Source: Zymoseptoria tritici IPO323 (lineage: Eukaryota; Ascomycota; Dothideomycetes; Mycosphaerellales; Mycosphaerellaceae). From it: a DNA stretch of 64,000 nucleotides. The stretch lies in contig NC_018213.1 in NCBI RefSeq assembly GCF_000219625.1, forward strand, positions 2,474,055 to 2,538,054, in the 5' to 3' direction. The translations under genes and the position numbers were made by a program. Position 1 is the stretch's first letter. Each line of letters opens with the position of its first letter. The notes beneath the pieces are model-generated. The model was not told the DNA's origin and did no database searches. It worked only from the letters and a program-made list of their open reading frames with translations. Below are positions 1 through 64,000 of this stretch, one piece after another.

Positions 1-180
1 CTCATCGACCGAGGCGTCGCGATTATTGTGAATTTGTCTAGCGTCCGGACTGTTTATCGTTGGATAAAAAGACCCCTGCAAGGGCCAATATCAACGTCTC
101 CTTTCGATCCATCACCACTCATCCTCCTTCTTTCATCTTCTTCTGGTGGACTCAATGCTCGATTCATAATACCCAGCAAC

Positions 181-1986
181 ATGTCCAGCGACACTGTATC
201 CTCTTCAGCGCGAGGAGCCGGGTTCCTCATCCTCCTACAAATCTCCTCCCGGGCCCTCACGTTCGCCCTCAATCAAGTACTACTGCGCTTCCTCTCCCCA
301 GCACTCCTCGGTGCATCGGTTCAACTGGAACTCTACATCATCTCCGCGCATCACTTTGCCCGAGAAAGTCTTCGCGTGGCATGTCAGCGTCAGCCGGAAG
401 GAGGTATTCAAGCAGCCATTAACCTTTCCTATCTGGCGATTGCTGGAGGCTGTCCGATTGCGTTATTCCTCGCACAATGGTATCTGAGTACCAGCTATCC
501 GGATGTGCCATATTTCGTTGAAGCTCTGCGGATCTGCGAGCTGGCTGCAATTGTGGAACTCTTCTCGGAACCAGCATTTGTTGCTGTGCAGCAAAACATG
601 CTCTACAAGACTCGAGCGGCAGCAGAAGCATCGGCTGTTGTTGTGAAAACATTCACCACTGCAGCCATCGTCTTCTGGGGCCAGCACAAGGATATTGAGC
701 TAGGAGTGCTCCCATTTGCTGCCGGCGAGCTGGCGTATTGTTCCATTCTCACTCTCGTCTACTTGTGGCAGACTGTGCCTGTAGCACGGCTGCAGAAGTT
801 CTCTCTTTTGCCGCGCGTGTTCAGCTCGAGGTGTGTCGAATTGCCGCCTCTCACAGTAAGCTTATTTCTGATTTCATTTGCAGCTCTGAGAATCAGTTTG
901 TCCTTGGTCTCTTTTCCAAACCCCTGCTGAACCTCTCCGTCTCACTGTACATTCAGTCCGGCATCAAGTATGTTCTGACCCAGGGAGATGTCATTGTCAG
1001 CACGGCACTTGCCTCTCTTGAAGATCAAGGAATGTATGCATTGTCTGCCAATTACGGCGGGCTGATCGCGAGAATGGTCTTTCGTCCGATCGAGGACAGC
1101 ACAAGAAACATGTTCGCGAAGCTCTGCGCCCCTACCACTACTGTAGAAAGTGAGAACAAGAAATCGGACACGAAATCGGACAAGACATCGAAGAATACGG
1201 CATCGAACGTAGCGCAGCCAACCGCCTCTCTCGCTCAGGCTGCCACGATTCTCAGGGACATCCTCCGCATCTACACAATATTCTCGCTCATCGCCTTCGC
1301 CGTGGGACCATCTGCAGCACCGCTTCTGCTGCAACTCGTAGCAGGATCACGCTGGTCAGCATCTGGAGCCGGAGAAGTGCTCGGAACATACTGCTATTGC
1401 ATACCGCTCCTTGCAATCAACGGCGTCAGCGAAGCCTTCGTCGCAGCTACCGCATCGACCAAGGACCTTCACTGGCAAAGCATCTGGATGGGAGCTTTCT
1501 CGGCAGGTTTCGCGGCCAGCGCATACATTTTCTTGCGAGTGCTCGAGCTCGGCGCGAATGGCCTCGTGTGGGCGAATTGCGTCAATATGGGACTACGCAT
1601 TGTGTTCAATTTTTTCTTTGTTTCTTCGTACTTCAAGAGGAACGGACAGGTTGGTCACCGCCATACGGCACGTTCGCAGACATGCGACAGAACACTTTCT
1701 AACAGACTTGGCAGGACTTCAATCTTGTCGACATACTTCCCAATCCTTATGCGATAGCAGCAACGGCAGTCGTACCAAGCTTACTTGCCCGGTCCGGCAG
1801 CCTAACTGCCCAATACGGCTTGCTCGGAGATCTCGTGCGTGTTGGCGGTGTGGGTGCGGCATTCGCGTTGTTCGTGTGAGTTCTGTGCGTTGTGATCCAA
1901 AGGACTACGCAGACTGACAACAATCTTCCAGCGTTGCAACAGAGCGTCGTTTCTTGCTAGATTGCGTGCGAAGAGTCCGATCATAG
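181..1986 (+). CDS. RFT1: RFT1-family glycolipid scramblase/flippase-like ER membrane protein
   Basis: Member of the RFT1 family, ER multi-span proteins needed for N-glycosylation and linked to Man5GlcNAc2-PP-dolichol translocation. I read four exons, 181-830, 884-1649, 1715-1875 and 1932-1986, giving 543 residues, close to the usual family length. Introns of 53, 65 and 56 bp have GT-AG ends, and the second carries a CTAAC branch-like site. The family N-terminus is visible: a first helix ending in ISSRALTFALNQ, then FLSPALLGASVQLELY and FARESLRVACQRQ. Later parts include QGDVIVSTALASLEDQGMYA and a paired-helix C-terminal half. A Lys/Ser/Asp-rich cytosolic loop lies near residues 300-330. The ATG at 181 was chosen because the family starts there and upstream codons are not family-like. 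The last small exon is the least certain; without that splice the frame stops at 1879. Confidence 0.9.
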
Positions 1987-2382
1987 TGCTCGCAGTTCAG
2001 TCGTGAACAGTTGCTGAACGAAAAGAATCGAAGAGTACGTGCAATCCCAAGATGCACCCTCATTTGCTCCCGAAAATCATTTCACTGTCAACCTTGGGAC
2101 GGCACTCCGTGTCTCTCTTCACCCAAGCCTTAACACCAAGTCTTCACATACGTCTCCAATATATCCTGCATTGGAGCTCGTTTCTGGCTCGCTACCAAAG
2201 GCGCATCACAGTCAAATTGGCTCTTTTGATTGGGTCGTATTCGATAGACTGAACCTTCGGGCTGAATCCGGCCAGTATTCGGTCAGCCAAGCTTCGACGA
2301 TCATACAACCTTCGGCTCATCGACCGAGGGAACCTTTCTTCACCGTCTCAAGAAATTCTTCTTCGTTTGCTTTCGAAGTGGA

Positions 2383-2388
2383 TATAAA
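2383..2388 (+). promoter_or_regulatory. TATA box of the secreted Cys-rich gene
   Basis: TATAAA lies about 135 bp before the ATG at 2520, in the 1987-2519 spacer downstream of RFT1. I see no other gene in that spacer. Confidence 0.45.
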
Positions 2389-2519
2389 ACTCCATCGGCG
2401 TCGCGGAAACAGGAAAAGAACGAGCGACGCCCTCAGCTCACCCACCATGACATAGTACTGACACATACCTCTCACGCAATCAGGACCACACGATTGTAAG
2501 CTTCGCAAAGCCTGGCGTC

Positions 2520-3200
2520 ATGGTGAAGCTACTGCCACTGGGCCTGACACTATTCCTGAACGCTCGGACGATGGCTGCATCAGCACAAACGGACTGTTTC
2601 ACAGGCAGTCTTGCGGACTTCGCTTCCGTTGCCAACTACAGTCCAGCGGAAGCATTCTGCGCCGAAGTACACCCCGAAGCATTCGAAAATCGAACGGTCT
2701 GCTCGTCGACCTCTGCCGCAAGCAAGCGCTATGTCAACACCATCGAATCCCGGCACTTCGACACCAACTCAGATGACTGGGACCAGGTCCAACGATCCAC
2801 CTACGAACAATTGACCCACCAAGACCCTCCCACCTTCGAGAAAGTATGCAAATGCATTGGACTATCCAGCAATGCTCTGACCAAGACAGCCACCTGCTCC
2901 TCCTCAGCGTACTGCGACACCGAGACCGAAACCTGCAAGTCCAAACGTAACTGCCACAATCCCGCCCGCTGCGATGCATCCAGCGTGTGCCTGAACGAGA
3001 ACTCCCAGACCTGCTTCTGCCATCCAGATACTGACGATGCAGAGTCCGGGTACTGCATGGGAGGCGGTCCGGTTGACGAGGAATGCCCGGATGTGTATGA
3101 AGACTGCACCTCGAATTCAGACTGCGGAGGCGAGAGAGTCTGCATTTATGCTTGTTGTCGTGAGGAGCCGTTCTGCGTTAATTTGGGGTATTATGGGTGA
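2520..3200 (+). CDS. Secreted cysteine-rich protein
   Basis: A single-exon ORF of 226 residues. Residues 1-22 form a plausible signal peptide (hydrophobic LLPLGLTLFLNA core, small residues before AQ). The mature part holds about 20 cysteines, dense in the second half (residues ~110-218), with clusters such as CKC, CFC and ACC that suggest several disulfide-bonded knots. One NRT sequon is present at about residue 57. There are no membrane segments after the signal. The small, Cys-rich, secreted profile is that of apoplastic or effector-like fungal proteins, but I recognise no named domain and assign no function. A TATA box lies upstream. Even cysteine count and a stop immediately after YYG suggest a complete protein. 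Confidence 0.75.
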   Translation: MVKLLPLGLTLFLNARTMAASAQTDCFTGSLADFASVANYSPAEAFCAEVHPEAFENRTVCSSTSAASKRYVNTIESRHFDTNSDDWDQVQRSTYEQLTHQDPPTFEKVCKCIGLSSNALTKTATCSSSAYCDTETETCKSKRNCHNPARCDASSVCLNENSQTCFCHPDTDDAESGYCMGGGPVDEECPDVYEDCTSNSDCGGERVCIYACCREEPFCVNLGYYG

Positions 3201-3709
3201 GAATTACAGAGCTCCGTTGAGGCTGTTCAGGAAGCATATGCAGAAGAAAGGACGATTTGAGATGAATCCGTCCTGAACGAAGCTCACGACCACTTTCGCA
3301 CACGAAAGATGAAAGACGAACATGGTATGAGGCACCGAACTCCTCCCTTTCCCTGAACCGGACTAGATACACCCCCGAGCAGCACGGTCGCCGGATGTGC
3401 TTCAGCATTTATCCGGCCCAGCCTTTTAGACTGCGCGGACTCGCCATATGCCCGATACCATATCTGATCTGGCATAGTAAGGCTACTCTCGACCCTTGGA
3501 GTATTCTTCTCCACAAGAAACACGCTATTTCGGGCGCAACGTATACCGGTATTCTTGGCACCGAACCCAATGGTTGGAGCACTTCCCACGGTACCACAGC
3601 TCCAAATTTTTCACCATCCTGCGCGGGTTGCAGATCGTCGACATTCAAAAGGATATACTTCCCGCACACTGCTCTCGCAAGGACTTCTCCCCCTTCTCTC
3701 CCTTCTGTG

Positions 3710-4938
3710 ATGGGATTCGAACACTTCCCTTGGATCTCCCGCTGGCTTGAGGAAGAACGTGGATCTCGACTCACTTCACTTTCCCCCCCGTCCCCAACAC
3801 CAGAGGAGCGTGCTAACCATCGCGCGCAACGTCGAAGCGCCATCGCCTTCTTCGACCCATCGATGCCGGACTCGGCCACCATCGCCGCCAGTACTGCCGG
3901 TCCGATTCGCAGAATGCAGCACTCCAGCCTGTACAACCGTGTCGCACGTCCCGTTGTCGCTCCTTTGAGTCTGATCGAAGACTACGACGAGGCCTACGCC
4001 AGTGCTAATCCTGGAGAGCTGCCGCCTCGTCTCTACGAGCGCGTCACCCGCCGCGAGCGCCAGTTGACCTATAAACCCGGGCAGAAGATCACTTTCATGA
4101 CTCTGCCGCCTGAGATTCGTAAGGACCCTCCGAGGGCAGAAGACTTGCAGCGGTCCGAGATTGTACCTCTCGAATCACGCCAGCAGATCTCCCTCTGTCC
4201 TTAAGCTCACCACATGCGGACTCTTGCTAACCCTTCCACCCTTGCGTCTCAGGCAATCACATCTACGACTTCGCCTACGCCCAGTCCGCATCCACTCCCC
4301 TCAAAGACCTCAAACTCCCGCGATCCCTTCGCGTACCCGGCATCTTCACCGAAGCCATCTCCTTCTTCTTCGCCAACACGCCCGTCAGCATGGCCTTCCG
4401 ATCGAACTGGTGTGTTCGTTACCAGCACTTGCACACGCCAACACACATCCGCTACCCCAGCACTGGTATCGTCAAGCTCCCGAGCCTTCTGCGCCGCAAC
4501 ATGCGCATTCCAGAGCAAGCGGTGCGATTCCGCGAGTTGAAGTTCGACGTCCAGTGCGCTTGCTGCTCGCATGCCAAGACCGTGTGTATGATGGGATTTA
4601 GAGTTGTGGCGTATGGGTCGGAGGACGCTTCGGGGTCGATGAAAGGGTGGAGGATCGAGGCGAAGCCGATTTCGGTGATTGTGGAGGTGGAAGAGTTCTG
4701 GGGACATTTGTATGACAAGGTGGTGATTGGGGTGGACATGATGATGGGGGTGGCTTTGCAGCAGGCGAGGATGATTGAGCTGAGGGAGGGCTTCAATGGG
4801 TTCTCGGTGCGTGATATCCAGGATTTGGCGATGTGTTTCCGGGACGAGTCGGAGAATCCAAGGCCGTTGGTGTTGCAGGAGGGGGAGGTGGTGGAAGAGT
4901 GGGATGATCAGGAGGCGGCGTATTTGCTGGATGTTTGA
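3710..4938 (+). CDS. F-box-like (LPPEIRN-x-IYD) fungal hypothetical protein
   Basis: Two exons, 3710-4118 and 4253-4938, joined by a 134-bp GT-AG intron with a CTAAC site, give 364 residues. The splice restores the motif TLPPEIRNHIYDFAY, the short F-box-like element that opens a very common class of fungal proteins of unknown role. Those proteins usually have the motif near the N-terminus; here it begins near residue 130, after a Ser/Pro-rich leader. The start at 3710 gives MGFEHFPW; an in-frame extension back to 3395 exists but looks non-coding. The C-terminal half contains a paired-cysteine stretch (CACCSHAK) and an acidic end. If the motif acts as an F-box it would bind Skp1 in an SCF ligase; that is inference from family similarity only. 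Confidence 0.75.
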
Positions 4939-4984
4939 GGGGATCAGACCTGGTGTGGTGTTGGAGGGCCGGAAATTGCGGCCT

Positions 4985-6167
4985 TCATGTTTTGGTCTGG
5001 TAGAAGACGTCGCCTTTCATCATGATTCTTGCGGTTCGATGGAGTAGAGCACTAATAATCTTGCCGTTTTCGAATACGCTTCCGACTTCCACCTTGCCGC
5101 TGGCGTGGGCTACGACGATAGATTCTTTGCCTTCAGAGTTGACGGCGGTCATCGCTGGGATCGTTCCTGGTATCCTGCACGCGGCGCCTGTTGTCGTCAG
5201 CATATTGACAACAATCGATAGGAAACGCAGAACACTCACCCAGGTTCAGTGCCAGCGTCAACGGCACAGCTTTATGCGGCTGCTGCATACTCAACGCTCG
5301 ACACACGATATGCGTCCCGTCCGCAACGGCATCAGGAGTCGGCTTCGACACAAGCACAACCTTCGGCACACTCTGCACATCCGGATCCAGTCCCATCATT
5401 CGTGTCCCTTCCCGCCGAATGAGCTCCAGTCTCTCCATGACATCGACTCTTTCCTCGAGCATAGCAGGCTTGATGTCTCCAGGTACACCGACATCCTCCG
5501 CCCTGACAAAGATACCAGGATTGGCTACGTCCACCAGGCTCGCTTGAATCGTCTCTCCATCTGGAAGCACCAGCGTGTCCACCGCATTGCCCGTCGGCAA
5601 AACTCTGCCAGTCTTCGCACCGCCCGGATCACGGAACTGCAGCGTAATCCGAGAACCCGTACCGGGCACGCCATCGATGCTGTAATCGCCGACTGGATCG
5701 TAGACTCCATCGGATGAGATGTCGAAGGTGACATGTACTACCTTAGAAGTGTTCGTGTTGAAGATCTTCACGGTGACTCTCTTTCCTTCATTCTCTCCCT
5801 CCACTTCATATTGCACAATATGCTGCAACATCCCTTCGTCAGCAGCCCACGGCGCAACGATAGCTGACATATTCCCGCAATTTCCCGCCATGTCCAGGTC
5901 GCCATCGCGGATGCCAACCTGCACAAACGTGTAGTCCAAGTCCACATCTTCCCGGTCTGACTTGGCTACTATGCAGATTTTCGATGTGGACGAGATGCCG
6001 GAACCGATACCATCTAGCTGACGACCATAAGGGTCTGGAGAGCCCACGGCTGCGGAGAGAATGGGTTGCCAGTCTTTGATGTCTGTGGGAAGGTGGTGTC
6101 GGTGGATGAGCAGGCCATTGGAGGTGCCGCTGCGGACGAAAGAGGCGGGAAAAGAGGATGTTGCCAT
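4985..6167 (-). CDS. PrpF-family (DUF453) isomerase, methylaconitate/oxalomesaconate type
   Basis: Two exons on the minus strand, 6167-5240 and 5187-4985, with a 52-bp intron, giving 376 residues (PrpF proteins are near 390). The family opening, RSGTSNGLLIHRHHLP, replaces the usual GGTSKG. The second hallmark DMAGNCGNMSAIVAPWA is intact, and NTNTSKVVHVTF and QFRDPGGAKTGRVLPTG follow. PrpF enzymes are two-domain diaminopimelate-epimerase-fold isomerases of tricarboxylic acids, such as 2-methylaconitate in propionate catabolism or 4-oxalomesaconate in gallate catabolism. The substrate cannot be read from sequence. It ends 46 bp from the convergent gene at 4938. The C-terminal exon (residues ~310-376) matches the expected end domain, which supports the splice. 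Confidence 0.85.
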
Positions 6168-6679
6168 TTTTGAGTGTAATTTGGAGGCTTCGAAGAGGGA
6201 GCGGTTCTAAGTCTGGGAAATGGGATGGGATCTAGGATGAAGCGGACGGAAAGTCCTGGCGCTGGAGAGCAAAGCTCGCCATACTGAGGCAGTGGACATC
6301 GTCTCTCGTTCATCAGAGCATCCTGTGTCGAAACTTTATGGTGATTCTGTAAGCTGTATTCGCTGGCGATGTCGGACATAATGTTGATCGGATCGGAAAG
6401 GTGAGGAAGGTGAACCCCTGGACATATTCCACGGGGAAGGTTGAGCCGGAGAAACTCTCGGGTGCACTTGCTTCGTCTGGGACTGCCTGAATAGGAAATA
6501 TGTTCTAGCAAGATGAAAACACAAACGACTCAGACGAACAGTGTGCTAGAAGGATCTCAGCGGGCACGAGAGACTCTGATGTGAAGCTCTTGGTAACGAT
6601 TCGACGATCCAAGTCAGTTCGAGATGCGTGATGCATGGAGCAAACAGCCTCATTCAATGTCTTCGTGACTTCAAGACCC

Positions 6680-6685
6680 TATATA
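6680..6685 (+). promoter_or_regulatory. TATA-like box setting the start of the Gag-like gene
   Basis: TATATA lies 67 bp before the ATG at 6752. Transcription would then begin near 6710, downstream of the earlier in-frame ATG at 6635, so 6752 is the better start. Confidence 0.35.
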
Positions 6686-6751
6686 TTCCCAGCTTCACTT
6701 CCCAACGCGGTCCAGTCTCCCAATCCACCGAACGTACCTCGGCTACCCAAA

Positions 6752-7330
6752 ATGAACGCCCCACCAACCTACATTCCCCCTCTGACCGGCCCCTCCAACT
6801 TCCCCCTCTGGCGCCTCCAGATGAAGGAAATCCTCCAACCACGCGGTCTCCAACCCTACGTAGACGGCACCATGCCCTGTCCTTATCGCCCGGCAGGCCT
6901 CCACAACGCAACCTTCGAGAAGACGATCGATTATTCGCTCTGGGCGAAAGCCGATGGCCGAACGAAAGAAGTGCTTATTAGGCACGTCCATCCGTCGATC
7001 GCTACAGCGGTGGGGAAAATGCCGAGCGCGAGACTGACCATGGTGTTGCTGGAGCTGTACTGCACCAATACTCTGCAGGATGAGGGCGGACTTCGATTCG
7101 GAAACAGCGTCAACCCGCTGGATGTGCTTCGTCAGCGAGGCGAGGCGGTGAAGGAAGGGAGGAAGGAGCCGTGGCCTGGTGTGGAGCTCGTTGCGATCAG
7201 AGAGGGGAGGAAGTGGGTCAGCAAGCCGGCTGGAGAGGTTGTTGCAGAGAAGGAGCTGAGCTTGCAGATCTATGAGGCTGGGTCGTGGCATGGGCGGCAG
7301 AAGGGGTTGGCTGAGGAGATGGAGGAATGA
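6752..7330 (+). CDS. Small retrotransposon-Gag-like (UBN2/DUF4219-type) protein
   Basis: A single exon of 192 residues. The N-terminus (PPLTGPSNFPLWRLQMKEIL, then LQPYVDGTMPCP) has the layout of the N-terminal domain of Ty1/copia Gag polyproteins, L-x-G-x-NF-x-W-x-x-x-M-x-x-x-L-x-x-x-L-x-x-Y-x-x-G-x-x-P. The next section (LWAKADGRTKEVLIRHVHPSIA) also follows that pattern. There is no CCHC zinc knuckle, protease or reverse transcriptase, and the sequence is free of the RIP-type decay seen in the repeats of this window. It could be a domesticated Gag fragment or a host gene sharing the fold. It lies between the PrpF gene and an ML-like gene with no LTRs visible nearby. Confidence 0.6.
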   Translation: MNAPPTYIPPLTGPSNFPLWRLQMKEILQPRGLQPYVDGTMPCPYRPAGLHNATFEKTIDYSLWAKADGRTKEVLIRHVHPSIATAVGKMPSARLTMVLLELYCTNTLQDEGGLRFGNSVNPLDVLRQRGEAVKEGRKEPWPGVELVAIREGRKWVSKPAGEVVAEKELSLQIYEAGSWHGRQKGLAEEMEE

Positions 7331-7422
7331 GTCGCTTCGCGAAAAGTGTCGAAGGTCGAGTCGTTGTATTTGCGCCATCCGACTTCAGGACATGCAACAA
7401 TGCATCATGGCTGAGCACTCAA

Positions 7423-8044
7423 TCAGTCGTCCTTCATTTTCACCGCCGCCGGTCCATCGCCATGTCCATGTAACCACTGCGACACTTCCAGTGCGAACAG
7501 ACATTCGCCGTCCGGTAGCCTCGCGTCGAACTTGCAAGTGTACATTCCGCTGCGCATGGTTTCGCCAAAGGTGCACATCGCGTCTGCAACGATGTCTTGT
7601 CTATTCCCGACGAGAAGCTGATCCTGGACGCCGCCGTCGGCCCAATCGCGAAAGATAAGATGCATTCCAGCGCCATGAATTGAACGGAGAGAAACAGTAA
7701 ATGTCTCCGAAGAGACTTCGCCATTCGCAAAGTTGCCTTCCATGGTGCATTTGATCGTAGCGTCCGCGAGGACCGCATCGTCAACTTGGGCGCCAGGCTT
7801 CCGGGCGTTTCGAGGAGCGACTTCGCCCTGCATGAACACGAAGAAGCGACGATCCCTAAGCAGTCAGATCAGCGAAGGTCTGTCTCATGGTCTCGCAACT
7901 TCATCAGAGAGCTGCGTACAATGGAGAGGGCGTGGGAACGATGTCTAGGCGTATGATGCTGAAGATTTGGTTGGCTTCTGGAACAGGCCCATAGAATGCA
8001 TCGTTGTTCCCTGGCACCTTGATCTTCTGCTGAATGTCAGTCAT
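7423..8044 (-). CDS. Small beta-sandwich-type hypothetical protein, possibly ML-like
   Basis: Two exons on the minus strand, 8044-7920 and 7855-7423, separated by a 64-bp intron, give 185 residues beginning MTDIQQKIKVPGNN. The ATG was chosen because the coding frame runs back to it unbroken and the sequence upstream is non-coding with a TATA-like TATA near 8141. The layout resembles MD-2-related lipid-recognition (ML) proteins: an early LDIVPTPSP strand, a middle IKCTMEG stretch, and MRSGMYTCKFDARLPDG close to the C-terminus. ML proteins bind lipids or sterols. There is no signal peptide here, unlike NPC2, and cysteines are few, so the assignment is weak. The start is divergent from SEC24, with about 635 bp between them. 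Confidence 0.65.
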
Positions 8045-8679
8045 GGCGAGAAGTTGCCGCTCGTTATTTTGTTCTCCACGTCCAGAAGCCTCAACGATTC
8101 AAGTAAAGATAAGGCGGGAGGAAGAGATCTAGCTTGTATATGCAGTGCCGCCTCGTGTCATCTGCGCGGTTCCTGAGCGGCACAGTCCTTACCATGTGCT
8201 GCAATGAGCCAATGGTTTGCCGCTGAGGACACATATTCCTACTTTTGCATCATCGAGGTATATGCAAGGCGAAAGGCCTATAACAAGCCTCTCTGCGTCA
8301 TTATTTGACCGGCGCTCCTGGCCAGCTTGATGAAAGCTTGCAAATGCCTTGTCGATAAGAGGTGATGTCGGGAAAGGCTGATCAAAGTGGTGGAACTTGA
8401 AGGAGGTGGGGCAAGCAATGGCCAAAAGTCGAAGTTTGGGGCCATTTGGTTGTATTTGTGAACGCGCGTGGTGGGCAGGTCTTTTGTTGGAGTCTCGTTC
8501 CAATTCAACTTTGCGTTGACCGTCTTCTCCTATTGACTGATGCGTTGTTGAGGAAGCTGAACAGCTCCGCTCCAAAGAATCCCGTTCTCTCTCGCCTACG
8601 ATATATGAAGATGCTGGCATGACACGTGTATGAGACTTGAGCCTCACCAAACCGCGAATCCCCGTACCTGTCGAGCCAG

Positions 8680-11600
8680 ATGTCCTTTCAGATGAGCAGT
8701 CCGGCTGCTTCGCCATTTGGGAACCCGAACGACAATCGACCGAAACCGAACCGAAACGCTTCTGCTCTTCATCCTCAAGTCGCTCCATCTCCGAGAGGAT
8801 ACCAGCAAGGTGTTGCAACGCCGAACAATCCTGCTGGAGAGAGCTATTTCCCGAATCAAGCCAATATGGCTTACCAGCAGCCAGGCTACGGCCAGCAACC
8901 TGGCATGGGACAGCAATCGCAACAATCTCAATTCCAGGGACAATACAATGGACAGCCGGATGTTGGTGGCATGACTCAACAAATGGGCCAGATGGGCATG
9001 GATGGAAGGGCACTCACACCGCAGCCAGGCCGGAGGAGAAAAGACAGACATGCACATCATCAGATTGACACGCCAGTGGGAGGAGCACAACAAGGCTTTG
9101 GAGGAGCACCAGGAGGTCAATTCGTCAATGGGCAGGCGCAACAGCCAGGCGTAGATGCAGCCAATGCGCCGTGGCAGCAGACACCACAGCCATGGCAATC
9201 GCAACAACTCGCGCCGCCTGGTGGCCAGCCACAGCCTGCGCATATTCCTCCAGCAGGCACGCCGATAAGTATGGGCGCCGGTCAGCAGCCAGGTCCAGGA
9301 GGAGCCACCCAAGGACGAGTCAATCCGGACCAGATCCCGAGCGTGCCACTCAGTCGCGACACGGCAGCGGAGTATTACAAAACTTCAGTTTATCCTACGA
9401 TGGAGCAGCGTCTACCTCCGCCCGCCGTCGCTCCGATTGTCGCGTTTGACCAAGGCAATTCCGCACCCAAGCATGCCCGATTGACATTGAACTGCATACC
9501 AAACTCGCAAGAGCAACTGGCAACGACTGGCATCCCACTCGGTGTTGTCGTGCAACCACTTGCGAAACAGGCAGAAGGCGAGACCGCGATTCCCGTTCTG
9601 GACTTCGGCGAGACTGGACCGCCACGATGCAGACGATGCAGAGCCTATGTCAATCCATTTATGGTCTTCTCGAACGGCGGGAACCGCATGACTTGCAATC
9701 TTTGTGGTCACCCTAACGAGGTGGCTCCAGAGTATTTCGCCCCTACGGACCCATCTGGTATGCGCGTTGATCGGCAAGCTCGACCGGAGTTGCTGCTGGG
9801 ATCGTGCGAGTTCTTGGTCCCAAAGGAGTACTGGTCGAAACCACCAGTTGGAATGCGGTATCTCTTCCTTCTGGATGTCAGCGCTGAGAGCTGTGCTCGT
9901 GGATTCTTGAAAGCAATGTGTGATGGCATACTGGCAGCGCTGTACGGCGACGACCTCGAAGTTGACACCGCAGAAAACGGGGAGTCAGAAAACGAGGAGA
10001 AGCCTCCTCGACCGACCAAAGTTCCAGCGGGTGCAAAAGTCGGCTTCATCACCTTTGACAGGGAGATCCACTTCTACAACGTCGGTAAGGAGTTGGCTGC
10101 ACCGCAACAGCTCGTGATGCCAGACCTGGAGGATCCATTTTCGCCGATATCGACCGAATTTCTTTTCGTCGATCCCGGCCAAAGCAAGTCCAATATTGTC
10201 AAATTGGTCTCTCAACTACCTGGAATGTTCGAGGCGATCAGACATGCAGAGCCGGCTCTTCTACCATCACTGACAGCCGCTTTGACTGCGCTTGGCGAGA
10301 CCGGCGGCAAAATCATCTGCAGCTTGGGTAGTTTGCCGACATTTGGACCTGGCCGGCTTACAGTCCGCGACAAGGGAATGCAGACATCAACCAACGATCA
10401 CCCAGAGCAAGAAAAAGTGCTACTCCGGACGGAGAACCAAAGCTTCAAGAAATTGCAGGCAGATATGGTCAAGGCTGGTGTGGGTGTCGACTTCTTTCTC
10501 ACATCACCAGCGGGCGGCTACCTTGACATCGCCACTGTTGGCACGGTCGCGGAGAAGACCGGCGGCGAGACCTTCTACTTCCCGAACTGGGCGTATCCCC
10601 GAGACATCCTCAGACTCCAGAAGGAGATCAGCCATACCGTGCAACGAGACCAAGGGTACGCAGCGCTGATGAAGGTGCGATGCAGCAATGGCCTCCAGAT
10701 CGCAAATTACAGTGGCAACTTCACACAGCATACGTTCGGCGCAGATCTCGAAATGGGATCTGTGACCGAGGACAGCGCCATGTCCGTGACCTTCACCTAC
10801 GATGGCAAGCTGGAGCCTCGCCACGATGCCCACTTCCAGTCCGCCCTGCTCTATACCACCACTTCCGGTCAACGACGAGTACGATGCACGAACGTGGTCG
10901 CCACTGTCTGCGAGAATGCCCGTGACAGCATGCGCTTCGTTGATCAAGACGCAGTTCTCTCCGTCCTCGCCAAAGAAGCTGCTTCCCGCGTGCCCGACCG
11001 ATCCCTCGCCGAGACACGCCAGTGGCTGCAAGACAAGACGACAGAAATCCTCGCCGCCTACAGAAGAAACCATGCCGGTATCCACCCTCCAGGCCAACTC
11101 GTCATGCCGGAGAACCTCAAAGAATTCGCCATGTACGTTCTCGGCCTCCAGAAGTCCCGTGCCCTCAAAGGCGGCAAAGAACCTTCCGATCGCCGCATAT
11201 ACGAACTTCGCACTCTCAAGGGCATGGGTGCTGGAGAGCTAAGTCTTTACCTCTACCCTCGTATCCTCGCACTACACAACCTCGATCCATCCGAAGGTTT
11301 CGCCGACGACAATGGACACCTGAAGATGCCACAAGGCGTGCGCGCCAGCTTTGCGAATATCGAAGAAGGCGGCGCATATCTCGTTGACAACGGTCAAATG
11401 CTCATACTCTGGCTGCACCAAGCTGTCAACCCGAACTTACTTGAAGATCTCTTTGGCGAGGGTCTCGATGCGCTTGACAAGCTGGATGCGAATCTCAACG
11501 CTTTGCCCGTGCTGGACACGCACCTCAACGCTCAGGTTCGGAACATTATGCTTGCACTCGAGCAGGGTACTGGCACCGGTCGTGGGTCGAAGGGTTTGGC

Positions 11601-11888
11601 GATCCAGCTTGCAAGACAAGGTCTCGATGGCGCAGAGTTCGAATTCGCGAGGTTGCTTTATGAGGATCGTAATGGCGAGGCGAGTAGTTATGTCGACTGG
11701 CTAGTGATGTTGCATCGCGGCGTGGGCACAGAGGTAAGTTTTTGACACACCGTTTCTTCCCTACGAGATGGGATAGCTGACACATATCGCAGTTGAGCGG
11801 ACAGAAAGCTTCCAAGGGCGAAAAGTCTTCGGCGTTTACGGATACCATCTCGAGTATCACGAGTAATGTGCCGTCGTGGAATAAGTAG
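8680..11888 (+). CDS. SEC24: COPII coat subunit Sec24
   Basis: Two exons, 8680-11733 and 11793-11888, with a 59-bp intron near the 3' end; 1,049 residues. Sec24 is the cargo-binding subunit of the inner COPII coat on ER exit sites, acting with Sec23 and Sar1. The first ~230 residues are a Gln/Pro/Gly-rich low-complexity region. A zinc finger follows at about residues 312-340 (CRRC ... CNLC). The trunk domain begins at RPELLLGSCEFLVPKEYW, the beta-sandwich region includes RVRCTNVVATVC, and the C-terminal gelsolin-like region includes GGAYLVDNGQMLILWLH. The final exon ends in ITSNVPSWNK. The ATG at 8692 is an equally possible start. The long minus-strand ORFs over its N-terminal region are shadows of its repetitive codons. 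Confidence 0.95.
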
Positions 11889-12627
11889 CATTGAAAACCC
11901 GGCGGCGCATGGTGTATGACGGATGATGTTTGAGTAGCGCGGCGTTTTCTGGTGGTCAGAAGCATTGGACGAGCATATAGCGAGAGGATGTGGGACGTCG
12001 AGTATATAACAGCGGCTACAAATGGAGAAGGCTGGCCGTTCAGCTCCGAAGTGAGGTCGGCATTCGTATACGAGCAGGCCACGACCCAAGTGCTCGATCA
12101 TCCCGTCCCTTGGGTGACGTGACGTGTCCTCCGGAACGCACCAAGTGGGTCGCGGGAACCGTGGGAATGATTTCATAAGCCCTCTTTTTTTCTTGTCCCG
12201 GAAGTCTTCAGAGTAAGCGATTTTTGTCAGCAAGTGTCTAGACTTGTCGGACTTCACCTTGTCATGCTCTCTTTCTTGGAATGAATATATGAGCTCGGTG
12301 GTGTCCCGGACGAACTTCACGACGTTTCAGCTTCCTCTTCTTCACATGAAAGACTTGGCTGAAGAAGGACTAGCGCGCTGCGAGGTTTGAAGCTGCGTGC
12401 TGGGGTGGTGATCTTGGACGGCGAGGGATATATCACTTTTGGGAAGAAATCAAAATCACGACAAGACAAACGGAGCGGTACGTTCAACTTTCACTCTATC
12501 TGTCCCGCACGGCATATCTTCAACCCTTCACAACACCTTCCCGCGCGCTCTTCAGCGACCTTCAAGAAAAACACCGAGTTCAACACTCCACCGTCCACAC
12601 CCACGCCACCAACAACAACACCAAACA
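11889..12627. other. Intergenic region with no convincing gene
   Basis: About 740 bp between SEC24 and the next doubtful gene. A TATATA-like box lies at 12429-12434. The minus-strand ORF across 11688-12320 overlaps the last SEC24 exon and has no recognisable protein character. Confidence 0.5.
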
Positions 12628-13043
12628 ATGTCTTCATCCACCGGTCCTCCCTCTCCCTCCTCCCCACCACACACGCGCTAACCCCACCCCTTTCAGACTT
12701 CACCTCCGAAGACTCCTCCACCACTCCGCTGAGCGTCAGCTGCGTAGCCTGGGAAGACAACTCCCACACCTACGACATCCAAGAGGGCCTCGAAGCGATG
12801 AAACTCGCGCTCGCGTCCGATGCGGCGGAGTATAAAGCCGAGCAGGAGGCGCTCGCGGCGAAAGTGACCGAGCAGCGAGGAGGGGATGTGGGTAAGGAGG
12901 TATGTCATGGGGGTAAGGAGCAGGGGGTGGAGGTGAGGGATTTTGCGGTTTGGAGGGAACCGCCTAGGGAGAAGGAGGGGAAGGGGAGGGGAGGGTTGAG
13001 GAGGTTGAAGGGGAGGTTGTCGGGGGCGGAGTTGAGGGGTTGA
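12628..13043 (+). CDS. Hypothetical small protein, gene model doubtful
   Basis: The most sensible reading starts at ATG 12628 (good context, about 195 bp after a TATA-like box), splices a 53-bp intron 12644-12696 with a weak GTCCTC donor but a clear GCTAAC ... TTTCAG end, and continues to 13043. The result starts MSSSTDFTSEDSS and runs for 120 residues. A charged, Lys/Arg/Gly-rich C-terminal part suggests that the true 3' end may lie earlier or involve another intron (GGTAAGG motifs occur near 12891). I recognise no domain. It could also be a chance ORF in a Pro/Ser-rich region. Confidence 0.35.
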
Positions 13044-13338
13044 TGGGGTGGGGGAGGTGGGAGGTGGGGTGGATGGGAGGGTTGGGGTTGGTGGCGATTG
13101 ATGGTTTTGCGAGAGTGATTGATGCTACTGCTGATGGTACCGCGAGTGCATGGACACGGGTGCGTGGATTGCGCTTAGGTCCGTCCATATGATCAGGAAG
13201 GGTGGAACATCGATGCAGCGACTCGAGCGACAGTGATTCGGAAACATGGGCTCAAAGGGCCGAGACGGCGTTCAGCGTGTGGCGCATGAGCGAAAAGGTT
13301 TAAGAGAGAAACAATGCATGAGAATACGAACAACAAGC

Positions 13339-14441
13339 TCAATTGGCATTCATGCCATATTCAACATCAAACACATCCCCTTCATTGAAGAAGTCCACCA
13401 ATAAGAAATTGGGCCGTCTCTCGTAGAGTTCTCGACATTGAACAGCGTGTAGTCCTAATTCGCCCGTGTGGAAGCCAGCGCCGTTTGTGGTATTGGCGTA
13501 TGTTGCATTCGGGTATCGAAATCCTTGAGACCAAGTATCGCGATCAGCGGAAATTCTACGACGCAAGCTGGACAATCGATTTCACTCACCAAAGAACTTA
13601 GCATACAAGAAGTGATTCACAATGGACAGCCGGTTGGGAATGTAGCCTCTTATCCACCACGGTCGATCGGGTATGCAGGAGTACTGATCAGGCGCTTCGA
13701 TACCGAAAGGCGTAGAGAAGGTGTAGCTCAGTTCCGAAAGGAGGTATGGGACCTCGTCTTCATCGGTACCGCTCGAGAGGAATGTCACGACTCGCTGATT
13801 CGTGCTCACCATCTCGGCGATTGTAGGCCAGTCTTCCACTCGCATGTTACCATACTTTCTGTTCGCCGGTGGGACGTAGGACATTCGATCGAGGCCTGTT
13901 TCGTAGTACGCTCTCACCCAATGACGAAGGGGTACGCCGACGTTGACGAAGAGCAGGGTTACGATCTCGTGAGGGTTTGCTTCGAGAAACGTTCGGACGG
14001 TTGTTAGGTGGTCGTAGATGCTCCCTCCGTCCATCAACGCGCAGTTGAAATGACAGAGGCGTATGTCTACGGTGCCATTGGGATCTCTGTGGCCTTGTGC
14101 TTGGAGAAAGCGAACCTGAACGTGCGGGCCTTAGCCCGAGGTCCGTGGGGCATAGCTGAGGCTGCTTCACTTACACCAGACTGCAGCTGGACCGAGACAT
14201 TGAAGTACTGATTTCCCGACAAGGAGTAGCCGTTCTCTGGCGTTCTCAAGGCGGCCGAATCGTGAGTTCCGATGAATGTCTGTTCAGAATATCTGGCGTG
14301 GTAGAGAGCTGGAACGGGAGTCCTCGAGCCGGGTCTTTTGGGATATGGCAGTTCGTCATTGTCGAAGAGCCATATTGGCAACTGCGCTCCAATAGAGACC
14401 TTGAACACAAAGAAGGCAATGAACAGCGAGAAGAGGTGCAT
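13339..14441 (-). CDS. Secreted PLC-like phosphodiesterase (PI-PLC X-domain fold)
   Basis: Three exons on the minus strand, 14441-14175, 14115-13590 and 13523-13339, with introns of 59 and 66 bp (CTGAT branch site in the second), give 325 residues. Residues 1-19 are a signal peptide (LFSLFIAFFVFKVSIGA). The first catalytic-type histidine lies in FIGTHDS, and the second in IRLCHFNC, as in PLC-like TIM-barrel phosphodiesterases. Between them come NQYFNVSVQLQSGVRFLQAQ, and afterwards the barrel strand HEIVTLLFVNVG. The C-terminal RPNFLLVDFFNEGDVF matches the last barrel strand seen in the fungal family. The protein is predicted to be extracellular; its substrate is unknown, and calcium-binding residues of eukaryotic PLCs are not evident. 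Confidence 0.85.
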
Positions 14442-15163
14442 TGTCTGACGGTGCTCTCACTGTGCTGGCGGTGAGCAGGAGCCGTCGGTGCGTCGTCATG
14501 CTTGTGCTTCTAGAGCTTCGATGGCGAGTCATGCCTTGCTTTGTCATCATCCATCGACCTTTCCGCTGTTCGATTCACAAGGACGCGTCCGCTTCCTCTA
14601 CCACACCGCATCTTGGCTACGACAGCACACCACCATCGTCATGGGACTTGCAAACAGCCACGTCAATCTTCCCGGCCATGCCGCAACTCTGATTCCGGGA
14701 GTCATGATATTGAGGCATTGCATGTTGGCGCAACGACGACAGCGTGCACTGGCCTGCGTTCCTCTCTACCTCAGCCCCAATTGCATGCATCTTACCGCGG
14801 TGAATCCCTCAGCCTTCCGCGAGCGATGAGACCGCAGCACGCACAGCCTGTCGAGAGGTCTCTATTTCCCTGTCACGACAATTTGCGGTTCCCGGGTTCT
14901 GGGGTCCGGAATATTCGGAATTGGAACCTCTTCGCAATGAACCCTGCCACTGCCAGTTGTTCGATGATAATACACTGCTTCTTTGAGATGATTACAGATT
15001 GCGAGCGCCCGAATCGGCACCGCTGAGATGTTTCTCAAGATAGCAGGCCTGAAATCCGCGAACGCAAAGGCGGTCAGTCCGTAAACATGCTCATAGATCG
15101 CCCAAACGGTGAGTGTATACGACACAACCATACGCGGGATGACTTCTTTCGTGCATAGAGAAG
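14442..15163. other. Intergenic, nothing convincing
   Basis: Short overlapping ORFs occur on both strands, but none has a start context, splice signals and protein character together. Confidence 0.4.
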
Positions 15164-15265
15164 CTATTGCTTGCCGTCGATCTCTCCAGCGATATCCTCT
15201 TCGGGCAAGTACCGACGTTTCTTGACCTCCAGTTCGGCAGTGCCGGTGATCTCTCCAGGGCGCAT
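15164..15265 (-). CDS. Short exon-like fragment with coding character
   Basis: On the minus strand a 33-codon reading frame ending at 15164 reads RPGEITGTAELEVKKRRY and then LPEEDIAGEIDGKQ before a stop. It looks like the hydrophilic C-terminus of a real protein. Upstream (higher coordinates) the frame continues to about 15300, where an AG preceded by a pyrimidine-poor stretch could be an acceptor. A further open stretch (15350-15460) containing GNRLVLSPRRCEDDPSHP could be a previous exon, but it overlaps the promoter of the + strand transporter. I cannot tell a small gene from a truncated remnant. Confidence 0.25.
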   Translation of the reverse strand: MRPGEITGTAELEVKKRRYLPEEDIAGEIDGKQ

Positions 15266-15511
15266 ATCCTGGTTTGTTTCGAATCCAGGATGAACTTTTA
15301 ACGTAGAGAGCTGGTCCCGGATCGCGTCAGAGTAAAGCTATTGAGGCTCACCCGCATGATGCCTGCGGGATGAGACGGATCGTCCTCGCACCGCCGTGGA
15401 GATAAAACTAGACGGTTTCCATTTGGACCAGCTTTCGTCGAATACTTGCCTGGTATTCGAAATTCGCAGAACACCCGACTTGGACTTCCAACCCCCGATC
15501 TATACCACAAG

Positions 15512-17117
15512 ATGACGAAACGACCGAGTTGGTACACGATTGGGGTGGCCATCTTCGCCGCCACGGGGACATTCTTCTTTGGCTTCGACACTGGTATCGC
15601 GACGACTACTATTGCGCACGACAGCTGGAAGGAGTACATGAAACATCCGCCGCAGGCACTTGTTGGCGGAGTTGCTGCCATCTACGTTGGCGGCGAAACG
15701 GTTGGAGCCATTCTCCAGACGACTGTCGGTGATCGGCTGGGGCGCATTCGATTCATGCAGCTGGCAAGCATCATCGTAACCATTGGTGTGGTCATTCAGA
15801 CGGCTTCACAAAATATGCCCATGTTTTTGACTGGCCGCGGAATTGCGGGAGTGGGAGTAGGCGCAATGGTTGGCACAGTTCCTGTCTATTTGAGCGAGAT
15901 TGCTGCACCGCATCAACGAGGCCTCGTCGCCGGAATCAGTGGAATCGGAATTGCCTTTGGAACCATGAGCTCTAATTGGGTTGGCTTCGCGTGCGCCTTT
16001 GCACCCTATGGCCCTGTACAGTGGCGCTTACCACTGGCCACGCAGATCCCATGGGGCGTCCTGCTTTTCATCGGCCTATGCACCTTCATGCCTGACTCCC
16101 CACGCCATCTCATCCGCAGAGGCAAGATTGACCAAGCCAGAGCCGAATTCGCCAAGATCAGACGCGACCTACACTCGCACGAAGCCCAGCATGAGTTCAA
16201 CCTTTCGGTCGCGCAGATTCAATTCGAGCAGAGACGAGAACTCAAATCTTACCGCGAAACGTTCAAGCTCTTCCGGCATCGGATTCTCGTGTGCATCGGC
16301 GTACAGCTGATGACCTCGCTGGTGGGATCTGCAGTCGTACTGTACAACCAAACTATTCTATACAAGAGTATGGGCCTTCCGGAGAAGACTGTCATCGCCA
16401 TGGCGGGCGTCTATGGAACGTTATCCTTCATCAGCAACGTTCTCACCACTCGCTACCTGGCGGACCAATGGGGCCGGAGAAAGATGATGCTCACGGGATT
16501 GACAGGCATCATCATCACTCTGACTTATACCGCAATCATGCAGCACGAATTCCAGCACACAGACAACCAAATTGGCAAAGGCTTCACGGTCCTCGGACTC
16601 TTCCTCTACGGCATCGTATTCTACGGTATGCTGAACAGCACGACCTGGACCTATGGTGCGGAAATCGTCCCCGTCGCCTCGAGGAGCAAAGCCATGGGTC
16701 TAGGAGCGGCATCGCATTTCATCGCCAACGTTGCGCGTAAGCAAACGAAGTCTACTAGTGTCGCGGTGAACGCAGCTGACTCTCCATTTCCCAGTGACCG
16801 AAGCCGGCCCGACTGCTTTCGCTACCATTCACGAGAACTACTACTACGTGTTCGTGGGATTCACGGCTTTCTTCCTGGTCGTTGGATACTTTTACTTTCC
16901 AGAGACTAAGAATAAGACGCTGGAGGAGGTAAGTTCCACCACCGCGAGTGACCGATTCCAATTATCCGTTTCGCTGACCCGAGAATAGGTGGCTGCTGCA
17001 TTTGGCGATCGTCTTGTGACGCTTGGGGAGCCGCTGGTGTCGGCTGAGGAGAATGTTTACGAGAAGCAGGCTGTTACGGAGGAGGTGGAGTCGGGGAAGC
17101 ATGAAGAGCGACATTGA
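15512..17117 (+). CDS. MFS sugar transporter
   Basis: Three exons, 15512-16736, 16795-16928 and 16989-17117, with 58- and 60-bp introns, giving 495 residues, the usual length for fungal hexose/sugar porters. Family signatures are in order: FGFDTGIATT in helix 1, GDRLGR after helix 2, RGIAGVGVGAM and PVYLSEIAAPHQRG in helices 4-5, PDSPRHLIRRGK before the central loop, DQWGRRKMM after helix 8, and the closing FPETKNKTLEEV. A plasma-membrane proton-coupled uniporter or symporter role follows from the family; the sugar cannot be predicted. The ATG at 15512 puts helix 1 directly at the N-terminus; the in-frame codons upstream have no ATG. Confidence 0.93.
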
Positions 17118-17387
17118 ACTAAAGCCTCGATAGATGAGGAATGCGAGGGTTCTTCTCGTTCGGTTGCTAAGTTGCAAAAGCATAACAAACACTCACACAA
17201 GAGCGAAGGAACTCATGGAGATGTCCGACTCTTGGAGACTCGCGACTGCCTTCCAGACGCATAGCAAGGTCCCATGACGACCCACGCTTCGTGTCTCTTC
17301 TGCAACATCGGGAATCCTAGGTTTGCGGCTAATATCGCGAGACCATCGCCCTGAGGAGTCGCCTGCGGCCCAAAATCCGAGACGACA

Positions 17388-17678
17388 TTATTGCGTTAGG
17401 AAGGGACAGCGAGTGCTTGCGGCCCATCGCACCGCTCGGATATAGCGTGGATACACACTTTTTTCAAGTACTTCTAGGGCAAGCAAAGCGTCTCGTAGGT
17501 CTTGCTGATGTACCACTCGCAGCTGGCTGAGTGCGCCTTTTGTCGGGTCGTCCGTTGGACCCAGCCAGACCAGAGTCCGGCTCACAGCTTTGTAGTTCTG
17601 TCCCATCATTGCCACTTGATGCTGCTGCTCGCTCGTATCGGCCTGATCAACTCCTCGACGGCGTGCTGGCGAGACCCA
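17388..17678 (-). pseudogene. Remnant of a heterokaryon-incompatibility (HET) domain
   Basis: On the minus strand an open frame reads WVSPARRRGVDQADTSEQQH, then QVAMMGQNYKAVSRTLVWLGP. That mirrors the HET-domain core W-[IV]-D-A-L-C-I-N-Q-x-D-x-x-E-R-x-x-Q-V-x-x-M-x-x-I-Y-x-x-A-x-x-V-x-x-W-L-G, with the first block scrambled. In-frame TGA lies just upstream and a stop follows at 17388, with no further domain found on either side. HET domains drive self/non-self cell death in filamentous ascomycetes. The fragment ends 13 bp from the stop of HST2. It is best read as a decayed, truncated copy. Confidence 0.55.
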
Positions 17679-17691
17679 TCAGCATCGGAGC

Positions 17692-18840
17692 CTACAACTT
17701 CGATCCATCTTTCTCCTCCTCGCCATTCTGCTCGGCGCTCTTCGATCCTCCAACAAACACATGTTTGAGATCGCCGCTGCTGTTCTCGTGCCTTTTCGAG
17801 CCATTCTCTGTCGGTAAACTCTCATTCCTAACTTTGCTGTCATGCCACTTCGACAAGTTGAGCGTCTCGTCGACTTCCCTTGTGAGCTTGTCGATCTCAT
17901 GGCCCAACTCCTCGTCGGTGTATTTCTCCTTCTTGCCACCGGCGGCCATCTTCTCCCCAACATCAGTGTCTCCATCTTTCGCCGTCGCGGTCCACAACAC
18001 CTCCAACTCCTCTGTCCATCCGCACGCTTCTGCCAATTTCCTCACCCCATCATCGCAGTCTCCCAAAATTAGCACATCGTCTGACCTCCCTCCAAGACCG
18101 CCCACTCTCTCCTGATTGATCAACACCCTCGGCGTGTCATCTCTGCACATCCCGGGCAGACTCGCAAACGGCTGTACTGTCAAACTCGTGCCCATGACAA
18201 TACACAAATCCGCTTCTGCAGGCAGTCCTCGAGCGGCGAAGAATTCGGCTGGTAATTGCTCGCCGAAGAACACAATCTCCGGCTTGACCAGGCCCTTACA
18301 CTCATAGCACCGTGGTATAGTCTTTGCGTTGATGTGTTCACGGATGTCGTCGTCCGGATATGAGGCCTTGCACTCGATGCAGCTCTGCCGTGCGAACGAG
18401 CCGTGAGCTTCGATGATGAGATCACCCGGGACGCCAGCTTCACGATCCAGAGTGTCTATGTTTTGCGTGAAGTGTTTGAGCAGTAGGCCCTTGTCATGGA
18501 GGAGTTTGATGAATGAATGTGTGATCGTCGGGCGGAATTTGCCCGGATAGAGTTCGTGGGCAAGGGTGTAGAATGGCTCTGGTTTCTCACGGAAGTAGGA
18601 GATGTCGAAAACCGCTTCTGCGTAGGGGAGATTGAGGCGGGCGAGGTTGGCGTAGAGTCCTGTTTCTGGGGAGCGAAAGTCGGGAATGCCTGCTGAGGTG
18701 GAGATTCCGGCGCCGGTCATCACGACCACTTTTTTGCAGTGGCCGGATTTGATGTATGATGCTAGCGCATCGATTGTGCGGCCGGAGAGGGTGGATGGCG
18801 GGATCGACTCGTCGATGGGAGAGCTGCCTTCGTTGCCCAT
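17692..18840 (-). CDS. HST2: Class I sirtuin, Hst2-like NAD-dependent protein deacetylase
   Basis: A single exon of 382 residues. Sirtuin motifs are in order: GAGISTSAGIPDFRSP (NAD binding), TQNIDTLDREAG, the catalytic histidine in IEAHGSF, the zinc-binding pairs CIEC and CYEC at about residues 147-150 and 173-176, then VFFGEQLP, GTSLTVQPFA and LINQE. Hst2 proteins deacetylate histone H4 Lys16 and other targets and shuttle between nucleus and cytoplasm. The ~90-residue Lys/Glu-rich tail after the catalytic core is typical of Hst2. The gene points away from the large mobile element, whose insertion site lies about 400 bp upstream of its start codon, so the element could affect its promoter (inference). 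Confidence 0.93.
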   Translation of the reverse strand: MGNEGSSPIDESIPPSTLSGRTIDALASYIKSGHCKKVVVMTGAGISTSAGIPDFRSPETGLYANLARLNLPYAEAVFDISYFREKPEPFYTLAHELYPGKFRPTITHSFIKLLHDKGLLLKHFTQNIDTLDREAGVPGDLIIEAHGSFARQSCIECKASYPDDDIREHINAKTIPRCYECKGLVKPEIVFFGEQLPAEFFAARGLPAEADLCIVMGTSLTVQPFASLPGMCRDDTPRVLINQERVGGLGGRSDDVLILGDCDDGVRKLAEACGWTEELEVLWTATAKDGDTDVGEKMAAGGKKEKYTDEELGHEIDKLTREVDETLNLSKWHDSKVRNESLPTENGSKRHENSSGDLKHVFVGGSKSAEQNGEEEKDGSKL

Positions 18841-19245
18841 GTTGAAGATGCGGCCGATGCTGCCTCGGGAGGAGTTCTTGGGCTTGGTTGTCCGCCCTTT
18901 TGGTTGCGGTGGGGTTTGTGTTTGCGGCCTATGGCTGCGAAGAGGGAGCGGAGGAGATTTCTCGGTGTAGGAAGTATTTCTGTCCTCTCAAACTGATAGA
19001 AGAAGTCTTGGTGACAGATGAGTCGATGCCGTGATTCCAGGCAGCGAGTTCGTGACTTTGTTGGATGAAACGCAGGGGCGAGGAAGCCAGATCTTCAAGA
19101 GCTTATCAGCTTGATTCTTTCTGTGCAATTCACCGAGAGTTCGAATTTGCATGTGACAGTATCCGTTAGTTCAAGGTGCTGTTTAGTGAAGGAGTTGCCA
19201 CCACCAAAAGGTGCCATTTCCATTCACTCAACCCGGATTACGTCA

Positions 19246-19254
19246 GAAAGCTTG
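19246..19254. repeat. Left 9-bp target-site duplication, GAAAGCTTG
   Basis: GAAAGCTTG directly abuts the left terminal inverted repeat of the 13.4-kb element. The identical nine bases abut its right end at 32622-32630. Confidence 0.85.
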
Positions 19255-19339
19255 TAGTCTCAGGCGCTCAGACCACCTCGCTTAACGGGCCTATTAGCTG
19301 CAAGCAGCTGGCCCTACTGTAGGTAGTCTGAGGGTCCAG
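19255..19339 (+). repeat. Left terminal inverted repeat
   Basis: The first 20 bases agree with the reverse complement of the right end at 17 positions. A second conserved block, GTCTGAGGGTCCAG at 19326-19339, pairs with 32545-32558 (13 of 14). The outer block also contains CTCAGACC, so each end can fold on itself (CTCAGAC against GTCTGAG). Confidence 0.8.
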
Positions 19340-19599
19340 ACGCGCTTTTTTCGTGATAGAGCGCAGCATTAGTATGTAAACACCACCAACATACAGTGCA
19401 GCATTAATAACGGCTAGTAGCGACGATAGCGACACTAGGTATAATATTCAAATTTCGGACACTATAACTTTGTACAACTAGACCTGCTAAACAACCTCCT
19501 GCTATCTATTTATCTATACCTCCTTAGTAGCGACCTCTAATAGAGCTCGCGTACCTCGCATCTTAACGACGCGTTTATATAGTAGGACGCGAGCTCTAT

Positions 19600-22500
19600 C
19601 AGAGGTCGCAGTTGGCGACCAATGCTAACAAAACTATATCTACTAGAACCGCACGCGCTCCCTCTACAAAGTTACAGTCCCCGATTCTCTAATAGCTCCC
19701 CCGAAGGCCTGCCGTAGACAACTAAAGGTCGCTAATCCCTAATCTTACGCTAGCGATATCTCGAGTAGCTTTAGTACTAGCAGCACTGGACAAGATAAGA
19801 ACAGTATAGGGACGTCGGTCGTCGAGGAAAATCGATCGCAAGAGTAGTCTCCTAGTACAGATATCGAGCGTATAGCTGCCCTACTCGACTAGTTCGATAG
19901 GTGCCCGGGCAACGACGACGGTAGTAACAGCAGGCTTTCGGACGTACCTAGTAACTTCGACGATGCAGGAGGGCTTTAGGGTGGTCTGCAAGCATCTGTT
20001 AAGGCGTCCGAGGAAGATTTGTCTATATAGAAGGTCCTAGGTAGAGGGGATATAAGGATCTATTTCGCCAGGCGACGCGAATAGGTAGCTAAGATAACCG
20101 CTGCTCTGTTACGTACGCTAGTAGAGGTTAATAACGCAGGCATAGAGAAGGTCGTACTTTAGGCGCTACATAATGTATAGCGGCAAAACACTAACCCGGA
20201 AGCTGTGCGTTCTACCTAGCTCGGTCCGGTAGGCGCTAACGGCAAGCTAACCCTCGAGATACCTAAAGACATAGTTAGCAGTCTGTTTATGCTATCGCGC
20301 CGGCGGGCGTTTCTTTAGGTACGCAATGCAATTAACCAGGCGATCGACGAGCCTATCCCTATCGACAGCGGGCTACCTATAACTACCGCTTAGCAGATGC
20401 ATTTAGTTCAGCAGGCAGTGCGACTCCTCCTTCCCTACCACGCTCGCCTACCGCAGGTCCGGGCACTCTACCAGCTGCTGTTTAACAACCGAGATCTTAT
20501 CTAGATCGCTGCTACGTCCGCAGGCAAAAGCCTCGTCTTCTAGGTATAGCCTATTATCCGCAACAAGATGTCGATCCTGATCTTGCCCTTAAACCAGATT
20601 AGCAGGGAACAGTTTAAAAGGATCGAAGGCATAGGAGGCAAGCTAGTTGCACTAACACATAATACGAAGGCTAGTGCTACAGCGGACGACTAGAAACTCC
20701 TATATTCTAGCAGGTGCACCTACTTAATGTTGTCTCCAGAGATAGCTATGTAGTCCTAGTTCCGGAAGCTTATAACAAGGACCGACGTGCGGAAAAGGCT
20801 AGGAATACTCGTCTACGATAAGTTTTATCTCGTCTACTAGTAGGGCATTAAGGAAGGAGGATTCCGGAAATAGTATACCTAGCTAAAGAACCTCCGGACT
20901 ATACTTCACGAGCGGGTAAAGTTTTACGGCTGCTCTGCGACGCTTAACACGTCCACTCTGCTCAAATGTTAGGAGGCGGCCGGGTTCGACCCGGACACTT
21001 AGCTTATTCGCGATCTAATCGATCGGCCGGAGATATCGATACAGTGTTATGCTATTCCGGACGGGATGCTAACGAACTAGCGGGCGCTTCGGTATCTGCT
21101 CGCAGACCTAGTCGGCCCGGACGGCGTTGCCAGACCTTAGAGCGTAGAGAAGACAGTCGTCTTTATTAACAGCCGTGCCGGCATCTATGCCGCTACTGCT
21201 AGTCTCCGGGCCTATATCTAAGTAAGGTATCCTAGTTAGCTAAGTTCGGACGAAGTACACCAGCTCGTAAGGACTTACTACGGCAGGACTGTAAGGAGGA
21301 CTCAGGCAAATGTTATCCGAGAGTTCCAGAAGCCCGACTCCCGCATCCGCATCCTTCTAGCTACTAAGGCGCTTGGCCTGGGGGTTAACTTACCTAACAT
21401 TAAACGCATTGTACAGTACCGACTAGCTATGAACGGCACTATACGTACTATTATCTAGCGTGCTGGCCGCGCAGTCCGAGACAGTCGAAAATAGGGAGCT
21501 AGTTCGTTTACGTTCCTACATAATCTATAGATGCTCGGTAATCGGGTTGTGTAAAGGCCGCCGGACTCTCAGGTCCCTACGAGATGGCAGAGCTAAGTAG
21601 ACGACGATACCGCAACGCCCACGAGCTCTGACGCTAACATGGATTGCCTGTCAGACGCTGGTTTAGATATCGATAAGCCTCTTTAGGTTAGCTAGTCGAA
21701 GAAAAAGAAGGGTAAACTAACGAATTAGCAGAAGCGCGACAAGATAGATAGATGTGTCTAGAAGTTTGTTAACGCTTGTCCGCCGAGCAGCACGTCCTTT
21801 CTACCGTCTTGTCGCCGCGTTGCGGCACTTGAGTTGTTTTCCGAAGTACCTAGGCCGGTAGTAGGACGTATCTGTTACGATATCTGCTCGCCGGCGTCCG
21901 CTCTACCTTCGGATTATATACTCGAATAGGCGACTGATCTAGGTACTCGTACGGCGGCAAGCATTACCCAGCCATACCTTAAGTCGATCCGCGATAGTCT
22001 AATTAAATGGGAGTCCGGAGCCGCTCGGTTATACTACAGCAACGCCGTCTTTCCGGGAGTTCCTGGGTCTCTACTGCCTTCGTATATGGTTAACTACCTC
22101 GCCAAAGCGTATAGTATAGAGGACGCGCTACCCGATTTCAGCTATAGCCGGATCTAGGGACTCTATGTAGGTATCGACTTCATAGTCTCTTCTAAGTTAT
22201 ACGACATGCTAGCACCGCAGTTGTCGACCCTACGCAAGGTCGCGGAGTCCATTAAAGCCTAGCGGCTACAGGAGCTTGCGACTAAGCGCGAGGGTCGGGA
22301 GAGGGAGCGCTAGGAGGAGCGCTAGCGCCAGCAGCTCCGACGAGAAGAGGCCTCTTCCAGTCGAGAACGGGATTGTTTCGCAGCCTCTTAGGAAGTAAGG
22401 TCTACTAGTGCTCCGGACCCTCGTATTGTCGCCTTTACTACTAGCAGTGCTCGTTCGGTCCTTGCTCGTACACCCTCCCCGGTATTGCCTACCTCCTTAG

Positions 22501-22922
22501 TTGTTACTAGTTCCAAGCGCCGCTGAGGGAAGGCGAAAGCTCCTCCTCTGCCTGCTCCCGGCCTGTCTGCTAGCGCCCAGCCTCTACCTCCTACAGCAGT
22601 TCCCAGCCCTACGGCGGTAGGCTCTCGGAAGGGCAAGAGCGCGGCTTCTAGTCCTGTTATCGCCCGAGCCTCGCCGGTGTGCAGATTCGGCACAGAATTG
22701 GATCCTAATCGTCGAGGCTCTCGTACGCCTACTCCTATTTCTCCAGCATCCTCCGAAGCAGCCTAGTCGCCTATAACTGCGGAAACATCTCGAGGCAGGA
22801 AGCGGGTCGTAAACGGGGTTTATTAGCGGCATCGACTCGGGTAGATCAATAGTTATGTAGATAAGCTAAATGGAGAGAAGAGGTAGTCGGCGCTAGGTGG
22901 TTTGTTTTGCCAAGAATGCTGA
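19600..22922 (+). pseudogene. RecQ-like superfamily-2 DNA helicase, RIP-inactivated
   Basis: One frame runs from about 19,600 to TGA at 22920-22922, interrupted by many TAG codons and one TGA (22524). Helicase motifs are in order: Walker A-like AATSAGKSLVF near 20,510; a degraded DExH box (DKFYLVY, expected DEFHLVYQW) near 20,815; the motif III-like GCSATL near 20,930; KTVVFINSRAGIYA near 21,150; and motifs V/VI, ATKALGLGVNLPNIKRIVQY followed by RAGRAVRDSRK, near 21,360-21,490. The DExH-x-V-x-QWG arrangement and motif V/VI spacing are RecQ-like. A Ser/Pro-rich basic C-terminal tail follows from ~22,300. The true start cannot be fixed because ATG codons may have been mutated. It is the first gene inside the element; its role in mobility is unknown. 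Confidence 0.75.
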
Positions 22923-23025
22923 GTCATGAGTGTATTTTTAGCTACTAGGCTCTCAGTCAACATCACCTCAGTTAACACTGTCGTCGACCTCATCTCAAGC
23001 TAAGTTAATATTAATATCTTACAAT

Positions 23026-26000
23026 ATGGATCAACAACAGTCAGCTTCCAGTTCTCGCCGTATACGTAGTCCTCGTCCACCTGCCCCCTAGTCGCCATCT
23101 AATTCGCCCGAGGGCTCGCCGCCACCCACGACTAAAGCCAGCTAGCAGACGAAACCCAAGCCGACTAGGAGGAAGAGAGGGAACAACCAGCATAGCGACT
23201 CGAAGTCCGCTCGCGAGAAAGTAGACTTTATACTATAGACCATTCGCGGGCAGCACCTGTCGTTCGAGGACTTCCTAACGCTTTATGTAACAACTAAGAA
23301 AGAATAGAACATACCTAACTAGGGCGAGCGGGCGGCTACTAGGGCGGCAAAGTTGGCACGGATTCTGCAGGAGGATAAAGTAGTAGAGTGCATCGCACCA
23401 CATATATCTAATAGTAAGTAGCTGAGTGCTGCGAGTCTGGCGAAAGAGCTCGAGGATCTAAAGGGACGGAAGGTAAGCAATATTAGCACGTATAGGTTCT
23501 GTTGCTAAGTCTATATAGGAATTCGGGTCTTAGGACAGAAAACTGCCCGCAGAAGAACTGGATTATAGAGACGCGGTAGCAGCTATAGGTTAGTACGTCC
23601 TATCTATTCAGGCTCTCGTGAAGGAGCTCTTAGGCTTGCCGGCAACTTAGGATCTCTCTAAGCCAATGCTCCGCCGCATTAGTCTTATTTCCAGTATGCT
23701 TCTACGCATAAGACATCCTCGATCCGGGAACTAGTTCGCTATGCAGTTAGGAGTGTACCTACAGAGTCAAGGTGTCAAACGTCGCGTTCTTGCGGTCCTA
23801 GCTAGACTAGGTATATGCGGATACCCGAAGAGTATATACTATTGCAACCGGATGCTCCACGACCTAGCTGCTGGTCGCATTAAGGCATTCGGCCGGTCTA
23901 ACCTTACCTATAGTATATTCGACAACCTGGACTACTTTGCCCGCGTCGGCTAGCATAGCTTCGGCAGGCGGGACGTCCTAAAACATGTCACTACCGCAAA
24001 ATGGTTCAAGAGCATCGAGGTGCTACGCTTAGGCCTAAAGAAAGAACTATTCCGAGAGGACAGGCCGCTTTAGCTACAAGACATCCTAGATAGCCCGGGC
24101 AACCGGCACGACGCTTAGCAGAAGGCGATCTTACTCTACTTAATCGCAAGCGCTATAGCAAGGGTGTATCTAGCCGACGTTGCACAGGCATTCGGTGTCG
24201 AATCTGACGATTCTGTTTTAAAAAAGAAACCGAAGAAGAAGAAGAATGTTAGCCAGGACCCTAGTATTAGTAGAGATACCGCTACCGGTAGCGAAGCTAA
24301 CCCTAACAGCATCGACTAGACTAAAGTAAAGGGCTTCCCTCAATTCCCGGCTTTTAATCGCATAGTAAAGCAGAAAACTATTAGTACTACTATAAATCTA
24401 ATCTACGAACAAGAGGGCACGACCGAAGGCACTTATAACGTTATAGAGAATATACTAGAGGAGCAACTTAAGCTTAGGGAATTGTACGAACAGGCTGTTA
24501 AAGGACAGAACGCGGACTAGATCTGCCGCCCTAGTAATTTCGACTGCTACGAACGCCCTCCTACTACTTAGACCCAGCCCTCTACTAGGCAGACCTAAGT
24601 GCCCGCTCCTCTAAATTAGTCGCCTACAGCTAATAACTATCGTCCCGGCACACAAATTCAGCCCCCCTCCTCGCAACATCAGCCGCCTACCTCGCAAAGC
24701 TGCCCTCCTAGCTCACAATATCAGCCGCCTACCTCGCAAAGCTGCCCTCCTAGCTTACAATACTAGCCGCCTACCTCGCAAAGCTGCCCTCCTAGCTCGC
24801 AATATTAGCCGCCCACCTCGCAGAGTCAGCCTCCTAGCTTATAGTACCAGCCGCCTACCTTACAGAGTCAGCCTCCTAGCTTACAATACCAGCCGCCCAC
24901 CTCGCAGAACCGCCTCCCTACGCTACGGAATCCGCCTCCTACTAGTCGAGACTAGCCCCCTAGTACTCGCAATCGACTACCTACGGACGGAGAACGTGCT
25001 AAGGACGACGTTCTGCGTGTTTGACGGCTGGTCGAGGACTTTACGGGCAGTGCGTATAACCCCTCTAGGTATATTCTACTAATGTACGGCGATCAGCTCT
25101 CCGTAAGTAACATGCGGACGTGGCTAAAGGAGTCCTAGGAGAATAAGGACGATTTTAACCGCATGCAATAGGTACTACTATTGCCTAGGCTCTTCCACCT
25201 CAAGATATATCTAATACAGGCAATCGAGAACAATTTTAACGGCAGAGAGGGCTGCCGGGCTAAATCGTCACTCCTGGTACACCGGGAGATAATGGAGCGG
25301 AAGATATGTCCATCATTTCGTATCATATGCTCAGCCGGGCTGTTAAATATGCGGACATTAGCCTGCTGCGTCGAGTCGTTAACCGCTGTATCCTGATCTT
25401 CCATGCACGCAGCCACAAGAATTACGCTTTCATTATGCTGTAGATGAAATGGCTAACCGATTCTAAGGCGTCAGATCCGGTGCTGCAAAGAGCGATGCTG
25501 GCAAACGGGTTCGTAAACATAGCGGGTGCCGAGGACAGTTAGTTCGAGATTAACCGGGCAAACGAGTTCCTTAATTAATACCTAAAGACTCTTATCAGCA
25601 GCCGCCGCAATAGGACATTCGACGTCGAGAATTAACTGGAAGAGGCAACCCTCTTAGTAACGCATACTAGCTATCTGCGAGAGGTTATAGAGGCTGGCTT
25701 CGGGGAGTCCACAAACACAAAGCACACGTCCCCAAAATCAGTTAAAGAGGTGCATGCTGTCGCAGCGGCATACTAGGACGAGACGTTAAAGACCAAAGAA
25801 GTCGATCCGGATCCTAACGTAGTAGCCCAGTTTTACGCTATAGACCTGTATACTATAGGTATTAAGAACCTAGTAACTCTAGTTAAGAATGTCAGCCGTC
25901 TAGAACGCTTTAATAAGAACGTAGTAGTTAAAGGACAACAGATTGTATAGGCCGACTAGCCCTTATTGTCTGTTAGCATAGAGCTTCCGGACCCAAGGAC

Positions 26001-26118
26001 GGACCCTTACTTACAACGAGCGGTAGCGACCGACCTAACACCTAGACTTATTATGTTATCCTAGGATCCAATAGACGGATACGAATTAGAGCTTTTACAA
26101 CAAGGCGAGGTAGAGTGA
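23026..26118 (+). pseudogene. DUF6589-like protein, RIP-inactivated
   Basis: The ATG at 23026 opens a frame with TAG stops. A clean 46-bp intron (GTAAGC 23473 to TATAG 23518) links exon 1 (149 codons) to exon 2. Family-like blocks follow in order: KVDFILQTIR-type N-terminus (TAG in place of Gln), GVKRRVLAVLARLGICGYPK, IFDNLDYFARVG, FPQFPAF, GTYNVIENI, then MYGDQLSVSNMRTWL, LPRLFHLKIYLIQAIENNF and YHMLSRAVKYADISLLRRVV. These resemble fungal DUF6589 proteins as I remember them. A one-base frame change is needed near 25,250, and the frame closes with TGA at 26116. A 14-residue tandem repeat is inserted between the two halves. DUF6589 proteins are multicopy in many fungi; a transposase role is my hypothesis. 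Confidence 0.7.
24668..24930 (+). repeat. 42-bp (14-residue) tandem repeat within the DUF6589 ORF
   Basis: About six units of 42 bp encode SQYQPPTSQSCPPS-like peptides. Units differ mainly by C-to-T or G-to-A changes (TCACAATAT, TTACAATAC, TCGCAATAT), consistent with RIP after the array formed. It forms a Pro/Gln/Ser-rich linker. Confidence 0.8.
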
Positions 26119-26435
26119 TGTCAGTCACTTCGCCAGTCGCTACGTACTACACGGGAGCAAACCGGGCGTAGCAGGGCGCTGTTATACGCCTGCTATCGTT
26201 AGCTGATTCACCGAAATTCACGGGCATTAATTGTGTTAACTACACAGGTGCCTCCTAGTATATCTACCGCCCTATCGACATTATTACTCGGAACTCTTCT
26301 ATCCACTAACAACATCTCGACTCCACTTTATCATCCACTTCCTTATCTACTCTCTTGTCCACTTTATCTACTAATCAACTATCTCTTCTATTACCCACCT
26401 TCGCGAACGCACGCGAACTCGAATACTAGCTTACT

Positions 26436-28031
26436 ATAAGCACTCCTACGAGCAGTAGAAACCTCTCGGGTCTCTAGCGACCAGCCGACTTTGGCGAAGC
26501 CCCACTAGGCACCAATTAAGACCAGTACAACGCGGCATACATCTAGATATAGGCGAACTAGTTCAGCCAGCCAAAAATACGGATATCAGAGCTCGAGGTA
26601 ATAGCGTTCATCGTCAAGCTTTATAGCGTCCTCACATAGGAGGATAGTGCCATACTAGATCCACTTAAGAGATTCATACCCAGGTTACACGCCTCTAGCA
26701 GACCGCACACCGAACTTATGCTTCTCCTCGACAGCCGAGCCGACTAGGCGAAGCTTATTCCCCGGGACAAGATCGCTACGCGTATGCGCGGCCGCAACGA
26801 TTTCTACCTATATGTAAGCACCACTTCGCTTTCTACGATCCTAGCCAGCTTTATAGTGGGTGCCGAGCGCATAGGCGAGCCGGAGGAGAAGGATAGTTAA
26901 CGCGGCTGCGACTAATGCAGTCCATACGATAACCAGAAAGGCTTCGTTAAAGGCTGCTACACATTCCCGGCGCCGGATAGTTTGTCTAAGCTCTAGTCGG
27001 GCGCGTATACCAACTGCCTGCTAGACGGCAATAAGAAGGGATGTAGCATTAGCAGAAGGAAGTTATCGCGAGTTTACGACAGGCTAGCATCTAAAAACAC
27101 GGCCAATACGTCGACTAGACAGCGCAACGATCCGCTATTAGCATTACTTAGACGCGTCCTGGCCGAAGTTAACATTACAGACATCTTCGACGGAGATAGT
27201 GTCCCAGATGCCGTTAGCTATCCTACTTCGAACGACTCTATCCTACGAGAAGACTGCATAGTAGGTACACTTAACATTCCATTCGTCTTTAGCTAGTACG
27301 ATACTGCGGAGGCTTACGTCGGTCGGATGGAAAGTGCAGCGGCTAAGACTGCAGAAGCATGTCGGACTGCTATCAGGAATGCCGCCATAGCTCGAGACCA
27401 AACTAAGATAGCCGCGGCCGAGGAGAGACAGGTGTCCTTATCCGGATCTAAAGACTCTATGCTAGTGTTCAGCATGCCGAAGGCTAAGGTCCGAGAGCGC
27501 AAGCAGTATAGGAGCACGAGATTAGAGCGACTAACTCAAGGCAGGAGGGTTCCTGTCGACGAGGACCGTTCTAGGCGCCGCTCGGATCGAAAGAATTTGC
27601 CCGGCAGCTTCGGAGAAATAGACGTCAAAGATGAAGACGATCTAGTCGTCCCTTCAGCCTAGAAATCCGGAAGGAAGAAACCAGCACTCACCGACCTGTT
27701 TAGCAGCCCCGAGCCGGAGACTACGCTAGCGAAGAAGCAAGCTTTAATAATAAGCAACATCTTTAGCAGCTTGCTAAGCAGTCGCAATAAGAGTCGCATA
27801 GTAACCTAGCCTTCCTAGCCTCGCGCCTCGCAGCCGCCTAGGCGGAGGGTCTACAAGCCGCGACAAATTTCAGACGAGGAGATGGTCGACGCCGGAGGGG
27901 ACCGAGACGTTACTATAGAGTCCGTGCCTACGGGCACTATAAGGCCCAGCAGGAGCAACAAAGTAGACAAGAGTAATCGCCGCCGTAAGCGGTAGTTAGA
28001 TAGCTACACTAAGACACTAGAGCTTGCTTAA
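26436..28031 (+). pseudogene. Cys-motif protein, paralogue 1 of the element
   Basis: The frame begins at ATA 26436 (expected ATG lost by TpG-to-TpA) with STPTSSRNLSGL and ends at TAA 28029-28031, about 531 codons with TAG and TAA interruptions at Gln/Trp positions. The middle has a cysteine array, CDQC-type pair (Gln read from TAA), then KGFVKGCYTFPAPD, AYTNCLLDG and CSI, which recalls zinc-binding segments of other fungal proteins. The C-terminus is basic. It aligns over most of its length with the second paralogue at 29213-30901, for instance LASFIVGAERIGEPEEK against LASFIKGTNEIGEPDDK. The function is unknown; DNA or RNA binding would fit. Confidence 0.65.
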
Positions 28032-28100
28032 TTTATAGCGCCTACACTGCTATTTTGGATTCGCGTTTTGCTTTATTACCTGCGTAGCTGCTATGCTGCC

Positions 28101-28129
28101 GTCCTATCGTTAGGATAGCCCTACAGGAC
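28101..28129 (+). other. Conserved hairpin, copy A
   Basis: Stem GTCCTAT/ACAGGAC (one G-to-A change breaks a pair) around the loop CGTTAGGATAGCCCT. It lies 70 bp after the stop of paralogue 1. Confidence 0.6.
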
Positions 28130-28251
28130 TAGCGACCGCTTCTCAGCATTTGTTTAGCGCATTGCGCCTTGGATTTTACAAACGGCAGTCGCTCCAACAC
28201 GACATACTAATCAGCAATAGACCACAAGCCCGTTATTAAAGGTCCGTTCGC

Positions 28252-28278
28252 ACCTGTCGTTAGGATAGCCCTACAGGT
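28252..28278 (+). other. Conserved hairpin, copy B
   Basis: Perfect stem ACCTGT/ACAGGT around the same loop CGTTAGGATAGCCCT, about 150 bp after copy A. Confidence 0.6.
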
Positions 28279-28984
28279 CGACAGCAAGTTGCCAGATACA
28301 TTCTTCGAATTAAACCTTAGTATCCCTATTAGCTATCGCCTTATATTACTCAGGTGTTGCGTAAACCTAGTAGTGTCATAAACAGGAGCGCAGCTTCTTC
28401 ATCCGTATTATACTCATTATCCGAGCTACTATAACGCCGGAGTCCAGGACTCGCATCATACCCACGCTAAAGTAGGCGGGCCTAGTACATATACACGGAC
28501 TAAGGAGTCTAACATAGCCTCGAGGCTCGTAAACATGAGAGGAGCCATAAGACGAGGTCTGAACCGTAGACCGGAATGAATCTTAGATCCGGCTATACCG
28601 CACACCTCATAATTCCTAGTACTACTAGAATAGCCAAAGTTACTACTAAGTCCTCACTACCGGAGCGAGGCTAATAAGCTATATAACCGACTTTACGGCT
28701 AAGATCTCACTGCTAAAGTAAGCCTGGTAAACTATATAACCTAACCGCGACGATAAGTGATATCGTGCTCCCTAAACACCCACGTGCAAGGCGCGACAGC
28801 AAACCTATCACGCGCTGTTATACGCGCAGGAGGGGCCGCGTGGTAAATTCACGAGCCAGCTGACGTACTAACTAGCCGACTCGAAAGCGGTGATTGTGCT
28901 AGCTGCACAGAGGGCAACCTGCGTATATCTACAGCCCTACTGACCTCGTTTCTTAATCTTCTTTCTCCATCCTTCATTAACCTC

Positions 28985-29075
28985 CTTCCCCTTCTGCCTT
29001 CCTTACATCATCTACCACATCATCCACCACACTATCCATCACACTATCCATCACACTATCCGCTACACCATCCGC
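28985..29075 (+). repeat. 12-bp tandem repeat in the 5' region of paralogue 2
   Basis: Five or so degenerate units of ATCCATCACACT lie in a pyrimidine-rich stretch about 140 bp before the ATG at 29213. A similar pyrimidine-rich stretch (26,300-26,400) precedes paralogue 1. Confidence 0.6.
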
Positions 29076-29212
29076 TATCGTCCGCTTGCGTCGAGCAGGC
29101 CACCATTCGTGACTACGCTGCCTCATCAGAAGCAGCCATTGTAAGCTCATAACTTCCTAACATTCACCGCGATTTATAATCTAAAGACTAACGAGACTAC
29201 AGCACTACCGAA

Positions 29213-30901
29213 ATGTCCGAGACTCTAGGAAAACGCGCGAAGATTATCCGCGACGGTCTCGAGCGCCTAGCAAGCTAGGGCAATGCGCTATCTAGAACAG
29301 ACTAGTAGGAGTACGAGGCCGTTATAAGGTAGCTGTAGAAGCATTAGTTCGGCTATAAGCGAGTCGAGCACACGAAGGAGAGTATCGCGGAGTTTATTAG
29401 AAAGCTTTACTAGGCTCTGTTATAGGAGGATAGAGCGGCGGTACAAAAATGCAGAGAGTTCATTCCGTCGACTTATGCAAATAGTCGCCCTTATAGCGAA
29501 CTAGAGTCTATCCTGGATTCTTTAGCAAGCTAGGCGAGGCTCATTAGCCCGCAGGAAATTGAGGACCGTCTACGCAGCGACATAAACGTTAACCTATAGG
29601 GAAGCGCTACGAAGCTTAGCGCTATCCTAGCTAGCTTTATAAAGGGTACAAATGAAATAGGCGAGCCAGACGATAAGGTAGGTTAACGTAGCTGCAACTA
29701 ATGCAGACTATCTTTAGACGCAAAAGGCCTGGTTAACGGCTGCTTTACGTTTCCCGCGCCAGACGGCAAATCTCTCCTCTTCGGCGGCGCCTGCACGAAC
29801 TGCCTGCTTAATAGCAGTCACTACTTATGTAGCATTAGCATAGTCCCGGTGAAGAAGCGCGTATCGCGTACGAGCAAAGGTGGCAAGCGAGAAGAAACTC
29901 AGCCGTTATTATTGCTAAACAGAGTTACCTAGCAAGTGCGCATTAGCGAGATCTTCGACGATAGTGCTAGTATCCTAAACTCCGTTACCTATCCTACCTT
30001 AGACGACTCTATCCGGGTAACTAACCGCATAGTAGGTATACTAAGCGTTCCCTTTACCTTCAGCCGGAACGACGATGCTACTACATACGTCAGACGGATT
30101 AAGAGCGCATTAAAGGACAGAGTAGAGGAGTATCGGTCGACACTACGTAATTAAGAGCTCCGGAACTCATCTAAGTCCGATGCTGGAGATGCTTAGTCGA
30201 TAGGATCGGGCATTTCGAGGCTAAGAATAAAGACTACGAGTCTAAAGAAGAAGACGCCTCGGAGGATAACTAGTAGGATAGAGGAGGAGCTAGAGGAACT
30301 AAGGAGGGAGCCTAAAGACTTCGCGCGTAATTAGCGCTGCATCACCCGCTTACAGAGCACTACCTAGCAGCCCTAGGCAGACGAGATAGAGGTAGACGAT
30401 TAGCTAGTAAGCCGCCGACGTCGTCGCCGCTCTAAGAAGACTTCCCAACTCTCGCTAGAGTTTGTACAGGAGGACTTAGATAAGGATCTCGAGGGGATCT
30501 AGACGTCTAGCCGTCCCCCCTTTAAGGACGGTAGGATAGTTAGTTCGAAGGTGGATAAGACACCTAGCAAGAAGAAGAAGGGTAGTGTTTTCTCGGACAT
30601 AAACTTGGGCTTAGGTTTCAGCCCGGATCCCAGCGCAGAACTAGAACCCCGGACTAGAGCGATAGGGATGTTCGACAGGTTCCGTAGCCGCAGCAGCTGC
30701 TTAGTTACGCTATAAAGTGCAGTAAAGCCTCGCACGGCGGAGGCACCAGCTCGTCGAGCATACAAGCCTTAGGATCAGGACACGCGCATAAAGGATCTCG
30801 GTAAGGACGACACGACCCAGGACCTTACTAACACGTCTACTAAGGCAGGAAAGCAGAAGCGCCGCGAGTCTAGCCAGGGCGGTCGCTACCGCGACCGCTA
30901 A
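29213..30901 (+). pseudogene. Cys-motif protein, paralogue 2 of the element
   Basis: ATG at 29213 opens with MSETLGKRAKIIRDGLERLA and the frame runs to TAA 30899-30901, 562 codons with about twenty TAG or TAA interruptions. A CNQC-type pair, KGLVNGCFTFPAPDGK, GACTNCLLN and CSI repeat the cysteine pattern of paralogue 1, and ISEIFDDSASILNSVTYPTL matches ITDIFDGDSVPDAVSYPTS there. The tail is Arg/Lys/Ser-rich. The 5' flanks (around 26,180-26,300 and 28,810-28,955) and the 3' hairpin modules of the two genes are also related, so the whole transcription unit was duplicated head to tail. Confidence 0.65.
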
Positions 30902-31032
30902 GAAACGGAGCGACAGGTACGGATAATGGGAGGGCACTACGGAGCATACGGATGTTTTAACTTAGATTTCAGTACTTTTATTGCATTTACTAGCATCGCG
31001 CTGCGACTTTAGCAGAGCAGCATCGAACTTAG

Positions 31033-31057
31033 CCCGTCGTTAGGATGGCCCTACGGG
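31033..31057 (+). other. Conserved hairpin, copy C
   Basis: Stem CCCGT/ACGGG around CGTTAGGATGGCCCT. Relative to copy B, one T-A stem pair is replaced by C-G. A further outer helix (GCATCG against CGATTGC) may add to it. It lies about 130 bp after the stop of paralogue 2. Confidence 0.6.
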
Positions 31058-31180
31058 TAGAGCGATTGCTAAGCGAGCATTGGATTTTACGCATCGCGAC
31101 TCCTACATAAGATAGGAGTAGAGACGAGACATAACACGGACGGCAGTGGACTGCAAGTCCTAACATCGCTGTCTAATTCC

Positions 31181-31207
31181 ACCTATCGACAGGATAGCCC
31201 TACAGGT
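31181..31207 (+). other. Conserved hairpin, copy D
   Basis: Stem ACCTAT/ACAGGT with one RIP-type G-to-A change, loop CGACAGGATAGCCCT. Its spacing from copy C mirrors that of B from A. Confidence 0.55.
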
Positions 31208-31656
31208 CAAAAGCATGCTTACAGTTAAGTCCTTTTTAATACAACCCTAGTGCCTTTATAACCCGAACCGTCTTATTTACTAGTGCTCTAGCAAACGTAA
31301 GGCTCCCTTTTATTAAACATTGCTATATGACAATAGAGTTCGCCGTAAGATTATAGAACACGCGAGGCGATTGCTATTCTTATAGCACTTTAGCATAACT
31401 ATTCATCAGATGAGACCGGCAACGTGGATAAGTCGACAGCTACGTACGAATAGCAATCAGCAGCTGACAGAATTCACTAACGAGATGCTAACGTTACGCC
31501 GCGTAGCCAGGCGACCGAATAGCATACAAAACAACCCCGTAAGAGCCCCTAAGACTTCTCTCGAACACCAACATTAACAACTATTAAGCGAGACTAGTAA
31601 GCATGCCTTAGCTGCCCAGGCAAACATCCGAACTATACTAACATTCGCCAGACACT

Positions 31657-32286
31657 ATGTGCTTCTCCTTAGACGACTAGTTAGTCTATCGTGGTGTTAA
31701 CCGCCACCCGAAGCAAGGTCTGCGAAAGTTGCGCGCCTTCCGGAACTACTTAGAAGAAGAGCGCCAGGCGCAGCGGCAGGACGAGCGCATAGCGCAAGAA
31801 CAAGACTTCAAATCCGCATACGATCTTCTAGCACGGCGCCCATCCGACAACCGCGATTAGTCGCGATACGGAGGCTTAGGATACTATGTAGGAAGCTCTA
31901 ACTACTACTATATAGATAAGACACAAGAATCACGTTCAGGACAGCGTATGGAGGGGAGGCTAGGGATAAGGCTAGATAACGGACGTAATACTAGAGATGC
32001 TAGGCGGACGACCCGGAATCTATGGCCCGCTCAAGTTAACAACCCGTTTATAACGCGGCCAGCGCCTCGCAGCACAGCGCCGTCGACTTATCGCAACATA
32101 GGACAGCATCCCTATATCGAGACTGTAGCAACTTAGTCGAGTACACGCAGTCGCTCCAGCCGACGACCAAGAGCTTATTAACCGCTATTAACGAAGCAGA
32201 ACCTAGCGGATTAGCAGAGCAGGGCGGCAGCGATTAAGGCCAAGGAGGAACGCGCGCGGCAGCGTCTTACTATAGCGGACAAATAA
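31657..32286 (+). pseudogene. Basic/Arg-rich small ORF, last gene of the element
   Basis: ATG at 31657 opens a 209-codon frame closing with TAA at 32284, with several internal TAG codons. It starts MCFSLDD and contains a charged helical stretch, FRNYLEEERQAQRQDERIAQ, then an Arg/Asn-rich middle (RRTTRNLWPAQVNNPF) and an Arg/Lys-rich end. I recognise no domain. The coiled-coil-like segment and basic charge suggest a structural or nucleic-acid-binding protein. Confidence 0.45.
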
Positions 32287-32544
32287 CATAGTACTAGCGA
32301 CGGATATAGGGGCGCAATAGACACAGGCATAGTAATTTTAAGCTTTTGGCATAAGAATCCAGCTGCGATACTAGTTAGAAACTAATACCCCTACTACGCA
32401 CGACAGCAATAGAATTACAGCATAATTTTTACAGCAGTGCAATTAGATCGACATGCAGCTTCTTATACATACCTTAATTATGCGATAAAAGTGGTTTTGA
32501 ATTTTCGATGTCGCGGCGCTGCATAGCATCACCCAAAAACGCTG

Positions 32545-32621
32545 CTGGGCCCTCAGACCCTCTCAGGCGAGGCGCTCGAAGAGGTTAGTGCTCGCCAAGA
32601 GGGTCTGTGCTTCTGAGACTA
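32545..32621 (-). repeat. Right terminal inverted repeat
   Basis: Inverted copy of the left end: CTGAGACTA at 32613-32621 and CTGGGCCCTCAGAC at 32545-32558. The spacing between the two conserved blocks is 63 bp here and 71 bp on the left. Confidence 0.8.
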
Positions 32622-32630
32622 GAAAGCTTG
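32622..32630. repeat. Right 9-bp target-site duplication, GAAAGCTTG
   Basis: Identical to 19246-19254 and directly adjacent to the right inverted repeat. Confidence 0.85.
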
Positions 32631-32768
32631 AGCTCCTCAATCTCCATCCTCACCACATTGCGAGCTTTACGACCTCGCCATAAACCCGAGTTGGTGCCAT
32701 TTCGCGAAGCAATTGCTGGAGAACCACATCGCTCTGTGTCATACATTCTCATTCGAGCGTTTGACAGC

Positions 32769-34047
32769 ATGAGTCCACGGTATACAAGCAGGTAAGTATA
32801 CAACATTTTCCCACAACCCTAAGCCCTCGCTGGTGTTCTGACTGCTCCTATAGCTCCCCTCTCCGATTATGGATAACAGGCGATGAAGCAGAATTCGACC
32901 CTACAGTCCTGCGACAATTTCATGAAGAAGGTTTCGAAGTGACTTACCTGCCTTTCCAAGGCGGCGGCAAAGCCTACGAAAAACAACTGCAGCATCTGGC
33001 CGATGACTTGGAACATGGTGAAGTCTACGGCATAGTCGGTAAGCTCGAACACAACCCCTCCCTATACAACATCGAACGACCTGTCTTAATGCTTGTTTGA
33101 CAGCATATGGCGCCGCCGCCTCAACTTGCTTGACCTTTCACATCTCTCCACAACCCAACCTTGCCTGCCTGATCGCCTACTATCCGACTGAACTCACGCA
33201 TCCCCTGACAAAGTACCCACCACACTTGAAAGTCCTGTGTCACCTCGCTGCGACTCAGCCCTTTGCGCCAGCCTTTCAGTCATACACGTATTCCGGAACG
33301 CAACCTGGATTCGCGGAGCACGATGTGGATGAGTATGACCCTATCTCCGCATCACTCGCATGGACGCGCACACTGGGCACTCTGCGGAAAGCATTCAAGG
33401 TTGATGTGGATCTCGAGCCAGTCAGAGAAGCGCACCTCAGGAGTCTCTTTGCGTCCGGCGATGCGAAAGCAGCATTGTCAAGCATGACGACGATGGACGA
33501 AGATGTGTTTGCGAATTATGTATCCACGATGACGGGCGGGACTGGACGGGAAGACTTGTTCTTCTTCTATAGAGACTACTTCCTTCCTAATCCTCCTTCT
33601 CTGGCGATCAAGCTTGTCAGTCGCACGATCGGAGTGGATCGCATAGTCGACGAGATGGTCCTTTCATTCCAACACACGCAGGAAGTTCCTTGGATATTGC
33701 CCGGTGTGCCTCCGACGGGCAAAAAAGTGATAGTAGCAATGGTGAGCATCGTGTGCGTGCGTGGAGGCAAGCTGGTGCACGAGCGGGTGTATTGGGATCA
33801 GGCGAGTGTGCTCGTGCAGGTCGGTCTGCTAGACCTGACGCTCGTGCCGGAGAGTGTCAAGAATCAGGGACTGGAGAAGCTGCCCGTTTGTGGAGCGGAA
33901 GCCACATTGAAAGTGCTTGACCAGGAGAGCCAGCCGACGAACGAGCTGATTCCAGACTGGGCTATCGACGGAGAAGCGGAAGAGAAGTCGCTTCCTGCCA
34001 GACCGAAGCAAGCCGCGACGATGAGACGACGAGCAGATGATCCATGA
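32769..34047 (+). CDS. Dienelactone-hydrolase-like protein with C-terminal SnoaL/NTF2-like domain
   Basis: Three exons, 32769-32791, 32854-33038 and 33104-34047, with 62- and 65-bp introns, give 383 residues starting MSPRYTSS. The N-terminal ~200 residues have an alpha/beta-hydrolase-like opening (PLRLWITGDEAEFD, then FEVTYLPFQGG and VYGIVAYGAAAS) seen in fungal proteins annotated as dienelactone hydrolases, but no clear GxSxG or GxCxG nucleophile elbow. The C-terminal ~150 residues (DLFFFYRDYFLPNPPSL, then RTIGVDRIVDEM, and the strand HERVYWDQASVLVQVGLL) form a SnoaL/NTF2-like alpha+beta barrel. Catalytic activity is therefore unclear. The start codon lies 139 bp from the duplicated target site of the mobile element. 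Confidence 0.75.
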
Positions 34048-34065
34048 GCGAGACGGTGATCAGCT

Positions 34066-35409
34066 TCATCCAATAAACGTGCAGGTCGGAAGGCGGTATT
34101 CTGGCACCTCCCAGTATGACCGGCGGATGCCCTTCCACGAAGCGCCTGGATCGTCCTCTCCCTTGAGGTTGGGCACTTGAAGGACCGTCCATTCGACATC
34201 GAAGCCGGCTTCTTTCAGATGCTCCTCTGAGACCTCGGTGTAGACATCGTAGCAGATCTGACGATCCGCTCCAAGACCGTTATAGAAGCCAAATTTGCCC
34301 TTGCTATCGAGCAGAGCGATGACATGCTCCTCAAACAACTCCTTAAGATCAGAATAGTCTTCAGCGTACGTGTCATAGTACATGGCATCCAATACAACAC
34401 CCTCAGCAGCCAGCTTCGGTAGCACATCCTGCCACCTGCCCTCGCAGACCCTGACGTTCTTCTTCTCGTACCAGCCGGTCTCGCGCATTTGCTTCATAAC
34501 AGCCGGGTGTGCCTCAACGATGTAGTGCATTTCTGGCTCATTCGCGAGGAACATGGTATCCACAATCCCCATTCCATGACCAATGTTCATGGTCCGCAGA
34601 CCCTTCTTCGGGCACAGCTTATCCGCAGAAGCCTTCATGATCTCCGTCTCCCAGTCCATCATGACAGCGTTCTTGTCGGAGTCGAGGAGGCGGCCAGGCG
34701 AGTAGATCAGCTCCGAGCGGAGGTAGTCTTCGTTGTTGACATTAGGGTTGGCGAGCTTGACTTCGGATTGCTCGCCGTTCTCGTCGGTCTGCATGAGCTC
34801 TGGTGCAGCGGATTGGTTCGGTGCGGGCTCGAAGCCCTCGACTGTGCCATTGCTTTGTCCATTTGTCGCTGGCTCCACTCCGTTCTGACCGCTTGGAGTC
34901 GGCTCAAATCCAGCAATTGCATTGTCATCCTCCATCTCTTCATCTTCATCCTCGTCCGCCAATGGCGCATACTGGTCGAGTCTGCTAAAGAGCAATTCCG
35001 CCATGACACCCGCTGTGACCATCGCTCGGTACAGCTTCTTCAATCCAAGTCTGTGCGCAATGCATCCCGGAGTCTCATCGTTCTTGTCCAGGTCGTTCCA
35101 GATTGCGCCGTTCTCGATCAGCAATTGCACAGTCGCAAGAGCAGCGTCCTCTTCGAGAGCATTGCTGTGTACTGCGTCTCCCTCACCCTCCACACCAGCC
35201 TCCTCGTTCATGTCGGTATCGGCTTCACATGATGCGATCGCTGCGTGGAGAGGAGAGAAGCCAGTTTCGGGATCTTGAATTCTTGCCGATCCAGTCTTGA
35301 GAAGCTTTTTCAATGCTTCGTTGTCGTGGTTGGTTGCGGCGAGGAGGATTTCGTCGTTGAGGGTGTTGGTATCGACGGCCATTGCCGGGTCTTGAATCGC
35401 TTCCGACAT
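34066..35409 (-). CDS. RMT2: Arginine N-methyltransferase 2 (type IV)
   Basis: A single exon of 447 residues. Rmt2 methylates the delta (internal) nitrogen of arginine, in yeast on ribosomal protein L12 (uL11). The N-terminal part has ankyrin-like repeats (LLAATNHDNEALKKLL, GFSPLHAAIASCE). An acidic, low-complexity insert follows at about residues 150-215. The SAM-binding core carries NIGHGMGIVDTMF and then YIVEAHPAVM, followed by VLDAMYYDTYAEDYSDLKEL and the closing YRLPTCTFIG. It ends 18 bp from the stop of the + strand hydrolase-like gene (tail to tail). The start is divergent from DBP3, with 203 bp between ATGs, so a shared promoter is likely. Confidence 0.92.
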   Translation of the reverse strand: MSEAIQDPAMAVDTNTLNDEILLAATNHDNEALKKLLKTGSARIQDPETGFSPLHAAIASCEADTDMNEEAGVEGEGDAVHSNALEEDAALATVQLLIENGAIWNDLDKNDETPGCIAHRLGLKKLYRAMVTAGVMAELLFSRLDQYAPLADEDEDEEMEDDNAIAGFEPTPSGQNGVEPATNGQSNGTVEGFEPAPNQSAAPELMQTDENGEQSEVKLANPNVNNEDYLRSELIYSPGRLLDSDKNAVMMDWETEIMKASADKLCPKKGLRTMNIGHGMGIVDTMFLANEPEMHYIVEAHPAVMKQMRETGWYEKKNVRVCEGRWQDVLPKLAAEGVVLDAMYYDTYAEDYSDLKELFEEHVIALLDSKGKFGFYNGLGADRQICYDVYTEVSEEHLKEAGFDVEWTVLQVPNLKGEDDPGASWKGIRRSYWEVPEYRLPTCTFIG

Positions 35410-35612
35410 GTTGTGTTCTATCTGTGTGAAGAGTTGTGGTTTTGCAGTGCGATTGTGAAGATCGAGTCTCTCTTCAAATCTTTTGGAGAAAAGTTCCCCC
35501 GCTGGTCAGGGTCTCGAACCAGACCCACTTTAATTCTTCCAACGCCAGAAAAAAGAAGCTGCCGAGGATTGACTTCCGAGAACACTCACACATCTACAAC
35601 ACTCACTCCATC

Positions 35613-37372
35613 ATGGCCAAACGACAGCGCGAGGAGGCGGAAGCCGTCGCTGAACTGAGCGACACCAGCAACAAGAAGCAAAAGCTCAAGAAGGACAAGA
35701 AGGAGAAGAAAGAGAAGAAGGAAAAGATTGCCGTCGAGGATGCTGGTCAGGACACTACAGAGACGTTGTCCAAAGAGGAGCGCAAGGCATTGAAGAGGGC
35801 AAAGAAAGAGCAAGCAAAATCTGGCGCAGAAGAAACACCATCAAATGGTCAAGACGATGAGGCTGCGGCAAAGGCCGAGAAGAAGGCTCGCAAGGAAGCA
35901 AAGAAAGCCGCCAAACTCGCCAATGGCGGCGCATCGGCGGGAAAGACAGAGGACACCGCTCCCGTCAAGACAACATCCTCAGCCAAAAGCGTGACCAAAT
36001 CCGAAGCAGAAGCCTACTTTGCAGACAAACAAATCGGCGTCGAAGACTCCCAAAACTCCTCCCTCAGCCCCATCATCTCCTTCGACACCCTCCCCTTCGA
36101 CGAACCCACCAAAAAAGCCTACTTCTCCGACTTCAAAGAACCCTCTCCCATCCAAGCCGCTTCCTGGCCCTACCTCCTCGCCTCCCGCGACCTCATCGGC
36201 GTCGCCGAAACCGGTTCCGGGAAAACATTCGCCTTTGGAGTGCCCTGCATCAACCGCCTCCCCAAATCCGGCAAGCACATCCAAGTCTGCATCGTCTCCC
36301 CGACCCGCGAACTCGCCTTGCAAATCCAAGAACAAATGACCAAACTCACCACCCCCCGCGGCTTGAAAGCGACCTGCATCTATGGCGGCGTCAACAAAGA
36401 CGAACAGCGCCAAATGATCAAAGGCTCCTCCATCATCGTCGCCACCCCCGGCCGACTCAACGACTTCCTCCAAGAGGGCTCCATCGACCTCTCCCACGTC
36501 AACTACCTCGTCCTCGACGAAGCCGACCGCATGCTCGACACGGGTTTCGAACAGGACATCCGCAAAATCATCCTCTCCACCGCCCCCTCCGCCGACCGTC
36601 AAACCCTCATGTTCACAGCCACCTGGCCCCCGTCAGTCCGCGAACTCGCCTCCGAATTCCTCCGCGACCCGGTCCGCATCACCATCGGCGACAACGCCAG
36701 CGGCGAGCTCCGCGCGAACATGCGCATCGTGCAAGAGGTGGAAGTCATGGATGAATTCGACAAGCAGAATCGTATGCTGGAGGTGTTGAAACAATATCAA
36801 TCCGGGAAGAATAAGTCGGATCGCATTCTCGTGTTCTGTCTGTATAAGAAAGAAGCGACGAGGGTGGAAGAGACGATAAGAAGAAGAGGGTTTAAAGTCG
36901 CGGGTATCCATGGTGATTTGAGTCAGGATAAACGTACGCAGAGTTTGGCGGCGTTCAAGTCGGGTGAAGTCCCACTCCTCGTCGCTACAGACGTCGCTGC
37001 GAGAGGACTGGACATTCCCGCCGTGAAGCTCGTGTTGAACGTCACATTTCCGTTGACGGTGGAAGACTATGTCCACCGAATCGGCCGGTACGTTCCCTCT
37101 CCCCTTTCACCCTCTCAAATCCTCAATTCACTAACAATCTCAACAGAACCGGCCGCGCAGGCCAAGCCGGCCGAGCAATAACCTTCTTCACACAAAACGA
37201 AAAAGGTCTCGCCGGCGCTCTGATCAACGTCCTCAAGAAAGCCGAACAGCCCGTTCCGGAGGAATTGATGAAATTCGGCACGACGGTGAAGAAAAAGGCT
37301 CACGATGCTTATGGAGCGTTTTACAAGGATCCGGCGGATATGAAGAAGGCGACGAAGATTACTTTTGATTAG
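35613..37372 (+). CDS. DBP3: DEAD-box ATP-dependent RNA helicase Dbp3
   Basis: Two exons, 35613-37087 and 37147-37372, joined by a 59-bp intron that splits the HRIGRTGRAG motif; 566 residues. Dbp3 is a nucleolar helicase in 60S subunit assembly (27SA2 processing). Residues 1-~130 are a Lys/Glu-rich nucleolar-type tail. Core motifs follow: the Q-motif region, AETGSGKT (motif I), PTRELALQ (Ia), LDEADRMLD (II), TATWP (III, TAT in place of SAT), [11 protein letters not shown] (IV), [12 protein letters not shown] (V) and [13 protein letters not shown] (VI). The ATG at 35613 follows a long UTR; in-frame codons upstream to 35436 are non-coding in character. The 3' end faces SEC18, 175 bp away. Confidence 0.95.
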
Positions 37373-37547
37373 ATTTGGTAGAGGTAGAATGAACAGCATG
37401 AGTGAGACATAGATACAATGAGTGCGCGTCTGTCAGAAGGGCAAGATGGCTTGAGTTCGTGACCGATGTCCAGCACGCTCTACTCTATCCCAGTGCGACT
37501 TTTCCCCTCTCATTCCTTCTCAATTGTCCTCCCTGCTATTGCATCTC

Positions 37548-39917
37548 CTACTCCCCCCTCGCCTCCTGCACATACTCACACATCACCTCCGCAAACCGTC
37601 CCGCCCGATCAGGATCCTGCATCGCCGTCTGAATCCCCAAAATGATCCTCTGAATCCCCACTCCAATCGTCTTCCCCCCCGTCGTCTCCTCAATCTCTCC
37701 AATCGCCCTCTTGATCCCTTCCTCGTCGAATTGTCCGCTTTCCCGCATCACGACCGCCAACTCCTGTTGACTTTGTAAATTCGGAACCGCGATTTGCGCT
37801 TTAAACGACAGTTGCAATTGTTGCAGCACCGTGCGCTCGGAGGTGGTGGCGAGGATGAGAAGCGGACGGTTCTTGGGTGGTTTCTGTTCCATTAATCCCT
37901 TCAAGGCGGCGAGGACGGCGGAAGAAAAGCGGGGTCCGACGGGAACCCAGTCCACGAGCAGTTCGATATTGTCCAGCACGAGGACGTTGAGCGGGGACTT
38001 GTAAGCGTCTGTGAAGACTTTGCTGAGAGTTTGGATTTTTTGTAATTCGTTCATGCCGACCATGTCCACCGGACGCACGAGTTTGATGAATGGGAACTCG
38101 GAGAGGAGGGCGATTTTTGCGGCCAGCGCGGTTTTGCCGCTCCCTCGTGGACCGTGGAGGAGGACCGAGTGTAAGCGCGTGGTGTTGGTGCGGACTTGCT
38201 CGACGAAGTCGCGGCCGTTTTTGAGAATCTTGTCGACTTGTGGGCCGAAGTGGATGATTCCGCCTTCGACGCAGTCATCGAGATCCTCCTCGCTGACGCC
38301 GAAGAGGGGCTTGACTTCGTCCAGCGCGCCGAGGAAGTCGGACATGCCGATTTTCATCGTTTCGATGTCGTCGGATAATGCGGCGACCGTGCCGCCTTTG
38401 ATGTGCCGTTGGAGAGCAAAGGAGGAGGCGGATTTAACCAGGCCGGAAATTTCCGCGCCGGAGAAGTTGCGCGTGAGACGGGCGAGTTCGTCGAGGTCTA
38501 CGTCCGGGCCGAGTTTGTCGTTGTCGGACATTTTGGTCGTGTGGATTTTGAGGATTTGGCGGCGGCCGTGTTCGTCCGGGAGGGAGATTTCCATGTGGAC
38601 TTCGAGACGGCCGGAGCGGAGGAGGGCTTCGTCGATCATGTCTTTGCGGTTGGTCATGCCGATGAGGAGGATGTTGTTGAGTTGTTCGACGCCGTCGAGT
38701 TTGGAGAGGAGTTGGTTGACGACGCTGTCGCCTACGCCTGTGCCGCCTCCGGCGCCGGAACCTCGTTGTTTGCATACGGCGTCGAGTTCGTCGAATATGA
38801 TGATGTGGAGGCCGGACTCGTCGCCTTTTTCCTTTTGCTCTTTTTCTGCGTCGGCGAAGAGTTTGCGGATGTTCTCTTCGGACTGACCGACGTATTTGTT
38901 GAGCACTTCAGGACCGTTGATCACTTTGGGTTCTCGTGCGTTGAGCATCTTTCCGATTTGTCGTGCAATGAGCGTCTTCCCTGTTCCTGGCGGGCCATAT
39001 AGCAGGATTCCTCGCACGTGCTGAATGCCCAGCTTCTCCGCCAGTCCTGGAGGGAATATACGAGATGCAAAAGCTCTTCGAAAGATATCGCTGAACTCCT
39101 TGTCCAACCCACCAATACCCATATCTTCAAACTTGAAGTCCGGTCGAATGACCGAATTCGCAGCCGGCCTCCTCGTAGACCCCTTCAACTGAATCGGCGA
39201 TTTCGCATCTTTGAAGAAGTTGATCGTAGTCTCCGGGATGAGTATACCCCTCGCCTGCGGATGTGTCTGCTGCGCTCCTCCACTCGATTTCAAACTCGCC
39301 AGATCCACCAATTCGACCGTCCTGACTGTGAGCTTCATCTTCGGTCCACGGAAGTCCAGCAGGAAACTCTGCCCAGGTGCGAAAATCTGGTTTCGAAACA
39401 CCTTGGTCACCGCGTCCGCCAGCTCATCCTGATCAAAAGGCGGTGCACCCGCAGGAGCTTTCGTGCCCGCATATCCAATCTCAATATCCATCGCTCCGAG
39501 ATAACTCTGTGCTCCTTGTCGGAACGGGTCGAACATCTCCACCTCCACGACATCCGTGACAGCTATTCTCATCCATGTCCGTTGGATCTCGTTCAGACTG
39601 ATTTGACCTCGTGGGAAGCCTGGCAGAGGCCGAGCGTTGAGCACGAATTGTCCGTTAAGGAGGAGATGGACGTCATTGCCGTCGGGAGAAGGGCGGATGT
39701 CTTCTTGACTGACGGCGCAGATGTTGGAGTATGTTAGGGCTTTGTCGGGGGATTGGACGGGTTGGAGGCGCATTCTGGCGGACTGCTGGGGTGGTGGTGC
39801 GCGGCGAGCGTCGTATTTGGGTTCTTGGTCGTAGGTGGGTTGTTGGCGTGGTGCGGGTTGGCGTTGGCCTGGAGGAGGCTCTTGTCGCTTCCCGAAGAGG
39901 GCGTCGCGGTTGAACAT
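37548..39917 (-). CDS. SEC18: NSF/Sec18 AAA ATPase, SNARE disassembly
   Basis: A single exon of 789 residues (yeast Sec18 has 758). Sec18 uses ATP hydrolysis with Sec17/alpha-SNAP to dismantle SNARE complexes after membrane fusion. Residues 1-~75 are a Pro/Gln/Arg-rich extension. The N domain follows (YSNICAVSQEDIRPSP to LASL). D1 has Walker A GPPGTGKT and Walker B IIFDELDAVCKQRG, then the NRKDMIDEALLRSGRLE arginine-finger region. D2 has GPRGSGKTALAAK and VLVLDNIELLVDW. The ATG at 39917 gives the expected MFNRDALFGK start; the upstream in-frame extension to 40289 is not family-like. Confidence 0.95.
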   Translation of the reverse strand: MFNRDALFGKRQEPPPGQRQPAPRQQPTYDQEPKYDARRAPPPQQSARMRLQPVQSPDKALTYSNICAVSQEDIRPSPDGNDVHLLLNGQFVLNARPLPGFPRGQISLNEIQRTWMRIAVTDVVEVEMFDPFRQGAQSYLGAMDIEIGYAGTKAPAGAPPFDQDELADAVTKVFRNQIFAPGQSFLLDFRGPKMKLTVRTVELVDLASLKSSGGAQQTHPQARGILIPETTINFFKDAKSPIQLKGSTRRPAANSVIRPDFKFEDMGIGGLDKEFSDIFRRAFASRIFPPGLAEKLGIQHVRGILLYGPPGTGKTLIARQIGKMLNAREPKVINGPEVLNKYVGQSEENIRKLFADAEKEQKEKGDESGLHIIIFDELDAVCKQRGSGAGGGTGVGDSVVNQLLSKLDGVEQLNNILLIGMTNRKDMIDEALLRSGRLEVHMEISLPDEHGRRQILKIHTTKMSDNDKLGPDVDLDELARLTRNFSGAEISGLVKSASSFALQRHIKGGTVAALSDDIETMKIGMSDFLGALDEVKPLFGVSEEDLDDCVEGGIIHFGPQVDKILKNGRDFVEQVRTNTTRLHSVLLHGPRGSGKTALAAKIALLSEFPFIKLVRPVDMVGMNELQKIQTLSKVFTDAYKSPLNVLVLDNIELLVDWVPVGPRFSSAVLAALKGLMEQKPPKNRPLLILATTSERTVLQQLQLSFKAQIAVPNLQSQQELAVVMRESGQFDEEGIKRAIGEIEETTGGKTIGVGIQRIILGIQTAMQDPDRAGRFAEVMCEYVQEARGE

Positions 39918-40725
39918 GGTGGTGGTGTGTGGAATGTGGAGGAGTAGAGGAGAGTTGTAGGACCAAGGGAGTTCGTTCAGGGAGGCGAGGTCAGGTGACA
40001 GTATATCTTGCAATGTATGAGCGAGCCGTGTGTATTGTAAGAAGCTGAACTGCGCCACAGATGCCCTCCCCGCAATCGTGGCGGTGCTTTTGCCTGAGGT
40101 TGAGGTTGTCCTGCTTGTCGTCTCGTTCTTCCAAGGACGATCAAAACAACAACTTCGATCCTGGACAAGACATCTCGTGCTATCCTCTACACCGGACGGT
40201 ACAGCTTTCATTGCACAATGCGGGAACGGCGACATCCTTGATACGAAATCATTCGAGCAATGGACGTCGACTCCCTGCTCGGCCAACACGAAGCCTACGA
40301 TTCGAACGACGGGCGTTGAGTCTTTGACAAGAAGATGCTATGCTGTGCGGCGATCATGCCCAGCAGTCTCGAGTATGGAAGCAGTCGAAAGGCCATGAAC
40401 GGGTAGAATCAAGAATCTGAGTGAGTCGAAGGCGGCTCCGACGCATGTGCGGTTGTCCCTTTCCGCACGAGACTTCCCAGGACAGTACTGGACACGCCTG
40501 ACGGAGAAAGCAAGAGCGTGTCATAATCGCATTCACGATCCTCTTCTGGCGCTGAATCTTCCGGACGCTACTCGATGAGTCAATGATATGCTTCTACACA
40601 TGGCGCCATCTCGCATGCTGGAAGGATGCGAAGCTTCTGGCGAGGATATACACGGTAAGATGGAGACAACATCGATATGGCCTGAGAAGGCTATCGCTCA
40701 TCAATATCGTCCTCTACCATTATTC
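39918..40725. other. Intergenic, no convincing gene
   Basis: About 800 bp between the SEC18 start and the 3' end of the first methyltransferase. Only short overlapping ORFs occur and none has recognisable character. Confidence 0.5.
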
Positions 40726-41725
40726 TCACTCAGGCCTCCTCCCCCAAACCACCACAAAAGGAAACCACATCCCCTCCCTCGCCTCCGTCGTCCTCTCCAC
40801 CTCCCCCATCATCTCCTCCTTCCTCCCATCCCCCTCCAACATCCCACCCATCATCTTCAAAATCGCCGCCCTCCACGCCTTCCTCCCCTCCCTCAGCACG
40901 TCCCTCTTCCCCTCCTCAAAACCCTTCAACTCCACATCACAAGGCAATCCAACCAGCCTCTTCTCAACACCCTCCAACCCCACCTCCCTCAAAATTTCGT
41001 CCGCGCGGTTGAAAGTCCCCATGTCCAAACCCTGTCCTCCGCGGGAAGGGGGAGCTGTCATTTTCTCGAGAGCGAAACGTGGCCATTGCCAGTTTTCTGT
41101 CTGGGATATCGGTTTCATCGTCGAGGAAGAAGAGGAGCTAGGAACATCCCCCAAGTAAAATTCCCACTCCGCAATATCCTGCATCTCCAACACCCCACCC
41201 GGCTTAAGCAGTTTCGCTACAGCCTCAATATACCCTTTCCAATCCTGCATTCCACTAATCAGCAGTCTTGAAAATACCAGATCAAAACTTCCCTCCTTCA
41301 ATCTCTCATCCTTCCCATCCGCGAGGAGATGGAGAATATTCCCCTAGATAAACTCGAGGTTAGATAGTTTATTAGTTACGGCGATAGGCGATAAGTCGAC
41401 CTTATAGACTTTTATAAAGGGAAAAGTCCGCGCGAAGAGCAGGGAGTTGGAGGCGTTTACTCCGCAGCCTATGTCGATGATTTTGTGGATGCGAGAGGGT
41501 TTGACATGAGAGGAGAGGGGTGGGGTGCCGAGGAGGGCGAGGAAGGCGGCGTCTTGGGCGAGGAGGCGGGAGCGTTCGGTTGAGCTGGAGGATGGGAAGG
41601 GGGAGGTTAGTTGGGTTGGCGGTGTTGTGGGTGTTGGAGGTGGTGGGTTCTTACTTGTAGGCGAGGGAGTAGACGGAGCCTTGTTTGGCTGCTGTGTCGT
41701 CGTTGTCGTTTGGGTTGTTTGCCAT
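40726..41725 (-). pseudogene. SAM-dependent methyltransferase, tandem copy 1, broken by TAG
   Basis: Two exons on the minus strand, 41725-41655 and 41584-40726 (70-bp intron), would encode 309 residues, beginning MANNPNDNDD. The SAM-binding motif IIDIGCGVNASNSLLFA is intact, as are FDLVFSRLLISGMQDWKGYI and LLKPGGVLEMQD. At 41344-41346 an in-frame TAG interrupts FI-stop-GNILHLL; the neighbouring copy has FIEGNVLHLL, and a Gln codon CAG turned to TAG by RIP would explain it. The 112 bp around the stop have no CpA or TpG. The rest of the gene looks normal. Either a pseudogene or a truncated product. The methyl acceptor is unknown; LaeA-like or secondary-metabolite methyltransferases share this layout. 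Confidence 0.75.
41329..41440. other. RIP-like patch inside methyltransferase copy 1
   Basis: A 112-bp stretch with no CA or TG dinucleotides but many TA, flanked on both sides by ordinary sequence. The matching stretch of copy 2 (about 42,918-43,010) is rich in TG. Confidence 0.6.
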
Positions 41726-42344
41726 GGCGTTCAATCTTGCGATGCTGTCGAGAAATATGTTGCGAACTCAGAGAGGGGTGGATCTTGTTCCGACTTCGAT
41801 TGAGTCTTTTCCAACCGGCCGTGGCGAGCACGAGGTTAACACATATATATCTCCTCGCCTCCCCTAGTCTTTCTCCACATGTACGCCATCGAGAGTCACC
41901 GTCTATCGGACTTGATATGTAGCTGCTCAAGCTGCCCTCACTACGAAACTCAAAACAGAGCTCTCGTGGAGCTTCTTCGAAGGGTAGATACGAAAGTTCA
42001 AGTCTGGCTGATGATCATCGCGCTGATCTTCGACTATCCTGACGCCGAGACATATACATCCTTCCCGTCGTAGACTGCCGGTCGATCGCCAGGGTCAGCG
42101 TTCGGTGTACGGCTTCCGAAACGGACTGTGAAGATGGCGGACTGATTTCTAGGCAAATAGAGAGGAAGAAGAGGTTTCCACTTGTCGACGGGATTGCGAT
42201 CCGACTGCTCGACTTCAGCGACCCAGGAAACGGGTTGCAGGTCATGCATACATTGACTAGCCAAAAGACCTGCCGTAACCGCCAGCGGCCTCCTCCTCCA
42301 TCTACACTCGAGCCCCAACCCTCATCACCACCACTTCCAACCAT

Positions 42345-43311
42345 CTACTCCGGCTTCCTCCCCCAAGCCACCACAAACGGACTCCACATCCCCTCCCTCG
42401 GCTCCAACGTCTCTTCCACTTGCTCCCTCACCTCCCTCGCCTTCTCCTCCTCCACATCCTTCGTCGCCGTCTCCACCATCCTAACCAACACATCCCTCCA
42501 CCCATTGCGAATCACCCTCGCAGCGTCCCTCTTCCCCTCCTCCATGTCCTCATCCGGACCCCTCGGAATCCTCAGCGTCTTCTTCTCACACCCCACCAGT
42601 CCCAACTCATCCCGCATGATCTCATCCGCGTGATTAAACGTGCCCAAGTCCAATTTCATCGGTCCCATCATCTGCTTGAGCACATACGAATACCACTCCC
42701 AGTCGTCCGTCAACGGCCGCGGGTCGTCGCCGAGGTGGTACGTCAAGCCCGCGATGTCGTGCATTTCGAGCCATCCGCCGGGAGCGAGGAGATGGGAGAC
42801 GGAAGTCATGTAGCCGCGCCAGTCGGTCATGCCGGCGATGAGGAGGCGGGAGTAGACCAGATCGACGGTTCCCGGAGCGAGACGTTCATCTTTGCCGAGG
42901 AGGTGGAGGACGTTGCCCTCGATGAAGGTGAGGTTGGAGGGTTTGTTGTCGATGGAGACGGGACTGAGGTCGATGCCGTAGACTTGGGCGTTGGGGAACT
43001 TTTGGGCGAAGAGGAGGGAGTTGGAGGCGTTGACGCCGCAGCCGATGTCGACGACTTTGCGGATTTTGGAGGGGTCCAGTGGGCAGAGGGGTGGTTCGCC
43101 GAAGAGGGTGGTGAGGGCGTCGTGTTGCTCGATGAGGCGTTGGCGTTCGGCGGAGCTGGTATTGTCAGATCGATGTCAGAAGTGAGAGTCTTGGACCAGC
43201 TCACTTGTAGCCGAGCGAGTAGACGGAGCCTTGTTTCGCTGCTGCGTCCTCAATCTTGGGCGTGTGAGTGGAACTGTGAGATTCGGCAGTGGCGGTGGTC
43301 GCGGAAGCCAT
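42345..43311 (-). CDS. SAM-dependent methyltransferase, tandem copy 2
   Basis: Two exons on the minus strand, 43311-43205 and 43155-42345, with a 49-bp intron at the same place as in copy 1, give 305 residues. The start MASATTATAESHS differs from copy 1, but KQGSVYSLGYKNSAERQRL, VVDIGCGVNASNSLLFAQ (motif I), VYGIDLSP (motif II) and WLEMHDI (post-motif region) align closely. The C-terminus EGMWSPFVVAWGRKPE matches EGMWFPFVVVWGRRPE in copy 1. Class I methyltransferase of the fungal small-molecule type; no cluster partners are visible nearby. Tandem duplication is clear from the shared intron and sequence. Confidence 0.85.
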
Positions 43312-45271
43312 GTTGAAGTCTTTTTGATGGTGGTAGAATTGAAAGATTTTGAACGTCGAGAAATCTCAGTCACTTATTACTGTTCATGTACAAATACGAA
43401 GTGCGGTCAGAGCAGTACATATGCCTGTCCTCTGCACACGCACGCAACGGCAGTCGCGTCTGATGCATGGAAGGGTTCCCTCACCACGAAACTCAAAACA
43501 GCTTCCATCGGACCAACGGAGCTGCAGTTGAGTTCTCCTTGACAATGCTTGTCCACGCAGCCGCAGAGCCGGAGAGGTCATAGGGCATGACACGGTGGTC
43601 ACTGGTCAGACCGTCAGACATTGCTCTTTGAGATCGACATGGCTCTGACGTGGTGCTTCTGCATGTCCTGAGGGTGCTAGCCGCATGGGAGCACTTGGAG
43701 TCCATGCTAATACTGTACAGACTGCCGGTCGATCCGAACCAGATCACCGCTCGGCCTCGGGCAGTCCCTTAGAGACCGAAAAGAGCGGTGGACTTGTTCG
43801 GTGCCTCGGAATGGCGAGATGGACTAGGATCTGGGGTTTCGAGTCGGCTGTGAGCGGATGGGGCGGCTGTTGGCAACCAAGAGCAAGAACCCATTGGGAC
43901 TTGCCGGGGTCCAGAGGCCAGTAAGTGGTAATGACATTTGTCGGTGTAAGCACCGATCGGCGGCAATTGGCTTCATGCCTGAGGCCAGCATGGTTGAACA
44001 GAGTTTCAGTGTGAGTTAGGTAACATTTCTTTCGTGAGGTGGAGGAGTGAGATCAATGTTGGTTGGCACAGAAAAAGGCCCTTCCTTTGTTCATCATGAA
44101 TGTGCTTGAAAGAGGTGGAGGGAACTGTCCGTTCTCGTGCGAGGTGATGATCAATGCACCAAAAGACCTTCGGCTGTCAGCAAAACCTGCGAACCGTGGA
44201 GGATAAGGTAGGTAGGACGATTCGTCAGCGAGCGGTAGGTTGCAGTCAGTCACAGGGTGTTCGTGGTCCGAAATGTTGAATGTCATGACAAGGAGTGTCG
44301 TTGGCAGCGACGAGGAGCTGGAGCGATGAATGGAAGATGGCCCGACTTTTGATGCCTGAGGAAAGATATTGACGCCTGAGGTGTCATCATGTCGTCGGCT
44401 CGGCTCGAAGGCGAACGGCGCCTGCGGCTCACCAAGGTAGAGTTCAGTGAGGTCCAACTTGACATGTCTGCCCTGGGATATGAGTTAGGTTGTTCAACGG
44501 AGGAGTAGAGGCGGGCAAGAAGATACGGGGCACAAACAAATCTCGCAGAGCCTTGCAAGTACGTCAAGAGTACGATTCCAGCATTGTATTGTCGGCTTCG
44601 AATAAGTATCACGATTGCCAGCCAGGTCTTGCGTCACTCGTGCAACCCTGCCCTGTCGTGTTCGAAGCCCTTCCAGGAAGCTTCTGCGAAACAACGCATC
44701 ACATCCCACGTCCCGTCTTCCCATACACCGGGCCTTGGTCTGCTCCGCCCGCCGTCTCGCATCCTGAAGACTTCCACCTACAACCACGCCTACGACCTGA
44801 TCTTCATACAACAATCCAAACATCAACAAAACTCGAACAAACAAACGAGCCAACGCCGATCTTGACCTCGACCTCGACTTCCTCGTCCCGGGTCCCGCAA
44901 TCGATCAGCAAACGCAACGACGGGAGTGCATCTGACCAAGAGTAACGCCTGACTGGACTGCCGTACCCATTCATTCGATACCTTACCTTCAAATCCATCG
45001 GCATCGCATTCTCGCCTTGCTCTTGACATTCACCACCGGCAGCTTCCTCACAGCTCGACCCGTGTCATCCGGTGAGTCGGCTTCTTTCCTCAGGTCGTCA
45101 CTTCACCAAGGAAGTCAGCACTTTCTTCATACACATGCGCCACGTCAACGGAAGCCATCATTGCTCACTCTTCCTTCTTCAATTGCACGAGCCTTTTGCG
45201 CTTCATCAATCAATTTCTCGACACACCTCGACCACTCCACACTAACAACTCCACAGATCACATCCACCAAC
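43312..45271. other. Long intergenic region upstream of TPS1
   Basis: Nearly 2 kb without a gene I can support. ORFs on both strands (for example 43744-43966 and 44053-44612, minus) are short, overlapping and unlike proteins. The final 300 bp is pyrimidine/CA-rich and is probably the TPS1 promoter and leader. Confidence 0.5.
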
Positions 45272-47239
45272 ATGCCCTCCTTCGACGAAGCTCCCCTGCC
45301 CAAAGGCCGCCTGCTCCTCGTCTCCAACCGTCTCCCCATCACCATCAAGCGATCTGATGAAGGCCACTATGACTTCTCCATGTCATCCGGAGGTCTCGTC
45401 GCTGGCCTGTCAGGACTCTCAAAATCGACCAAGTTCCAGTGGTACGGCTGGCCTGGTGTTCAACTCCCCGAAGACGAAATTCCACACGTGAAGCAGCGCC
45501 TCAACGACGAGTTCAGCGCCACACCCATCTTCATGAGCGATGACCTCAGCGACCGCCACTACAACGGCTTCTCCAACAGCATACTCTGGCCGCTCTTCCA
45601 CTACCACCCTGGTGAGATCACATTCGACGAGTCGGCCTGGGACGGCTACGTCGAAGCCAACCGCCTCTTCGCCAAGGAAATCGCCAAAGATGTTCAAGAC
45701 AATGACCTCGTATGGGTCCACGACTACCATCTCATGCTTCTTCCCGCCATGCTCCGTGAGGAGATCAACAAAGGTCCCAACAAGCGTAAGAATGTAAAGC
45801 TCGGCTTCTTCCTCCACACTCCATTCCCATCCTCCGAAATCTACCGCATCCTCCCCGTCCGCAATGAGATCCTCCAAGGTGTCCTGCACTGCGATCTCAT
45901 CGGCTTCCACACGTACGACTACGCCCGCCACTTCCTCTCTTCCTGCGCCCGTATCCTCGGCCTCGCCACCACGCCCAACGGCGTCGAATTCCAAAACAAA
46001 CTCATCTCCGTCGGCGCCTTCCCCATCGGCATCGACCCGGAGAAATTCGTTTCCGGCCTTCAACAAGAAAGCGTCGTCCGCCGAGTCGAAGCCCTCAAAA
46101 AGAAATTCGAAGGTGTCAAAATCATCGTCGGCGTCGACCGCCTCGACTACATCAAAGGCGTGCCACAAAAACTCCACGCTCTTGAGGTCTTCCTCACCGA
46201 ACACCCCGAGTGGATCGGCAAAGTTGTGCTCGTGCAAGTCGCCGTTCCCTCCCGCCAAGATGTTGAAGAATACCAAAACCTCCGCGCGGTCGTCAACGAA
46301 CTCGTCGGCCGCATCAACGGCAAATTCGGCACCATCGAATTCATGCCCATCCACTTCATGCACAAGTCCGTCTCGTTCGACGAACTGGCAGCTCTCTACT
46401 CCATCTCCGACGTCTGCCTCGTCAGCTCCACCCGCGACGGCATGAACCTCGTGTCGTACGAGTACATCGCCTGCCAACGCGAGCGACACGGCGTTCTCAT
46501 CTTGTCGGAATTCACCGGCGCCGCGCAGTCCCTCAACGGTGCATTGGTCGTCAACCCCTGGAATACAGAAGAATTGGCCGACGCGATCCACGACGCGGTC
46601 ACGATGGGCGACGAGCAGCGCGCGATCAATTATGAGAAATTGGCGAAATATGTGGGCAAGTACACGAGTGCGTGGTGGGGCGAGAGCTTCGTCAGCGAAT
46701 TGACGCGCATCAGCGAGGCGGCGGAGAAAAAGGCGAGAGCTAAGGAGACGGAGGAGGCGGTGTTGAGTGATGAGGAGAGTGAGGCTGGGAAGAACGGCAG
46801 CAATGGCAACGGTGGAGGTGACGGGTTGCCGAAGAATCATCATACGCCATTGGCGGATCCGGAGGGCGGTGCTGCTGCTGAGGGCAAGGGGGATGAGGAT
46901 AAGTACGAACCGCTGGAGCCTGGGTGTGGTGGGATTGAGAAGAGCAATACTGCATAGACCGAGGATGGAGATGTCATGGTTGAGGGAAATGGGGGGATGA
47001 TTTTGAGAGACGAGATTTACTAATTTTGCATTCTCAGGAATACTGAGCAAGACCATGACGATGAGGATGACGGAGGTTTGGCGTTGCGGGTGCGTTCGAG
47101 GGGTGTGGATGGTGCGGAGGAGGATGGCAATGGTGAGAAGGGTGCCGCCGCGAATAGTGCTCATGGCGCGAAGGGCCCGACGGGCGTGGAGGGTGGGAAG
47201 AGTCGTACCAATCAGGTTACGGCGAGGTGGGAGGCTTGA
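45272..47239 (+). CDS. TPS1: Alpha,alpha-trehalose-phosphate synthase (UDP-forming), Tps1
   Basis: Transfers glucose from UDP-glucose to glucose-6-phosphate, the first step of trehalose synthesis. The GT20 core occupies residues 1-~490: LLLVSNRLPITI, SSGGLVAGLSGL, FHYHPGEI, VWVHDYHLMLLPAMLR, GFFLHTPFPSSEIYR, VGVDRLDYIKGVPQKL, SSTRDGMNLVSYEYIACQ and SEFTGAAQSLNGALVVNPWN. Read as one exon it stops at 46957 (561 residues). A second exon 47038-47239 is well supported: ACTAAT branch site, TTCTCAG acceptor, and 66 in-frame codons of acidic/Gly-rich sequence ending NQVTARWEA. Joining it from a GT at 46924 gives 617 residues, but that donor (GTGTGG) is weak. The C-terminal tail is low-complexity either way. 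The long minus-strand ORF across the gene is a shadow. Confidence 0.93.
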
Positions 47240-47382
47240 AGGAGTGAGCTGGGAGGTGGGGTTGGTAGGACGGTGTGTGTGGACGGGAGAGATGGGTTGT
47301 GACGAACCTGATGCGATTCCGCAGGCCATCATCTCGCCTCATATGGCAGCATGAAGCGTGAGCGTGAAGCCGAGGCGGCGAG

Positions 47383-47417
47383 GTGAATGGTAGTAGTATG
47401 GTGAATGGTAGTAGTAT
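47383..47417. repeat. Two-copy 18-bp tandem repeat
   Basis: GTGAATGGTAGTAGTATG occurs twice in a row downstream of TPS1. The rest of the 47,240-47,728 spacer shows nothing I can support. Confidence 0.7.
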
Positions 47418-47728
47418 AGATGAGACGTGCCTTACGATTCTATGGTCGAGATTCTCCTTTGGGATGGCAGGGTTTCTGCTTTGGCTTCAATGAGAGGCTG
47501 CGTGCTTCGTTCCCTTGGAGACTTCATTCAGGTTGTTGACAGGAATAGTTCTGGCCAGTCTATGCAACCTCTGCGCCATCAATATCGTAGTTGGCGCCAT
47601 CATGCACGAGCGGTACAGGTCACAGAAAAAGCGAGCCTAATCGCGCGCAGCCAGCAAGTAGACCGGCACAACAGTGAAAGTGTTGATATCGTATCCATTT
47701 TCCATTCAATCTACCTCCCTCGTCATCT

Positions 47729-49530
47729 CTACGCTTTAAACCTCCCCTCAAACCCCGCCCTCTTCTTCGCCTTACTCCCTCCTCCACCACCACCCTTCGG
47801 CGCCGCCCCTCCATTCTTCTTCTTCCCCTTCCCGCCCTTCTCCTCCCTCCTCTTCGCCAGATTCCCCTCCCTCTTCTTCTGCTTCATCTCCTTCCCGTGC
47901 ACCACCGCATGTTCCCTCTCCTTCCACTCCTTTTCACTCTTATTCTTTCCCTTTTCCTGCCTCTTGAGCGCTTTCTTCAGTAAACTCGCGTCGTCGCGGA
48001 CGCGTTCGCCGTGGGCCCGTTTCTTCGCGTTGAGCCACATGTCTTTTTCGGCGATGTCGGCCCGTTTCGCTGGGTCGAGGGAGGAGAGGCGGGCGGCTTT
48101 TTTCTCCGCGGCGGCGAGGGCGGTGCGGGGGTCTTGTGGGCCTTTCTTTTTGCGCGGGTCGTGGAGGTCGGTCAAAGAGGCGTCGGCGGCGGTGCCGTCT
48201 TCAAAGGCGAGGCGGGAGAAAGAGAAGGAGTTGTTGTCAGAGGTCGCTGGGCGGGGCGAGTTGCGGGAGAAGACGTCTGGACTGGCCGCGGAGCCGCGGA
48301 GTTGGGCCTCGCGTTTCTGGGCTTCTTCTTCTTTTTGTTGACGGCGGAGGTCCTTTTTGTGGGCTTTGCGTTGTTCCTCCTTTTTGCGGCGTTGTTCGAG
48401 GAGTTCTTGTCTCGATTTGGCGGGTTTGCTGCCGTCGCCGTCGGCTTTGCGGCGGGCGCGGAGTTCTTCGATGCGTTTGCGGAGTCGTTCTTGGAGTTCG
48501 GCTTGGTCGATGTTGGGGAGTTGGATTTTCGGGGAGGATGTGCCGGAGGTGAGGTCGGTGGGTTTGTTGGTGGGGAGGGAGAGTTGTTTGGGGATGGCGG
48601 GGAGTGCTATCTTCAGGTCGGCCTTGGATGTTGTTGATGACTGCTTTTTTTGTGTCAGCTCCTTGGTGGGCTGTTGTTGGTTTGTGACGGACGGCGGTGT
48701 GATGGAAGATGAAGAGGATGCTTCGGAGTGGTTGGTGGAAATGTCAAAAGCGGGGCTGTCGACCTTTGGACTGGTGGGTGCTGATGAGGCCTCTGCTGCA
48801 TCGTCCTCGTCATCTTGTGTGTTGTCCTCCTCGTCCGAGTCTCCCAGTCCTGATACTTCCAGACCGTCCATATCCGTGGGATGTGCCATCGGTTCCGCGT
48901 CCTCTTCGTCATCGTCATCCTCGGACGCCTCTGCACCAGCTTCCGCAGCCCGCTCAGCCGACGCCTCCGCGAGGTCTGTATCCTGCTTTGCGGCCTTTTT
49001 CGCGCTTTTGCTGTCCTTCTTCGCCGTCATCTTCGCCTTCTTCTTTTCACGCTTTTCCTTCCTCTTGTCGGCGATTGCTATGCGTTTGGCAGCAGCGGCC
49101 TCTGGATCCAGCGCTTTTTTCTGCTTCTTGGCGTTTGAAGGTTGTCCATTCGCAGTCTCCACCTTTTGCTTGTCGCCATCGATATCTTCCTCATCGTCCA
49201 TGCCCAGCTCTCGCTTGCGCTTCTTCTCTCGCTCTTTCATGACGTCCAATGCGGTTTTCTGGTTGGCGGGGTCCAGTTTGGCGAGTTTCGCCGCCTTCTT
49301 TTGCTCCTTCGTCTGCTTTTTACGGCTCCATTGTTCGCTCGGATCGAGACCGTCGTCGACTTGACTGCCGAAGTATTGTCGTGCGGGTGTGAGTGCTAAG
49401 AGCGATTCGAAGGCTTTGGAGTGATTTTGCAGGCGCTCCTGCGGGTGGCAAGTTAGCAGTGAAAAAGAATTGCGATTTGTGGGGTGAGATGTACCTCGAG
49501 CCCTTCCAGTGGATCTTCAGTGTTCTCCAT
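47729..49530 (-). CDS. RRP14: Rrp14/SURF6-family ribosome biogenesis protein
   Basis: Two exons on the minus strand, 49530-49495 and 49438-47729, with a 56-bp intron (GCTAAC site), give 581 residues beginning MENTEDPLEGLE. Rrp14 acts in the nucleolus in early pre-rRNA processing of both subunits. The N-terminal part ERLQNHSKAFESLLALTPAR and then YFG matches the Rrp14 N domain. The middle is Lys/Asp/Glu-rich with coiled-coil potential. The SURF6 domain is seen in ELQERLRKRIEELRARRKA and the KKGPQDPRTALAAAEKKAAR stretch, and the protein ends GGSKAKKRAGFEGRFKA. It is divergent from the DNMT5 gene (346 bp between start codons). Confidence 0.9.
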
Positions 49531-49876
49531 TGTATTGGATGTGAGATAAAGTCGGGTTGTGGAAAGTGAGGTCTGTGTCGGTCAGAGGTCAAGACGAAGT
49601 TGAACGAAAGAGAACTTCCAGGTGCCAAGAGTTCACTCGAACTCCAATTAGAGTTTCATGATATCCGAATGCGAGCGGCTAGTTTGCAAGGGTCCAACGC
49701 GTGGGAGAAAGTCGCGTCTCCCAAATTCGACAACTCATCTCGAACAACATCACAACATCCGGTCTCGAGTCAACCATTGCGCAACAACACATCACAGCCG
49801 CCGTCTGCCACTTCTGCCATGGCCACGATTGCTACGTGATCGCACTTACTTCCCATTCTGACATTTCTCCCTAGTC

Positions 49877-52800
49877 ATGTCAATCCTCAAGTACTTTGGC
49901 CTGTCAAGTCTGCCTCGAGGCCGCTCTGGCGGAGACGATGACGAGAACGATGATGAGAACATCACAGTCGCGCAGCCGGCGACATCAATCAGTACAAACA
50001 CTCGCAAGCGCAAGGCATCCGGTTCTGTCAAGCTGAACATTAATCCTGCTGCGCATGTGACATCCAAGGGTGCTGTACTGCGGGAGCTCAGTGATGCTGA
50101 GTTCAACAGTCTGACGAATGGTCGAATCGCTTTTGTCGATCTTCAACAATCCTCCTCCAAACGCCAAAAGACGCACCTCAAGCCTCTGAAACAAGCCCAT
50201 CACGTTGCAGCCTCTGCCACTCCTCCCAAAGCCCGCGCCGATGCCCCAAACTCTCCGCGCTTCGACTCCCACAGCCCTCCGCTCGAGTCTGAGCCTGCAG
50301 TTGGCAGGCGACCCAGGCGTTCGACTGCTGCGAGACGGAGCTACGTGCTGGAAGTTCCATCCTCTTCCGAAGATGAGCTCTCCGCTCCCGCTTCCATTCG
50401 GCGCACGACTGCAGTGAAGCGCAAAGCTGCAGCAAACACAAACAATAAGCGCCATGTCTCTGACGATGACTTCGGCGCATCTGACGACCACGATACAATG
50501 TCTGACTCCGAGCCTGAAACAGACAACATGGAAGGAACAGATGAGAACGAGTCCATCGCATCCGAATCGGACGGCTCCTCCACATTAGCAAAGAAGGCAG
50601 CACCCAAGGGCAAGGCGAGATTGACCGGAACCGCCCCCGCCACGACCAAGCCTAAATCCAGCAGGACGAAGGCTACGCGTGTAGGCATGACAAACCTGCT
50701 GGCTCGTGTTACGGACAGGGAGATCAACCTCAACCTCGCTCCTCGATCTGCCATAGACGAGATCTTTCTTGACATGACCAACAAGGCCATCTCTCGCGGA
50801 CTCGGCCAGGCTGTAGCCGCAATCGGAGGACGTCCACTTCGTGTCGCGACCATGTGCTCCGGAACCGAAAGCCCTCTCCTCGCCTTGGAGATGATCCGAG
50901 ATTGCCTAACCCTCATCTCGCCCGACCTGAAGCTTCAAGTGGAGCATCTATTCTCAGCCGAGATTGTACCATTCAAGCAAGCATATATCGAGCGAAACTT
51001 CAACCCTCCCGTGATTTTCCGCGACATAACGGAATTGACCAGCGTTGTACACGACGAAAGCCCAGAGGCTACAACTGCCTACGGCGGCATGATGGCTGTA
51101 CCCAAAGAAGTTGATATGGTCATTGCGGGCACGTCATGCGTCGATTTCTCCGGCTTGAACAACCGGCCGAAAGGTCTGGAAGATGGCGGTGAATCTGCAG
51201 ACACGTGGAATGCTGTGCTGTCTTACTGTAGAGCTTTCCGACCTGCGATCGTCCTGCTGGAGAACGTCTTGGGTGCGAATTGGGACAAGATGCTTAAGGA
51301 CTACGAAGGACTGAACTACGAGTGTAGTGGAGCGACTGTCGATACTCGATCATACTACATCCCGCAGGTACGCCAACGTGGCTACATGGCATGTTTCAAC
51401 AAGAACGCCCCAGGATTCACCGAAGGCGCAGCAAAGCGATGGGTCGCCAACATGACCGCCTTCCAGCGCGCAGCCAGCTCTCCGGTGTCTGCCTTCCTCC
51501 AGCCTAACGACCAAATCATCCGCCAGCAGATTCGCAACGATGAACCCTCTCGGGAAGTCGACTGGTCGCAGTGCGCCGTCACTCAGTCAGAATATCGGCA
51601 GGCCAAACGTCTTGGCTACGCCAGACCGATCACGCACTGGTCTGAAAGCGGCTCAATGCTTCCACCAGATCACGGTCACCAAGCATGGTTCCAGAAACAA
51701 GTCGAGCGCGTCCTGGACACTATTGACGGAGCCGTGCTGAGAAAGGCTCTGCCTCCAGCCATGTACGACGCTCGATACAAGAGCCGCATCTTTGATCTCT
51801 CACAGAACATCTATCGGGAGACGGACCATCGTCCTTTCGGCATTGCTGGCTGTGTCACTCCTAGTGGCATGTACTTTGTCACCGACCTCTGCCGTGTCCT
51901 TACCTCCGAAGAGATGCTCAAGCTCCAAGGCATTCCGCTAAGCAAGATCTCCTTTACCACCGAAACACAAGCGGAGATTCAAGATCTTGCAGGGAACGCT
52001 ATGTCAAGCACGGTCATCGGCTCCTCAATCCTCGCTTCGATCATCGCTGGTCACGGAGCACTTGGTCATGAAGCCGACAAGTCAACATGTAACGTCGAGC
52101 CAACGCCTCCGGTGCGGCGCGTCCTTGTTGGCAAGGCCACCCGAGGGGATAGCCAACCTCATGCGGCGCTCGATATCCAAGCACTGCTCCGGATCGCCGA
52201 GGCATCTATGCGACGGTGCTATTGCGAGACGGAGTGTGGTATCGCGGAGAAGCCTATCCAGCAATGCACCGACTGCGGGCACACGACCTGCACGTCCTGC
52301 GGAGGCAACCCTGCTCATAACTATAGGCAGCAAGACAGGGTCGATCGCTTCCTACCGGCTACATTTGAAGACCACGTCCGATGCGCAATGCCGCTCCGGC
52401 TGAAATTGACGCAACTCGCGATTCCAATAACTAGCGATGCTGCCTACGACGAAGCATTCAAGCACGCGCTGCGAGACACGTTTACGTTCCAGCGTATCCG
52501 ACGAACTCACTGCTGGACTATTTCCTATCGATCAACTGCGGCAATCTTGGAACTCGTAGTTGGACGCAACGCAGAGTGGCGGCTCTATGCCGTTCCGGAC
52601 AAAGAATTGCCAGGCAACAGCAAGCTACGGAGGCTTTTGCTGCAGCCTGTGGCAAAGAGTGTCGTTGCGGACACGCTCTGCCCGACTAAGTGGATGTGCA
52701 GGACGCCAAAGAAGGCCAGCAGCAAAGTCACCCTTTCAGGTAGCGGCAGGCAGATCGCATCCTGGTGGTCGCGCAACGGGATGCCGGACTTTGTGAACCA

Positions 52801-55800
52801 TCGAGTGTGGGAGTTTCTTACAATCAAGAGTCACGACAAGCTTGTCAGCAGCCTGACCGGGAAATATCAATATCTCCCGCGGTGCGGCAAAGCGTGCGAC
52901 TCGCTGTACAAGAAAGTTGTCGGAAGCGACGACGAGCCGACATTTCTTTTCCTAGACCCGACTCAGACTGGAGATCCGAACGACGACTCCTTCGTCTTTA
53001 CGACCAACATTGCGATGCTTGAGCAGGATGAGGTGCGCCCCATCCTCGGTCGTATAGCTGCTACATGGCGACCTTGGCCGAACTCAGGCAACCTCGCGCT
53101 CAACGCCAATGCGGAGAAGGCAGATATCGTGTTCGACGAGTCCTGGAAGCCGTCCACGGGCTCATTCACTACTGTAGAGAGTCGGGTCGAGATATCCACA
53201 GCTAAGGACAGTCTTGCGGTGTCTTCAAGTTGTTCTGACTTAGAAGTGCTGGTGGCTTGCACCATGCCAACAAGCGACGCTGGTAATGTTTTGAGCGGTG
53301 GTCATCTGCGAGGATTCTTCAGCTCGAAAGATGCCGAGTTCTTCAGATCCCATGCTTGGCTGTTCGAGGAGATGCGCAGACAGCTGAGAAGCGTTGGTAG
53401 CGACTGGAAGGGCTTCCAGGACTTTGCCGTCCGGAATCGCTGCCTGACTTGTGCGCCTGCGCGCCCGAAGCTGCAATGGACCTGGGCCGACAACGGTACT
53501 GATCTGAGGCCATACGAGGACTCCAAGTCGGCAGCGCTCTATGAGCGACGCATCAAGGATCGTCCTGAGCCCGTTTCGGTCATTGTCGATCGAGTACAGA
53601 GCGGCAATGCGTACACGTTCAGCCTGGGCGTCGACGCCGTCACACTCGCGCATAGAGCTGGGGCTCGTCTTACGGCAAGAGGTCCGGTGCCAGTCTCGTA
53701 CTCCTGGAGGTTTGTGACAACCGCGCCGCAGACTTTCAAATTCAAGCCATTCAGTATCTCGGACACGCGCGGTCTCGCACCATACTCTGGCCCGCTGGAC
53801 ATGACGATCAGTCTGTTTCCCAAGCAGCTGATGTCTCTCGCCTGGATGCGTCAGCAAGAAAAGGGTGTTCCCTTTACGATTGACGAAACTGAAGAAGCGG
53901 TCATCCCTGCGCTGGGCTGGCGAGCTGAGGCACGGGCGCGCACTGAGCTGATCGTTCGCGGCGGCATTTGCGCTGACCATCCCGGTTTCGGAAAGACGAT
54001 CACCAGTCTGGCACTTATTGATGCCGAGTTTCTTGAGCAAGGACAAAAGACTATCTGTGAACAGTTGGAGGAGAAATCGCAAGGCTTGCTCAGAACTGCC
54101 GCGACCCTCATCATCTGTCAGGCATCACTGGTGCAGCAGTGGGTTGACGAAATCCAGGAAAAGCTTCCATCGTACAAGGGCCTCGTTCTGGCCATCAAAA
54201 CCCAAGGCGACCTTTCGAAGAGAACGGTCTCCGGATTTGAGAAGGCTCGCATTGTCGTGGTGAGTAACGCTGTGCTCGTCAACCCCTCGTACATCGAACG
54301 ACTTGCAACATTCGGTGCCGTCCCCGCGCCATTCACACTCAACAGTGGACGTCAGCTATCACAGTGGCTCGAATTCGCTGCCAACCAGATTCCGGACCAT
54401 CTGAAGATCTGGCACGAGCAAGGACTGCCAACACTGCGTAAGCATATCAAGTCCAAGTACGCCGAGAGAATCAAGGATTCGGAATTCAACTCTTACGTGC
54501 CGTCGAAGCGCCTCAAGGGCCAGGCATACGTAAATGGCAAGGCAAAAAAGCATTGTGCTGCGCTAGAGAAGAGCGTCGCGAACGACACCATTTCTACCGA
54601 CAGCGTCGACGGTGCTCTTCTTCAGCTTTTCTACTGGAACCGCATCATCGTGGACGAATTTCACCAGAACGACCCCAAGATTGCAGCCGTCATCAACTCG
54701 CTGAAAGCTGAGAAGCGATGGGGACTGTCCGCGACGCCACAATTGGAAGATTTCTATGAGCTCGCACAGATTGGCGCTCTGCTAAACGTGCCGCTACCGA
54801 TCGGGAGTGACTCTCGAGGACTGATGAAGAAGAGCAGTGTTAGGGAGTTGAGGAAAGACATGACCAGCTTCGAGTTGTTCGATGCGATGCGGCAGACGGC
54901 CACCCATTCTATGCACCATCGGATCTACGCAATGGACCAGAGATTCCTCGATACCTTCGTGCGGAGAAACCTCATGGCCGGGGCTGAGTTTCCAATTCAG
55001 CAGCATCTTGTCCCAGTGACATTGGACCTTGACCATCGAGCGCTATTCGCTGAACTCTGCCAGCATCTCAACTCGTTAGCTATGAAGATCAGGAAGGGAA
55101 AAGGCGCCTCAGACCGTGAGGTGCGTTTCAGAGAAGCAGTATCGTCTTCCTCCACGGCAGAAGAAGCGCTCTCTAAAGTTGCTGCCTACTCTGATCGATC
55201 GACGATCGGGTCTCGAGACCTTGGGTTGCAGAGTATTGTCAACGATCGTTTAGCCAAGTACGACGACATCCTCGAGCACCAGATTCCCGTCGCAGTTGCC
55301 CAAGCTAAAGGCACGGAAGAAGACATCTTCGCGAAGTGGCTGGAACGCCTCCAAGATGGGGCACTCGGTGACCGCGATTTGATCAACACGATTCTTCCCA
55401 TTGCCAAGCGCGAGAAAGGCGTCAAGGTCAAGAAGAGCGCTGCCGCCACGATCGATGAAGACGGCAACAAAGTTAAGGGACAGGGTCAACGAGCGCTCAC
55501 GGCCGACCTCAATGCCAAATGCGAGCAGCTGTTGGTTGAGAAGCGCTCAGCACGCTACATCGAGAATCTGCTGAGAGTATCTACGTCCGAAAAGCCTCAG
55601 CTGCTATGCGAGCGAGATGACTGCAGCCAGAAGTGCTCGAAGCTCGCCGTGTCGGCACTCTGCGGTCACAAGGTCTGCCACGATTGCTACAAGGACATGA
55701 AGGCGCACGAGATCATCAAGTGTCCCGGCGACGGCTGCAGCGCTCCGATGATGGACTTTCATCTTCTATGGCCAGGACAACAGTCATCTACCATCACAAA

Positions 55801-56533
55801 GTACGGCGGCAAGATTGAAGCCGCCCTCAAACTGCTCGCCAAGATCCAGCAAAAGGGCGAGCAAGCAGTCCTCTTTGTGCAATTTGCCAACCAGCTCGAT
55901 GAAGTGGAGTACGCCCTGAACGAGACGGACATCTCCGCCGTCGTCGTCAAGACTACCGCGCAAGCCGGGAACCAGATCAAGGACTTCCGTGAATCCGACG
56001 GCAAGAAGAAGAAGACCGTCATCGTGCTCAACGCCTCGGACGAGACCGCGGCAGGCATCAACCTGCAGAACGCAAACCACGTCATCTTCCTCTCTCCACT
56101 GCTTCGGGAGACTCAGTACGGCTACGACTCCACGATGGCGCAGGCGATCGGCCGGGTGCGTCGTCACGGCCAGACGCGGGAGATTCACGTCTACCGCATC
56201 TTCGCGACTCACACGGTCGATGTGGACATTCTGGAGCGGAGCGAGAAACGCTTCGATGCATTGACTGAGCAGGGTGCGAAGGAGATCAAGCCACCGGCGG
56301 GTGGATTCAAGCTCAACGAGTTCGGCGAACCGAAGCCGGAGCGCACGCAGCTTGTGATTGAGAATGGAAAGTTCAGTCTGCGGCCGCAGAGTTGGTTGGT
56401 CGCGAACGGCAAGGGCAAGGATGGAGATGTGGATGTGGAGAGGGTGAAGGTGAAGAATCGTGTGTCGGGCTGGGAGGACTTCAGTTCTTTGGTGAAGTTC
56501 AGCAAGACTTTCACGGAGGATGATGAGGATTGA
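49877..56533 (+). CDS. DNMT5: DNMT5-type DNA cytosine methyltransferase with RING and SNF2 ATPase
   Basis: A single intronless ORF of 2,218 residues. The C5-methyltransferase domain holds motif I (VATMCSGTESPLLALEMI, near residue 322), motif IV with the catalytic cysteine as AGTSCVDFSGLN (~418; SC where most have PC), ENV motif VI (~461), QVRQRG motif VIII (~497) and GNAMSSTVIGSS motif X (~706). A Cys-rich knuckle, CYCETECGIAE to CTSCGG, is near 780-810. The SNF2 part has GGICADHPGFGKTITSLALI (~1360), VDEFHQND (~1592), WGLSATP (~1616), a RING finger (CERDDC to CPGDGCSAP, ~1910-1955) and AQAIGRVRRHGQTREIHVYR (~2085). DNMT5 enzymes maintain CpG methylation using ATP, as shown in Cryptococcus. 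No chromodomain is evident; the first 300 residues are disordered, acidic and Ser-rich. Confidence 0.93.
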   Translation: MSILKYFGLSSLPRGRSGGDDDENDDENITVAQPATSISTNTRKRKASGSVKLNINPAAHVTSKGAVLRELSDAEFNSLTNGRIAFVDLQQSSSKRQKTHLKPLKQAHHVAASATPPKARADAPNSPRFDSHSPPLESEPAVGRRPRRSTAARRSYVLEVPSSSEDELSAPASIRRTTAVKRKAAANTNNKRHVSDDDFGASDDHDTMSDSEPETDNMEGTDENESIASESDGSSTLAKKAAPKGKARLTGTAPATTKPKSSRTKATRVGMTNLLARVTDREINLNLAPRSAIDEIFLDMTNKAISRGLGQAVAAIGGRPLRVATMCSGTESPLLALEMIRDCLTLISPDLKLQVEHLFSAEIVPFKQAYIERNFNPPVIFRDITELTSVVHDESPEATTAYGGMMAVPKEVDMVIAGTSCVDFSGLNNRPKGLEDGGESADTWNAVLSYCRAFRPAIVLLENVLGANWDKMLKDYEGLNYECSGATVDTRSYYIPQVRQRGYMACFNKNAPGFTEGAAKRWVANMTAFQRAASSPVSAFLQPNDQIIRQQIRNDEPSREVDWSQCAVTQSEYRQAKRLGYARPITHWSESGSMLPPDHGHQAWFQKQVERVLDTIDGAVLRKALPPAMYDARYKSRIFDLSQNIYRETDHRPFGIAGCVTPSGMYFVTDLCRVLTSEEMLKLQGIPLSKISFTTETQAEIQDLAGNAMSSTVIGSSILASIIAGHGALGHEADKSTCNVEPTPPVRRVLVGKATRGDSQPHAALDIQALLRIAEASMRRCYCETECGIAEKPIQQCTDCGHTTCTSCGGNPAHNYRQQDRVDRFLPATFEDHVRCAMPLRLKLTQLAIPITSDAAYDEAFKHALRDTFTFQRIRRTHCWTISYRSTAAILELVVGRNAEWRLYAVPDKELPGNSKLRRLLLQPVAKSVVADTLCPTKWMCRTPKKASSKVTLSGSGRQIASWWSRNGMPDFVNHRVWEFLTIKSHDKLVSSLTGKYQYLPRCGKACDSLYKKVVGSDDEPTFLFLDPTQTGDPNDDSFVFTTNIAMLEQDEVRPILGRIAATWRPWPNSGNLALNANAEKADIVFDESWKPSTGSFTTVESRVEISTAKDSLAVSSSCSDLEVLVACTMPTSDAGNVLSGGHLRGFFSSKDAEFFRSHAWLFEEMRRQLRSVGSDWKGFQDFAVRNRCLTCAPARPKLQWTWADNGTDLRPYEDSKSAALYERRIKDRPEPVSVIVDRVQSGNAYTFSLGVDAVTLAHRAGARLTARGPVPVSYSWRFVTTAPQTFKFKPFSISDTRGLAPYSGPLDMTISLFPKQLMSLAWMRQQEKGVPFTIDETEEAVIPALGWRAEARARTELIVRGGICADHPGFGKTITSLALIDAEFLEQGQKTICEQLEEKSQGLLRTAATLIICQASLVQQWVDEIQEKLPSYKGLVLAIKTQGDLSKRTVSGFEKARIVVVSNAVLVNPSYIERLATFGAVPAPFTLNSGRQLSQWLEFAANQIPDHLKIWHEQGLPTLRKHIKSKYAERIKDSEFNSYVPSKRLKGQAYVNGKAKKHCAALEKSVANDTISTDSVDGALLQLFYWNRIIVDEFHQNDPKIAAVINSLKAEKRWGLSATPQLEDFYELAQIGALLNVPLPIGSDSRGLMKKSSVRELRKDMTSFELFDAMRQTATHSMHHRIYAMDQRFLDTFVRRNLMAGAEFPIQQHLVPVTLDLDHRALFAELCQHLNSLAMKIRKGKGASDREVRFREAVSSSSTAEEALSKVAAYSDRSTIGSRDLGLQSIVNDRLAKYDDILEHQIPVAVAQAKGTEEDIFAKWLERLQDGALGDRDLINTILPIAKREKGVKVKKSAAATIDEDGNKVKGQGQRALTADLNAKCEQLLVEKRSARYIENLLRVSTSEKPQLLCERDDCSQKCSKLAVSALCGHKVCHDCYKDMKAHEIIKCPGDGCSAPMMDFHLLWPGQQSSTITKYGGKIEAALKLLAKIQQKGEQAVLFVQFANQLDEVEYALNETDISAVVVKTTAQAGNQIKDFRESDGKKKKTVIVLNASDETAAGINLQNANHVIFLSPLLRETQYGYDSTMAQAIGRVRRHGQTREIHVYRIFATHTVDVDILERSEKRFDALTEQGAKEIKPPAGGFKLNEFGEPKPERTQLVIENGKFSLRPQSWLVANGKGKDGDVDVERVKVKNRVSGWEDFSSLVKFSKTFTEDDED

Positions 56534-56887
56534 GTGCTCGGCTGGAGGTGCCTGACTAGAGCATGTCCAGGTGCACGAGTGGTGGATGATCGCAAGTGGC
56601 AGGAAGCCGATATAAGAGAAGCTCTCTGTGCAGAGATGTTTTGCACAGAAGGACGATGTTGTCCCGGGACACGGTCAGCGGAAGACTTGTAGGATACCAC
56701 TTTGAATTTCGCCGACTTCAGCCTTAATGCTTTCGTGAATCAACAAGTCGAAATGAAGTGACCACAAGCAATCTTTGATGCACAAACCCGAAGGTGGGCA
56801 GCTAACAAGCAGTACTTGAGAGAGTACGCAGATCCTGTCGCTGTCTACCGCTCGCTCATAACTTCACTCAATCTCACACTCGCCACC

Positions 56888-57415
56888 TCAAACAACATGC
56901 GGCCACATCAGGACCTTCTCCAAATCGGTCGTATCCCTCTCCCATCTCTCTGCACGCTCACTGACCTTGTTCTCCTGCTTCGCTCCATCCGCTCCGTAGT
57001 CCTCATCCATCCCCAGCTTCTCTGCTTCTATTCCAAAACTCCGCCGGATCACTTGGTCCTGCTGTCTTGCGATTTCTCGGTGATCGTCACATGAGTCTCG
57101 GAAGTCCCGGTGGCAGCAGGGACAGAAGGGATAGGTGTATTCGTATTCGTAGGCGGCGTAGTTGAAGGGGGGAGGTGAGGAAGGCGTGGAGGGCGTGGAA
57201 GGCGGTGAGGAAGTGAAGAGCGATGGTGGCTTCGTTGGCATTGAACGTGGTGAAAGTTGTTGGTCTTGGTCTGGGACATCACCGCTGAGAGTAGGTGAGG
57301 CAGCACGGGACTGTGCAGTGTAGGCAATTTGTTTGCTCGGAGAAGTGCCCCTAGGACGATGTTCTGTCAGCTGCTTGCGAGGTCGGTGAAATGGAGAGAG
57401 TGGATGGACGTACAT
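56888..57415 (-). CDS. Hypothetical Pro/Ser-rich protein with CPCCHRDF motif
   Basis: Single exon of 175 residues from ATG 57415 (MYVHPLSPFHRPRKQ); codons further upstream in frame contain no ATG. The N-terminal half is a Ser/Pro/Thr-rich disordered stretch. The middle has YEYEYTYPFCPCCHRDFRDS, a CxxC-plus-His motif that might bind a metal. The C-terminal part is charged and helical (RRSFGIEAEKLGMDEDYG, then KVSERAERWERDTTDLEKVL). I recognise no family. An upstream exon joined through a GTACGT donor near 57,413 is possible. Confidence 0.5.
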   Translation of the reverse strand: MYVHPLSPFHRPRKQLTEHRPRGTSPSKQIAYTAQSRAASPTLSGDVPDQDQQLSPRSMPTKPPSLFTSSPPSTPSTPSSPPPFNYAAYEYEYTYPFCPCCHRDFRDSCDDHREIARQQDQVIRRSFGIEAEKLGMDEDYGADGAKQENKVSERAERWERDTTDLEKVLMWPHVV

Positions 57416-57741
57416 GTTCAATTGATTGTGTCTGCTCGAAACTGAGGTCACTCTGCCGGATGGGTACACAGCGATCGCATGTGGCTTGGAAAGGAAGTGA
57501 AGCCGCGGAGCAGTCCGATCGAGCTTTACATACTTGCTCCCGGGAGAGATACGTATTCATCGATGCATTTGATCGTAGATCATGAGATCAAGGATGGTAT
57601 CGCATCCACTTGTTGACATTCACTCCGGCCACTTTGTGCTGTCCAAGTCTGCAAGATGTGGATGAAGTTCTCTCTGCCAGTCTTGACCATCGCGGCTCGA
57701 ATATTCGAGTTTCCGGTCGTCGAAAGCCATTCCGGATTGCC

Positions 57742-58539
57742 TTATACTTCAAACCGGTGTAATTCTGTCCCATCCTCATCCTCGACGAGAATGGTTCCTT
57801 TGATGTCGCCACGGGCCATGGTTTTATGGTACTTGATGGACTGCACGAGTTCGTCCCGCTTCGACGGGCTCCCGTGTCCAACCGAGCTCACGACTTTCCA
57901 TAGGAAGGAAATTGAGCTCGGGGCATCGTTGTCGCCTTCGACACATGCCTGATAGGTCGCTCCTTTCTCAAATTCGATCACGTGTCCGTTGTTGTTGAGG
58001 TCGCACGGGTAGTTGGCAGCAGATTCTACCCCGTTGCTGCTGTTCTGGATATAGCAGCCGTCAACGTCGTTCGCGTTGGTCGTTTTGGCAAATACGATTG
58101 TGGAATACACTGATGACGTGTGGCTCAGTCCCAAATTCAGTCCTCCGGAACAGCCGATTCCGTTTGACTTTCCAGGTGTTTTTCGTCCTTTTTTCGTTGG
58201 GATCTTCCTGCATGCACAGTCTTGGAATAGGTTGTCGCTGTCCTCTGTGGGTAGGCAAAAACTGGCAGTTTCTTGCCTGGGATCGCATTTTCGGTCGTAG
58301 GGACCGACGTACTGCTGGCCTGGGTCTGGATAGGTCCGGCGACAAAGGGCTCTGAAGCTGTATGGCCCTGTGCACTGGCAACTCCTGGTTGCCCATGTTA
58401 CCCGGCTGAAAATGGTGCGAACATTCATCTCCTGGCACACATTGACATCGATTGCGCTTGCGAAATCCGTGTTGATGATTTGTTGATGAGAGACCTTTGC
58501 GGCCAGAAGAATGGTGAACAACAGTGTTGGTGCGAGCAT
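57742..58539 (-). CDS. Secreted cysteine-rich protein
   Basis: Single exon of 265 residues. Residues 1-~19 are a signal peptide (LAPTLLFTILLAAKVSHQ). The mature part has about a dozen cysteines (CQE, CQCTGPY, ALCRR, DRKCDPR, FCLP, DCACRK, IGCSGG, GCYIQ, YPCDL, YQACVEG) spread over residues 35-195, then a Cys-free C-terminal third. One or two N-glycosylation sequons (NSS) are present. It has the general look of a secreted, disulfide-rich fungal protein of unknown role. A TATA box lies 164 bp upstream of the start. It lies about 600 bp from the Harbinger element. Confidence 0.7.
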   Translation of the reverse strand: MLAPTLLFTILLAAKVSHQQIINTDFASAIDVNVCQEMNVRTIFSRVTWATRSCQCTGPYSFRALCRRTYPDPGQQYVGPYDRKCDPRQETASFCLPTEDSDNLFQDCACRKIPTKKGRKTPGKSNGIGCSGGLNLGLSHTSSVYSTIVFAKTTNANDVDGCYIQNSSNGVESAANYPCDLNNNGHVIEFEKGATYQACVEGDNDAPSSISFLWKVVSSVGHGSPSKRDELVQSIKYHKTMARGDIKGTILVEDEDGTELHRFEV

Positions 58540-58702
58540 GATGACGATTGTCCGCGGAGTGTAAGCAACTTGGTGCGTGTGTGAGGACTGCTTCTCGGTG
58601 AGACAGAAAAAGACTGAGGTAGGATGGTATCGACAGATGAGGGTCAGAAGGTAACAATTCGGATCGTTGAAGGACGGAGTAGAGGAGGAGGATCTCCTCA
58701 GC

Positions 58703-58708
58703 TATATA
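58703..58708 (-). promoter_or_regulatory. TATA box of the secreted protein gene
   Basis: TATATA (palindromic) 164 bp before the minus-strand ATG at 58539. The remaining sequence up to 59,116 contains no gene I can support. Confidence 0.4.
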
Positions 58709-59118
58709 CATGGTCACTGCCAGGTCCTATTACCCCGTCCTTCGGCTCTCTCGTCATTCGCAGGATTTTCTGTCCATTCTCTACCTGTCGTCGGAAACTC
58801 AATCGAAGCCCTTCCAAGGAAGTGATCGAAAACTTTGCGGGCTGACATTGATGGCTCGGACAGGCCGGCGGCCAGGTTCAAGGACTGGCCGCGGATTATT
58901 CCTTCGCGGACAGATGCTTTACGTTGAGATTGCCCCTCCTGTACAGGGTTGAACCCACTTTAGACAGGCTTCGCACGACAACTTCGACAACGCGGGGGCG
59001 GTGAGCGAGTGGGCAGCAGGGCATCGCGGACCATGGATCGCATGTCAAAACACATGACATTGGCGACATTCGCTTTAGGGACGCTGCCTTAGCGGGTGTT
59101 CCTGAGTCCAGGACAATA

Positions 59119-59164
59119 GAACGTTTCAGCAGAGGTTGTCGGTTCACGAGCGACAAGGTGGCAA
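59119..59164 (+). repeat. Left terminal inverted repeat of the Harbinger element
   Basis: Forty-six bases matching the reverse complement of 62599-62654 apart from a ~10-bp indel and a few substitutions. A separate palindrome at 59202-59254 (AGGTTGTCGAGG ... CCTCGACAACCT) follows within the element. Confidence 0.8.
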
Positions 59165-59224
59165 TCCACAACAGGAAGGTAACTAACTACACATAGTCTG
59201 CAGGTTGTCGAGGCCGCTCTACGT

Positions 59225-60702
59225 ATGGAGCGGCCTAAACAACCTCGACAACCTCTTAATATAGTTAGTAAGGCCTATGAATCGCTAGTTTACCGTTATT
59301 AGTGTAAAGCTAAGAAGCGCTATCTCGACTATACGCTCTCGCGTAAGGAACGCGCTCTTACTACCGTCTATCGCTGTCTAAGCTCTTACCGCGTTTACGT
59401 AATAACATAGATATCTAGTAGATCGTTTAGTCGGTCGATCCTTATATTAGAGTACCTTCTCGAGAGCCGGCTCCTTCGTAGACTCTAACCCTTACGCTAG
59501 CCCCTCGTAAATCCGTAACGCCGTTCTCGTTATAGGGGGGTCTAACACTAGCGCCGGAGTAAGAGGCTATTCGATAAGCTATAGAGTAGCGTTAGCGTAA
59601 ATAGCTTCTATAAGGGTCGAGCTAGCCGGTCGTAAAGCGATCTATCGAGTCTACCGCCGCTCCGGAGCCGGCGCCGCTAAAGAGGAAGAAGAAGAGCTAG
59701 AATTAGCGTATAAGGGCATAAGCATCCGCTCTTACCGCCGATAGTAGCGCTATTAGTAATCTCGGTAGTAAGGAGCTCGGCTCTCGTAAGCTACGTAAGA
59801 AGGGGTTAACGGATAAGGAGTAGTTAATCCTTATCCGGATATATATAGATAATAAGGACGCTATAAACGATAGCTTTAATGCGGTGCTCGCCGTCTAGTT
59901 TAAGTAGTAGACCGGCGTCGACTATAATACCCTTAGCCGCGTAGTAAAGAAGCTTAAGGACGAGTAGAAGAAGCGCCTTACGGCATAAGGTAGCGGCACC
60001 GGTAAGGAAGATAAGACGAGTATATCGATAGCTATAAAGGAGTAGCTAGAGGTTAGAGCGACCGTAGATATACGTAAGGAGCTTCGCGCTGCCTCTATAA
60101 AGGCGATAGTTAATAAGACGTATAACGCTTAGCTAGTAAGGCATAATATATTACGTCGTTAAGGGTTAAAGGATAAGCGTCGTAAGGCTCGTAAGGATAG
60201 TAGTAGTAGTAAATCTAGCTCGGACGACGGCGGCGATAAGGACGCTAAGGGTAAGGTTATAGATGTTAGTAAAGACGAACGCTTTAATACTATACCGCCG
60301 CCGCCCTCGCGAACGATAGGGCTAGCTACGCTAGGTACTCGGTCGTCCTTATCGTTAATACTAGGCCCTCGACAATCGTTATCGTCGACACTAACGCCGG
60401 CTCCTTTAACGGTAAGTATATCGTCTCGAGTAAGGGGTGCGAAGCGGCGTAGGCTAGTAGACGATAGCAACGATATAAAGGGTAACCTTAACAAGCTTAT
60501 AAAGAACATAAATAAGCGCTAGGGCTCTAACGCTCTCGTTAACTAGCTCGTCTAGAGTATACTAGACTTAAAGCAATAAGTCGGTATACTTACGACGTTA
60601 GTTAAGAAGGTAGTGCCGGCCGTTAAGTCGATAAACGAGCTAAAGGCGGCGTAGTAGTCGTATAGTAACTTTAATCCGAATACTTATCTTAGTAGAATTT
60701 AA
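59225..60702 (+). pseudogene. Myb/SANT-like DNA-binding ORF of the Harbinger element
   Basis: ATG at 59225 begins MERPKQPRQPLNIVSKAYES. After several stops and a frame change, the frame ending at TAA 60700 reads GLTDKE-stop-LILIRIYIDNKDAI, then GVDYNTLSRVVKKLKDE, with TAG at Trp/Gln positions, the kind of tri-helical Myb/MADF-like segment that Harbinger elements use to bind their ends. A Ser/Lys/Asp-rich linker and a further helical C-terminus (LNKLIKNINKR, VKSINELKAA) follow. In active relatives this protein assists nuclear import and DNA binding of the transposase. Confidence 0.55.
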
Positions 60703-61183
60703 GACCTACCCTCGATAGTAAGAGCTCGATAGTTTATAGTCCGAATCGGCTAATTCCGAGATATATAATAGCGCTAAGCTTATATAAGAAGCTCGTTACG
60801 TCAGATCTACGTTACCTTATATATTAGTAGAGAAATATAGTAGTAGTGTTAAAGGAGTTCTTAAATATATTCGAGCTTGTTTAAATTCGAGGGTCCGGCG
60901 CTTAGCTTAGCTCTATTTACGAGATAATTAATAACGTAACTATTCCTACACCGATTAACTCTATTCTTTTTTACTAATTACCGACGATACTAAAAAATAC
61001 AACGCGCTATATAAAGTAATAGAAAGATGTTGTTGTTAATATATTATATTAGATAGCGGTGAAAATTATAAACTTTCGGGTATAGCCGCGGCTACTAAGA
61101 ATACTAACTTTAAAGTCGTTAGAGCTAGATAGTCGGATTCTACGGTCGTTAGACGTAAACAACGATGTCGCCGAGGCTTAGTT

Positions 61184-62446
61184 TTAGTATAAATCGCTAC
61201 TAGATTAATCGCTAGCTTTATCGTCGGTTACGGAGTCGTAGGGGTCCGGTTAATAGAGGTACTCGTATAGCCTAGGGGGTAGAATATTATATTTCTTACT
61301 CGTTTAGTTATGCCCCTTTATATACGTATAGCAATTAGTTAATAGTATAGCTACAATAAAGAACGAGCTAACTACTTACTTTCTAAGATATAGGCTAAGC
61401 TTAAAGGTGTTGTATGTCTACTTACGGGTAGTCTCTCTAAAGGCGTGTTCGACGCTAATCCGGAGACTCGAGAGCTTCTTATTAAAGCGCTTCTACTCGG
61501 CGGTAAGATGTCGACGACCGAGTAAGTACTTATAGGGAGCTATAACACCGAAGGAGCTAAAATAGGTAGGGTCGCTATATAGGTAGAGCCGTCGCCGGTT
61601 ACGACCTTCTACTATACGTCTTAGTCGTCGGTTAATACCGGATTGTTTATATATAAACTAGTCGTTCTTACTACCGTTAAAGGGGCCTATAAGGCTTAAG
61701 ATTAGACCGTCTAGTGTTATAATAGCCTAGTATTTATAGCTATAAGCCTTCTTATAACCGCTATATTACTTCCGCTAATTCTCTCCTAGAGTTTAGAAGC
61801 CTTAAAAGTAGCTATCTACGAAGCCCTATATCTATCCTTCTACGCCGGCGTCCTTAATAACCCTCGCGAAGGTCTTTAACCGTTCGTAGCTCCGGAGGCG
61901 TAGATACTATTCGACGAGGGTACTATAGCATTTAGTAAGATAGTCGACGGTGTTCGTAAAGAGGGTAGAGCAGTAGGAACTAGAGCGGCCGAAGGCCTCT
62001 ACTACGTCGGCCTAGCGATGTAGATAGCTAAAGCGCTAGAGCGTAACATATAGGGCTATATAAGGTAGAGGTTAAAGGCGTCTACGGAACACAATTAAGT
62101 CGACATTAAATGCCTCGTTTAGCTCTATAACCTCTTCCTTCGTAAATCTAAACATAAGGTTAGTTAGCTCTAATTAGCTAAAAGAGGTTAGTTAGCGGCG
62201 GCGACGGTAACCTTCTAAAGTCTTAATTTACTACCGACCTTCTTCCTTCTATTAACTACTACTACTACTATCGCGGACTAACCTTATGTACGTCTTAAAC
62301 TAGCTCGTAGGCCTATAGTCGATAGACTACTCGATAAACAAGTAATAAGACTCTGGCCGCTACTATAGTAGCGCCTTGTCGAGTCGATAAAACACTACTA
62401 ATGCTATTACTAGCACTAACAGCTCGAAATCCTCCTCCGAATCCAT
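61184..62446 (-). pseudogene. PIF/Harbinger DDE transposase, RIP-inactivated
   Basis: One minus-strand frame of 421 codons from ATG 62446 (MDSEEDFELLVLVIALVV) to TAA 61184, with about twenty TAG or TAA codons at Gln/Trp positions. Harbinger features are in order: MFRFTKEEVIELNEAFNV near the N-terminal third, GYKKAYSYK before the core, IITLDGLILSLIGPFNGSKND (second catalytic-region Asp in GSKND), YLYSDPTYFSSFGVIAPYK (third Asp, usual GDxAY block) and RISVEHAFRE (the final Glu region). The gene runs against the Myb-like ORF and ends about 480 bp from it. Confidence 0.75.
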
Positions 62447-62598
62447 CGTTAACGGACGTCTACTACTAAAGAAACGCGGTATACTAGTTAGAAACGCACT
62501 TAATACGAGGGTGACAAGAGCCAAGAGATATTGCACGGATCACACGTGTTTTTTACGCTATACTACATTTACGCGATCACGCTATTGCTCTATATAGT

Positions 62599-62654
62599 TT
62601 GCCACCTTGTTAGTGGTTGTCGGTCGTAAACCGACAACCTCTGCTGAAACGTTC
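62599..62654 (-). repeat. Right terminal inverted repeat of the Harbinger element
   Basis: Inverted copy of 59119-59164. It contains its own short palindrome, GTTGTCGG ... CCGACAAC. Confidence 0.8.
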
Positions 62655-62656
62655 TA

Positions 62657-63370
62657 ATGGATGTAACTCCAAGGAGTTTGACACCACTCCGGACACCGCC
62701 GGATAAGTCGTCTGTCACTTGGCCCATCCTCGTGGTCTCTACTTACGGAACGATCACGAGAGCTCACATACAACACCTGGACCAAGGGCAAGGAGTAGTG
62801 CATACAGTCCATTGCCACAGCCGCTCGTTACTAACCTCCTTTGGCCGCTGTTGCAAGGGCTCGTTGTCGAATCGATTGGTAGTTATGTTGTCGGTTAACA
62901 CGGTACATAGTGGCTGCAAGGGAGGTGTAATTGACCGGCATAGTGCTAGCCTTAGCCGGCATAGTGCTATAGTTACCGACATAGTGCTATAGCTCGGTTA
63001 AGCGGTTGCAAGGCTCTTAAACACTCGCTTCTGCAGTAATTACTAATATACTAGATATCGGAAGGTCGGTGCGCAGAGCGATAGCATTTACCTTACCTTA
63101 GTGTGCAGTAGCTGGTGTTTAGCTTAATAGCTTTATATCGCTGTTTAATAGCGTGTGTAATCTGTTATATATAAGGCGAATTCGCTAGTGTTATTGCAGA
63201 GCTGTTAGTTTTAAGAGCGTTTTGACAGCGCTTCTACGGAGATTACGGAGATTTAGCTCTACTGCGCTACTGCACTAAGGGCGACAGGTGCTAGGCTAGT
63301 AGCATATATATAGGGCGCAGAATTAGTGTAGAGCAGTATATCCATCCCTTCTATTGTCTTCGTTGTTACT
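62657..63370. other. Spacer between Harbinger and mariner-like elements
   Basis: Bases 62,657-62,930 look like ordinary, non-RIP sequence without a supported gene. From about 62,940 TA-rich decay begins, so the left end of the next element or another repeat probably lies near there. I could not fix its terminus. Confidence 0.4.
62935..62995. repeat. Three ~20-bp tandem units, CCGGCATAGTGCTA
   Basis: CCGGCATAGTGCTAG, GCCGGCATAGTGCTATAG and CCGACATAGTGCTATAG follow each other directly, differing mostly by C/G-to-T/A changes. Confidence 0.65.
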
Positions 63371-64000
63371 ATGCCGTACGTTAATCCAAACTGCTCGTTC
63401 TTAAGCTCTAGCAGCTCTAACGCCTTCGCACCGGCAGTCTACCCCCTTCTACCTCGTCGTATTAGTTATCGTCCAGTGCTTGCTAATAGCATAGTTAGTC
63501 TACGCACGTTGCTATAGCCAGCTCCGGATACAGAGCTAGTAACTCCTTAGCGTTCGTTCTTCGAGCCGGAGGTGGTAGACGACGACGACGAGCCGCGCGG
63601 TCGTAGACTCCTTCCGTACGCTATTCGCACTCGAATTAAGACCCTTAAACGCGTTGCCGGCTGGACGTTGCATCGCATTGCTGCCGCTCTTAGTAAGCTA
63701 TATAGCATTATTCAAACTATTACCGCCGAGGCAGCAACACTAGCTCGTCGTAGACTCTATAGACTGCGTTAGTTCGGCACCCCTATCGCTAACAGGATCG
63801 TAGACTACGTTACTAGCGGTGTGGAAGGTCGTCGAGCGACCTACTAGTAGATTAAAGAGAGGCTTTAGCTGCTATGCTCTGTTAACACTATTCGACGCAG
63901 GCCGGCGACGAGGAACACCTGTACGTGGTGCCGGCTACGAACCTACGACGACATCGTCGTCGTAAAGCCAAGTTTCCTCCGGAGGATTGGAGAGGCCGTC
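63371..64000 (+). pseudogene. Tc1/mariner-like transposase N-terminus, cut by the window edge
   Basis: ATG at 63371 begins MPYVNPNCSFLSSSSSNAF; the frame stays readable to the window edge through several TAG codons. Near 63,610-63,720 the helix-turn-helix segment RTRIKTLKRVAGWTLHRIAA and then IIQTITAEAATLARRR resembles the DNA-binding start of Tc1/mariner transposases, followed by RIVDYVTSGVEGRRATY and a second helix pair. The DDE catalytic part lies outside. A TATATATA stretch at 63306-63313 may be its promoter. RIP-type decay is evident. Confidence 0.55.

What the first reader, a model, noticed from the sequence alone, without database searches (positions are those of the whole stretch)
19246..32630. 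A 13.4-kb TIR element with a perfect 9-bp duplication and an unfamiliar gene set
Directly seen: GAAAGCTTG flanks both ends, the terminal 20 bases are inverted copies (17 matches), and a second inverted block GTCTGAGGGYCCAG lies 63-71 bp inside. Between the ends all five ORFs share one strand: RecQ-like helicase, DUF6589-like protein, two paralogous Cys-motif proteins and a basic ORF. Known families with 8-11-bp duplications (hAT, KDZ, Mutator) carry a recognisable transposase that I do not see; Starships carry a DUF3435 recombinase and Helitrons lack TIRs. I infer a large cut-and-paste element of an undescribed or little-described family.
Basis: partly seen in the sequence, partly recalled or inferred. 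Interest (0 to 1): 0.92.

Follow-up and report, generated by a model that had tools for sequence, protein, structure and literature searches.

The report
Helicase-carrying fungal DNA transposon
This is one of at least eighteen copies of a large, mutation-silenced jumping gene in a wheat-infecting fungus; it fits a known but little-studied transposon lineage that carries its own DNA helicase, and its genes point to an unassigned protein family as the likely cutting enzyme.

Summary
It is a real mobile element of Zymoseptoria tritici. Of 33 end pairs fetched (this family, a related 11.6-kb family B, short derivatives), 32 have an exact 9-bp duplication and one 8/9; all 33 differ. Eleven copies compared differ almost only by transitions (ratio 128): a burst later hit by RIP. 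The window copy also has a private ~363-bp deletion inside its DUF6589 gene. Genes: RecQ-type helicase, DUF6589 protein, two DUF3716-like paralogues, basic ORF. Of 37 DUF6589 loci in the genome, 34 lie within 15 kb of a relative of the helicase. Best reading: an AcademH-type DNA transposon, a lineage published as making 9- or 10-bp duplications and encoding a helicase (PMC10045372, passage), with DUF6589 as probable transposase. That last step is inferred: both structure predictions failed, and no Academ reference protein was at hand. Probably a new family of a known kind; no paper in the held library contains DUF6589.

The parts
19246..19254 (+). left 9-bp target-site duplication GAAAGCTTG
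32622..32630 (+). right 9-bp target-site duplication GAAAGCTTG
19255..19274 (+). left terminal inverted repeat TAGTCTCAGGCGCTCAGACC
   Evidence: 17/20 against the right end; same boundary in the 17 paired copies
32602..32621 (-). right terminal inverted repeat, reads TAGTCTCAGAAGCACAGACC on the - strand
19326..19339 (+). inner inverted block GTCTGAGGGTCCAG
32545..32558 (-). inner inverted block GTCTGAGGGCCCAG
19722..22853 (+). RecQ-type SF2 helicase gene, RIP-broken (41 TAG, 4 TAA, 1 TGA in the window copy)
   Evidence: span and stops; DEAD 3.3e-11; in sister copy c02 DEAD 2.2e-9 and Helicase_C 1.1e-11, TIGR00614 recQ_fam 3.1e-16, below its curated cut-off, PDB RecQ 4tmu 2.1e-10
23477..26115 (+). 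DUF6589 protein gene (probable transposase), RIP-broken and with a private deletion; both limits approximate
   Evidence: window domain pieces 25043-25303 (2.4e-11) and 25315-25725 (1.4e-16); undeleted sister copy c02 1.9e-38
25319..25320 (.). junction of a ~363-bp deletion found only in the window copy among 11 compared
26520..28028 (+). Cys-motif protein 1 (DUF3716-like), RIP-broken
   Evidence: window copy below cut-off (E 0.25); same gene in copy c07 E 4.2e-6 and 6.5e-6
29192..30712 (+). Cys-motif protein 2 (DUF3716-like), RIP-broken, paralogue of protein 1
   Evidence: DUF3716 at 29687-29836, E 2.1e-4, above the cut-off
31642..32178 (+). basic ORF, RIP-broken, no Pfam match

Best explanation
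A RIP-inactivated copy of a class II (TIR) DNA transposon that works like, and most likely is, a member of the AcademH lineage of the Academ superfamily, in Zymoseptoria tritici. Shown: a discrete element with fixed ends, 9-bp duplications at independent sites, 18 copies with both A-type ends and helicase remains (a 19th pair of A-type ends holds no helicase or DUF6589 hit), a second related family, short derivatives that share the ends, and coupling of a RecQ-type helicase with a DUF6589 protein. Inferred: the DUF6589 protein is the DD(E/D) transposase. It would bind the TAGTCTCAG ends, cut them, and join them to the two target strands 9 bp apart; host repair would fill the 9-nt gaps and make the duplication. 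The helicase would open or process DNA at the ends or the target. The DUF3716-like cysteine proteins and the basic ORF would be accessory DNA-binding proteins. Cut-and-paste rather than copying is assumed by analogy.
For: Ends and duplications: 33 pairs examined, 32 exact 9-bp, 1 of 8/9, all 33 different (details). TIR pattern: 87 exact genome matches, 0 for the reversed-pattern control. Family B: 6 of 6 fetched pairs exact, five of 11.6 kb and one of 20.3 kb. Gene coupling: 34 of 37 DUF6589 loci have a relative of this helicase within 15 kb, 29 of them on the same strand; at most 3.7% of the genome is that close to one. Apart from the helicase, DUF6589 is the only enzyme-sized domain above chance in six read-through frames of copy c02. 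RecQ type. Short derivatives: 3 of 3 internally deleted A copies and 5 of 5 MITE copies fetched have exact 9-bp duplications. Burst: 11 copies, transversions 0.044% per site per pair, transitions 5.6%. Published: AcademH 9 or 10 bp with helicase, AcademX 3 or 4 bp with nuclease (PMC10045372, passages).
Against: No Academ or AcademH transposase sequence was available, so transposase kinship is untested; the AcademH paper is not held. Both AlphaFold2 models of DUF6589 proteins failed (mean pLDDT 39.5 and 45.7), so an RNase H fold is not shown. Pfam files DUF6589 as unknown function, and DUF6589 proteins hit no transposase model. The candidate D-D-E columns were picked by eye among 17 conserved D/E/H columns, on an alignment of few independent lineages. 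3 of 37 DUF6589 loci had no such helicase within 15 kb. With two mismatches allowed, the end pattern gives 164 matches against 59 for the control, so only exact matches are telling. No intact A copy, empty site or excision footprint was seen. Family A proteins here are read-throughs of RIP-broken frames.
Confidence: 0.75

Rival explanations
1. The DUF6589-RecQ elements are a superfamily of their own, not Academ, that reached a 9-bp duplication and a helicase independently.
For: No sequence tie to any Academ protein could be tested; DUF6589 proteins hit no transposase model; no held paper contains DUF6589 and the one paper with PF20231 is an unrelated optics paper (listing).
Against: Duplication length, TIRs, helicase and fungal host all match what is published for AcademH.
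Confidence: 0.17
2. A Mutator-like (MULE) or hAT/KDZ element whose transposase has decayed beyond recognition, carrying a captured helicase and DUF6589.
Against: No such domain in six read-through frames of c02 (forward frames at E 0.5; reverse frames at E 0.01). Family B, diverged to about 40% identity in the helicase, keeps DUF6589 and helicase, so these look like core genes, not one-off captures.
Confidence: 0.04
3. KolobokH, the fungal Kolobok lineage with a RecQ helicase.
For: RecQ helicase, found only in fungi (PMC9587614, passages).
Against: Kolobok makes TTAA-specific 4-bp duplications (same passages); here 9 bp, 33 different sequences.
Confidence: 0.01
4. A Helitron, Starship or the described Z. 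tritici element Styx.
For: A helicase (Helitron), large size (Starship), same species (Styx).
Against: Helitrons lack TIRs and duplications (PMC4522978, passage); no DUF3435 domain found; Styx insertions are about 7,927 bp with 6-bp duplications and an IS3EU-type transposase (PMC10853768, passages).
Confidence: 0.01

Closest known systems
AcademH lineage, Academ superfamily (Kojima 2020, Mob DNA 11:15; not held, known here through passages of PMC10045372 and PMC10799480)
   Same: DNA transposon with TIRs, 9- or 10-bp duplication, encodes a helicase (DEAD/Helicase_C), occurs in Ascomycota
   Different: Transposase kinship untested. Whether AcademH elements elsewhere carry DUF3716-like proteins or reach 13.7 kb is not known to me.
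KolobokH (PMC9587614, passages)
   Same: Fungal DNA transposon with a RecQ helicase
   Different: TTAA 4-bp duplications; helicase downstream of a Kolobok transposase domain, which is not found here
Mutator-like elements (features recalled)
   Same: 8-11-bp duplications, TIRs
   Different: No MULE domain found
Z. tritici MITE family with 8-9-bp duplication (PMC4522978, section 6 read)
   Same: Duplication length; the 565-570-bp short elements here could be that family (untested)
   Different: No autonomous partner was named in the parts I read
Styx (PMC10853768, passages)
   Same: Large recent DNA transposon of Z. tritici
   Different: about 7.9 kb, 6-bp duplication, IS3EU type

Membership tests
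AcademH | terminal inverted repeats with fixed boundaries | tested here: met
AcademH | 9- or 10-bp target-site duplication (PMC10045372) | tested here: met
   32 of 33 pairs exact 9 bp, one 8/9
AcademH | encodes a helicase | tested here: met
   DEAD and Helicase_C, RecQ type
AcademH | Academ-type DDD/E transposase | not testable with these tools
   no Academ reference protein available; DUF6589 is the candidate; AlphaFold2 failed
AcademH | occurs in animals and fungi (title of the AcademH paper) | tested here: met
   fungus: P0005, identical to a DUF6589 frame of this genome, is named Z. tritici
KolobokH | TTAA 4-bp duplication | tested here: not met
   33 different 9-mers
Mutator-like elements | MULE transposase domain | tested here: not met
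   no such Pfam hit in six read-through frames of copy c02
Helitron | no TIRs, no duplication, Helitron-type N-terminal domain | tested here: not met
   TIRs and duplications present; no Helitron_like_N hit
Starship | DUF3435 tyrosine recombinase | tested here: not met
   no DUF3435 hit
Styx / IS3EU | 6-bp duplication, about 7.9 kb | tested here: not met

The most novel reading that the evidence does not exclude
DUF6589 defines a so far unrecognised eukaryotic transposase family whose transposons travel with a RecQ-type helicase, with a 9-10-bp stagger and cysteine-motif accessory proteins. It is either a superfamily of its own or the unnamed Pfam face of AcademH. The many DUF6589 'proteins of unknown function' in public genomes (abundance recalled, not counted here) would then be transposases.
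Probability: 0.25. Interest if true: 0.7.

Novelty: new member of a known kind. Interest (0 to 1): 0.45.

Why it matters
The curated Z. tritici library leaves 105 of 331 TE consensus sequences unclassified (PMC10652580, part 1 of 2 read). This work gives boundaries, duplication length, gene content and short derivatives for what may be several of them (which ones was not checked). If DUF6589 is the transposase, a Pfam family of unknown function gets a role and can serve as a search handle for AcademH-type elements. A RecQ-type helicase paired with a 9-bp stagger also makes a mechanistic question testable: why helicase-bearing Academ elements make longer duplications than nuclease-bearing ones.

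Tried and rejected
Structure: two AlphaFold2 jobs on DUF6589 proteins (alignments of 16 and 12 rows) gave mean pLDDT 39.5 and 45.7. They were too poor to search, so no fold search was run.

Homologues: three protein searches. The RIP-broken query found nothing at E 0.001; the C18 frame found 4; the profile found 6, its own first row included. Too few for a deep alignment. PDB searches gave only chance hits for DUF6589.

Family C: on C18 a low-RIP DUF6589 + helicase pair on opposite strands has possible ends at about 113,733 and 124,608 with a 10-bp repeat GACTGTTTGC. A 49-bp homologue elsewhere on C18 starts at that border. The repeat can be read as 8 to 12 bp, and 18 chance-level 10-bp pairs were listed, so it is not counted among the 33.

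Weak forward-frame Pfam hits taken as chance: zf-C2H2_ZNF592 (E 0.17) and Enolase_N (E 0.078).

Considered and rejected: MULE, hAT/KDZ, KolobokH, Helitron, Starship, Styx (see rivals).

Literature: 10 searches used. The AcademH paper is not held.
Full report
What was checked first. The two GAAAGCTTG copies, the 17/20 inverted ends and the inner inverted block are all at the stated places. The element proper is 19255-32621, 13,367 bp. The window lies at G000:C6:2474055-2538054 in a genome of 39,686,251 bases in 21 contigs. Size and contig number fit Zymoseptoria tritici IPO323 (recalled). The species is supported by a DUF6589 frame from C18 that is 100% identical, over 95% of the query, to a protein named Z. 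tritici ST99CH_1E4.

Copies and boundaries. Seventeen pairs of full-length ends (16 of 13.4-15.3 kb, one of 26.5 kb) were fetched. In all 17 the ends fall at the same base; 16 have an exact 9-bp duplication and one, on C2, 8 of 9. Two longer intervals with A-type ends (28.4 kb on C1, 35.7 kb on C5) also have exact 9-bp duplications. The C5 one has no helicase or DUF6589 hit inside and its content was not read. So 18 of the 19 pairs hold helicase remains.

Relatives. An exact pattern made from the ends has 87 matches in the genome and 0 for the reversed control. With two mismatches it has 164 against 59 for the control, and the list is cut. A second family (B) has ends TAGTCTCAGACGCTCAGACC / TAGTCTCAGACGCACAGACT. 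Six pairs were fetched, five of 11.6 kb and one of 20.3 kb, and all six have exact 9-bp duplications; five further B-type left ends were not fetched. The B helicase is about 40% identical to that of family A. Three internally deleted A elements (123, 421 and 1,371 bp) and five MITE-like elements of 565-570 bp also have exact 9-bp duplications. In total 33 pairs were examined: 32 exact, one 8/9, all 33 duplications different. Further paired ends were listed but not fetched, among them six MITE-sized pairs and two more. Target preference is weak: G is slightly favoured at the first base of the duplication, C at the last (both strands pooled).

Activity and decay. Eleven copies were compared (11 of the 19 pairs). 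Transitions are 5.6% per site and transversions 0.044% per site per pair, ratio 128. The copies were therefore near-identical when they spread and were then hit by RIP. At segregating C/T sites the C allele is followed by G (7,964 counts) about as often as by A (7,094), while invariant CA is almost gone (171). The window copy and the ten others are all RIP-marked (TA/AT 1.5-2.1). The window copy alone lacks about 363 bp inside the DUF6589 domain; 10 of 10 others have it.

Genes. Read-through of single copies gives, in order on one strand: a RecQ-type helicase (DEAD, Helicase_C, recQ_fam; PDB RecQ); a long protein whose later half is DUF6589 (1.9e-38 in copy c02; two pieces in the window copy); two DUF3716-like cysteine proteins that are paralogues (8 of the 11 DUF3716 matches in the genome lie in copies of this element; in c02 both fall just short of the curated cut-off); and a basic ORF without match. 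Reverse frames of c02 gave no Pfam match.

Coupling of the two main genes. DUF6589 has 41 matches in the genome, merged to 37 loci (same strand, within 25 kb). For 34 of the 37, a relative of the element's helicase lies within 15 kb: 29 on the same strand (families A and B) and 5 on the opposite strand (a third, more distant group, whose ends are not established). At most 3.7% of the genome is that close to such a helicase. The loci are not independent, since they fall into a few families; but the pairing holds across families whose helicases are only about 24-45% identical, and in the third group the orientation is changed. This is what one expects of two core functions rather than of chance cargo. 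Three loci (C7:709 kb, C18:475 kb, C3:1.57 Mb) lack such a helicase nearby.

Mechanism. The data show an element that inserts at unrelated sites, duplicating 9 bp, with ends that short derivatives share. The amplified 565-570-bp elements suggest that the ends suffice in cis and can be served in trans. The single 123-bp element lacks the inner inverted block, but a deletion after insertion would look the same, so this says nothing firm about that block. The enzyme is inferred to be the DUF6589 protein. Between family A and the other sequences, D in a YDN/FDN motif (column 248, 3/3 and 8/8), D in GDQ (488, 6/6 and 7/8) and E (753, 2/2 and 8/8) are conserved. These are my pick from 17 conserved D/E/H columns and are only candidates. 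Two AlphaFold2 runs failed.

Comparison with what is known. A held paper that cites the AcademH work states that AcademH generates 9- or 10-bp and AcademX 3- or 4-bp duplications, and relates this to the helicase and the nuclease they encode (PMC10045372, passages). A second held paper lists DEAD and Helicase_C among the domains of AcademH, KolobokH or Helitron elements and places AcademH in Ascomycota, Basidiomycota and Mucoromycota (PMC10799480, passages). The element meets the AcademH features that could be tested. The one that could not be tested is kinship of the transposase. KolobokH, the other fungal RecQ lineage, is ruled out by its TTAA duplications (PMC9587614, passages). Styx of the same species is a different element (PMC10853768, passages). 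The 2014 Z. tritici repeat survey could not identify TIRs or duplications for its non-MITE DNA transposon families, but had one MITE family with an 8-9-bp duplication (PMC4522978, passages and section 6).

Novelty. No held paper contains DUF6589; the only one with PF20231 is an optics paper (listing). Five held papers contain both Academ and Zymoseptoria (listing). I searched passages in three of them, PMC9970103 (by other terms), PMC10799480 and PMC12210899, and saw no description of such an element in Z. tritici; the other two were not opened. The library is partial and Repbase/Dfam could not be searched, so the family may already sit there as a consensus. Verdict: a real, well-bounded transposon family, probably a new family of the known AcademH lineage, with a probable new role for DUF6589.

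Noticed in passing
window 61334-61780 (- strand), within a low-GC stretch near the right end of the window: A DDE_Tnp_4 domain (E 2.7e-20) appears on read-through of 59,500-64,000 (GC 0.41-0.49): another decayed DNA transposon, Harbinger-like by domain (recalled).
   Followed up: partly
inside copies L014, L015, L020, L025 of the element: Four of ten fetched copies carry a nested insertion of 756-1,553 bp that begins with about GACGGCCGAACAG, ends in a (ACAA)n tail and is flanked by 13-14-bp duplications, three exact and one with a mismatch; it looks like a retroposon.
   Followed up: partly
L049 (G000:C18:114600-124400): A little-RIPped relative with DUF6589 and helicase on opposite strands, the main DUF6589 frame free of stops; possible ends with a 10-bp repeat are ambiguous.
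   Followed up: partly
G000:C18:125263 (L064): A solo piece of about 42 bp of the family A right end followed by other sequence (sequence printed); perhaps a deletion remnant.
   Followed up: no
11 copies of the element: Segregating C-to-T changes are about as frequent before G as before A, not only in the usual RIP context CA (usual context recalled).
   Followed up: no
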